A DNA stretch of 38,311 bases from a bacterium (lineage in GTDB: Bacteria > B130-G9), in the NCBI GenBank assembly GCA_021160245.1, contig JAGHCW010000181.1:1-38311 (forward strand), in the 5' to 3' direction. The notes under the pieces are model-generated. The model ran no database searches and was not told the origin of the DNA. It worked only from the letters and a program-made list of their open reading frames with translations. Both the position numbers and the translations under genes were made by a program. Positions 1 through 38,311 of the stretch are shown piece by piece (the stretch's first letter is position 1; every line of letters begins with the position of its first letter).

Positions 1-791
1 ATCTTCTTGCGATTGATCCCCATATCCTCAGCTCGCGTCGGCCATCCAACGAGCATTATCCCGGCCTTTGAATCAAATGACGCTTGGGCATCAAAACCGG
101 TGAGCATCGCCGACAGGGCGATCACGAGCGAGACCGGCAGTCTGTTTTCGGCCGCAGAGGCAGCGAAGCAGCTGGAATAAGGATACGTTTTGAGAATAGA
201 ATCGGAGAGTCGCTCTTGTAACAGATTTTTCCAACTAGTCTCCTCTTTCGCGTATATCGGTGGGATTTTAGCCAGCGCGGCTCTAATCGACTCCTGCGTG
301 CTAGGGGTCGCTTGAGTCGCTCCGGCAGTTGCGGTCTGACCGTTGAAATCGGTATCCGAGCTTGCGGCGAAGTCTGTTTGAGTTTGGTCAGAGGCAGCGG
401 CCATTTGAGCGAGTCGCTCTTCTTCAGCCGATTCCCTGAGCATTCCGGCTGGTGATGCTTCAGAGGCCATGCCCTCTGTCTGAGCGGTTTGCTGGGCAGG
501 TGACGCACCCGCTTGCTCAAAAGCTGTACCCGATGAATCTTGCTCAGGCGCCCCCTCAGGCTCGGCCGAGCTGCCGACCGGCTCATCGGACTCGTCCGGC
601 GCAATGCTATCCTGCGAGCCGAGCTCATCAGCCAACTCGTTTTCCGAAGCCATTTGCTCCGCGATCTCGGGCGGTTTTGCGGGGGACTCCTTTGCGGAAT
701 CGCCCCCAAACATCTCAACGATGCTTGGATAGAAGACTGCACATATAACGATTATCAGGCCGATTATGACGCCTAACACAACGACTTTCAT
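1..791 (-). CDS. Membrane-anchored protein with degenerate lytic-transglycosylase-like domain (C-terminus cut by window edge)
   Basis: The frame is open from ATG at 791 to the left edge, 263 codons without a stop. Residues 3-20 form one hydrophobic segment, so the protein is probably anchored in the inner membrane with the rest in the periplasm. Residues 30-165 are a low-complexity linker rich in Ala, Ser, Glu and Gln. From about residue 200 the chain resembles the SLT/goose-lysozyme fold: LPVSLVIALSAMLTGFDAQ, then an AGIM segment, WPTRAEDMGI. In active SLT enzymes the position six residues into this helix is Glu (the ES of the ESxFNP-like motif); here it is Leu230. I infer a non-catalytic, glycan-binding or scaffolding relative. 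The gene is divergent from rnhB. The fold call rests on motif resemblance only, and the missing C-terminus could change it. Confidence 0.62.
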   Translation of the reverse strand, partial: MKVVVLGVIIGLIIVICAVFYPSIVEMFGGDSAKESPAKPPEIAEQMASENELADELGSQDSIAPDESDEPVGSSAEPEGAPEQDSSGTAFEQAGASPAQQTAQTEGMASEASPAGMLRESAEEERLAQMAAASDQTQTDFAASSDTDFNGQTATAGATQATPSTQESIRAALAKIPPIYAKEETSWKNLLQERLSDSILKTYPYSSCFAASAAENRLPVSLVIALSAMLTGFDAQASFDSKAGIMLVGWPTRAEDMGINRKK

Positions 792-971
792 TCAATGCAC
801 CCCGCTGTTTTTCGCGCACCGCCTCGAACGTCCACAAGAGCGATGTGCCCTTGTTGCTTGGGCAAAGATGCAGGAGCTTCGCATGATGGAACATCCATCC
901 GAGAAATCGAAGATACATCTCGGGCGCTGAACGAGGCTCGCTTGATTCGTATAGTTTTCAATGACAGTCTA

Positions 972-977
972 TATAAT
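972..977 (+). promoter_or_regulatory. Possible -10 element upstream of rnhB
   Basis: A perfect TATAAT lies in the 294-bp divergent spacer between the left-edge gene and rnhB, about 110 bases before the rnhB start. No convincing -35 is seen at 16-18 bp; a TTGATT at 942-947 is too far. Low to moderate support. Confidence 0.3.
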
Positions 978-1085
978 ATGCAACTAGTCAATTGTCTCGA
1001 AATTGCAATCTGAAGTCAAGTGGGTTGACCTTTGCCCCATAAAATACGAATGAATTGCGACTCTGATGCGAGAAGCGGCGAAGAT

Positions 1086-1727
1086 ATGATGTTCAGGCCT
1101 TGTCCAATGTGGCGCTTTGACGAGGAGATAAGGCGCAGTGGTTGTGAGGCGCTGGCTGGCGTTGATGAGGTCGGAAGAGGCTGCCTCGCCGGGCCGGTCG
1201 TTGCGGCTGCCGTTATGCTCCGCATTGGCTTTTCAGATAGCCGGATACGTGATTCGAAGCAGCTGACGGCAAAGGCTCGCGAGGAGCTTATCAATGTCAT
1301 CGACGATAATGCGGTAACGATCGGCATCTGCGAGGTTGCGCCGGGAGAAATCGACCGGATAAACATCAGGCAGGCTTCGCTTCAGGCGATGGCCGGATCT
1401 GTCTATAAGCTGGCTGTACGGACAGATATCGTTCTTGTCGATGGGATTGCGAAGTTCCCCGGAACGCGGATGCAAATGACGGTGAAGCATGGCGACGCAA
1501 AAAGCCTCTCAATCGCGAGCGCCTCGATAATCGCCAAGGTCTATCGAGACCGTCTGATGTGCAAGTTGGACGCAAAGTATCCCCAGTATCGATTTTCCAG
1601 CAACAAAGGGTATGGAACCAGAGAGCATCTAGCTGCCCTTGAGAAGCACGGTCCTTGTGCAATTCATAGGCGATCCTTTGCCCCGGTTCGTCGGGCGCTT
1701 GAAAATGAGATTCCGCTCTCCACCTGA
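1086..1727 (+). CDS. rnhB: Ribonuclease HII
   Basis: RNase HII cleaves the RNA strand of RNA-DNA hybrids and starts removal of single ribonucleotides from DNA in the cytoplasm. The family signature GVDEVGRGCLAGPVVAAAV is present, with the DE metal-binding pair. A second acidic residue lies in IVLVDG and a third in KHGDAKSLSIASASIIAKV, which matches the four-carboxylate active site. The C-terminal HRRSF motif is also typical. From ATG 1086 the protein is 213 residues, a normal length. ATG 1089 and 1107, ATG 1050 and TTG 1032 are also in frame; 1086 was chosen for length and a weak GGCGAAG upstream. It stands alone, divergent from the left-edge gene, with no obvious operon partner. Confidence 0.96.
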   Translation: MMFRPCPMWRFDEEIRRSGCEALAGVDEVGRGCLAGPVVAAAVMLRIGFSDSRIRDSKQLTAKAREELINVIDDNAVTIGICEVAPGEIDRINIRQASLQAMAGSVYKLAVRTDIVLVDGIAKFPGTRMQMTVKHGDAKSLSIASASIIAKVYRDRLMCKLDAKYPQYRFSSNKGYGTREHLAALEKHGPCAIHRRSFAPVRRALENEIPLST

Positions 1728-2061
1728 AGGCAGTCAGGCGCCTGGCTCCCACGTGATCCCGCATTCAGGCGCCGTCGGCAAAGCCCAATCAGTCATTCGT
1801 AACCTATGGTCAGGACCTCGAAGGCGAGTTTTGCCTTGAAATTCCGCGACTAAACACAGAAGCTCCGTACCGGTTTCAAAGTATCTCTCATCTCTAGATG
1901 CTATCTAGTTAAGTCGCTTTTCGACGGAGGCGGCTCTGGAGGTTATTGTGGGACATACTACATGTAGGGGCAGGCATCAGGTCTGCCCAAATATATAGGG
2001 GGCGGAGACAAGCCCCGCCCTACAAACAGCAAATGCAAGTTGTTGAGCTGCATCTTCAAAT
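1728..2061. other. Intergenic region with palindromes and a repeat fragment
   Basis: This 334-base spacer has no supported gene. Just after rnhB is the palindrome CAGGCGCCTG (1735-1744), and TCAGGCGCC recurs at 1765-1773. From about 1950 to 2025 lies a fragment related to the inverted-repeat element near 37057-37115. I see no clear terminator with a T-run. Confidence 0.5.
1950..2025 (+). repeat. Dispersed repeat, partial copy
   Basis: This stretch shares GGGACATACTA at its left end, a GCCCAxATATxTAG segment in the middle and xACAAGCxCCGCCCxACAAA at its right end with 37057-37115. It carries an extra ~18 bases (GTAGGGGCAGGCATCAGG-like) absent from the other copy. It lacks the 18-bp terminal inverted repeats seen there. 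It is probably a decayed member of an intergenic repeat family. Confidence 0.6.
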
Positions 2062-3360
2062 ATGGACTATATGAATAACTCCAAGCGACCGCAGAGCGAG
2101 ATTGACTTCCTGGCTGAAATCAACCGAGACCTGCCTCAAGGAATAGACTGGAAACGAGGCGCGATTGACTATCTGGGTCGATTGGTCAAGGCCGGCGGCG
2201 AGCAGACAGAGCGCTATCATCTAATCAAGCCGTTTATCGGTGGCCCGGATTTCACCGATTTTTTCTGTGATATATACAAGCTTCTGAATATGCTGCAAGA
2301 GATCAAATTGCCGATGAAAAGTGACGTTTTGGACGTTGCTTGCGGGCCGGGTTGGACGTCACATTACCTCGCCAAATTGGGTCACAGGGTAGTCGGCGTG
2401 GACATCTCGGGGGAGATGATCGAGATGGCTCGGTTGAGGATGGCAAGCGATCCCTATCCCCCTTATCCCGAGCTGCCATTCAAGGCGGAGTTTCGCGTCC
2501 ATGACGTCGAGAGCGGGCCCCTTGAGGATGTGCCCCTATTCGAAGCGGCCATCTTCGAGGCGTGTGTGCATCACTTCTACGACCCGATCCTGGCACTGAA
2601 GAATGTATCCCGCAACCTAAAGCCGGACGGCATAATAGCCATCATGGAGGCCTCTGCTCCCGAGATTGGCTCAAAATATAGCGAGAGCGACCACAAAATA
2701 ATGAAGGAGTATCAAACACTGGAGAGGCCGCTTTCAAGGAAGCAGATGATCAGGCTTCTGAGATTATCGGGATTCGAGCACTTCCAATTTTATTATCCTA
2801 TCAATGGATACTTCGCTCAGACGAAAAGCGTCGCGGACCTCGTGGGAAAGTGGATACTAGAAAGCCGTGAGTGGAACGTTATCATCGCATCGAAGAGCGC
2901 CGAGAGAATGAGGCAGATATCGCCGCAATTCACCGGCGTGAATGAACGTGAACCATCCCTGAATTTCTTCCCGGGCTTTTATCCCGAGCAGACGCGAGCG
3001 GACAAATCCCGCTACAGATGGTCGTCCATCAAGAGCTCTATCGTTTTGAAGAATGTCGATGAGCTAGAACTGCTAATTGGTAGCCTTGTGCCCAAGATGT
3101 GCAATCGACAGCAGACCATTTTCATATACATTGACAGGGAACTACACACGAGAATCGAGCTCTCCGAGAGGCTTGATTCGTTCAGGTTGACGATACCCGA
3201 TCTCAGAGCATCTAGTAGAATTGACTTCTTCTCTGACTCGGCGTTTTCGCCAAAATGGGTCGGCGATAAGGACGACAGAGTCCTGTCATTCACGGTAGAG
3301 GTCATCTCCATTAAGCAAACTAAACCAGCGGCGAAGGACGGACTTTCTAGTCAGTCATGA
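2062..3360 (+). CDS. Class I SAM-dependent methyltransferase with C-terminal extension
   Basis: Residues 88-125 hold a Rossmann SAM site: VLDVACGPGWTSHYLAKLG (motif I), then VVGVDISGEMIEMA with the ribose-binding Asp. HDVE near 147-150 and a FEACVHHF stretch near 165-172 follow the order of Methyltransf_11/25-type enzymes. The substrate cannot be read from the sequence. Beyond about residue 300 comes a ~130-residue domain starting near GFYPEQTR and RYRWSSIKSSIVL. Its pattern suggests a beta-sandwich, a tail I have seen in sugar- or envelope-linked methyltransferases, so a role in glycan or envelope modification is possible but inferred. ATG 2062 and ATG 2071 are both possible starts, neither with a good SD. 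The next gene follows after 57 bases on the same strand. Confidence 0.85.
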   Translation: MDYMNNSKRPQSEIDFLAEINRDLPQGIDWKRGAIDYLGRLVKAGGEQTERYHLIKPFIGGPDFTDFFCDIYKLLNMLQEIKLPMKSDVLDVACGPGWTSHYLAKLGHRVVGVDISGEMIEMARLRMASDPYPPYPELPFKAEFRVHDVESGPLEDVPLFEAAIFEACVHHFYDPILALKNVSRNLKPDGIIAIMEASAPEIGSKYSESDHKIMKEYQTLERPLSRKQMIRLLRLSGFEHFQFYYPINGYFAQTKSVADLVGKWILESREWNVIIASKSAERMRQISPQFTGVNEREPSLNFFPGFYPEQTRADKSRYRWSSIKSSIVLKNVDELELLIGSLVPKMCNRQQTIFIYIDRELHTRIELSERLDSFRLTIPDLRASSRIDFFSDSAFSPKWVGDKDDRVLSFTVEVISIKQTKPAAKDGLSSQS

Positions 3361-3417
3361 CTCAACGATGTAAGGTGGACTTTCCAGTCTGTCCATTTAC
3401 GAAATAAGGAGAACAAC

Positions 3418-4353
3418 ATGAATCGCAATCTCATCTCAATCCTGTTGTCCGTGGCGCTAATGCTCGCGCTTGGGCAGCTGAATTATGCTGAGGAGAAGGG
3501 CTTTGGCGGAACACTGCACTTCAGGGACGGCCAGTCAGTCCATTTCGATCGCCTCGGCACAACGTCTAAAGTCAAAGACTACGAGTTGCAGGGGCACTTG
3601 GGCAAACAGAATGTCAAATACGCTCTTTCCGAGCTCGGGCAGGTGATCTTCTCAGACAAGGAGGCCATGCGCTACGTTAAAAACCTGAACATCAAGGGCT
3701 TTCGATACTACAATCTCGGAACGGTCATCGTCGTGAACAAGAAAAATGAGCGATTCACACTGGTCAAATGCTATATCAGAGGCGACTCAAAGCTCGCCTA
3801 TGTATATAATGACCCCGTGACGAAAGGATTGAGGGAGTCCGCGGTCTCGTTCTCTGAGATTGGTCATATCGCAATCGGCGAGCATTCAGGAACAGCAAAA
3901 CTAAACGCCGGAACGGGCGAGTACTTCCCCGCTATTTACATCTTCGATCCGTTCACCGGGGAGCGCCTTATATGGGCCGAATACGGCAAGCCGGCGCCCG
4001 CCTCAACCCTACGCAAGAACAAACAGACTGAGCCGGTTGCCGGTGAGGCACCGGGCAAGTCGGAGCCGGCGGTTCTGGGCGGAAAGACCAACCTGAAGCT
4101 CGTCATCACGACTCCGGATGTTGCATTTGAGCTCTTTTCATCGTCAATAGACTTAAGGGTCTCCCTCAAGGGGCCTAAGCGTTTCAATCAGCGCGTTGAG
4201 GGCATGAAGGCTGCGAAGACGCATACGTTTGAGTTCGACGGGATTCCAAGCGGCGACTATACGGTTGTAGCAAGATATGGCAATAGAACGACAATGGATA
4301 TTATCCGCGTGGTTGGCGATGAGCTCGAGTTCCACATGGTGTTTGAGAATTAG
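3418..4353 (+). CDS. Secreted hypothetical protein
   Basis: I do not recognise this 311-residue protein. It has a clear signal peptide (residues 1-24, cleavage near NYA/EE). The first ~150 mature residues are rich in beta pattern (GGTLHFRDGQSVHFDRLG onward). A Pro/Lys/Glu linker near 195-220 precedes a C-terminal ~85-residue segment with the look of an Ig-like or carbohydrate-binding beta-sandwich, including FEFDGIPSGDYTVVARYG. That segment resembles carboxypeptidase-regulatory-like modules. The start is supported by AAGGAG six bases upstream of the ATG. It lies between the methyltransferase and the thioredoxin-like gene, so it is probably a periplasmic or surface protein. Confidence 0.8.
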   Translation: MNRNLISILLSVALMLALGQLNYAEEKGFGGTLHFRDGQSVHFDRLGTTSKVKDYELQGHLGKQNVKYALSELGQVIFSDKEAMRYVKNLNIKGFRYYNLGTVIVVNKKNERFTLVKCYIRGDSKLAYVYNDPVTKGLRESAVSFSEIGHIAIGEHSGTAKLNAGTGEYFPAIYIFDPFTGERLIWAEYGKPAPASTLRKNKQTEPVAGEAPGKSEPAVLGGKTNLKLVITTPDVAFELFSSSIDLRVSLKGPKRFNQRVEGMKAAKTHTFEFDGIPSGDYTVVARYGNRTTMDIIRVVGDELEFHMVFEN

Positions 4354-4368
4354 CGAGGCTTTGCGAAC

Positions 4369-4398
4369 TTGACTGTCGAAATTTGTATGTGTTATGGT
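4369..4398 (+). promoter_or_regulatory. Candidate sigma-70-type promoter for the thioredoxin-like gene
   Basis: TTGACT (4369-4374) and TATGGT (4393-4398) are separated by 18 bp. They lie in the 133-base gap upstream of the TlpA-like gene, about 88 bases before its ATG. Motif match only. Confidence 0.4.
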
Positions 4399-4486
4399 TA
4401 AAGATGCATGGAGGTAGTGTCTTTTTATTTGGATAAGCCATGAGTGGCCTAATGAGCTCCAAACAAATCAAAAAGGAGGAAGGAGC

Positions 4487-5392
4487 ATGAGTTTGAAACT
4501 GGTAGTGTTGTCTGTTTTCTGCGCGATTCTGGTTATGCCTGCGATTGGGTATGGTCAGCATGATACTCCGTTCCACGATGGAGACGTGGCGCCGGACTTC
4601 TCTGTCACAAACCTCGACAATGAGACAGTCAAACTGTCTGATTGGCGAGGCAGCATCGTCATGATGGACCTGTGGGCGACTTGGTGTAGTCCCTGTATTG
4701 GTGCTGTGGGTGTCATGGAGAGCGAGATTTGGCAGGTTTACAAGGACAGAGGCGTTGTGGTTTGGGGCGTCGATATAAGCCCCGAGCGGGACGACATCGA
4801 TAAGTTGAAGCAATTCAGAGAGGACCACGGCCTGACGTATCCGATGGCCCTTGATGTTGATCATGAGACAAGGCCCTATGCGAGTGGATATGTCCCGACG
4901 CTCTACATTATTGACCGTGAGGGCATAATCCGTTTTGGCGAGGTTGGATTCGGCAAAGATGCGGTCATCGCGAAGATCGAGGAGCTTCTGAATGAGAAGC
5001 CTCCCGAGCTGACTTTCGAGCTCAAGCTGCAAAAGCTTGGGACGCCAGATTCGCCTACTGATCCCTCGGTCTATGCCCCCGGCGACGCTATGATGCTCAA
5101 GGCCGACGTCATCAATCCTGATCTCCCACTGCCTGTTGTTGCGCATGTTGCATTGGAGATGTTCGGGCAGTTCTACTTCTGGCCGGAGTATGGGACGCTA
5201 ATGACCGGAATCCCATTTACCCTCCCTGAGCAGATGGTCTTGCTGGACTATCAGCTCGAGAGAGTTACGTTCAATGCCTCCTTCCCGCAGGGATCGTTCA
5301 CCTGGTATGGGGTGCTTGCCAATCCGATTAGCGGCGAGTTCATTACCGAAGTTTCCATGGCGCCTTGGACATTAGCCGCGCAGATGCCCTAA
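4487..5392 (+). CDS. Secreted TlpA/ResA-like thioredoxin-fold protein with C-terminal beta domain
   Basis: The signal peptide is at residues 1-24. Residues 30-175 are an AhpC/TSA-Redoxin-type thioredoxin fold: APDFSVTNLDNETVKLSDWRG, then DLWATWCSPC with the redox Cys pair at 67 and 70, and the cis-Pro loop YVPTLYIID (Pro137). TlpA/ResA proteins reduce disulfides outside the cytoplasm, for example in cytochrome c maturation. The partner here is unknown. Residues about 185-301 form a separate beta-rich tail containing FGQFYFWPEYG and GSFTWYGVLANP. It looks related to the tail of the propeller protein at 34202-35548. The start has a strong AAGGAGG upstream and its own candidate promoter. A strong terminator follows. 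Confidence 0.9.
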   Translation: MSLKLVVLSVFCAILVMPAIGYGQHDTPFHDGDVAPDFSVTNLDNETVKLSDWRGSIVMMDLWATWCSPCIGAVGVMESEIWQVYKDRGVVVWGVDISPERDDIDKLKQFREDHGLTYPMALDVDHETRPYASGYVPTLYIIDREGIIRFGEVGFGKDAVIAKIEELLNEKPPELTFELKLQKLGTPDSPTDPSVYAPGDAMMLKADVINPDLPLPVVAHVALEMFGQFYFWPEYGTLMTGIPFTLPEQMVLLDYQLERVTFNASFPQGSFTWYGVLANPISGEFITEVSMAPWTLAAQMP

Positions 5393-5413
5393 GCTGATAA
5401 CTGATAGGTCTAT

Positions 5414-5458
5414 AATGCCCACCTCCGGTGAGACGCCTGGGGTGGGCATTGCTTTTTG
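5414..5458 (+). terminator. Rho-independent terminator after the thioredoxin-like gene
   Basis: A perfect 10-bp stem AATGCCCACC/GGTGGGCATT (5414-5423 with 5441-5450) and a 17-base loop are followed by GCTTTTTG. The T-run is on the plus side, so it serves the plus-strand gene. The stem may also slow transcription coming from the polysaccharide operon on the other strand, which ends at 5515. Confidence 0.9.
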
Positions 5459-5514
5459 TGCTACCGCGCAGAATAGGGGGCGAATCGCTTGGCGCGATTT
5501 ACTGGGCTGCTTCC

Positions 5515-6879
5515 CTAGTTCACGCCTTCGCGTTCAAGGACTTTTTTGACGGTCCTGAAGATGATCTTCAGGTCAAGCGAGAGGCAGTGGTTCCGCATGT
5601 AGTACATGTCATATCTCAATTTCTGGTTAATTGAGAGATCATCTCTGCCGCTAACCTGGGCAAGCCCCGAGACGCCGGGCTGAACGTCGAGCACACGGCG
5701 CTGCCATCGTTCGTAATTGGCCACAATTGAGGGGACTTCTGGTCTGGGACCGACGAGGCTCATCTCATCCTTGAGGACGTTGACGAGCTGAGGCAGCTCG
5801 TCAATGCTAAAATGGCGAAGGAATTTCCCGACGCGAGTTATTCTGGGATCATTCGTCTCTGTAAGAACCGGGCCGATTTTCTCCGCGTTCTGAACCATAG
5901 TTCTGAATTTGTACATCTTGAAGAGCTTGCCGCCACGACCAACTCTGTCCTGAGTGAAGATGGCGGGCCCGCTTGAGGACAGTCTGACCGCAATCGCTGA
6001 AGCGAGAAATAGGGGAGAAAGCAGCACAAGCCCGGCGGATGACGCCACAATATCAAAAGCTCTTTTGACGACTTTCTGTTCTCTTCTGATGCGGTTTTCA
6101 AAGAAACTCATCAGAAGGAGGTTGGCAGTGTCGTCCATTGGCGCTTGCTGCGTGATTATCTCGTAAAAGCTCGGGACTATACTATATTCCGTCATCATCT
6201 CGTCACAGATAAGTATGAACTCAGAAATCGTCGCACGATGCGCAGATGGCATTGCGATTACCACTCGATCTACGCGCTTGCCCCTAATGATCTCCCTCAT
6301 ATCGCGCCTCGTCCCAAGCACCTCAAAGCCGGAGACGACGGAGCCGCTCTTCGCCTCGTTGTCGTCAATGAGCCCGACGATCTCATACCTGTTGTCCACA
6401 GAATCTCTCATTTGGGTGGCGATTCTCGCACCAGCGTTGCCGGCTCCGACGATTAGCACCCTCCTACACTCATCTGCTGACTTTACGAGTAATCTCGCGT
6501 CGATGTATGCGCGAAAAGAGAAAACAAGTAGCAAGTTGATGGCAAATAGGTAGAGCATCACTAGCCTGGGGAAGGACGGGTCTCCGAATGAGAAGATATA
6601 TGCGATAACAAGAAGCGTTCCGCCCGCACAGGCCTTAATTGACGTGAAAAGCAGCCTAATTTTATCTCTCAACGTCTCAATGATATAAAGCCCGAAGTAG
6701 TTGTAGGAGAGCAAGAGAATTAGGGCAGCAATAAGCGCCACTCGGTAATTCCCAAAAGCCCTCTGCATGCCCGCGCCTGCCCCGAAGCAGAGGGCAAAAC
6801 TCAAGAAGAATGAGAGAACGAGTAGCAGGATGTCCGCGACGAGAATTTGCCACCAATTCTTCCTGTTTAAAAGCTTCAT
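5515..6879 (-). CDS. Undecaprenyl-phosphate sugar-phosphate transferase (WbaP/WcaJ-like priming enzyme)
   Basis: This enzyme moves a sugar-1-phosphate from a nucleotide sugar onto undecaprenyl phosphate, the first membrane step of capsule or exopolysaccharide repeat assembly. The N-terminus has four to five hydrophobic segments (about residues 10-125). A Rossmann domain follows with RVLIVGAGNAGARIA near 140. The bacterial sugar transferase domain starts at KRAFDIVASS near 272. It carries DRVGRGGKLFKMYKFRTM, the catalytic SIDELPQLVNVL, MSLVGPRPE and PGVSGLAQVSGR. Length (454 residues) is typical. A TTG at 6894 would extend it by five residues, but ATG 6879 has GGAGAG at good spacing. It is last in the operon, 31 bases after the preceding gene. 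Glucose or galactose is the usual sugar; the sequence does not decide. Confidence 0.95.
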   Translation of the reverse strand: MKLLNRKNWWQILVADILLLVLSFFLSFALCFGAGAGMQRAFGNYRVALIAALILLLSYNYFGLYIIETLRDKIRLLFTSIKACAGGTLLVIAYIFSFGDPSFPRLVMLYLFAINLLLVFSFRAYIDARLLVKSADECRRVLIVGAGNAGARIATQMRDSVDNRYEIVGLIDDNEAKSGSVVSGFEVLGTRRDMREIIRGKRVDRVVIAMPSAHRATISEFILICDEMMTEYSIVPSFYEIITQQAPMDDTANLLLMSFFENRIRREQKVVKRAFDIVASSAGLVLLSPLFLASAIAVRLSSSGPAIFTQDRVGRGGKLFKMYKFRTMVQNAEKIGPVLTETNDPRITRVGKFLRHFSIDELPQLVNVLKDEMSLVGPRPEVPSIVANYERWQRRVLDVQPGVSGLAQVSGRDDLSINQKLRYDMYYMRNHCLSLDLKIIFRTVKKVLEREGVN

Positions 6880-6910
6880 CGAGCGGCTCTCCAATCTGTT
6901 CTGGGGGCTC

Positions 6911-7594
6911 TCAGCTCCAGAGGTTGTACCTCAATATGCAATAGACGGCGCGAAATCCGTCGCCCAAGCCGATCTTCTTTCCTTCCCCATAAGTTCTGCC
7001 GCGATATGATATACCGACTTCGAACACCCGCGCCTTTGCTTTTGCGATTTTGGCCGTTACTTCGGGTTCAATACCAAACCTGTTCTCTTTCAGATCAAGT
7101 GACTTGATAAGCGAGGCGCGAAATGCTTTGTAGCAGGTCTCCATGTCCGAGAGGTTGAGGTCGGTGAGCATGTTGGACAGGAGCGTGAGCATCATGTTTC
7201 CAACGTGATGCCAGAAGTAGAGGACTCTGTGCTCCTGACTGCCCTTGAAGCGGGAGCCGTAAACGACATCAGCCCGGCCCTCGATTATCGGTTTTAGTAT
7301 CTTATGATACTCGTTTGGATCATATTCCAGGTCAGCATCCTGGATTAGAACAACGTCGCCTTCCACGACACGAATACCGCTCCGTAAGGCGGCGCCCTTG
7401 CCCTTGTTCCTGTCGTGAAGAACTAGTCTGTCAATAAAATCCTCAAGCTCTGGATAAATCTCCCGTGTGCCGTCCGTTGAAAAGTCATCGACGACTATCA
7501 CCTCTTTTTCCATCTGGACATCTTTTACCTGCTTGAGTATTTCCCGAATTGTGCCCGCCTCATTAAAGACGGGGATGATTACAGAGACCTTCAT
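6911..7594 (-). CDS. Family 2 glycosyltransferase, dolichol-phosphate mannosyltransferase-like
   Basis: A GT-A fold transferase of 227 residues. MKVSVIIPVFNEAGTI opens the fold, VVDDFSTDGT holds the nucleotide-binding Asp pair and QDADLEYDPNEY is the DXD-type metal site. YGSRFKGS is also typical of DPM1-like enzymes that load a sugar on a polyprenyl phosphate or extend a lipid-linked glycan. No membrane segments follow the catalytic domain. The ATG at 7594 overlaps the TGA of the upstream gene as ATGA, which suggests translational coupling. A longer ATG start at 7630 would overlap that gene by 40 bases and put 12 unlikely residues in front, so I rejected it. Acceptor unknown. Confidence 0.92.
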   Translation of the reverse strand: MKVSVIIPVFNEAGTIREILKQVKDVQMEKEVIVVDDFSTDGTREIYPELEDFIDRLVLHDRNKGKGAALRSGIRVVEGDVVLIQDADLEYDPNEYHKILKPIIEGRADVVYGSRFKGSQEHRVLYFWHHVGNMMLTLLSNMLTDLNLSDMETCYKAFRASLIKSLDLKENRFGIEPEVTAKIAKAKARVFEVGISYRGRTYGEGKKIGLGDGFRAVYCILRYNLWS

Positions 7595-8331
7595 CTTGGA
7601 TGCCCCCTCCACATAGAGAGTATTAGACAATAGTATCCATATAGAGCGCGCAGAATCTTCAGCTTGCTCTTTCCAATTTTCCTATCATATCGAAGCTCAA
7701 ATGGAATTTCAGCTACTCTCGCTCCAACTGCGACCAGTTTCAACAGAAGCTCAGTTCCGCAAGAGAAGTCGCGATGTTCTATCAGCCGTTCACCGTATTC
7801 TTGCAGTCCTCTTAGGATGATCTCGGCCCTATACGCTCTGAACCCACAAGTGTAGTCGCGCAATCCCTCTACGGGGAAGAGAAATGACATTAGCACGCAG
7901 GCCGCCTTACTCAAAGCCATTCTGAATGCCGGCACGCCCAGAACACTTGCGCTACGTGCCCATCGCGAGGCGACGGCTATGTCAAAACCCTCGAATAGCC
8001 TTTCTACTAGCGGTGTAAAATAAGCCGGGATGTGCGAGCCATCTGCGTCTAGCGTCAAGATTACATCTGTCTCTTCGCAGGATTCCGCAGCCGCCCGAAG
8101 CCCCGTGAGAAGCGCTTTGCCAAGTCCTTCGTTTGACCGGTGCACAAGAAGCTTGACCGGAGCGGAGTTTGAGAATTCGCGGGCAACATCGGCCGTATCA
8201 TCCGTGCTCCCGTCATCAACAATGAGGATTTCAAACTCCAATTGAGCGCTTGTGAGGCAGGATGCTATTTCCGGCAGCAATCTACTCAGGTTCTCGCCTT
8301 CATTGAGCGCGGGAAGGACTATCCTTAACAT
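7591..8331 (-). CDS. Family 2 glycosyltransferase, dolichol-phosphate mannosyltransferase-like
   Basis: A 246-residue GT-A transferase. MLRIVLPALNEGENLSRLLP starts the fold, IVDDGSTDDTAD binds the nucleotide and LDADGSHIP is the metal site. SRWARS and a TCGFRAYRAE stretch fit the DPM1-like branch, as does YDRKIGKSKL near the end. It is a distant paralogue of the next gene rather than a recent duplicate, since similarity is limited to the motifs. It follows the nucleotide-sugar dehydratase by 120 bases and overlaps the next gene by four. No clear SD was found before the ATG. It probably adds a sugar to the lipid-linked repeat or makes a polyprenyl-phosphate sugar donor. Confidence 0.92.
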   Translation of the reverse strand: MLRIVLPALNEGENLSRLLPEIASCLTSAQLEFEILIVDDGSTDDTADVAREFSNSAPVKLLVHRSNEGLGKALLTGLRAAAESCEETDVILTLDADGSHIPAYFTPLVERLFEGFDIAVASRWARSASVLGVPAFRMALSKAACVLMSFLFPVEGLRDYTCGFRAYRAEIILRGLQEYGERLIEHRDFSCGTELLLKLVAVGARVAEIPFELRYDRKIGKSKLKILRALYGYYCLILSMWRGHPR

Positions 8332-8451
8332 TCTGTGTGACCGAGATATTGGGATGAGATTATGAGGCGCTTATTGGGGTTGATTGCTACCTGTTGACAT
8401 GCTCGCAAGCCAGCCCCGTCGAATGGAAGTCTCTCAATTGCCCGAGCTAGA

Positions 8452-10398
8452 TCAGGCTGTCTCAGAGCCATCACTAGCGGGGCGCTGTGATACAGGGACG
8501 GGAGGCTTCTTGTGGACCTTGTTTGGCGCCTTCTTCAGGCTAGCCAATTGATCGATTGGCCCCTCTCCTACAAACTCCGGAATCAGTTGTTTCATCACCG
8601 ATACAGACTTCTGCAAGTCCGCCTGTCCAATTGCTTCCTGCAATGCGTCAATGAGCCTTCGCGTTCGGACCTTATCTCGCTGCTCACTTGCTCCGACAAG
8701 TATGTCTCTGTGACCAGTGGTCTTGAGATTCTCGCCTTTTAGGAGCAGCTCCTCGAATAGTTTCTCTCCGGGTCTTAAGCCTGTATATACGATTTCGATG
8801 TCCTCACCCGGTGTCAATCCCGACAGCCTTATGAGGTCCTTTGCAAGATCGACTATGCGGATTTGCTCACCCATCTTCAGCACGAATATCTCGCTGCCTC
8901 GGCCCATCGTGGCCGCCTCGAGAACCAGCTGAACCGCTTCGGGAATCGTCATAAAATAGCGAGTAACCTCTGGATGAGTAACCGTAACTGGCCCGCCCTG
9001 CTTAATCTGGTGAGTAAAAAGCGGAACAACGCTACCGGTGCTGCCAAGAACATTGCCAAATCGCACGGTCATAAATGATGTCTTTGAGCCCTCAAGATAG
9101 TCCTGTATTACAAGCTCGGCGATTCGCTTTGAGGCGCCCATTATGCTAGTCGGATTGACAGCCTTATCAGTGGAGATTTGAACGAAGGCCTTGACCCCCC
9201 ATCGCTCGGCTGTCTCGGCAAGCGTCTTCGTTCCGAAGACGTTATTCCTGAATGCTTCTATAGCATTGAGCTCCATCAATGGGACGTGCTTGTGGGCGGC
9301 GGCATGAAAGACCATGTTAGGCTTCAAGCTCTTGAATAGCTCGTTCATGGAGTTTGCGTCGCAGATATCTGAAATGAGCGAGACGTGTCTCACCCTCGGC
9401 ACCATCTCTCGCTCAAGCTCATAGTCGATGGAGTAAAGACAGTTCTCTGCCCTCTCGAGCAATATAAGAGTCTCTGGCTCGTATTTTGCAACCTGCCTGC
9501 AAAGCTCAGAGCCAATCGAGCCACCGGCGCCTGACACCAGGACGCGCTTGCCCGATATTGATCCCAATATCCTCTCGGTGCTGAGTTCAATGGGCGGTCT
9601 CCGCAGCAAATCCTCAACCTGAACGTCGCGTATTTGGTTGACCGAGACAACGCCGGCAATGATGTCACCCAAAGGAGGCAGAGTCCTGAACTTGACCTTC
9701 TCACGTTTACAGACGCTGATTATCCTCCTGACCTGCGCGCCGCTAGCCTTTGGCATGGCGATAATAACCTCGTCAATCTCCTTATCCGATGCGATTTCGC
9801 CGATTTCAGTAATGGTCCCAAGCACGGGTATTCCATGAATTCTTGTGCCGACCATATCCGGGTCTTCTGTAATGATGCCCAGTGGTTCCAGCCCGACGGA
9901 CGGGCTGCTGAATAACTCCCGCGTGAGCATTTCCGCTGGGTCACCGTCCCCAACAACAAGAACCTTGCGCCTCTCCGAAGGCTGATTAGTGGTGATCAGC
10001 CGGTACCCCCTGATGAGGAACCTCATGGCCCCAATTGAATAGATCGTCAGAAGCCAGTCGATAAAAAGAACAGAGCGAGGAAATCTGCCGAAGGGCGTGG
10101 GAATTATGAGCACCGCAGCAAGAATGAAGATGGTTGATATACAGGATGCCCGTATTAAACCCATTAGATCGGCCATGCTAGCATATCGCCATATCCCCTT
10201 GTAGCAGCGCGCCAGCATTAGAATGACGATCTTGGTGATTACGACAATTGGCAAAGTGTAGATGCACAGACTCACCATGTTCTCGGGAACAGGGAGCTCG
10301 AATCTCAAGTAGAACGCGAGAAGGTAGCAGCCGGCAACCGCGAGAGCGTCAGCCAGCATCAGAATCACCTGTCTTTCTCGCGATGTCATATCACGCAT
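8452..10398 (-). CDS. Membrane-bound nucleotide-sugar 4,6-dehydratase, WbpM/CapD family
   Basis: The family converts UDP-GlcNAc to a 4-keto-6-deoxy sugar for surface polysaccharides. Residues 10-130 carry four hydrophobic segments. A first Rossmann domain (KVLVVGDGDPAEML, 145-158) is CoA-binding-like. The catalytic SDR domain starts at VLVSGAGGSIGSELCRQ (286-302), with FHAAAHKHVPLME (364-376) and STDKAVNPTSIMGASKR (409-425). In the catalytic YxxxK position the Tyr is Met420 with Lys424, the altered SMK triad known from WbpM-type large enzymes, as opposed to the SYK of short FlaA1. Length (648) is usual for the large form. The product would be a 6-deoxy or 2,6-diamino-type sugar precursor for this polysaccharide. 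Confidence 0.95.
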   Translation of the reverse strand: MRDMTSRERQVILMLADALAVAGCYLLAFYLRFELPVPENMVSLCIYTLPIVVITKIVILMLARCYKGIWRYASMADLMGLIRASCISTIFILAAVLIIPTPFGRFPRSVLFIDWLLTIYSIGAMRFLIRGYRLITTNQPSERRKVLVVGDGDPAEMLTRELFSSPSVGLEPLGIITEDPDMVGTRIHGIPVLGTITEIGEIASDKEIDEVIIAMPKASGAQVRRIISVCKREKVKFRTLPPLGDIIAGVVSVNQIRDVQVEDLLRRPPIELSTERILGSISGKRVLVSGAGGSIGSELCRQVAKYEPETLILLERAENCLYSIDYELEREMVPRVRHVSLISDICDANSMNELFKSLKPNMVFHAAAHKHVPLMELNAIEAFRNNVFGTKTLAETAERWGVKAFVQISTDKAVNPTSIMGASKRIAELVIQDYLEGSKTSFMTVRFGNVLGSTGSVVPLFTHQIKQGGPVTVTHPEVTRYFMTIPEAVQLVLEAATMGRGSEIFVLKMGEQIRIVDLAKDLIRLSGLTPGEDIEIVYTGLRPGEKLFEELLLKGENLKTTGHRDILVGASEQRDKVRTRRLIDALQEAIGQADLQKSVSVMKQLIPEFVGEGPIDQLASLKKAPNKVHKKPPVPVSQRPASDGSETA

Positions 10399-10489
10399 AG
10401 TGGCCCCTAACCAAACCGACGGTGAAACCGCTACATAAGGAAAGTAATCTGAAATCCGATTGAACCAAATAACCCAATATCGCAGACCT

Positions 10490-10858
10490 CTATGGTGACA
10501 ACATCTTCAATACTGCCTGAACCTCTGATATCCTGAATGGCTTCACTATTACAGAGTTAGCTCCAAACGAAAGCGCGTTCTCGACCATCTCCCTATTTGA
10601 GGCGCCCGTCATCACGACTATGAGAACCTCAGGCGACTTGGCCTTGATCCTCTTTATTGCCTCGCACCCATCCAATACCGGCATCTTGAGGTCCATATAG
10701 ACCACGTCGTATTTCTTCTTCTCAGCTAGGTCCAGGCCCTGTTGCCCATCATACGCGACATCCACTTTGTATTTGCCCTTTGGTAAGGCGTCAACAATCA
10801 CGTCGCATATTGGACGCTCGTCATCCACGACCAGGATATTATATGTTTTCCGATTCAT
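10490..10858 (-). CDS. Single-domain response regulator (CheY-like receiver)
   Basis: A stand-alone receiver of 122 residues. The acidic pair is in LVVDDERP (Asp12, Asp13), the phospho-acceptor is Asp56 in VYMDLKMPVLDG, the switch Thr84 is in VVMTGAS and the conserved Lys106 is in VIVKPF. There is no output domain, so it must act by protein contact or as a phosphate relay. It is embedded in the polysaccharide operon between the tyrosine kinase (54 bases away) and the dehydratase (91 bases away), which suggests that it tunes polysaccharide assembly. The cognate kinase is not in the operon; the large hybrid kinase at 29321 carries its own receiver. Confidence 0.93.
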   Translation of the reverse strand: MNRKTYNILVVDDERPICDVIVDALPKGKYKVDVAYDGQQGLDLAEKKKYDVVYMDLKMPVLDGCEAIKRIKAKSPEVLIVVMTGASNREMVENALSFGANSVIVKPFRISEVQAVLKMLSP

Positions 10859-10912
10859 GTTTTGTCCCCATTCGCTTGGAGAGGGGTGGAAACTCCAAAT
10901 ACCCTCTAAATA

Positions 10913-11914
10913 TCAGTGGCGATTCGAGTACCCGTAAAGTCCATAGCCTGCCTTGTCAAGATCGACCTCATTGAGCACCGCGCCCAGGATTCGGCAATTG
11001 ACATTCTCAAGCATCCTCATAGCTTGCACAGCCTGTTGTCTGGAGCTATGGCCGGAGCGTATCATCAAGAACGCATTCCCGATCGCCGAGCCAATTACAA
11101 CCGAATCGGTCAACCCGATTATGGGCGGCGAATCGACGATCACTAGGTCAAACTCGGCCGATAGATAGTCCAAGAGCCCCGGCATTGCCGAGGAGGAAAG
11201 CAGCTCCGCCGGATTCGGCTGAAGCGGCCCGGTTGGTAATATATGCAGCTTGTCGAAGATAGTACGACTAATGGCTATCTCGGGACTCAGATTGTCCAGC
11301 ATGACGTTGCTCAATCCGAGAGAATTATCAATACCTAGATACTTGTGGAGAACGGGGGCTCTCAGATCGAGGTCTAAAAGAAGCGTCTTCTTCCCAGTAT
11401 TGGCAAGCGCTATTCCGAGATTGGCGACCGTTGTGGATTTGCCTTCTTTAGGCGCTGGGCTCGTTATTAAGAATATGTTCCCAATCTTCTCCTTCATCCT
11501 CACAAGAAGATTCGTTCTGAGCGTTCTGTACGCCTCGACGGCAGCATTGCTGCTGGAAAATATCTCGATGCTCTTCTTGATAAGGTCAGCGTCAACTCCC
11601 TTGGCGAGGCGCATTTGGTGCTTTTGCGACTCCTTCTCCCAGAGGACAGTCTCGTTGGGATTAGCAGCCCCTGCACCCTCCCTTATTTCGACTGCACAAC
11701 CCAGCCGCTCTAGGTCTTTCTTCGCGTTCTGCGCCGAATCGAAGTTCATTCTCCTGAAGGTGAAAGGAGGGTTCTCAAGAGCTTGCTGAATCCGCTCCTT
11801 GGACGCCCCTTTGCAGAAAGCCTGAAGCCTATCGACCAAGGCGCCTGTATCGCCGTCATCCGGCACAAAGGTTACGCAGACCATGTAGGCCTTTCGAGAT
11901 GAATCTTCCGTCAT
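10913..11914 (-). CDS. CpsD/CapB-type bacterial tyrosine kinase with extra N-terminal module
   Basis: BY-kinases autophosphorylate on a C-terminal Tyr cluster and control polymer length together with a Wzz-type partner, here the upstream gene. The P-loop is SPAPKEGKSTTVANLG (about residues 151-166), Walker A' is LLLDLDLRAP and Walker B is VIVDSPP. The C-terminus is YGLYGYSNRH, a short cluster of three Tyr. Residues 10-80 are not part of the usual kinase: a compact module ends in AKKDLERLGCAVEIREG, similar in pattern to ribosomal L7/L12-tail-like modules. It is a cytoplasmic-type kinase that needs a separate membrane activator. ATG 11914 has AGAGGA and GGAG upstream and lies five bases after the previous stop; ATG 11947 would overlap that gene by 29 bases. 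Confidence 0.93.
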   Translation of the reverse strand: MTEDSSRKAYMVCVTFVPDDGDTGALVDRLQAFCKGASKERIQQALENPPFTFRRMNFDSAQNAKKDLERLGCAVEIREGAGAANPNETVLWEKESQKHQMRLAKGVDADLIKKSIEIFSSSNAAVEAYRTLRTNLLVRMKEKIGNIFLITSPAPKEGKSTTVANLGIALANTGKKTLLLDLDLRAPVLHKYLGIDNSLGLSNVMLDNLSPEIAISRTIFDKLHILPTGPLQPNPAELLSSSAMPGLLDYLSAEFDLVIVDSPPIIGLTDSVVIGSAIGNAFLMIRSGHSSRQQAVQAMRMLENVNCRILGAVLNEVDLDKAGYGLYGYSNRH

Positions 11915-11918
11915 TCCT

Positions 11919-13376
11919 CTATCTCCGTAGCTTCTTATTGGTCCCATGAGCTGCGAATTGAGAAAAACTCAATACGGACCGCGTCTTTGCTTCAAACTCC
12001 GGAATCATCCCCGCCACCCAGAGCCCGAGGTAACGCTCCACGTCTTCCGGCGTCTTCAGTGTCGACTCCAAGTATTCTCGTAGGAACGCTAGGGCTATTC
12101 CGAGAATTATCCCTATGATTGACGCTACAAGCAGTTTCAGATGCATCTTCTTGGAAACGGGGCCAAGAGGAATCACCGCAGATTCGACAATGCTTATCTG
12201 ACGCCTGCTGACACCACTTGAAAGCGCATTCCTTCTGCGCCTCTCAATCAGGACTTCATAGAGCTCCTTCGATGTGGAAACTTCACGTTCGAGTATCGAG
12301 TACTGAAGTCCTTCGGTGCTCAACTTACGGACTTCCTCTTTGTATGAATCCACAGTCCTGGCCTGTGACGCCTCATTCTGGCGCAGCAGTTTCAGCTTGT
12401 TCTTGTGAGTCTTGATGACTTCGTTCTCGTGATTCTCCAGCTGTGTCGTAAGCAGCCGTATCTTCTCCTTCAAAGAAAGAATCTCCGGATGCTTTGATTT
12501 GAAGCGGAGCGATTTCTCCGCAAGTTCGGCCTTGGCCTCGTCCAAATCGGATTTGATACGCCCTATCATCTCAGAGCCATAACTCCTGAAGGCAGGTGTG
12601 GCGGCCACAGGTCCTAACTTCATCGCCGACGTTAGGGATTCAAGCACCATCTCCGCTTCCTTCCGCTCCGCCTTCGTACCAAGATACCGTGCTGAGGCGG
12701 CTCCAACGTTAGCAGCCAACTCCTTCTTCCGTTCCTCAAGTCCTATGATTCCCTTCTCAAGCTTGAACGCCTGAAACTTTGACTCTGCCTCATTCACTTT
12801 CTGACGCATCTCTGAAATCTGCTCACCGAACCACTCAATTGAGGCGCTGGATTCGGTTAGCTCCCGTTTGCGAGTCTCCTCAATATATGTGTTTGTGACC
12901 AGGTTGACAATCTTGGTAACATATTCCGGGTCGCCTCCAGCGCACATTATCGTGGCGAGCGCGGCTTGAGAGGATGTGTAACCCTTGCTCTTGTGAAAGA
13001 GCATACTGATATTCCGCTTGAAGGCGTTGATTCGGTACTCCTTTTTCCTGCTCGGAAGATTCAGGAATCCCGGGTCCAGCTGGCCCAAGACAGACGCCAT
13101 TACGGGCCTGCTAAACAGCAATGCCGCCTCTATTTCGGGATCAATCCCGGGACCTGCTTGAAGACTCTCATCTGCCATAGGTGGAGTGCTCTGCTCGATC
13201 AGGACTGTCGCTTTCGCCTCATAGACGGGCTTCTCCATTGAAAGGAGTATCGCAGTGGGAACTACTGCGACAATAACCGCCAATACTATGAGCCAATACC
13301 GTTGTCGCAGAACGTGAAGGTACTGGCGGATGTTGATCTCCTGCCACTCCTCCTGGATAGAAATAGGCTCTTCCAC
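11919..13376 (-). CDS. Polysaccharide chain-length determinant, Wzz/GNVR family (GumC-like)
   Basis: Inner-membrane co-polymerase that sets chain length and activates the BY-kinase. A cytoplasmic N-terminus is followed by TM1 (about residues 27-46) after the usual INIRQYLHVLRQRYWLIVL entry. The periplasmic part holds long coiled-coil helices (about 190-390, rich in Glu, Lys and Leu). SILEREVSTSKELYEVLIER is the GNVR-type region. TM2 lies near 418-437, followed by FLREYLESTLKTPEDVERYLG just inside the membrane. There is no fused kinase; the kinase is the next gene, five bases on. The start is GTG at 13376 with AGGAG seven bases upstream. Length (485) fits the GumC/EpsP group. Confidence 0.95.
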   Translation of the reverse strand: MEEPISIQEEWQEINIRQYLHVLRQRYWLIVLAVIVAVVPTAILLSMEKPVYEAKATVLIEQSTPPMADESLQAGPGIDPEIEAALLFSRPVMASVLGQLDPGFLNLPSRKKEYRINAFKRNISMLFHKSKGYTSSQAALATIMCAGGDPEYVTKIVNLVTNTYIEETRKRELTESSASIEWFGEQISEMRQKVNEAESKFQAFKLEKGIIGLEERKKELAANVGAASARYLGTKAERKEAEMVLESLTSAMKLGPVAATPAFRSYGSEMIGRIKSDLDEAKAELAEKSLRFKSKHPEILSLKEKIRLLTTQLENHENEVIKTHKNKLKLLRQNEASQARTVDSYKEEVRKLSTEGLQYSILEREVSTSKELYEVLIERRRRNALSSGVSRRQISIVESAVIPLGPVSKKMHLKLLVASIIGIILGIALAFLREYLESTLKTPEDVERYLGLWVAGMIPEFEAKTRSVLSFSQFAAHGTNKKLRR

Positions 13377-13397
13377 GATACGCTCCTGAGCTAGTAT

Positions 13398-14402
13398 CTA
13401 GAATAAAGAACGGGGCACATAGACAATATCTCCGGGCTGAAGCAATACATCAGCACTCTTGTCGCCGCCCTCGGTTATCCTGTTTATGTTAACCTTGATG
13501 GTTGTCACTTTGCCGTCAATCGTTCTCTTGATTGCGACTCTTGATTTGGCCGCTCCCTCTAGAAAATTGCCAGCCTTTAGAATCGCGCGCAGCACCGTCA
13601 GGCCCTTTGAGTAGGGAACGAAGCCGGGTTTACGAACTTGCCCGGACACAAGAACACTCCTTATTATCTTGCCGCCCATCTCGGAAGCCTGTTCGCCAGA
13701 AAGAAGATAGATGATGTCGCCGGCCTTCACGGGAATACCGGCGGCCTTCACATGCTTCGTCATGAGTTCGATCAAGCCCGCAGTGTATCGCTCCGGCGCT
13801 GAATCCAATTCACCTTGTGGGCCCACGGCCGGCCTTATCAGGACCACGGTCTTGTCCAGTCCACCTTTTGGTCCCCCTGCGCGGATCACAACGTCTCTTA
13901 AGAGCTCGGTTTCGGCCTGAAGATAATAGGTTCCCGGGGCATCGAACTCTCCGACTAGGGTAACCTTGTGGCTTCTCCGCTTCATCAGAGTCACGACTAC
14001 TGATGGTGAGACTAGATAATCCTTCTCCAAGAGCTTGGCCACTTTCGATGAGAACTGATCTGGTGTGAGGCCCATAGCCTCTACGTCATCCAACATGGGA
14101 AGGACAACCGTTCCTTGAGGAAGAACAACAACGTCCGCCATCTTCTGGAATCCGCCCTTACCCCGGATGATCACCGAGAGCTCGTCCCCTGGACCGAGAG
14201 TGTAGCTCCTGTCTGATTCTTCTGTATTCAAGGTTGTGGGTAGCATCTGAGTCGCCGGTGAGGGCGCCGTATGCGAAGGAAGCGGCTCAGGCTCATGGCT
14301 TGGAAGATGCTCCACTACGGGAGCCTGATTGTGACATCCGCAAGTGATCAAGAGATATAGACACATTACGGAACACAATAGAAACACTGCCCTATTGCTC
14401 AA
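13398..14402 (-). CDS. Polysaccharide export lipoprotein, Wza/OPX family with SLBB domains
   Basis: Outer-membrane polysaccharide exporter (OPX). A lipoprotein signal ends at LLITCGC; either Cys21 or Cys23 could be the lipid-bearing residue. A Pro-rich spacer (25-60) leads to the Poly_export domain, YTLGPGDELSVIIRG, near 67-81. Two SLBB-like segments follow: VTLVGEFDAPGTYYL near 148, and VLVSGQVRKPGFVPYSKGLT near 245. The chain ends with GDIVYVP. The start is TTG at 14402, fixed by a strong GAGGAGG seven bases upstream and by the signal peptide. It overlaps the previous stop as TTGA, so translation is likely coupled. The length of 334 residues lacks the long C-terminal helix part of E. coli Wza, which implies a separate outer-membrane pore, perhaps the preceding gene. 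Confidence 0.95.
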   Translation of the reverse strand: MSNRAVFLLCSVMCLYLLITCGCHNQAPVVEHLPSHEPEPLPSHTAPSPATQMLPTTLNTEESDRSYTLGPGDELSVIIRGKGGFQKMADVVVLPQGTVVLPMLDDVEAMGLTPDQFSSKVAKLLEKDYLVSPSVVVTLMKRRSHKVTLVGEFDAPGTYYLQAETELLRDVVIRAGGPKGGLDKTVVLIRPAVGPQGELDSAPERYTAGLIELMTKHVKAAGIPVKAGDIIYLLSGEQASEMGGKIIRSVLVSGQVRKPGFVPYSKGLTVLRAILKAGNFLEGAAKSRVAIKRTIDGKVTTIKVNINRITEGGDKSADVLLQPGDIVYVPRSLF

Positions 14403-15664
14403 AGCCCTACCTCCTCTTGAAGCTCTAACGGATAATCCGCAACATCGTCGCCCTGAGAACCATACTCGGCGTAAAAAGATACCCCAACCGCATGACTGTC
14501 ATACTCGTATTCTTCGATTGTAGAGTCAACACATGCAAAGGTATAGTTCGCCCTAATCGACAGCCACCTAAAAAGCTTGTACCCAAGAATCGTCGAGGTC
14601 CTATACACGTGGTCCTTCCGGTCATTTGTCGGGACATACTTCCTATGTTGATATTCCCCATTAAGTATCGTCTCTATCCTCTTCAAAAACGTGTGCTGGA
14701 AACTCCCCCGAACGCTGGAGCTCCTGCGGAACTCCCCGGCCCAAACATCGCTTGGCTCATAGCCCGTTCTTAGAATGATATGTGCGTAAGAACCCTCCGA
14801 CAATCGCTTGCTGGCGGAGAATGAGCCACTGAATCCTGTTCGCCTCTCCGGGGCCTTCTCGGCGCCACGGCTTCTGTATCTCGTTGACACGAAGCCACCA
14901 TTAGCACGGACTTTCACATCCATCCCCGCAAAATGACGACTTAGATAGATGCGGCCCGAATACTCGTACCTGTCGTCGAGCGCTCCAGGCGCCTTGCCGC
15001 TTATTAGCCCCCAATCGCCCAAGACACCGACTTCCGTCCGCGAGCCAAGTCGGTATCCGACGCTGGCAAGGGCAAAGTTGGAATCCCTGTCCAGCCCCTT
15101 GTCATCCTCACCTCGATGCCATAGACCCGATGTGCGATGGCTGATGGACAGAACTACCCTCGTGCCGGGAGAATACTGAAGACGCTCGGTGCAGATGTTC
15201 CCAGTATAGCGACGCCCAAGATTCGAATCGTCGCTCATCCTCAAGCTCCCTACCACGGAATCTGTGAATCTGTCATCCACTGTCAATGACAGACTGTCCG
15301 TGAAGTGAAGCCGACCCCAAAACTGCCCAACGTGTGAATTAGCTGCGCGCCTCGAGATGCCCTGCGCGCGATAGAAGTCGAAAGACGGTTTGTAATTCAA
15401 TCGGAATTCACCATAGTCAACTGAGTAACGCCCACTCAAAACCGCGATTAGATGAGTCACATACGATTCTCTTGCCAACTCGGAAGACTCCTGCTCCTTG
15501 TCGCTAAGGAGAGAGGGATTCCATTCATACTTACCACCCACCTCGAGTCCAGCCTTCAATCCGAGTTTCCTCTGAGCGAAACTGTCCGAACAGAGAAACA
15601 GAATGGAGTACAGCAAACACGCCACAAGAGCAGCCGTGAATGAGCTCCCAGCATTAATGCGCAT
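14399..15664 (-). CDS. Outer-membrane beta-barrel protein of the polysaccharide operon
   Basis: A 421-residue protein with a signal peptide (1-31, cleavage near SFAQ). Alternating beta strands rich in Tyr, Ser and Arg run to the end, as in the putative beta-barrel family often found next to GNVR/OPX genes (BBP2-like). Examples are RYSVDYGEFRLNYKPSFDFY and LSIRANYTFACVDSTIEEY. The C-terminus does not end in the classic Phe. Likely role: outer-membrane channel or assembly partner for polymer export; inferred from place and fold. ATG 15664 has AAGGG upstream and gives a perfect signal peptide. The frame opens earlier (15793) but those residues are not credible. First gene of the operon, with the inverted repeat at 15703-15739 in its leader. 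Confidence 0.85.
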   Translation of the reverse strand: MRINAGSSFTAALVACLLYSILFLCSDSFAQRKLGLKAGLEVGGKYEWNPSLLSDKEQESSELARESYVTHLIAVLSGRYSVDYGEFRLNYKPSFDFYRAQGISRRAANSHVGQFWGRLHFTDSLSLTVDDRFTDSVVGSLRMSDDSNLGRRYTGNICTERLQYSPGTRVVLSISHRTSGLWHRGEDDKGLDRDSNFALASVGYRLGSRTEVGVLGDWGLISGKAPGALDDRYEYSGRIYLSRHFAGMDVKVRANGGFVSTRYRSRGAEKAPERRTGFSGSFSASKRLSEGSYAHIILRTGYEPSDVWAGEFRRSSSVRGSFQHTFLKRIETILNGEYQHRKYVPTNDRKDHVYRTSTILGYKLFRWLSIRANYTFACVDSTIEEYEYDSHAVGVSFYAEYGSQGDDVADYPLELQEEVGL

Positions 15665-15702
15665 GACATCACCCTTAATTTCAAAAAACCCTTGCTTGAT
15701 CT

Positions 15703-15739
15703 GTCGTATCTGAGTAAAATAACCTTTACTACATACGAC
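15703..15739 (-). promoter_or_regulatory. 37-bp inverted repeat in the leader of the polysaccharide operon
   Basis: Arms GTCGTAT (15703-15709) and ATACGAC (15733-15739) are perfect complements. Inside them AGTAAA (15713-15718) pairs with TTTACT (15725-15730), leaving a six-base centre. It lies 38 bases upstream of the first ATG of the operon. It could be a dimeric regulator's operator or an mRNA hairpin. No T-run follows directly, so it is not a classic terminator. Confidence 0.6.
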
Positions 15740-15920
15740 GATGGATTCCAAGAAATTAAACCAGAACTGGCATCTTATCCCGTTCAACTTCACGCTTGCG
15801 ACTAGGCGATTTGAGGCGGTGAATTATGGGCGTTGCGCCCTGTGGGCAATATAATGCCGAGGAGATGTTGGTCCGCTTCAGCGAGATTTCTCCTACCCGC
15901 TTCCCGCAAAACAGAATGCT

Positions 15921-16871
15921 CTAGCTCATGGAATCCGACTGCGAGCGGGGCAGTTCTTCCGCACTCTCCTCCTTGAAGGAATATATCTGCGTTGAGAAGA
16001 TGACACCAGCGGAGTCTGCGTCCTTGGCCGCGAGTATTCCACGAGACCTCAAGCCATTAATGAGCCTGTTTACGATGAGAGTCTTCCCTGTTTCATTGGT
16101 CTCCGGTAAGAATATGAAAATACGCGGATTCCGGTAAGTAACTAGGTCTGAGCTCCTAAGATTCGGACTCACGATCCTGAGAACCATCTTGGCGAAGTCA
16201 GTATCCTGAGCTAGCCCGAATTCGGCCTTAACTTGCGAGAGATTCGTGAGGTCCATCTTTATGACGCATGCGCTATGACCATACCTTCTGGCCCTCTTCA
16301 TCTCCTCCTTGACCCGCACTGCGAAATAGGCCGGTTGGCGGCAACCATACTCGAGGTCAAGCGGAGAAACAGCGAAATCTGCCTCGTCCCAGACATCACT
16401 CAAGAAAGCTCGCGCCTCACGAATGGCAGATTCGAGCGTCATTGAGGGGACCTGATCGCCAGGCTCTGATACAATCGCACCTTGCTTTCTATTCAGTTTG
16501 TGTTTCTCTCTGGCCTTGACACCCACATCAAGCAGCGAAAGCAGTTCCTTATAGGAATATGGCTTTTTCAAGAGACCGTCAAAAACATCCCCCGGGTAAT
16601 GCTCCCGAAGCGCGTATGGACTGCTGCCAGTAACTAGGATGCAGTATGTGGTGTCATCGAGGGCTTTCACCTCGTTTATTAGCTCCACGCCGTTCATTCC
16701 CGGCATTGAGAAATCGGTCAAAAGCACATCACATCCACTCTCGGCAATAAAGCCCAGTGCTTGTTTTGCGGATATGAACGTGTGTATCTCACATTCTGAG
16801 CGCTCCAACCGAAGGATATCAGCCGTCAGATCGAGCATTGTCTGGTTATCATCCACGCATACAATGAGCAC
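15921..16871 (-). CDS. Response regulator with degenerate GGDEF domain
   Basis: Residues 1-115 are a receiver: VCVDDNQTM, phospho-acceptor Asp53 in LLTDFSMPGMNG, Thr81 in LVTGSS and Lys103 in LKKPYSY. From about residue 180 a GGDEF-like fold follows (YFAVRVKEEMKRARRYG, then VIKMDLTNLSQVKAEFG). The catalytic motif is replaced by YRNPRIFIFLPET (about 246-258), so it cannot make c-di-GMP and probably serves as a docking or signal-sensing domain. GTG 16871 has GAGGG seven bases upstream and puts the Asp at the usual 53; an in-frame ATG at 16958 would add 29 residues with no receiver character. It is upstream of the polysaccharide operon, same strand, 256 bases away, so it may control that operon. 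Confidence 0.85.
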   Translation of the reverse strand: MLIVCVDDNQTMLDLTADILRLERSECEIHTFISAKQALGFIAESGCDVLLTDFSMPGMNGVELINEVKALDDTTYCILVTGSSPYALREHYPGDVFDGLLKKPYSYKELLSLLDVGVKAREKHKLNRKQGAIVSEPGDQVPSMTLESAIREARAFLSDVWDEADFAVSPLDLEYGCRQPAYFAVRVKEEMKRARRYGHSACVIKMDLTNLSQVKAEFGLAQDTDFAKMVLRIVSPNLRSSDLVTYRNPRIFIFLPETNETGKTLIVNRLINGLRSRGILAAKDADSAGVIFSTQIYSFKEESAEELPRSQSDSMS

Positions 16872-17543
16872 TCTTAAGCCCTCACAGATACGCCTATCGC
16901 CTCCCGCTACAGGCCACCTCGCAGGCCTACATGAGCAAAGCTTAGGCTTCTTGATCATGTTATTCTAAGTCGCTCTTCAAACCGCAGTGAGCCGGGCACA
17001 CGGCAGAACTCGCGTCACCTTCAGCTGGCAACCAGACAAGCCATGCTATCTACCCAGATCATCGTTCGAATCTGAATATGACGAAACAGCCGAAAACTGT
17101 CAAGTCCGCATTGTGAGACCGCCAAATCCCTACTTCAGTGGTCTTCTTTCAAACAGCGATTTCGCCGATAATCCATAATAGATCTCCAAAAGAACTTGCG
17201 GCGATTAAAACAGTTATCAGCGCGAACCCGCCCATGCTATGCTGGGAGCTCAAATCCGGCCCTTATCTGTAAAGATTAAGGAAACCCCAACCCCGATCCG
17301 GTTGTTTATATAACAACTCATTGAGACTGCTGCCGTATTCCTCGGTCCCAGGAAGGCAGTTAGTTTGTGTTACCCTCCTTTTAGTTCGGAGGCGGGAGAG
17401 ATTTCTTCCGCCTCCACCGTTTTCAAGCCGGCTATGAGAACTTCCCGACGGCCGTTATTGACTTATAGCCAACATAAGGTATTCTAGTTCTTGTCTTGAT
17501 TCTTAAATGAGATCATCACAGGGGAAATGGGAGGAACTATCTC
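16872..17543. other. Long non-coding spacer with tandem hairpins
   Basis: About 670 bases between the divergent receiver gene and the SPFH gene, without a supported gene. It holds GTTGTT-TATAT-AACAAC (17301-17317). It also holds a stem of CTGCC/GGCAG (17330-17334 with 17355-17359, inner CCT/AGG) and a stem of GGAGGCGG/CCGCCTCC (17388-17395 with 17408-17415). If ATG 16958 were the true start of the receiver gene, the spacer would shrink by 87 bases. Confidence 0.5.
17388..17415 (+). other. Perfect 8-bp stem-loop upstream of the SPFH gene
   Basis: GGAGGCGG and CCGCCTCC enclose a 12-base loop; CACCGTTTTC-like sequence follows. It could be a weak terminator or part of a 5' leader structure together with the hairpin at 17330-17359. 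Not assigned to a known riboswitch class. Confidence 0.4.
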
Positions 17544-18344
17544 ATGGCAGCGCTAGTGGTCATCGTCATCATTGTCGTTCTCTATCTGCTCAGCTGCATC
17601 AGGATTCTGTCTGAGTACGAACGAGGCGTAGTTTTTCGTTTGGGACGCCTCTTGCCGACCGGCCCAAAGGGTCCGGGGATTGTCTTTCTCTTCAAACCGA
17701 TCGACCGTATGGTTAGGGTTGACCTGAGGCTCGTTGCGATGGATGTGCCCCCGCAGGACGTTATTACAAAGGATAACGTCTCGGTGACAGTGAATGCCGT
17801 TGTCTATTTCCGGGTCATGGACCCGTCAAATGCCATCGTGAAGGTCGAGGACTTTCAATACGCCACGTCGCAGCTGGCTCAGACGACTCTCAGGAGCGTT
17901 CTCGGCCAGGCGGAGTTGGACCAGCTCTTGTCCGACCGGGCGAAGATCAACAATGACCTTCAGACGATACTAGATGCGGATACAGATCCCTGGGGCATCA
18001 AAGTAAGCAAGGTTGAGGTCAAACACGTTGATCTTCCCTCTGATATGCAGCGTGCGATGGCGCGCCAGGCCGAGGCAGAGCGCGAAAGGCGAGCAAAGAT
18101 CATCAATGCAGAGGGCGAATTCCAGGCGTCCGCTAGGCTTGCGGATGCTGCAGGTGTCATTGGCAAGCACCCGATGGCGCTTCAGATGCGCTATCTTCAG
18201 ACGCTTTCCGAGGTTGCGGCGGAGAATAACTCAACGATAGTCTTCCCAATCCCGATCGATCTCTTCAAACCGTTCATCGAGCTGGCGGAGACGATGAAGA
18301 AGAAGTCCGACGACGCATCGGATGAGGAGCCTTCGGCGAAATAG
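17544..18344 (+). CDS. SPFH/Band 7 protein, stomatin-like (slipin family)
   Basis: A membrane scaffold of the prohibitin/stomatin superfamily that oligomerises at the inner membrane. Residues 3-20 are a single membrane segment. Next come the stomatin signatures [23 protein letters not shown] and [20 protein letters not shown] (near 60-79). [21 protein letters not shown] precedes the coiled-coil helix [19 protein letters not shown]. The 266-residue length is normal. Slipins usually pair with an NfeD-type protease, but none is in the window. The start is supported by GGGAGG about ten bases upstream. The sodium symporter gene follows after 95 bases on the same strand. Confidence 0.95.
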
Positions 18345-18439
18345 TGTGATGTAATGCAATCGCCTCGATTGGGCTTCACATCTGCCGATCGTGGCTTCGC
18401 ACGCAAGTTCAGAGCATGACTTAGAAAGGAGAAGGGGAC

Positions 18440-19978
18440 TTGGCGGACACACGGGAGAGATGGAAGAGCAGGACGGGTTTCCTGCTTGCCGCTATCGGCT
18501 CGGCGATTGGCCTGGGCAATATCTGGCGATTCAACTATATATGCTACAAGAACGGTGGCGGCGCGTTTCTAATTCCCTATCTCGTCGCGTTGGTGGTTGC
18601 GGGCCTCTCGCTCCTTCTCTTAGAGTACGCCATCGGCCACAGGTCCCGTGGTTCCGCGCCGTCTGCCTACTGGCAGGTGAACAAGAAATGGGAGTGGTTT
18701 GGTTGGATGACTATCAACGTGGCGATGTTCGGCATCCTGATTTACTACGCCGTCGTGCTCGCCTGGGTCGTCAACTTCCTGACTTACTCTTACGATCTTA
18801 AATGGGGCGCCGACCCGGACAAGTTCTTCAACGGCAAGTTCCTGGGGCTCTCAAGCGGCCCGTGGGATTTCTCGTCCATGCGTTGGCATATTGTGGGGGC
18901 GCTGTTTCTCGTCTGGGCTCTGAACTGGATAATCACGTTCAAGGGCATTCGGAAGGGCGTAGAGCTCGCCTGCAAGATATTCATGCCGCTTCTTCTGCTT
19001 CTAACGATCATTCTCGTGATAAGAGGCGTTACGCTGCCCGGCGCATCCAAGGGCATCAAGTGGTTCTTGACGCCGCAGTTCGACGCCTTGAAGAACCCGG
19101 CGGTCTGGCAGGCGGCCTTCTCGCAAGTATTCTTCTCCATCGGCGTCGGCTTTGGCATCATGGTCGCTTATGCAAGTTACCTCCCGAAGAAGTCACGCCT
19201 CGTCAGCAACGCGATGATCACCGCCTTTGCCAACAGTGGTTTCTCGCTGTTCATGGCATTTGCGGTTTTCGGCACGCTCGGCTACATGTCCCACATGACT
19301 GGGCTTGAGGCGAGCGAGGTCGTCAAGTCGGGGCCTACGCTAGCCTTTGTGGTGTTCCCCAAGGCAATCAGTCTGATGCCGGCGGCTAGTCTCTTTGCCT
19401 TGCTATTCTTCTTGTCCCTGCTGGTCGCCGGGCTCTCCTCGTCCATCTCTATCGTAGAGGGTTTTGGCGCAGGCGTGATGGACAAGTTCGGCTTCTCAAG
19501 AGGCAAGACAATCACGATTCTCTGCGTCATAGGTTTCCTGGGCGGCCTGATTTATTGCACGGGCGCCGGGCTCTTTTGGCTGGACATCGTGGACAACTTC
19601 GTCATGAACTACGGGGCGATGCCTCTTGCGATAGCCGAGTGCCTCATCTTCGGCTGGCTCATCAAGGGAGCTGTGAAGGGGCGACGCGCTAAAGGAGCAG
19701 ACCTTTTGGTCATGCACATAGAGTCTGCCGCCGATAAACCCATGGGCAGCGGTTTGGCTTGGTTCTGGAGCTGGAGCGTGAGGTTTGTGATTCCGGCAAT
19801 TCTGCTTGCGCTTACGATCATCGGCCTCGTCAACATCTTCACCGAGGGCTACGGAGGCTATTCGGCCAGCTCGCTTCTCATAATTGGGCTCGGCTCGATT
19901 GGCCTGTTCTTGATTATAGCGCTCTTTCTCGCCTCGCGTCCGTGGCAGAATGAGACGACAGAACCAGAATCAAACTGA
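18440..19978 (+). CDS. Sodium-dependent transporter, SNF (neurotransmitter:sodium symporter, LeuT-like) family
   Basis: Inner-membrane symporter that takes up an amino acid or amine with Na+. The N-terminal signature RTGFLLAAIGSAIGLGNIWRF covers the unwound TM1 with the sodium and substrate sites. NGGGAFLIPYLVAL is TM2, and SQVFFSIGVGFGIMVAYASY is the TM6 region. About 12 membrane segments are visible. The substrate cannot be told from motifs. The start is TTG at 18440 (TTG GCG GAC ACA) with AAGGAG eight bases upstream; no ATG lies near. The 3' end overlaps the convergent activator gene by nine bases, so no terminator lies between them. Confidence 0.95.
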   Translation: MADTRERWKSRTGFLLAAIGSAIGLGNIWRFNYICYKNGGGAFLIPYLVALVVAGLSLLLLEYAIGHRSRGSAPSAYWQVNKKWEWFGWMTINVAMFGILIYYAVVLAWVVNFLTYSYDLKWGADPDKFFNGKFLGLSSGPWDFSSMRWHIVGALFLVWALNWIITFKGIRKGVELACKIFMPLLLLLTIILVIRGVTLPGASKGIKWFLTPQFDALKNPAVWQAAFSQVFFSIGVGFGIMVAYASYLPKKSRLVSNAMITAFANSGFSLFMAFAVFGTLGYMSHMTGLEASEVVKSGPTLAFVVFPKAISLMPAASLFALLFFLSLLVAGLSSSISIVEGFGAGVMDKFGFSRGKTITILCVIGFLGGLIYCTGAGLFWLDIVDNFVMNYGAMPLAIAECLIFGWLIKGAVKGRRAKGADLLVMHIESAADKPMGSGLAWFWSWSVRFVIPAILLALTIIGLVNIFTEGYGGYSASSLLIIGLGSIGLFLIIALFLASRPWQNETTEPESN

Positions 19979-20929
19979 GCTAATCGCCCATTTTCCACAG
20001 CGGCTGCCCAGATAAGCGGCTAGCTTGCCATTGGATTGAAGCTCAACTATCTCGCAACGGTTCTCGCAGCCCTCGCAGACGAATGAGCGACCTCGGGTCA
20101 GGGATTTGGGCACAACGAATCCCTTAAATCGAGATGTCTTCTGCTTGCTTAGCCTTTTGGCCAGCATTGCGACGCCTATCGCACCTTGTATCGCGAAATT
20201 GTCCGGAACAACGACCTGACACCCAAGTCGTCGGGAGAAGGCGAGTCGCATTCCGATGTTGGCCGCGACACCGCCTTGAAAGACGATGGGCTGTCGAAGC
20301 AGCTTGCCCCTTGCGACATTGCTCAAATATCCGTCAACCAGAGCATCGCATAGGCCGACGCATATCTCACCTTTCGCATATCCCATCTGCTGCTTTTGGA
20401 TTACGTCCGTCTCGGCAAGGACTGTGCAGCGGCCTGAGATTCGCAGCCCGGGCTTCGACGATGCGGCCAAGTTACCCATTTCCTCTGTGGTAATGCCCAT
20501 CCTTGCGGCCTGGTGGTCCAGAAATGAGCCGGTGCCGGCTGCGCAGATGTTGTTTAGCGCAAAATCAGACATGACGCCATTTTGAACGATGATCAGCTTG
20601 GAGTCCTGGCCCCCAATTTCGATGATGGTCTGAGCTTCGGGCAAAACAGAAAGCGTTGCGACCGCATGACATGTTATCTCGTTTTTTACGACATCCGTCC
20701 CTACAAGGCCGGCGACCAATCCTCTCGCGCTTCCCGTTGCGCCGGCGCCCAACACCTCAAAACCAGGCGCAAGGCAAGCTTCGACCTCCTTCAGCGCAGC
20801 ATGTATAGCTCCTATTGGATCACTCAAGCTCCGCAGATAAGAGGATGCGACCAAAGTGCCGTCCTCTCCGATCACTGCGACCTTTACAGTGATCGAGCCG
20901 GCGTCAACACCAACATAGTACGCTCGCAT
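19970..20929 (-). CDS. 2-Hydroxyacyl-CoA dehydratase-type activator (BadF/BcrA ATPase) with C-terminal Cys cluster
   Basis: ASKHA-fold ATPase that feeds an ATP-driven electron to a radical CoA dehydratase or reductase. VGVDAGSITVKVAVIGEDG is the phosphate-1 motif; EIGGQDSKLI and NNICAAGTGSFLDHQA follow. Cys129 there and Cys168 in ISGRCTVLAETDVI are the usual bridging [4Fe-4S] ligands. The tail carries Cys285, 288 and 292 in CEGCENRCEI and Cys311 near GSRCGKW, a cluster seen in the long DUF2229-type activases, but the chain stops there. No dehydratase subunits are in the window. ATG 20929 is chosen over an in-frame GTG at 20941; neither has a clear SD. It starts 22 bases after the SSS symporter stop. 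Confidence 0.93.
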   Translation of the reverse strand: MRAYYVGVDAGSITVKVAVIGEDGTLVASSYLRSLSDPIGAIHAALKEVEACLAPGFEVLGAGATGSARGLVAGLVGTDVVKNEITCHAVATLSVLPEAQTIIEIGGQDSKLIIVQNGVMSDFALNNICAAGTGSFLDHQAARMGITTEEMGNLAASSKPGLRISGRCTVLAETDVIQKQQMGYAKGEICVGLCDALVDGYLSNVARGKLLRQPIVFQGGVAANIGMRLAFSRRLGCQVVVPDNFAIQGAIGVAMLAKRLSKQKTSRFKGFVVPKSLTRGRSFVCEGCENRCEIVELQSNGKLAAYLGSRCGKWAISSV

Positions 20930-20951
20930 CTCTTCAACCACGAGAATGCGC

Positions 20952-22406
20952 TTAAGCGTTCGACGTCTTGCTATTGAGACCCGTCTGTATTAGCACGACA
21001 ACCGGTAGAATGACTAGCGAGACAATCATGCCGGCCGAGGCAATCAGGGGCACGAGCTTTGTGGATTCACTAAGCGCGTACCAAATCAACGTCGTCCCGA
21101 GGCCAGCGAATGAGCTGATGATTGCGCTCAGCTTCGTTGCTCTCTTCCAGAGAAGACCATAGACAAATGGCGCGAGAAAGACCGAGGCGACTGCGCCCCA
21201 TGATATGGATAGCATCGTGACGATAATGACAGGCCTCTTCAGAGCGAGGATTACGGAGAGGATGATGGCTACGATGCAGGCGATTCGCATCGGCAGCAGG
21301 AGCTTTCTCTCGCCGGCATCTCTATTGATGAAGCCCTGGTAGAGGTCCTTGACGATCGATGAGCTCGAGACAAGGACGAGCGCGGCGAGTGTGGACATTG
21401 ACGCTGCGAAGACCAGAAGCAGAATAATGACGCCCAGCAGCTCGGGCACGAAATCCCTGATCATGACGGGCATGAACTTGTCCACGGCCGGTTTGCCCCC
21501 CTCAAAGAGCCCGGAGTATTTGTCAGCCGAGATGAATACCCTCGTCAAAGCGCCCGAGTAATACGCGCCGAAAGTTATGATGAGGGCAAAAGCCGTCGCC
21601 ACAATCGTTCCAATCTTTACGGATTTCTCGTCCTTGATGCCGTAGAACTTCTGGATGAGCTGCGGCATAGCGAATGGAGCGACCGAGGTAAGGAAGACGA
21701 GCGCCATGATGGACAGCCATCCGGGTGGGCCCCAGAGAGATGTCAGTTTGGGATCGATGGAATCCAATGTGGTGAGTATCTTGGCGAAGCCACCGGCATT
21801 GTCTGTGAACATAAGGACCATGACTATTATGCCAGCAATCATGATCATGCCCTGGAATATATCGACTATCGTAACGGCCTTGTAACCGCCCATCGTCAGA
21901 TACAGAGCCGTCAATAGTGCCATGCCGAATAGAACGTACTCGTAAGGGACATTGAAATTTATCTGAAAAAGATAACTCAGGCCCATATAGACCGAGGCGG
22001 AATATGGGATCAGGAAAACGAATATGCAGACTGCCGAATACGCCTTTAGGAAACGGGAGTCATATCGCGCCTCGAGAAACTCTGGCATAGTCTGGACGCC
22101 CAGTTTCTGCGATGCTCGCATGATCCTGACGCCGAGTAGCTTCCAGACGAGAAAGGTGCCTATGACAGTGTTCCCGAGGGCCACCCACATTGAGGAGAGC
22201 CCAAATCCCCAGCCTATCTTGCCCGCAAAGCCAATAATAAGCACGGCGCTGAAGTAGGCGGTGCCATACGTGAAGGCCGTCAGCCAGGGGCCAACCGAAC
22301 GGTTGGCCAGAAAAAACTCCCCAAAAGTCTTCGTCTTCTTCATAGACCTGTAGCCAATGAAGAGGATCACCCCCACATAGAGAACGAGCGTAACTATCTT
22401 GAACAT
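20952..22406 (-). CDS. Sodium:solute symporter, SSS family
   Basis: A 484-residue inner-membrane Na+ symporter of the proline/pantothenate/sialic acid (SSS) family, with about 13 hydrophobic segments. Family traits include KTKTFGEFFLANRSVGPW near the start and FSAVLIIGFAGKIGWGFGL. YLTMGGYKAVTIVDIFQG marks the central conserved region, and LLVFAASMSTLAALVLVSSS is the Na2-site TM8 with the conserved Ser/Thr. The solute is not predictable. ATG 22406 has AAAGGGGAAG upstream. It is followed closely by the CoA dehydratase activator, so the two are probably cotranscribed. That would suit an anaerobe that imports and ferments an amino or organic acid (inference). Confidence 0.95.
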   Translation of the reverse strand: MFKIVTLVLYVGVILFIGYRSMKKTKTFGEFFLANRSVGPWLTAFTYGTAYFSAVLIIGFAGKIGWGFGLSSMWVALGNTVIGTFLVWKLLGVRIMRASQKLGVQTMPEFLEARYDSRFLKAYSAVCIFVFLIPYSASVYMGLSYLFQINFNVPYEYVLFGMALLTALYLTMGGYKAVTIVDIFQGMIMIAGIIVMVLMFTDNAGGFAKILTTLDSIDPKLTSLWGPPGWLSIMALVFLTSVAPFAMPQLIQKFYGIKDEKSVKIGTIVATAFALIITFGAYYSGALTRVFISADKYSGLFEGGKPAVDKFMPVMIRDFVPELLGVIILLLVFAASMSTLAALVLVSSSSIVKDLYQGFINRDAGERKLLLPMRIACIVAIILSVILALKRPVIIVTMLSISWGAVASVFLAPFVYGLLWKRATKLSAIISSFAGLGTTLIWYALSESTKLVPLIASAGMIVSLVILPVVVLIQTGLNSKTSNA

Positions 22407-22512
22407 ACTAGGACTTCCCCTTTCTAAGCAGCCTCAGAAAAATGTTATGTTAAGATACTAAATGAATCTGCTCTCAGAACTTCTGACCGTAATTCTCCGG
22501 CCAGAAGAGCCG

Positions 22513-22977
22513 CTAAAACCCATAGCGGTCGCGAACTTCCCGCTTAACCTCCTTCTCTCTCTCTGAGGCGCGCTTCTCGTATTTGCGCTTCCCCGTTGCG
22601 AGGGCGATCTCAACCTTCGCTCGGCCCCCAGAGAAATAGAGCCTTATCGGAATCAATGTCCGGCCAGTCTCAACCGTTTTTGCCCGCATCCGCTTGATTT
22701 CGCGCTTGTTCAGAAGGAGTTTTCTCGTGCGCCTCGGCTCGTGATTGAAGATGCCGGCCTGTTCATATTCCGAGATGTGGCAGCTATATAGAAACGCCTC
22801 GTTGTTCTTGATTCTCGCATAGGCGTCAACAAGGTTTGCCTTCCCCGCCCTGAGGGATTTGACCTCACTTCCTAGGAGGACAAGCCCGGCCTCGAATCGC
22901 TCCCCCAAAACATAATCATGCCTCGCCTTGCGATTCTGGCAAATCGTCTTCTCCGCTTTCGGCATCAGCTGATCCAT
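22513..22977 (-). CDS. smpB: SsrA-binding protein
   Basis: SmpB binds tmRNA and brings it to stalled ribosomes. The OB-fold core shows ICQNRKARHDYVL, LVLLGSEVKSLRAGKANLVDAYA, EAFLYSCHISEYEQAG and RKLLLNKREI. The basic tail contains GKRKYEKRASEREKEVKR, which folds into the decoding site. From ATG 22977 the protein has 154 residues, normal for the family. ATG 22965 is also possible; the frame extends to 23034 but that leader is not conserved. A weak GGCGGTG is seen upstream. The ssrA gene itself is not in the window. Downstream of the GAF-GGDEF gene on the same strand, 75 bases away. Confidence 0.97.
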   Translation of the reverse strand: MDQLMPKAEKTICQNRKARHDYVLGERFEAGLVLLGSEVKSLRAGKANLVDAYARIKNNEAFLYSCHISEYEQAGIFNHEPRRTRKLLLNKREIKRMRAKTVETGRTLIPIRLYFSGGRAKVEIALATGKRKYEKRASEREKEVKREVRDRYGF

Positions 22978-23052
22978 AACACCGCCAGGGCTTGGATATT
23001 GCGGGGAGGTATTAGTGCTAACAATAAATGGCATCTGATGAGGCGAATCATC

Positions 23053-24096
23053 TTAGTCAGCCGAGTCATCTGGGGTTGGCGCCTTTGTTGTGCGTTTACG
23101 ACCGTCCTTCTTGCTCTGGTACATCGCATCGTCTGTCCGTTCAATGAATTGGGTCTTAGACATACTCCCAGTGTACTCGCAAACGCCGATGCTCAGCCCA
23201 ACGTTCAACTTCTCGCCCTTCGCGCTAAACTGCAAAAGGTCAACCATTTGGCGAATGCGTTCCGCCGCGTCGAAAGCGGCTTGCAGGCCTGTTTCGGGTA
23301 GAATTGCCGCGAACTCGTCGCCACCGTATCGGCAAGGGATGTCAACTCCAACTCTCATGTTGGCAAGCATAATGGCCGCAACCCCAACCAATACCTCGTC
23401 TCCCACAAGGTGCCCATGCTTATCGTTGAACTGCTTGAAATTATCTACGTCCAGCATCAACAGGGAAAGCCTCAAATGATATCGCCTTGCTCGGAAGATC
23501 TCTCTATCCAGATGCGAGTGGAAATAGCGATGCGTATATAGTTTTGTGAGACCGTCGCGATTCGCCTTCTCTCTAGCAGAGGCAAGAAGCTGGGCGTTCT
23601 TTATTCCAATCGCAATGTGGTCTGCAAAAAGCGACAGAAGCACTTGATCGTGATAGGCATCTTCTTGACTGTTGAGCTTTGAGGTCATCGTGATCACGCC
23701 CACCAGCGCCCCGCCCGAGACCATTGGAATTATCCTGCAAGATTTGTCCCCATATTTGGGATCGTTCTTGTCCGCTAGTTCATCGCTCTTCTCAACATCC
23801 TCAATGACAATGGGCTCAAGCGTTCGGCCCACTTTGCCGATTAGGCCCTCCCCCAAACCGAACTTGATTCGTGACATCCGTTCGCTATCAATCGTCTTGT
23901 CGGTTGAGGCGACCATGAAGAGGGACTTCCGCCTCTTGTCGAGGAGGAATATCGACATTATTGAAAGACCCATGATATCCGGCAATTGGGCAATCGCATA
24001 TTGAACAATCTCGTCCTGGTCCATCGTCATATTTATGTGCTTGCTGATCTGAGCCAGCTGCATCAACTTCTCAAGCATGTAGGGGCGTTCAGACAT
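23053..24096 (-). CDS. GAF-GGDEF diguanylate cyclase
   Basis: Makes c-di-GMP from two GTP. Residues about 8-170 form a GAF sensor (DEIVQYAIAQLPDIMG, then GLGEGLIGKV and VIPM-like strand IIPMVSGGALVGVITM). The GGDEF domain runs from about 175 to 335: RDGLTKLYTHRYFHSHLD, LLMLDVDNFKQFNDKHGH with the metal Asp, and the intact CRYGGDEFAAILPET (GGDEF at 258-262). The product-inhibition I-site RxxD expected five residues before GGDEF is absent (VGVD instead), so feedback control is probably lost. No membrane segment, so cytoplasmic. ATG 24096 has AAGGAG seven bases upstream. Confidence 0.95.
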   Translation of the reverse strand: MSERPYMLEKLMQLAQISKHINMTMDQDEIVQYAIAQLPDIMGLSIMSIFLLDKRRKSLFMVASTDKTIDSERMSRIKFGLGEGLIGKVGRTLEPIVIEDVEKSDELADKNDPKYGDKSCRIIPMVSGGALVGVITMTSKLNSQEDAYHDQVLLSLFADHIAIGIKNAQLLASAREKANRDGLTKLYTHRYFHSHLDREIFRARRYHLRLSLLMLDVDNFKQFNDKHGHLVGDEVLVGVAAIMLANMRVGVDIPCRYGGDEFAAILPETGLQAAFDAAERIRQMVDLLQFSAKGEKLNVGLSIGVCEYTGSMSKTQFIERTDDAMYQSKKDGRKRTTKAPTPDDSAD

Positions 24097-24217
24097 CTTC
24101 GCTCCTTGAAACCTCCATCAACTCTAAAATAGGGATGCCACGCATCGATTACTTATACAGCACACAAAGTTAATCCATATTGCTCATTGCTGCAAACAAT
24201 TCGTCTAATCGAGCTCA

Positions 24218-24248
24218 CAGTCATTTGGGGGTTGTCAAATAATGACTG
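24218..24248. other. Inverted repeat upstream of the GAF-GGDEF gene
   Basis: CAGTCATT (24218-24225) and AATGACTG (24241-24248) are perfect 8-bp arms around 15 bases. On the minus strand a perfect TTGACA lies inside. It sits in the 194-base gap between ftsK and the cyclase gene; operator or terminator remnant, no T-run seen. Confidence 0.35.
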
Positions 24249-24290
24249 GATTCGTCGAAATAGCCCCGCCTCGCAAATCGCTAGCGAGAA

Positions 24291-26480
24291 TCAGATATCG
24301 ACATCGTCCCTAAGAACCTCGCGGGGCTTGCTCCCCTTAAACGGTCCGACATACCCCTGCTGCTCCATCATATCGATGTAACGCGCTGCGCGGCTGTGGC
24401 CGATCTGGAGCTTTCGCTGGAGCAAAGAAATCGAGGCGTATTTGGATCGCACGACTATCTCCACCGCGTTCTTATAGACCGGATCGTCCGCGCCATCTAT
24501 ATCAACAGTCTCCTCACTCTTCACCTCGTCGAATATAGAACTCTCCCGAACTGGGCCGGGCTGCTTCTTGAGATGACCCACGACCCTCTCAACCTCACGC
24601 TCGGAGATGAAGGCCCCATGCAATCTTACAAGCCCAGCTGCCCCGGGCGTTAAAAAGAGCATGTCCCCCGCGCCAAGTAGTTTCTCGGCCCCATTCTGAT
24701 CGAGTATCGTGCGAGAATCTACCTTCTGAGCCACTCTGAAAGCCAGCCGAGATGGAAAGTTCGTCTTGATAAGACCTGTAACAACATCCACAGACGGACG
24801 CTGCGTGGCAAGCACAAGGTGAATACCCGCTGCGCGCGCCTTCGCGGCCAGCTTGATTATCGGGACCTCAATGGCCTGCCTCGCTGTGAGCATCAAGTCC
24901 GCGAGCTCGTCCACGATTATCACAAGATAGGGGATCGTCTTCAGCTCGGGCGGCATATCCGCGTCCGAATATCGCTTGCCAGATTTGGCTCGTTCAGCAA
25001 AGACCCGCTGGTTATATTCGTCAACGTGCCGTACTCCCCGCTCCGCCAGCAGCTGATAGCGATTGTTCATCTCCGAGACCGCCCACTTGAAGGCTAGCTC
25101 AGCGTTTGTCACGTCGCTGATAACCGGCTCTTTGAGGTGTGGTACTCCGTTATATGGCGACAGCTCTAAAACCTTTGGATCGATGAGAATAAGCTCCAGC
25201 TCATCGGGCGTTGTTGAATAAAGCAGACTAGCCAGAATGCAGTTAATGCAGACCGACTTGCCCGAACCCGTCGCCCCCGCAATCAGAAGGTGTGTTATCT
25301 CATTGAGCGAGATAATATATGGCTCGCCGGCAATGTTAGTGCCAAGCGCTATTTTCAGCTTGCTTGGGTTCTCGGCGAATGCTTTTGAGGACAGAACCTC
25401 TTTGAATCCTATGAGCTTGCGGCTCTGATTTGCGACCTCTATCCCGACGACCGCCTTGCCGGCTATCGGTGCTATGCGCGGTATGAACTTCGCCCTCATC
25501 GCCAGGGCAAGATCGTCGGAGAGAGAGATTATCTTGCTGATCTTCACGCCTCTTGCAGGCTGAAACTCGTGTCTGGTTATGATTGGCCCGGGGAGAATGC
25601 TAACCACTTTTCCTTCGATATTATGATCACCCAGCTTCTGGACTATGAACTCGGCGGCCTTCATAAGTTGGCCTCGTTCCTCGGGCTTGCGCATTGGCTC
25701 TGGTTCGTCTAGTAAGTCCTGCGAAGGCGGCTGATAGTCATCCGCATTGTAGTCACTGCCGTAATCCGCCTTAGGCTTTGAGCGCTTTGCGGAAGACCTC
25801 TTGGGCTTCGTAACCCGCTCACGCGCCCGACTGCTTTTCGCCACTGCCTCGAAAGGAGTGGAGGCCGACTCAAACGACTCCTGTACTCTCATTTTGCCGA
25901 AAACTCTCAATAAAAATCCCAATGCCTGGCCAATGCCGACGCCAGCAACGAGAATCCCTGAAGCCATAAGAAGCGCACCGGCCACAAGAACCGAAAATGC
26001 GCCGAAGTACTCTATGAGCCAATCTGCGAGGCGCCGCGCGAAGAAATAATCACTCCCCATCCAAGCCTGACCCCTTATTAGGACGAACATCGTGCCTAAC
26101 AGAATGGCTGAGGCGAACGAGGCGAGGATCTTGAGTATCAGCAGGTGGACCTTTCTGCGGATAAGCGTGCAAAAAGCGAAAATGAAGAGAACAACAAGGA
26201 GGGGATATGAAGGAACGGCGCCAAACGCGAGAATCAAAACAATGGCAATCCAGCGCCCGGCGATACCAACGGGATTCGCGTCGGAATCTCCGCCATAAAG
26301 ACTAACGAACGAGACGATAGCCACCGCAAGCATCAAGACCGAGAGCGCCTCCTTGAATGCGCGTTCCCTGAAAAGCTGGCCCAGGGTCAACCTCGTCTTG
26401 TCTCTTTGAGCCCTTACCGACGCTCTAGATGTCCCCTTAGGCAGATTTCGCGTCCTGCTTGTTACTTTGCGCCTCGCCAT
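24291..26480 (-). CDS. ftsK: DNA translocase FtsK/SpoIIIE family
   Basis: Hexameric DNA pump that clears the chromosome ends through the closing septum and activates XerCD at dif. The N-terminus is basic, then four membrane segments lie between about residues 45 and 190. A short linker (200-265, Ser/Lys/Pro) replaces the very long one of E. coli FtsK. The motor shows LLIAGATGSGKSVCINCIL (Walker A, 399-417), IIVDELADLM (Walker B, 521-530) and LATQRPSVDVVTGLIK (557-572). The C-terminal winged-helix gamma domain (about 665-720) ends with QIGHSRAARYIDMMEQQGYVG-like sequence that reads KOPS. Length 729 fits the SpoIIIE-like short form. It lies 20 bases after the nitrilase-family gene. Confidence 0.97.
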   Translation of the reverse strand: MARRKVTSRTRNLPKGTSRASVRAQRDKTRLTLGQLFRERAFKEALSVLMLAVAIVSFVSLYGGDSDANPVGIAGRWIAIVLILAFGAVPSYPLLVVLFIFAFCTLIRRKVHLLILKILASFASAILLGTMFVLIRGQAWMGSDYFFARRLADWLIEYFGAFSVLVAGALLMASGILVAGVGIGQALGFLLRVFGKMRVQESFESASTPFEAVAKSSRARERVTKPKRSSAKRSKPKADYGSDYNADDYQPPSQDLLDEPEPMRKPEERGQLMKAAEFIVQKLGDHNIEGKVVSILPGPIITRHEFQPARGVKISKIISLSDDLALAMRAKFIPRIAPIAGKAVVGIEVANQSRKLIGFKEVLSSKAFAENPSKLKIALGTNIAGEPYIISLNEITHLLIAGATGSGKSVCINCILASLLYSTTPDELELILIDPKVLELSPYNGVPHLKEPVISDVTNAELAFKWAVSEMNNRYQLLAERGVRHVDEYNQRVFAERAKSGKRYSDADMPPELKTIPYLVIIVDELADLMLTARQAIEVPIIKLAAKARAAGIHLVLATQRPSVDVVTGLIKTNFPSRLAFRVAQKVDSRTILDQNGAEKLLGAGDMLFLTPGAAGLVRLHGAFISEREVERVVGHLKKQPGPVRESSIFDEVKSEETVDIDGADDPVYKNAVEIVVRSKYASISLLQRKLQIGHSRAARYIDMMEQQGYVGPFKGSKPREVLRDDVDI

Positions 26481-26500
26481 ATCCAGTTCTCTTGCCCCTA

Positions 26501-27301
26501 CTAACCGACTGTCAATTCGCCATAGAGCTCGGCCCGTCTATCTGAAAGGAGGTTGTTCCTGCTCGTAAGCCGCTTGTCACACGCGACTTGGGGGTCAATG
26601 TCCACACACTCAAAGCAACTCTCGCCAACGGGAGCCTCCGCTAACACCCTCCCCAATGGGTCGATGATCATACTCCTGCCGGTAAACGTCAACTCCCGAT
26701 CCCCAACACTCTCGGAGCCGATGCGGTTAGCCGTGATTGCGAATACCCGATTCTCCAAGCACCTCGTTGGCATCGCGACCTGGCAGTAAGGGAGAACCAG
26801 ATTCGCCGGATGACAGAGAATCTGAGCCCCTTTCAACATCAGTATCCGCGCGGTCTCCGGGAAATACCAGTCAAAACAGATCATCATTCCGATCTTAACG
26901 CCGCATACATCGAAGACTTCAGGTTCGCGATTCCCCGGGGAGAAGACATCTTTCTCAAAGCCAAATAGATGCAGCTTGCGATAGATGAATATCTCGCCGT
27001 CGGAGCGAACGAGCACCGATGAATTGTAGAGATGATCCCCATCGCGCTCAGCTATGCCACCCACAATGGCCACGTCACTCGAAGCTGCCATCTCAGACAG
27101 AGCCTGAGTCGTCGCGCCTTTCGGAATTTCCTCCGAGAGCGCGGCCGCCTCATCAATTGATGAGAAGAGATAGCCCGTGTTAAAGAGCTCTGGCAGCACG
27201 ATGATGTCGCATGACGTCCCGGCGAGCCTTCTCCGTACCGTCTTGATGTTGCGCGACAATTCACCACGCTCGGGCGAGAACTGAAAATAACCTATCTTCA
27301 C
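26501..27301 (-). CDS. Carbon-nitrogen hydrolase (nitrilase superfamily amidohydrolase)
   Basis: Cytoplasmic amidase of the CN-hydrolase fold. The catalytic triad is complete: Glu38 in IVLPELFNTGY, Lys109 in YRKLHLFGFEK and Cys142 in GMMICFDWYFPETAR. HPANLV and ENRVFAITANRIG are also typical. Members hydrolyse N-carbamoyl compounds, omega-amides or similar small amides. The sequence does not fix the substrate. At 266 residues it is a normal single-domain member with no fused partner. It is the first gene of the block nitrilase-ftsK-cyclase-smpB, although cotranscription over the larger gaps is uncertain. Confidence 0.93.
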   Translation of the reverse strand: MKIGYFQFSPERGELSRNIKTVRRRLAGTSCDIIVLPELFNTGYLFSSIDEAAALSEEIPKGATTQALSEMAASSDVAIVGGIAERDGDHLYNSSVLVRSDGEIFIYRKLHLFGFEKDVFSPGNREPEVFDVCGVKIGMMICFDWYFPETARILMLKGAQILCHPANLVLPYCQVAMPTRCLENRVFAITANRIGSESVGDRELTFTGRSMIIDPLGRVLAEAPVGESCFECVDIDPQVACDKRLTSRNNLLSDRRAELYGELTVG

Positions 27302-27467
27302 GACGTTACCCTAAGGATTGCAATCAAACTTCGCATGACGTGCGCGATGCCAGATGAGAATCTATAACCAGCGCTTCATTCCAATTGATTATTGCAGAGA
27401 CCCGCTCAAGAACGCAAGTGCAAGTGATCTGCTCCCCAATCGATCGGCAGACGCAGGGCGAAAAAGG

Positions 27468-27499
27468 AAAAGGGGTGGGCTGTTGGACCCATCCCTTTT
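27468..27499 (-). terminator. Intrinsic terminator, probably serving the DUF5666-like gene (possibly bidirectional)
   Basis: AAAAGGGGTGGG (27468-27479) pairs with CCCATCCCTTTT (27488-27499), with one G-U wobble and an 8-base loop. On the minus strand the stem runs into CCCCTTTTCCTTTTT, a good T-tract, 58 bases after the stop of the 27557 gene. The plus-strand side also ends in CCCTTTTG. Confidence 0.8.
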
Positions 27500-27556
27500 G
27501 AACCAAAGGTATGCAAATGGCTTGCTGAAGCTATAGGCCGAGAGGGCTTCTAACCA

Positions 27557-29149
27557 TCACTCAAGATAACTCGAGTAAGCAGAGACCGTGATCGCCTCGA
27601 TCACACCGCCCAGCCCATCACCGGTCATGAGCATCTCACCCTCTACATAGGCATAATCTCCAACCTGAAGGTCTTCAAAGCGCGCCGGTTGATCGTCGTG
27701 AAGTATCTCTGTGCTCCGGGAGACCTGAACAGTTGCCGCCACATCAGCGGGCAAAGAAGGCTCTAAGGGGGCTTTGCTGGATATGAAGAACGTACTGTGA
27801 TCGTAATCCATTCTCTCTATTGTGCCCTCGACGTTCACCGACTGCTGGTCGTCGGGGCGGACATCAATCCACTCGGCCAGAAAATACTCACCATCTTCAG
27901 AACCGTGCCGAACTCCATAAGCATCGATGTGGTCTCCGATTCGTATCTCATCAAACTCCATAGGCATGCCCATTCTAGTAATGGTGGCGTTCTCCGTCAG
28001 GCGCACAAGCGTGTGTCCGGGAGGTCCGTTACCATCAAGAAAAACCTCGTCAATCCCGAGTGCCCGCTCATCGGGCATAAGCGCATCGACAATGCCGGTA
28101 ATGTATTCAGGCTGAGTGAACTCGGTCACCTCGATCCGCTCGGCGGTAACGAGGGGACAACGCATCTCACCAGGTCCGCCAGGCTCCCCAGGCCCCCCAG
28201 GCCCCCAAGCCTCTTCGTCCAACCAGCCCTGCACAAGGACATGGTCGCCCATAGCAATATCCGAAAGCCCTATCTCCAATTCATCCTTCGTGATCAGCGT
28301 ATCAGGCGTAACTTGAACCGTGTAACACCACCACATACCGGGGTCAAATTCGGGCCTATCTCCCCCCGGATGTCCGTCCCAGATGGCAGTCTCGATCTGC
28401 AGTGTCCCTCTATCGGTATCAACGAAGCTCACGAAACCCTCAACCTCGACCGGGGGACCGTGCTGGCTGTTCTTCTCGAACATCGAGGGCGCAGACCACG
28501 CTCCCGGGCCGTCCGAGAACAGCGCCTGAACTTGCCAGTAGTAAGCTCCGTCAGGAAGACCGTTCGCGATATTCGGCTCGATCATCAGAAATGTGATGAA
28601 GAACGGCAATTCCACTGCTACAGTTTCCCCAGCCGGGAACATTATCTGGAAATTATAGCCCGTTGCCTCAGGAACAGTGCTCCAATGGAACGGGATGGCC
28701 GTGCCCCGATAGATAAAAGCATCATCGGGCGGGCTGAAGAGCAACGGCACGCTTGGATCATGCTCAGTAATCGAGAGAATAAAGGGCTCAAAGCGGCTCG
28801 CGTTGGCCTCCTCATCCACCGCAACAACCATGAGCAGATAATCTCCCGGATGCAGCACGCCCGGCAGATCGGGAACACTCCACTCCCCCATCCACAGGCC
28901 CGGCGTATCCGTCTCCGCAAGCGGCATGATCGGCAGCATCTCATACATTATCCAGACCGAGGCGACGTCCTCGTCGGCATCTGCAACTTCCGCCCAGAAC
29001 GTAACTGTGTCGCCGTAAGTAACAAGAAACGGGTCCGCGCCACATGCTGTTACTACCGGTGGCTCGCCGGCGCTTGCCAAGATGCCCAGGCCCATCATGA
29101 AAATTGCAAAAACAAAAACGATTCCGCCCAGTCTTCTGTCCCTCACCAT
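27557..29149 (-). CDS. Secreted multi-domain beta protein with three DUF5666-like repeats
   Basis: 530 residues, no known enzyme motif. The signal peptide is at about 1-27 (FVFAIFMMGLGILASAG). Residues 30-130 look like an Ig-type domain (VTYGDTVTFWAEVADADEDV). Residues 136-225 resemble fibronectin type III (FHWSTVPEATGYNFQIMFP). Three OB-like repeats follow at about 235-342, 350-431 and 439-521. Each has a (V)EG or TGxV strand, a valTxxTxI(T/L) strand and a GDxxxxxG strand, as in DUF5666. The first repeat has an insert GPGGPGEPGGPGE, collagen-like. ATG 29149 is chosen because GGAGGGAG lies just upstream; ATG 29164 precedes that SD. Likely periplasmic or surface. Its role is unknown. Confidence 0.85.
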   Translation of the reverse strand: MVRDRRLGGIVFVFAIFMMGLGILASAGEPPVVTACGADPFLVTYGDTVTFWAEVADADEDVASVWIMYEMLPIMPLAETDTPGLWMGEWSVPDLPGVLHPGDYLLMVVAVDEEANASRFEPFILSITEHDPSVPLLFSPPDDAFIYRGTAIPFHWSTVPEATGYNFQIMFPAGETVAVELPFFITFLMIEPNIANGLPDGAYYWQVQALFSDGPGAWSAPSMFEKNSQHGPPVEVEGFVSFVDTDRGTLQIETAIWDGHPGGDRPEFDPGMWWCYTVQVTPDTLITKDELEIGLSDIAMGDHVLVQGWLDEEAWGPGGPGEPGGPGEMRCPLVTAERIEVTEFTQPEYITGIVDALMPDERALGIDEVFLDGNGPPGHTLVRLTENATITRMGMPMEFDEIRIGDHIDAYGVRHGSEDGEYFLAEWIDVRPDDQQSVNVEGTIERMDYDHSTFFISSKAPLEPSLPADVAATVQVSRSTEILHDDQPARFEDLQVGDYAYVEGEMLMTGDGLGGVIEAITVSAYSSYLE

Positions 29150-29320
29150 CCGCTCTCCCTCCATGCGTTGGTTTGTGTGATTCTGATTCTTCTGAACCGT
29201 AGTAATATTACATTTCTGGGCCGATCTGTCAATGGCATTACCTCTGGAAATGAAATCGAATACGAGGCGCCGGCTCGGTTTCAGGAATAGATGAGAACTT
29301 CTCGCCAGAGTGGATAGACG

Positions 29321-32300
29321 TCAGCTATCCAGAATGCCTCTGATCTTTCTCAGCAGCTCATCCGAGCTGAACGGCTTGCTGATGAACTCGAGCCCCTCGT
29401 CCAGAATCCCCATGTGTGCTATCGCGTTCTCGCTGTAGCCGGACATGAACAGCGCCCGCAGATTCGGGCGCCTCGCGCTCAGTATCTCCGCAAGGTCCCG
29501 GCCCCCCATGTCCGGCATGACAACATCCGTCAACAGGAGGTCTATGCTCTCGCCCCGCTCATCACAGACAACTATCGCCTCGCTAGAACAGGACACGGAC
29601 TCGATGTGGTAGCCCGCCCTAGTAAGAAAACGCTCGACCACCCCCTTCACGGCCACATCGTCCTCGACAACGAGTATCGTCTCTCCACGAGCAGCAAGCG
29701 ATGCAGGCTCCGCTTTCCTTGTTCGGATAGCCGTTTCCTCAATAGCCGGCAAATACACCTTGAAGCAGCTGCCCCTCCCCTCCTCACTATACACAGTGAT
29801 ATGCCCGCCAGACTGTTTGACAATACCAAAGACCGTTGATAGCCCCAGCCCCGTGCCTCGGCCCATCTCCTTCGTCGTGTAGAACGGCTCAAAAACGCGC
29901 GAGCGAGTCTCTTCATTCATGCCCTTACCGGTGTCGGTTACTGTCAGCAGGACGTGTGGCCCGGGTCCCACATATACGTGCGTCTTCCGGTATTCCTCAT
30001 CCAGCATCACACAACTCGTCTCTATCGTCAGCTTTCCGCCATGAGGCATTGCGTCTCTGGCGTTAAGCGTTAGGTTCAAGATAAGCTGCTGAAGCTGTGA
30101 GGCGTCCACCTTAATCGAGGGAAGATCGGGCGAAAGAAGTGTCTCTATCTTAACGTCCGCACGTATTAAGCGCCGAAGCATCGCCTTTATATCCTTGATG
30201 ATGTCGTTGAGATTGATTATCTTTGGCGAAATGATCTGTTTACGGCTGAACGCGAGCAGCTGCCCGGTCAGATCGGCTGCTTTGTTCGCGGCCTTGTGAA
30301 TCTCCTCCAACTCGTCTGGGACGGACTCGCCCTCGGGAACATCCATCTTAATTAGGTCCAGGTTGCCAATGATCGCAGTCAGGATGTTGTTGAAGTCGTG
30401 CGCTATGCCGCCCGCCAGGCGCCCAATCGCCTCCATCTTTTCCGCCTGAAGAAGCCGCTCCTCTAGACTCTTGCGCTCCGTGATGTCCAGTCCGATGGCA
30501 AGCAGCCCCGTCACTTCACCCTGCGCATTCTTCAGAGTGCTGTTGTGCCACTCTATCAGGCGCTCGTGGCCGTCCTTGATGACAATCGGGTTGACACCAC
30601 TGCTGGTTTTGTCAGCGCTTAAAGCCTCGAGGAAAAACTCGCGTGTCCTTGATTGGTCCCGTTCAGGCAGGAACATTGAAAACCAATCCTGGCCTCTCAT
30701 TTCCTCCAGGCAGTAGCCCGAGAGCTCTTCTAAGTAAGGATTGAAACTGAGTATCCGACCCTCGCGATCAAGTGTCAGGACAACTGCCTGCGCCGTATTG
30801 ACCAGAGCTTGGGCAAAGTCACGTTCCTTTCGCAGCAGTTCCTCTGCGGCTCTTCGCTCCGATAAGTCAACATCAATGCAAAACAAGAGAGGTTCTGACC
30901 CTTCAATACAGACTGCCGTATGTATCGAGTAAACAGACACCAGATGGCCCTTCTTATGCAGTAGCATTAGTTCACCAGCTGGCATGAATTGCCCAGAGCT
31001 CTCAATCTGTTTCCCAAGCTCAAGAGATTGCTCGAAGAGCGGCTTCAAGTCTTGGGGGATAATCAGGTCTCCAAGGTTCTTCCCCACCGCCTCTTCGGCA
31101 GTGTAACCATAGATCTCCTCGCTTGCCTTGTTCCAATAGACAACGGTACCGTCTGGCCGATACCCCTGGATAGAGACCTGTGGAACATGTTCCATTAGGT
31201 TGCGGAACCGTTCCTCGCTCTCCCGCAGCGACTCCTCCGCCCGCTTCCGCCCCGTGATGTCCAGGTTGGTTCCGGCCATCTGGATAGGCTCGCCATTCTC
31301 GGCCCAAGACACTACTTTGCCACGGGATGCAATCCACTTGTATTCACCCGACTTGGCCAAGACCCGGTATTCCGCCTCGTAGAGTGCAGTCTCGCCATCA
31401 AGGTGAGCGCGCAGTCTCTCAGCTCGGCCGGTCAGATCATCCGGATGGATCAATTTCTCCCAGGATTGAGCAATCCGCTCGATCTCGTCCTGGGAGTATC
31501 CGAGGCTGCTGGGCCATCTCCTCCCGGGAGCCAGCTCGCCGGTCCGGACGTTCCACTCCCACGTGTTGAGGTCGGCCGCGCTCAGGGCGAGCTGAAGGCG
31601 CTCCTCGCTTGCCTGTAGCGCCTCCTCCGCCCGCTTGCGCTGTTCATCCAGTTCCATGTCGTGAAGCGCGAAACCGATGTCGTTTGCAACCTCGATAAAC
31701 AACGAGCGCTCCTCTTCGTCCGACACCAGATGTGTGGGGATGGAAACGTCCAACAGGCCATACACCTTTCCGCGGTATCCCAGCCGGACCACAAACACGC
31801 CTCCATTGGCGTCCCGAGCTGAGAGAGGGCAGCCTTTGCACTTGCTGGGCACGTCTTCGACAACTACAACGCTGGTCTGTTCTAGCGCACTTCGGCCACA
31901 GTGGGGCAAGTCGCCGCTCTTTAGTAGGTCGAGCATGGCTTGAAAGCTCTCGTCCAGACCGGACTCAGCCGCGCTCAAGAGCGCACCTGACTCATCCAAG
32001 AGAGCGATCCAGGCGTGACGATAGCCCCGATTCGCAGTGAGGTTCTCGCAAGCGACTCTGATCAACCTGTCGCGGTCCTTCTCCTGAGTGATGAGCTGGT
32101 TGACGTTGCGGATTGCCCGCAGCACGAGGTTGAGGTGCTCAATCTTCTCCAGCGCCCATTTCCGCTCCGTAATGTCATGTCCCTGAGCGATAGTGGCTAT
32201 GAGCTTTTCCCCGTCCTCGCCATAGATATTAGCCGAATTCCACAATCCCACTCTTACCTCACCATCCTTCCGAAGGATGGGGATTTCCACGCTCTGCAAG

Positions 32301-33700
32301 AACTCGCCCGCGCTGGCGGCCCCGATTCTCTCAAGACACGCGGAGCGACTCTGGTCCGGGAACAAGATGTCCAGAGACTGTCCCATCATCTCCGCCTCGG
32401 TTCGGCCGCTCATCCTCTCAAAGGCCTCGTTGAAGATAGTTACTCGCCTATTGGGGTCGCAGACGACGATCGGCGCGTTGGCGTATCTGATTAGATTGCT
32501 CAGATATTCAGTCGTCTCTTTAAGTTCCCTGGTGCGCCTCGCCACTTCTCGCTCCAGATGACGCGACCATCGATGGAACATCATAAAAAGCAAGAGGCCG
32601 CCTACCAGGAGCGCAATTACTACAAAGCCCAATGTGAACATCTCCGACCGTCGAACTTTGTGCATGATCTGCTCCACCTCTTCGACCGGGGCACACACGG
32701 CAACAGACCAGGTTTCCCCGTTGACGCGGACGGGGGTGAAGGCTACAAGCTTCTCGAGCTCTCTTTTTGCGCCCCGATGCCAACCGGAGATATAACAGCC
32801 GGTTCCTTCCTCGCCGGCCAACATCCGCCGCTGGATATGCTCAATGCTCTCGAGGCGAATCTCCGGGTTCTTATGACCGCGCACCTCGAAGGCGCTTTTG
32901 CCGATGAAGTCCTTCTCTTGGTGACCCAGGAAGATACCTTCGTGGTTCAAGAGCCAGGCGTAGCCCGTCTTACCAGAAAGGATTGGGGAAATGACGCTTT
33001 GAATTGTGCCGAAGTCGAATGACCCCACAAGAACGCCCTCAAAACTCCCGCGCTCCCCATCACTCCCATCCATACCTGTAAGGATAATGCCGGTCCTATC
33101 TCCTACTTTGACCGTTTCGGTCTTGGACCCAGCGTAAACCGGAACCGCGGCCCTCGTTCGATGCTCGCCAAGCTCGTTGATGATCATTCCTGAGGCGCAA
33201 GGGCGCCCGGTGGTCTTCACCTTTCGGAAATAATCCTCGGAGCTGTAATCCCGACCAATTAGCTCCCCTCGCCAGCCATCAAACGGGTAGATGAACCGGA
33301 GGATGCCGTGCTTGTCCAACCGTCGTATCGATGTTCTTGGTGGAAAACCCGTGCAGGCCTGCTGCATGTACTTGAGGCATTCAGGAGCCATCTGCTGCAC
33401 CTTTGGCAATACAGACAGCGATGTCAGCTGACCCGTGAGCGCCTTGAAGTAGGCCTCTATCGAAGTAGCCGCCGAACGCGCGAGTATCAGCTGCTGCTGG
33501 TTGAACTGCTCGGTAGCTAGCTTATTTGTCTCGAGCTGGGTCCGCCGGCCAAGAAGCAGCGTTACTGCGACTGCTGCAATCGTTAGGACGATGATCAAAA
33601 GCTGTAACCAGAGCAGGGGTTGTTTTTGGTCCTGACGCAAGGCTACTATTGCAGTCATCTTTCTTGGTTCCACAGGAGGCTCCCACATAAGACCGTTCAT
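29321..33700 (-). CDS. Hybrid sensor histidine kinase: periplasmic sensor, four PAS, GAF, HisKA, HATPase, receiver
   Basis: A 1459-residue membrane kinase. TM1 is near 29-50, a dCache-like periplasmic sensor at about 60-350 and TM2 near 355-375. PAS1 is at about 397-512, GAF at 530-685, PAS2 at 697-818, PAS3 at 826-948 and PAS4 at 958-1076; each PAS ends in a D(I/L)(T/S)ERK-like motif. HisKA has His1101 in AGGIAHDFNNILTAIIGNLD. HATPase shows NLTLNARDAM, DTGKGM and GTGLGLSTV. The C-terminal receiver has Asp1392 in LLTDVVMPDMGG and Lys1442. The GAF carries CKGCPL with Cys at 621 and 624. ATG 33700 has only a weak SD; ATG 33688 and 33658 are possible. The downstream partner is not in the window. 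Confidence 0.95.
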   Translation of the reverse strand: MNGLMWEPPVEPRKMTAIVALRQDQKQPLLWLQLLIIVLTIAAVAVTLLLGRRTQLETNKLATEQFNQQQLILARSAATSIEAYFKALTGQLTSLSVLPKVQQMAPECLKYMQQACTGFPPRTSIRRLDKHGILRFIYPFDGWRGELIGRDYSSEDYFRKVKTTGRPCASGMIINELGEHRTRAAVPVYAGSKTETVKVGDRTGIILTGMDGSDGERGSFEGVLVGSFDFGTIQSVISPILSGKTGYAWLLNHEGIFLGHQEKDFIGKSAFEVRGHKNPEIRLESIEHIQRRMLAGEEGTGCYISGWHRGAKRELEKLVAFTPVRVNGETWSVAVCAPVEEVEQIMHKVRRSEMFTLGFVVIALLVGGLLLFMMFHRWSRHLEREVARRTRELKETTEYLSNLIRYANAPIVVCDPNRRVTIFNEAFERMSGRTEAEMMGQSLDILFPDQSRSACLERIGAASAGEFLQSVEIPILRKDGEVRVGLWNSANIYGEDGEKLIATIAQGHDITERKWALEKIEHLNLVLRAIRNVNQLITQEKDRDRLIRVACENLTANRGYRHAWIALLDESGALLSAAESGLDESFQAMLDLLKSGDLPHCGRSALEQTSVVVVEDVPSKCKGCPLSARDANGGVFVVRLGYRGKVYGLLDVSIPTHLVSDEEERSLFIEVANDIGFALHDMELDEQRKRAEEALQASEERLQLALSAADLNTWEWNVRTGELAPGRRWPSSLGYSQDEIERIAQSWEKLIHPDDLTGRAERLRAHLDGETALYEAEYRVLAKSGEYKWIASRGKVVSWAENGEPIQMAGTNLDITGRKRAEESLRESEERFRNLMEHVPQVSIQGYRPDGTVVYWNKASEEIYGYTAEEAVGKNLGDLIIPQDLKPLFEQSLELGKQIESSGQFMPAGELMLLHKKGHLVSVYSIHTAVCIEGSEPLLFCIDVDLSERRAAEELLRKERDFAQALVNTAQAVVLTLDREGRILSFNPYLEELSGYCLEEMRGQDWFSMFLPERDQSRTREFFLEALSADKTSSGVNPIVIKDGHERLIEWHNSTLKNAQGEVTGLLAIGLDITERKSLEERLLQAEKMEAIGRLAGGIAHDFNNILTAIIGNLDLIKMDVPEGESVPDELEEIHKAANKAADLTGQLLAFSRKQIISPKIINLNDIIKDIKAMLRRLIRADVKIETLLSPDLPSIKVDASQLQQLILNLTLNARDAMPHGGKLTIETSCVMLDEEYRKTHVYVGPGPHVLLTVTDTGKGMNEETRSRVFEPFYTTKEMGRGTGLGLSTVFGIVKQSGGHITVYSEEGRGSCFKVYLPAIEETAIRTRKAEPASLAARGETILVVEDDVAVKGVVERFLTRAGYHIESVSCSSEAIVVCDERGESIDLLLTDVVMPDMGGRDLAEILSARRPNLRALFMSGYSENAIAHMGILDEGLEFISKPFSSDELLRKIRGILDS

Positions 33701-34201
33701 CGGACTCTAGCTTCATACAGAGGATTTCCCTACATTCTAACTGTAAGCCCATTGGGATTGCCTGTCAAATGCTTACCAGAGGAGTTTCCGCAAGATGGAA
33801 ACGGGAAAAGGGGGGAAATGGACAGAGGCAGAAAAGGAACACGGAATGCCCGCTGCAGGAGCATGGGCCCGTTCCCAATGAACCCTACACGATTGTCGCT
33901 GAGATCGAATCCGTATAACACTTCCAGGTTGGCTTAGAACAAGGCTATCCAGCCCGTGCTTCACCGATCTGAGCCTCGGCATTGCGAAAACTCCCGCTTG
34001 CCCCCCGTCAGGGCACACAGTCGGAAGCCTTGATGAAACGCAACGGGAGGTTGGTGGGGGGGGGAGGACAATAACGTTAACACGCTAGCTCTGAAACCGA
34101 GCCGCCGCTCCCATGCTCTGTGAACAGGCTGGAGAACTTGTCCTGCGCTCAGATTCCGACCTTGTGAGACCTCTCAAGTCTCCCCGCGCATGACGCTCTC
34201 G
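33701..34201. other. Non-coding spacer between hybrid kinase and propeller gene
   Basis: About 500 bases without a convincing gene. It has a purine-rich stretch near 33803-33820, a run of nine G at 34056-34064 and a weak stem GAGAC/GTCTC (34166-34170 with 34178-34182) just after the propeller gene's stop. I see no clear terminator or promoter. Confidence 0.5.
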
Positions 34202-35548
34202 CTATTGGAGAGTGAAGGTGCAGGTGTCCGTCGCAAGAACGTTGCTTGCGCCGTCCAAGATAAATGCCAATTCCCACTTGTATGTGCCTTTGAGCATCAT
34301 CATTGTGCTCAGCTGAGTCTCATATAGTGGATAGCCCTCAAGCACCATTCCGGCGCCAAGCGTGAGCGGAATCGGGAAGACATCGGGTGTGCCACTCCAC
34401 CAGGAAAGCGTCTTGCCGTTTGGCCATTCCATACTGATAAAGAAAGACCCGAAGATATCCGTGTCGGTGTGGTTGTAAACGTTCACAAAGCTCCTCAGTG
34501 TCTCGCCTGAGAAATAGCCATCTTTGTCAGTATAGACTGACGCCTCGACATAATTCGGCATGTCCCAGGGCAAGTAAGAGAGTCCCGCTGACGTCGCCGC
34601 CCAGACAGTCCCGTCAGATTGAAATCCAATGTGACGGATATCCGAGCTGCCGAGGCCGGGCGTAATCGGCTCATTCCACTGGGTCCATATTGAATTATAT
34701 AGCATGAAGACGCCGTCGCCATCAGTTCCAAACCAGATGCTGCCATCCGAGTGCTGGGAGATGCTGACCGGCTCGTCGCCGGTGAACGAGCTGCTTCCGG
34801 CGTCGTGGGTTGTCCAATCCACTCCGTTGAAAACAGAGATCGCGCTTCCATCATTGCAGGCGAACCAGGCGTCTGAGGCGCGGTCTATCATAATGTCATA
34901 GATGTCATGTCCGGCGATTCTGGAGTTCACCGGGCTGAAAGTGGTCCAGACACCCTCACGTAGAACAGCTGCGCCCTCGTCGAACATCCCGACCCAAACG
35001 TCTCCGTTTCTGGCGGTCGCGATTGACCGAATGGAACTCGTCGGCAGGTCGGAGTTGCTCTTTGTGTAGTTCGTAAAATCATAGCCATCAAACTTGGATA
35101 CTCCTCCCGCCGTGGCGAGCCATACGTTACCAAACCGGTCAAGGGCTGCGTCCTTAACGTCGTTACTCGGTATATTAGAATCCGCGGTTTGATAGGTCGT
35201 CCATACCCAACCTTCCTCATCGAATCTGGTCAAGCCCTTCAATGTTGCTATCCATTTGACGTCGTTGTCATCTATCGCGATCATCCGGATGCTATTGCTC
35301 TTAAGCCCGCTATTGGCAGTATTATAGAGCAGCCAGCTCGAGCCGTCGAAGACGTTGACGCCATCGGATGTCAGTCCGATCCATACTCGACCGGTGGCAT
35401 CACCGCACACGCATTGAACCGCGTCATCCTCAAGACCACTGTCTGCGGATGTATAAGTTGTCCAGTCAAGATCATCAGCCTGACATACTCCAGCCAGCCC
35501 GATTGTAAGTGCAATCGCAATTACGAGGAGATAGTCCGTTCTCATCAT
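34202..35548 (-). CDS. Secreted seven-bladed propeller protein (two-component-regulator-propeller type) with C-terminal beta domain
   Basis: The signal peptide is at residues 1-24 (cleavage near VCQA). Seven Reg_prop-type blades follow, each with a D/N-G-x-V/I-W-x-(G/A) core: GRVWIGL, DVKWIATL, GNVWLATA, GDVWVGM, SDAWFACN, GSIWFGTD and GTVWAATS. Such repeats normally form the sensor of hybrid kinases; here there is no kinase, so it is a free secreted propeller. The last ~115 residues (from YVEASVYTDKDGYFSGETL) form a beta domain that resembles the tail of the thioredoxin-like protein at 4487-5392. ATG 35548 (followed by ATG 35545) has AAGGAGG nine bases upstream; the frame opens at 35725 but without a signal peptide. 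Function unknown; ligand or glycan binding is plausible. Confidence 0.9.
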   Translation of the reverse strand: MMRTDYLLVIAIALTIGLAGVCQADDLDWTTYTSADSGLEDDAVQCVCGDATGRVWIGLTSDGVNVFDGSSWLLYNTANSGLKSNSIRMIAIDDNDVKWIATLKGLTRFDEEGWVWTTYQTADSNIPSNDVKDAALDRFGNVWLATAGGVSKFDGYDFTNYTKSNSDLPTSSIRSIATARNGDVWVGMFDEGAAVLREGVWTTFSPVNSRIAGHDIYDIMIDRASDAWFACNDGSAISVFNGVDWTTHDAGSSSFTGDEPVSISQHSDGSIWFGTDGDGVFMLYNSIWTQWNEPITPGLGSSDIRHIGFQSDGTVWAATSAGLSYLPWDMPNYVEASVYTDKDGYFSGETLRSFVNVYNHTDTDIFGSFFISMEWPNGKTLSWWSGTPDVFPIPLTLGAGMVLEGYPLYETQLSTMMMLKGTYKWELAFILDGASNVLATDTCTFTLQ

Positions 35549-35684
35549 GTCCTGTCGCCTCCTTGGTCTGAGCGCCTGTTGATGCTCATTGAGTGAATAT
35601 GATGCAATCTGTGGCTCAATGCCCTTGAACTTTATCGTTGATTTATTGAGGGACTTGAGTCTGGGCCTAAGAAATGTGCCTTCT

Positions 35685-36881
35685 TCAGGGTGATAGGAAG
35701 CAGAACGGATCGTCCCCGAACGCATCGTCGCTGCTCAAAAACGCCCGAGCCCGGCAGCCACCACAAACCCGAAAAAAATGGCAAGCGGAGCAATTGGGCG
35801 ATTCCGGTCGCGTCTTGAAACTACGAAGCTGCTCAAACAAACCGCCCTCTTGCCAAATCCTCGAAACGCCGTGAGTGAGAACGGAGCCCGCCGATAACGG
35901 CAGAAATGGACAAGCCAGCGCCTCGCCGTCCGCTCTGACATAAAATAGCCCGGTTCCGGCGACGCATCCGTGGAATACCGCCGGCCCAACTAGCCTCACG
36001 AGAAGCGATGAGAGCCAATTGCTGGCTCCAAGCATCGCCCAGTAAGTCGGCGCGCAGGTCGGTTCTATGATCAGCCTGCAGCCGGATTGAATGTCGGCAA
36101 TCTGACGAAGCGCGGCCTCATACTGCTCGGGCGTGAGCAATATGCCCTGATTCTCAGCTCCTCTACCACATGCCGCAGCGAAATAGCAGAGCGCCACCTT
36201 GGCGCCAAGATGTTCGCCGAGGCGCATTATCTGCGGCAATCGGGCCACATTCTGCTGCATTAGTGTTGTATTAATCTGAAGTACAAGCCCAGCCTGCCTC
36301 GCCACGACGCAACCCTGAATTGCTCTCTCAAACGCCCCCTCAACACCTCGGATACTATCGTGAATCTCCGGACAATCACCATCAAGCCCTATTGCAATTC
36401 CGCAAACACCCGCGCGCCGCAAGCGCCTCGCAAGGTCAGCTGTGAGCAATGTCCCATTTGAGGCGATAACGACCCAAAAGCCGAGACGACGGGCGTAATC
36501 GCAGAGCTCCACAAGGTCATCACGGACAAGTGGCTCGCCGCCGGAAAAGACTATCATCTTGAACTCATCCTGTGCCGCAAGCTCGCGCAAAACGCGCCTC
36601 ATCTCGTCGAATGACATCTCATCCGGCGATCCCTCACTTGAAGCAGCGTGGCAATGAATGCAGTTTAAGTTGCAGCGAGATGTGATCTCAATGACGGGAT
36701 GCTTGGGGAAGCCGATGCAGCCCATTCCCTCTGACCCGGCGACTAGCCCGAGGAGGCTTCTTGCGGAAATGAGCCATTGAGGCATATACCGCCACCGCGT
36801 CAGAAGACCATATAGAACGACCGACCCGGCCTGCCGAAGAAGCTGCCCCGGCGAGAATAGCCGCCGCCGTCTCCATTGCAT
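35685..36881 (-). CDS. Radical SAM/SPASM protein, AhbD/NirJ-like
   Basis: Binds a [4Fe-4S] cluster through the CxxxCxxC motif in SRCNLNCIHCHA, cleaves SAM to a 5'-deoxyadenosyl radical and acts on an unknown substrate. GGEPLVRDDL binds SAM. The SPASM-type tail has Cys in FHGCVAGTGLFYVRADG, ACPFLPLSAGSV, PNCSACHFFRVCGGCRARAF and a last FCF, which would carry a second Fe-S cluster. This tail is very like AhbD/NirJ of haem synthesis, but no haem genes are near. The related PqqE/MftC class is the alternative. ATG 36881 has GGGAG seven bases upstream; the longer frame (36944) has no SD. N-terminal residues 10-60 are hydrophobic or basic and may touch the membrane. No RiPP precursor was recognised nearby. 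Confidence 0.9.
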   Translation of the reverse strand: MQWRRRRLFSPGQLLRQAGSVVLYGLLTRWRYMPQWLISARSLLGLVAGSEGMGCIGFPKHPVIEITSRCNLNCIHCHAASSEGSPDEMSFDEMRRVLRELAAQDEFKMIVFSGGEPLVRDDLVELCDYARRLGFWVVIASNGTLLTADLARRLRRAGVCGIAIGLDGDCPEIHDSIRGVEGAFERAIQGCVVARQAGLVLQINTTLMQQNVARLPQIMRLGEHLGAKVALCYFAAACGRGAENQGILLTPEQYEAALRQIADIQSGCRLIIEPTCAPTYWAMLGASNWLSSLLVRLVGPAVFHGCVAGTGLFYVRADGEALACPFLPLSAGSVLTHGVSRIWQEGGLFEQLRSFKTRPESPNCSACHFFRVCGGCRARAFLSSDDAFGDDPFCFLSP

Positions 36882-37004
36882 AGAATGCTCCCGCGATTGA
36901 GATAATTCGATACGACCGCCACAAAAAATAAAATCATAACACACCGCGTCAAATGGCGAGGCCGTCTATAACAAGAGCTATCACACCCGAGGCAGCGGAC
37001 TGAG

Positions 37005-37145
37005 GAGGTTGTCCAATAAGTCAGGTTTCGGCGAGGATGGCATTCGATTGTGCAACGGGACATACTATGTGTCGCCCAGATATGTAGATGGGCGAAAACA
37101 AGCTCCGCCCAACAAAACCCCAGATTCGACTTATTGGACAGCCTC
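37005..37145. mobile_element. MITE-like element with 18-bp terminal inverted repeats
   Basis: GAGGTTGTCCAATAAGTC (37005-37022) and GACTTATTGGACAGCCTC (37128-37145) are inverted copies with one mismatch. The 141-bp element codes for nothing. Its interior (37057-37115) is related to the repeat at 1950-2025. No target-site duplication is obvious. Probably a non-autonomous mobile or repetitive element; no transposase is in the window. Confidence 0.7.
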
Positions 37146-37270
37146 TTCCGCCTACGGCTACTGTTGTTTCGCCCCTTCAGGGCGAGGATGTCCATCGACA
37201 TTCAACGCAACAATCCAAGCCCTTCAGCAACTCCACGAGATGAATACGAAAACTCCTCTTGATCTAGAAC

Positions 37271-37297
37271 TTGACACTGCAGCACAGCTGATACTAT
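37271..37297 (+). promoter_or_regulatory. Candidate promoter for the tRNA pair
   Basis: TTGACA (37271-37276) with TACTAT at 37292-37297 (15-bp spacing) or TATTGT at 37295-37300 (18-bp). It lies about 55 bases before tRNA-Gln. The -35 is perfect, the -10 weak. Confidence 0.4.
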
Positions 37298-37352
37298 TGT
37301 TACGTTCAGACCTGTTGGAGGTTGTCTGAGAGAAGTATGTTTAATCTTGTGT

Positions 37353-37426
37353 TGGGAAGTCGTCCAGGGGTAGGACACGTGACTCTGGATCACGGAACCG
37401 GGGTTCGAATCCCTGCTTCCCAACCA
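37353..37426 (+). tRNA. tRNA-Gln (CUG anticodon)
   Basis: Cloverleaf: acceptor TGGGAAG/CTTCCCA, D stem GTCC/GGAC, anticodon stem CGTGA/TCACG with loop CTCTGGA (anticodon CTG) and T arm CGGGG-TTCGAAT-CCCTG. Discriminator A and encoded CCA. Reads CAG codons. Confidence 0.95.
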
Positions 37427-37439
37427 TTTTCTTTGTCGG

Positions 37440-37514
37440 GGCCCCTTCGTCTAGTGGTGAGGACGGGTGGTTCTCAGCCATCAAACAGGGGTTCGATTCC
37501 CCTAGGGGCCGCCA
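37440..37514 (+). tRNA. tRNA-Glu (CUC anticodon)
   Basis: Acceptor GGCCCCT/AGGGGCC, anticodon stem GGTGG/CCATC with loop TTCTCAG (anticodon CTC) and T loop GGGG-TTCGATT-CCCC. Discriminator G and encoded CCA. It lies 13 bases after tRNA-Gln, so they are likely cotranscribed. Reads GAG codons. Confidence 0.95.
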
Positions 37515-37662
37515 TATTTGTGCGGTTGTCTGCTGTATCAAGGTTGTGGGTCCAAGTTCCCTATGTTGCATTCCTTCCCCACACTCTGTAGATTGTGGCT
37601 TAGGAATTCGTTGGTAGCAGGATTGGGATTGCAGGTGCATTTTGGGGATAGGTCAGCAGAAC

Positions 37663-38311
37663 GTGGTTGAGCGGCTAGATTATTCCGATCCCGAGATTCG
37701 GGAACAACAGATACTTGAGCTCATACCATACGTGAAGTACATTGTTCAGCGGATAGCATTCAGGTTGCCTCCTCACATTGAGACCGAGGACCTGGTCAAC
37801 GCCGGCGTTCTTGGCCTGATAGATGCTATGAACAAGTTCAATCCCGATCGAGAAGTCCGCTTCAAGACCTATGCGGAAAGCCGTGTGCGAGGCGCGATAC
37901 TGGACGAACTCCGCTCTCAGGATTGGATACCGATCTCCATTAGACGCGAGGCGCGTCAGATCGAGCGGGCCTTTGACAAGGTCTCTCAAGAGAAGAATCG
38001 CACTGCCTCAAACGAAGAGGTTGCCGAGGAGCTGAGCCTGACTCTGGAAGAGTTTGAGAATTTGCTGAGCAAGGTAGCTGGTGTAACTTTGCTGAGTCTC
38101 GATTCCGTCTTATTGAGCGATGATGACAGGTGGACACACGATAAGCTTCTCCTCGAGGCGTCTTCGAGCATCTCCACTCCCGAGAAGCAATATACAGCGT
38201 TGGAGCGGAAGGACTTTCTGGCCAAGGAGATAGACAGGCTCTCAAGAAAGGAGAGGCACGTTTTGGCGCTTTACTACAACGAGGACCTGACAATGAGAGA
38301 GATAGCGGCGA
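37663..38311 (+). CDS. FliA/WhiG-type alternative sigma factor (sigma-28 group; 3' end cut by window edge)
   Basis: The frame is open to the right edge (216 codons). Region 2 is clear: ILELIPYVKYIVQRIAFRLP, then EDLVNAGVLGLIDAMNKFNP and VRFKTYAESRVRGAILDELR, followed by DWIPISIRREAR (the -10 and core-binding parts typical of the FliA group). Region 3 follows (RTASNEEVAEELSLTLEEF). Region 4 begins with LSRKERHVLALYYNEDLTM and is cut before the helix-turn-helix ends. FliA drives flagellar and chemotaxis genes; WhiG-like members serve other programmes, and none of those targets is in view. GTG 37663 is chosen, with AGGT about ten bases upstream; TTG 37642 in the same frame also has an AGGTG upstream. 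An in-frame stop lies at 37615-37617. Confidence 0.93.
   Translation, partial: MVERLDYSDPEIREQQILELIPYVKYIVQRIAFRLPPHIETEDLVNAGVLGLIDAMNKFNPDREVRFKTYAESRVRGAILDELRSQDWIPISIRREARQIERAFDKVSQEKNRTASNEEVAEELSLTLEEFENLLSKVAGVTLLSLDSVLLSDDDRWTHDKLLLEASSSISTPEKQYTALERKDFLAKEIDRLSRKERHVLALYYNEDLTMREIAA

Follow-up and report, generated by a model that had tools for sequence, protein, structure and literature searches.

The first gene of the window, by which we mean the whole 38,311-nucleotide stretch of DNA that was analysed and which makes up the entire contig C163, runs off the contig at its start. Together with its probable continuation on contig C59 of the same genome, from a poorly sampled bacterial lineage, it would encode a bitopic protein of the cell envelope, about 405 residues long, that combines an SLT domain lacking the catalytic glutamate with a SPOR-like domain. 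With moderate confidence, we propose that this protein works without catalysis, binding or regulating the cell wall. The loss of the cutting residue, taken together with the SPOR-like domain, makes a wall-binding or regulatory role more probable than wall cutting. The coordinates of the features are collected in Table 1.

Table 1. Features of the window gene, of its probable continuation and of the related locus on contig C85.
Feature	Location	Strand	Basis or remark
5' part of membrane-anchored protein (263 aa)	window 3..791	minus	one open frame, ATG at 791
Hydrophobic membrane anchor, residues 3-21	window 729..785	minus	mean Kyte-Doolittle 3.17
Acidic low-complexity linker, residues 30-164 (135 aa)	window 300..704	minus	net charge -24
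Putative N-terminal half of degenerate SLT domain, about residues 208-263	window 3..170	minus	joined-sequence PF01464 match and alignments
Leu230 codon CTC, catalytic Glu column	window 102..104	minus	alignment to 12 SLT N-halves
Probable continuation of the window ORF	G000:C59:2-427	plus	141 aa (L014), frame open at 5' end
Papain-like domain, membrane helix and copy of the C59 C-terminal domain	L026 (G000:C85) 1318-2979		553-aa protein
Copy of the FN3-like gene	L026 (G000:C85) 2981-4099		follows the pseudo-papain gene

The codon usage of the window ORF (score 0.09) fits that of the other genes of the window. The usage table was derived from 20 window genes, whose own scores range from 0.02 to 0.19, and the five other frames score negative. 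This normal codon usage supports the ORF as a gene. A preceding sequence-only reading had described a membrane anchor and a 135-residue acidic linker, and both were recovered, the anchor as a strongly hydrophobic segment and the linker at exactly that length and with a strongly negative charge. Judged by eye, no clear signal-peptidase site appears to follow the anchor.

The same reading had held that the C-terminal part of the window protein matches the SLT pattern residue for residue. The segments FDAQAS, GIM and WPTRAEDMGI do all occur in the protein, but the match is not a full one, with 16-26% identity to 12 SLT N-halves in the alignment, Thr in place of Ser at position 231 and the Gln of the GxxQ motif gone. 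Searches of Pfam, NCBIfam and PHROGs with the window part alone gave no SLT match. A home-made SLT model was also derived from 12 domains (4 from the own genome and 8 from three members of its family, several of them near copies); on this model the window half scores 2.4 bits, with its shuffles reaching 9.3 bits (2000 made, 1600 reported), and HHalign assigns it a probability of 0.9%. The AlphaFold model of this half, in which a lysozyme-like fold was looked for, is poor (pLDDT 57, pTM 0.35); neither of the two chains structurally compared with it reached Z 2, a result to which so poor a model lends no meaning. Because the window half has no profile match and stays within its shuffles, the SLT pattern is unprovable from the window alone, and the SLT reading becomes significant only when the C59 half is added.

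A search of the genome with PF01464 returned five places, comprising four nearly full-length domains and one half-domain. The latter lies at the very first bases of C59, covers profile positions 63-95, the second half of the SLT domain, and is in the right orientation and frame for the window ORF. Reading C163 in reverse complement into the start of C59 keeps the frame, both when the two are abutted and when they are merged through the 3 bases that they have in common. When joined, the two halves match PF01464 over positions 2-95 of 117 with 29.1 bits if abutted (E 7.8e-7) and 27.5 bits with the overlap, above the curated cut-off of 21.3 bits, a score that depends on the inferred contig join. 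The C59 half by itself lies at the cut-off (21.2, 21.8 for its first 73 residues, and 22.0 bits), so that the window half adds 7 bits in the Pfam model (21.8 to 29.1). The earlier proposal of a membrane-anchored, degenerate transglycosylase-like domain is thus supported once the C59 half is joined, but not for the window half, which is unrecognisable alone.

On the home-made model, joining raises the score from 15.1 bits for the C59 half to 19.4 bits, and shuffling the whole joined sequence gives 5.9 bits at best (2000 shuffles made, 1423 reported). Among 837 real segments, 24 score at least 19.4 bits, all of them, by eye, from the SLT ORFs that supplied the model; the next one scores 9.9. Controls conditional on the C59 half are closer: shuffled window halves fused to C59 reach 19.4 bits in 22 of 5000 cases (maximum 23.1), and foreign real segments do so in 5 of 1626 (maximum 21.5). 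By HHalign, adding the window half does not improve the match (P 4.8e-6 for the joined sequence, 3.2e-6 for the C59 half alone). No overlap beyond 3 bases was found between the C163 edge and any contig and, as the first 20 bases of the window are unique in the genome, no longer overlap favours C59 or another neighbour.

These results bear on an alternative that we consider possible though unlikely, namely that the window encodes an anchor-plus-linker protein with a chance likeness to SLT at its C-terminus, and that C59 carries part of another gene. The shuffle and HHalign results for the window half alone are what such a chance likeness would give, as is a contig link consisting solely of a 3-base overlap, but the low counts in both conditional controls and the gain in Pfam score argue against it, as does the fact that the only half-domain among the five PF01464 places begins where the window ends. 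We regard the join of C163 and C59 as probable, on the basis of frame, order and motif, with an overlap of only 3 bases.

Within the joined protein, the hallmark residues of the SLT domain were compared with those of the 12 reference domains from this and related genomes, all of which keep the Glu-Ser pair, the Gln of G[LV][MW]Q (GxxQ) and AYN. Leu230 sits in the nearly invariant Glu column of the alignment, and Leu230-Thr231 takes the place of Glu-Ser. At the position of the GxxQ Gln, one alignment places Leu247 and another Val248, and the C59 half reads AYR for AYN. The replacement of the catalytic Glu by Leu, noticed from the window alone, is therefore confirmed (Glu in 12/12 reference domains), but four hallmark positions differ and not one. 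The occurrence of these losses in both halves also fits a single gene. We rejected an error in one base as the source of Leu230, since CTC is three changes away from GAA or GAG. No orthologue in which the Glu position could be checked was found in the genomes searched. That glycan cleavage is retained through another acidic residue replacing Glu230 seems very unlikely: Asp234 and Asp240 are close by in the sequence, but the nearest Glu residues are 215 and 255, and the GxxQ Gln and AYN Asn have gone as well. Judging from these residues, the window/C59 protein has apparently lost transglycosylase activity.

The C59 frame continues beyond the SLT remnant into a further domain. The AlphaFold model of this frame, built on a two-sequence alignment, has pLDDT 66.7 and pTM 0.47 overall; in it, the SLT remnant is uncertain, and residues 71-130 form a confident beta-alpha-beta-beta-alpha domain with block-mean pLDDT values of 80-89. 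As the mark of the SPOR (PF05036) fold, we took an RNP-like arrangement with an antiparallel sheet and two helices on one side. Foldseek returned no match to the domain at E ≤0.001; the SPOR domain of CwlC was listed with a probability of 0.98 but an E value of 0.32. In VIA-align, the top row is 6ozd, an exported protein of unknown role that is not titled SPOR (Z 7.2), followed by the SPOR domains of RlpA (6i09, 6i05; Z 6.5, 2.2 Å, 64 residues) and CwlC (1x60; Z 6.3, 3.5 Å, 71 residues). The Z scores of these three SPOR entries, 6.3 to 6.5, are in the middling range, and near them lie the ring-building secretion domains of PrgK (6.2) and EscJ (6.0) and LAGLIDADG proteins (up to 5.8).

At the sequence level, no PF05036 match was obtained for the C59 domain or its C85 counterpart at E up to 10, nor in the six-frame search at E up to 1. 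With four SPOR domains from the own and related genomes, HHalign gave a probability of 0.5%, and 52 of 300 column-shuffled controls scored as high. When FVFRKF was aligned by hand with xVQVGAF of L076, it had no counterpart to the conserved Gln of beta1, to which the accessible part of PMC6895207 assigns a glycan-binding role. The same part of that source describes SPOR sequences as poorly conserved, so the failed profile match is not strong evidence. Based on the predicted model, the C59 C-terminal domain appears SPOR-like in topology, and the sequence tests do not make it a SPOR member. The suggestion made from the window alone, that a dead transglycosylase would be a peptidoglycan-binding or scaffold protein, is in keeping with the presence of such a domain on C59. 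An ordinary SPOR protein is also encoded in this genome (L076, PF05036 54.3 bits), with a membrane helix and a long linker as judged by eye.

A second copy of the C-terminal domain was identified on contig C85, where it forms the last 69 residues of the 553-aa protein (71% identity to the C59 domain). On both contigs, the product of the next gene apparently has a signal peptide and matches FN3 below threshold (15.7 and 14.6 bits, cut-off 25), and these two FN3-like proteins are 74% identical. Comparison of the copies gave a dN/dS of 0.11 over 68 codons of the domain and of 0.21 over 331 codons of the FN3-like gene. The C-terminal domain is under purifying selection relative to its copy. Upstream of the membrane helix, the C85 protein carries a papain-like domain (PF00112, 28.0 bits, cut-off 20.7), in which Ser144 (AGC) occupies the position of the catalytic Cys, with His298 and Asn321 retained. 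The catalytic Cys is kept in all six papain loci that were read, namely five of the 19 loci in other genomes (L027, L028, L029, L030 and L032) and the one on contig C27 of the own genome. This substitution suggests that the Ser form on C85 is inactive. Further upstream on C85 lies a lipoprotein-like gene of 402 aa that is open at the contig edge (L026 (G000:C85) 3-1211) and has no Pfam match at E up to 1.

The N-terminus of the window protein and the C85 anchor showed no significant similarity at the DNA or protein level; the two proteins consequently share the C-terminal domain and the next gene, and not demonstrably the anchor. It is conceivable, if on the whole doubtful, that one envelope module, made up of a membrane helix, a linker, a SPOR-like domain and a neighbouring secreted FN3-like protein, serves as a chassis for different dead enzymes, with a pseudo-transglycosylase outside and a pseudo-papain probably in the cytoplasm, each dead enzyme acting in wall growth or division as a head for binding or sensing.

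The occurrence of these proteins was examined across several genome sets. At E 0.001, the window protein found itself alone in 60 genomes (its own included), and its SLT half, searched in the own genome and three family members, found itself and otherwise weak matches with E values of 0.21 to 0.44. Across 386 genomes, again including the own one, the C-terminal domain returned its two own copies and places in 81 other genomes at E 0.0056 to 1 that were taken as chance; in 386 genomes, the FN3-like protein returned its two own copies and 38 others at E 7.3e-8 to 0.1, mostly, by eye, through an FN3 stretch. Scans of genome contigs and viral contigs and tblastn searches of plasmids, collections that may omit the window's own genome, yielded no relatives. 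Among the genomes searched, three are same-family relatives, the other listed ones being related at domain level. The rnhB gene that neighbours the window gene was found in two of these three family members, and no anchor-plus-acidic-linker gene was seen near their rnhB among the listed ORFs of at least 90 aa within about 1.5 kb. No convincing homologue was found outside the own genome, and within the reach of these searches the window/C59 and C85 proteins look confined to a narrow lineage.

Such a distribution, in which the three same-family relatives give no match that reaches E 0.001 (weak places at E 0.19 to 0.44), together with the loss of several hallmark residues, is also what a former transglycosylase on its way to becoming a pseudogene might leave. 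We consider decay of this kind improbable, as no stop interrupts the roughly 405 codons (if the join is right), codon usage is normal and the low dN/dS of the C-terminal domain against its copy argues for constraint, the SLT part having no copy to compare.

Several other features of the window and genome were recorded. The window contains, by eye, an exopolysaccharide locus (5515-15793) with genes for a sugar transferase, glycosyltransferases, an epimerase, chain-length and tyrosine-kinase proteins and an export protein, as well as a beta-barrel protein (PF10082). A further observation concerns L019 (G000:C59) 1483-4780 and L074 1526-2803: the C-terminal regions of two tandem right-handed beta-helix proteins (PF13229), by eye, resemble one another and the end of the C27 papain that keeps its Cys, perhaps as a shared tail of secreted proteins. 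Farther along C59 (L019 (G000:C59) 5033-7309), a phage-type integrase (PF00589) adjoins a tRNA-Leu gene, with an HTH gene (PF12728) beyond, and this is probably an integrated mobile element.

Compared with known systems, the window/C59 protein resembles the SLT lytic transglycosylases (PF01464; the Slt70/MltC, GH23 type) in domain order and in profile positions 2-95 once the halves are joined, whereas the catalytic Glu, the following Ser, the motif Gln and the AYN Asn are lost here. We noticed no comparable dead SLT transglycosylase among the papers listed in literature searches. According to the accessible part of PMC6895207, most SPOR proteins are predicted to link the domain to an N-terminal membrane helix through a disordered stretch. 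With the bitopic SPOR proteins FtsN, DamX and DedD, as covered in the accessible parts of PMC6895207 and PMC7642682, the protein shares an N-terminal membrane helix, a long low-complexity linker and a SPOR-like C-terminal topology; it differs in its additional degenerate SLT domain and in a C-terminal domain that fails the SPOR sequence tests. RlpA likewise unites transglycosylase-type and SPOR-like domains in one protein and is, in the available portions of PMC6895207, PMC7642682 and PMC6113214, a SPOR-containing lytic transglycosylase reported to be active in P. aeruginosa, but it is a lipoprotein of the outer membrane and carries a DPBB domain, not an SLT domain. The catalytically inactive LytM factors EnvC, NlpD and DipM are known regulators of wall hydrolases, and DipM stimulates autolysins, its degenerate site forming a docking groove (PMC10336132, accessible part). 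They offer the idea of a dead peptidoglycan enzyme as a regulator or adaptor, but belong to another fold and enzyme class, and for the window/C59 protein such a regulatory role would follow by analogy.

For the preferred reading, that of a non-catalytic binder or regulator of the wall, the following arrangement can be envisaged. A very short N-terminus would lie inside the cell, followed by one membrane helix in the orientation we infer, and the long acidic linker would let both folded domains reach the peptidoglycan. There, the degenerate SLT cleft, the SPOR-like sheet or both would attach to glycan strands or to a partner enzyme, either a hydrolase or a synthase, and the bound strands or partners might be placed or regulated, as with the dead LytM factors and the bitopic SPOR proteins. 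If this holds, the wall pseudoenzymes would gain a second enzyme fold, beside the inactive LytM peptidases, and the pseudo-papain locus would suggest that a single membrane module has recruited dead enzymes more than once.
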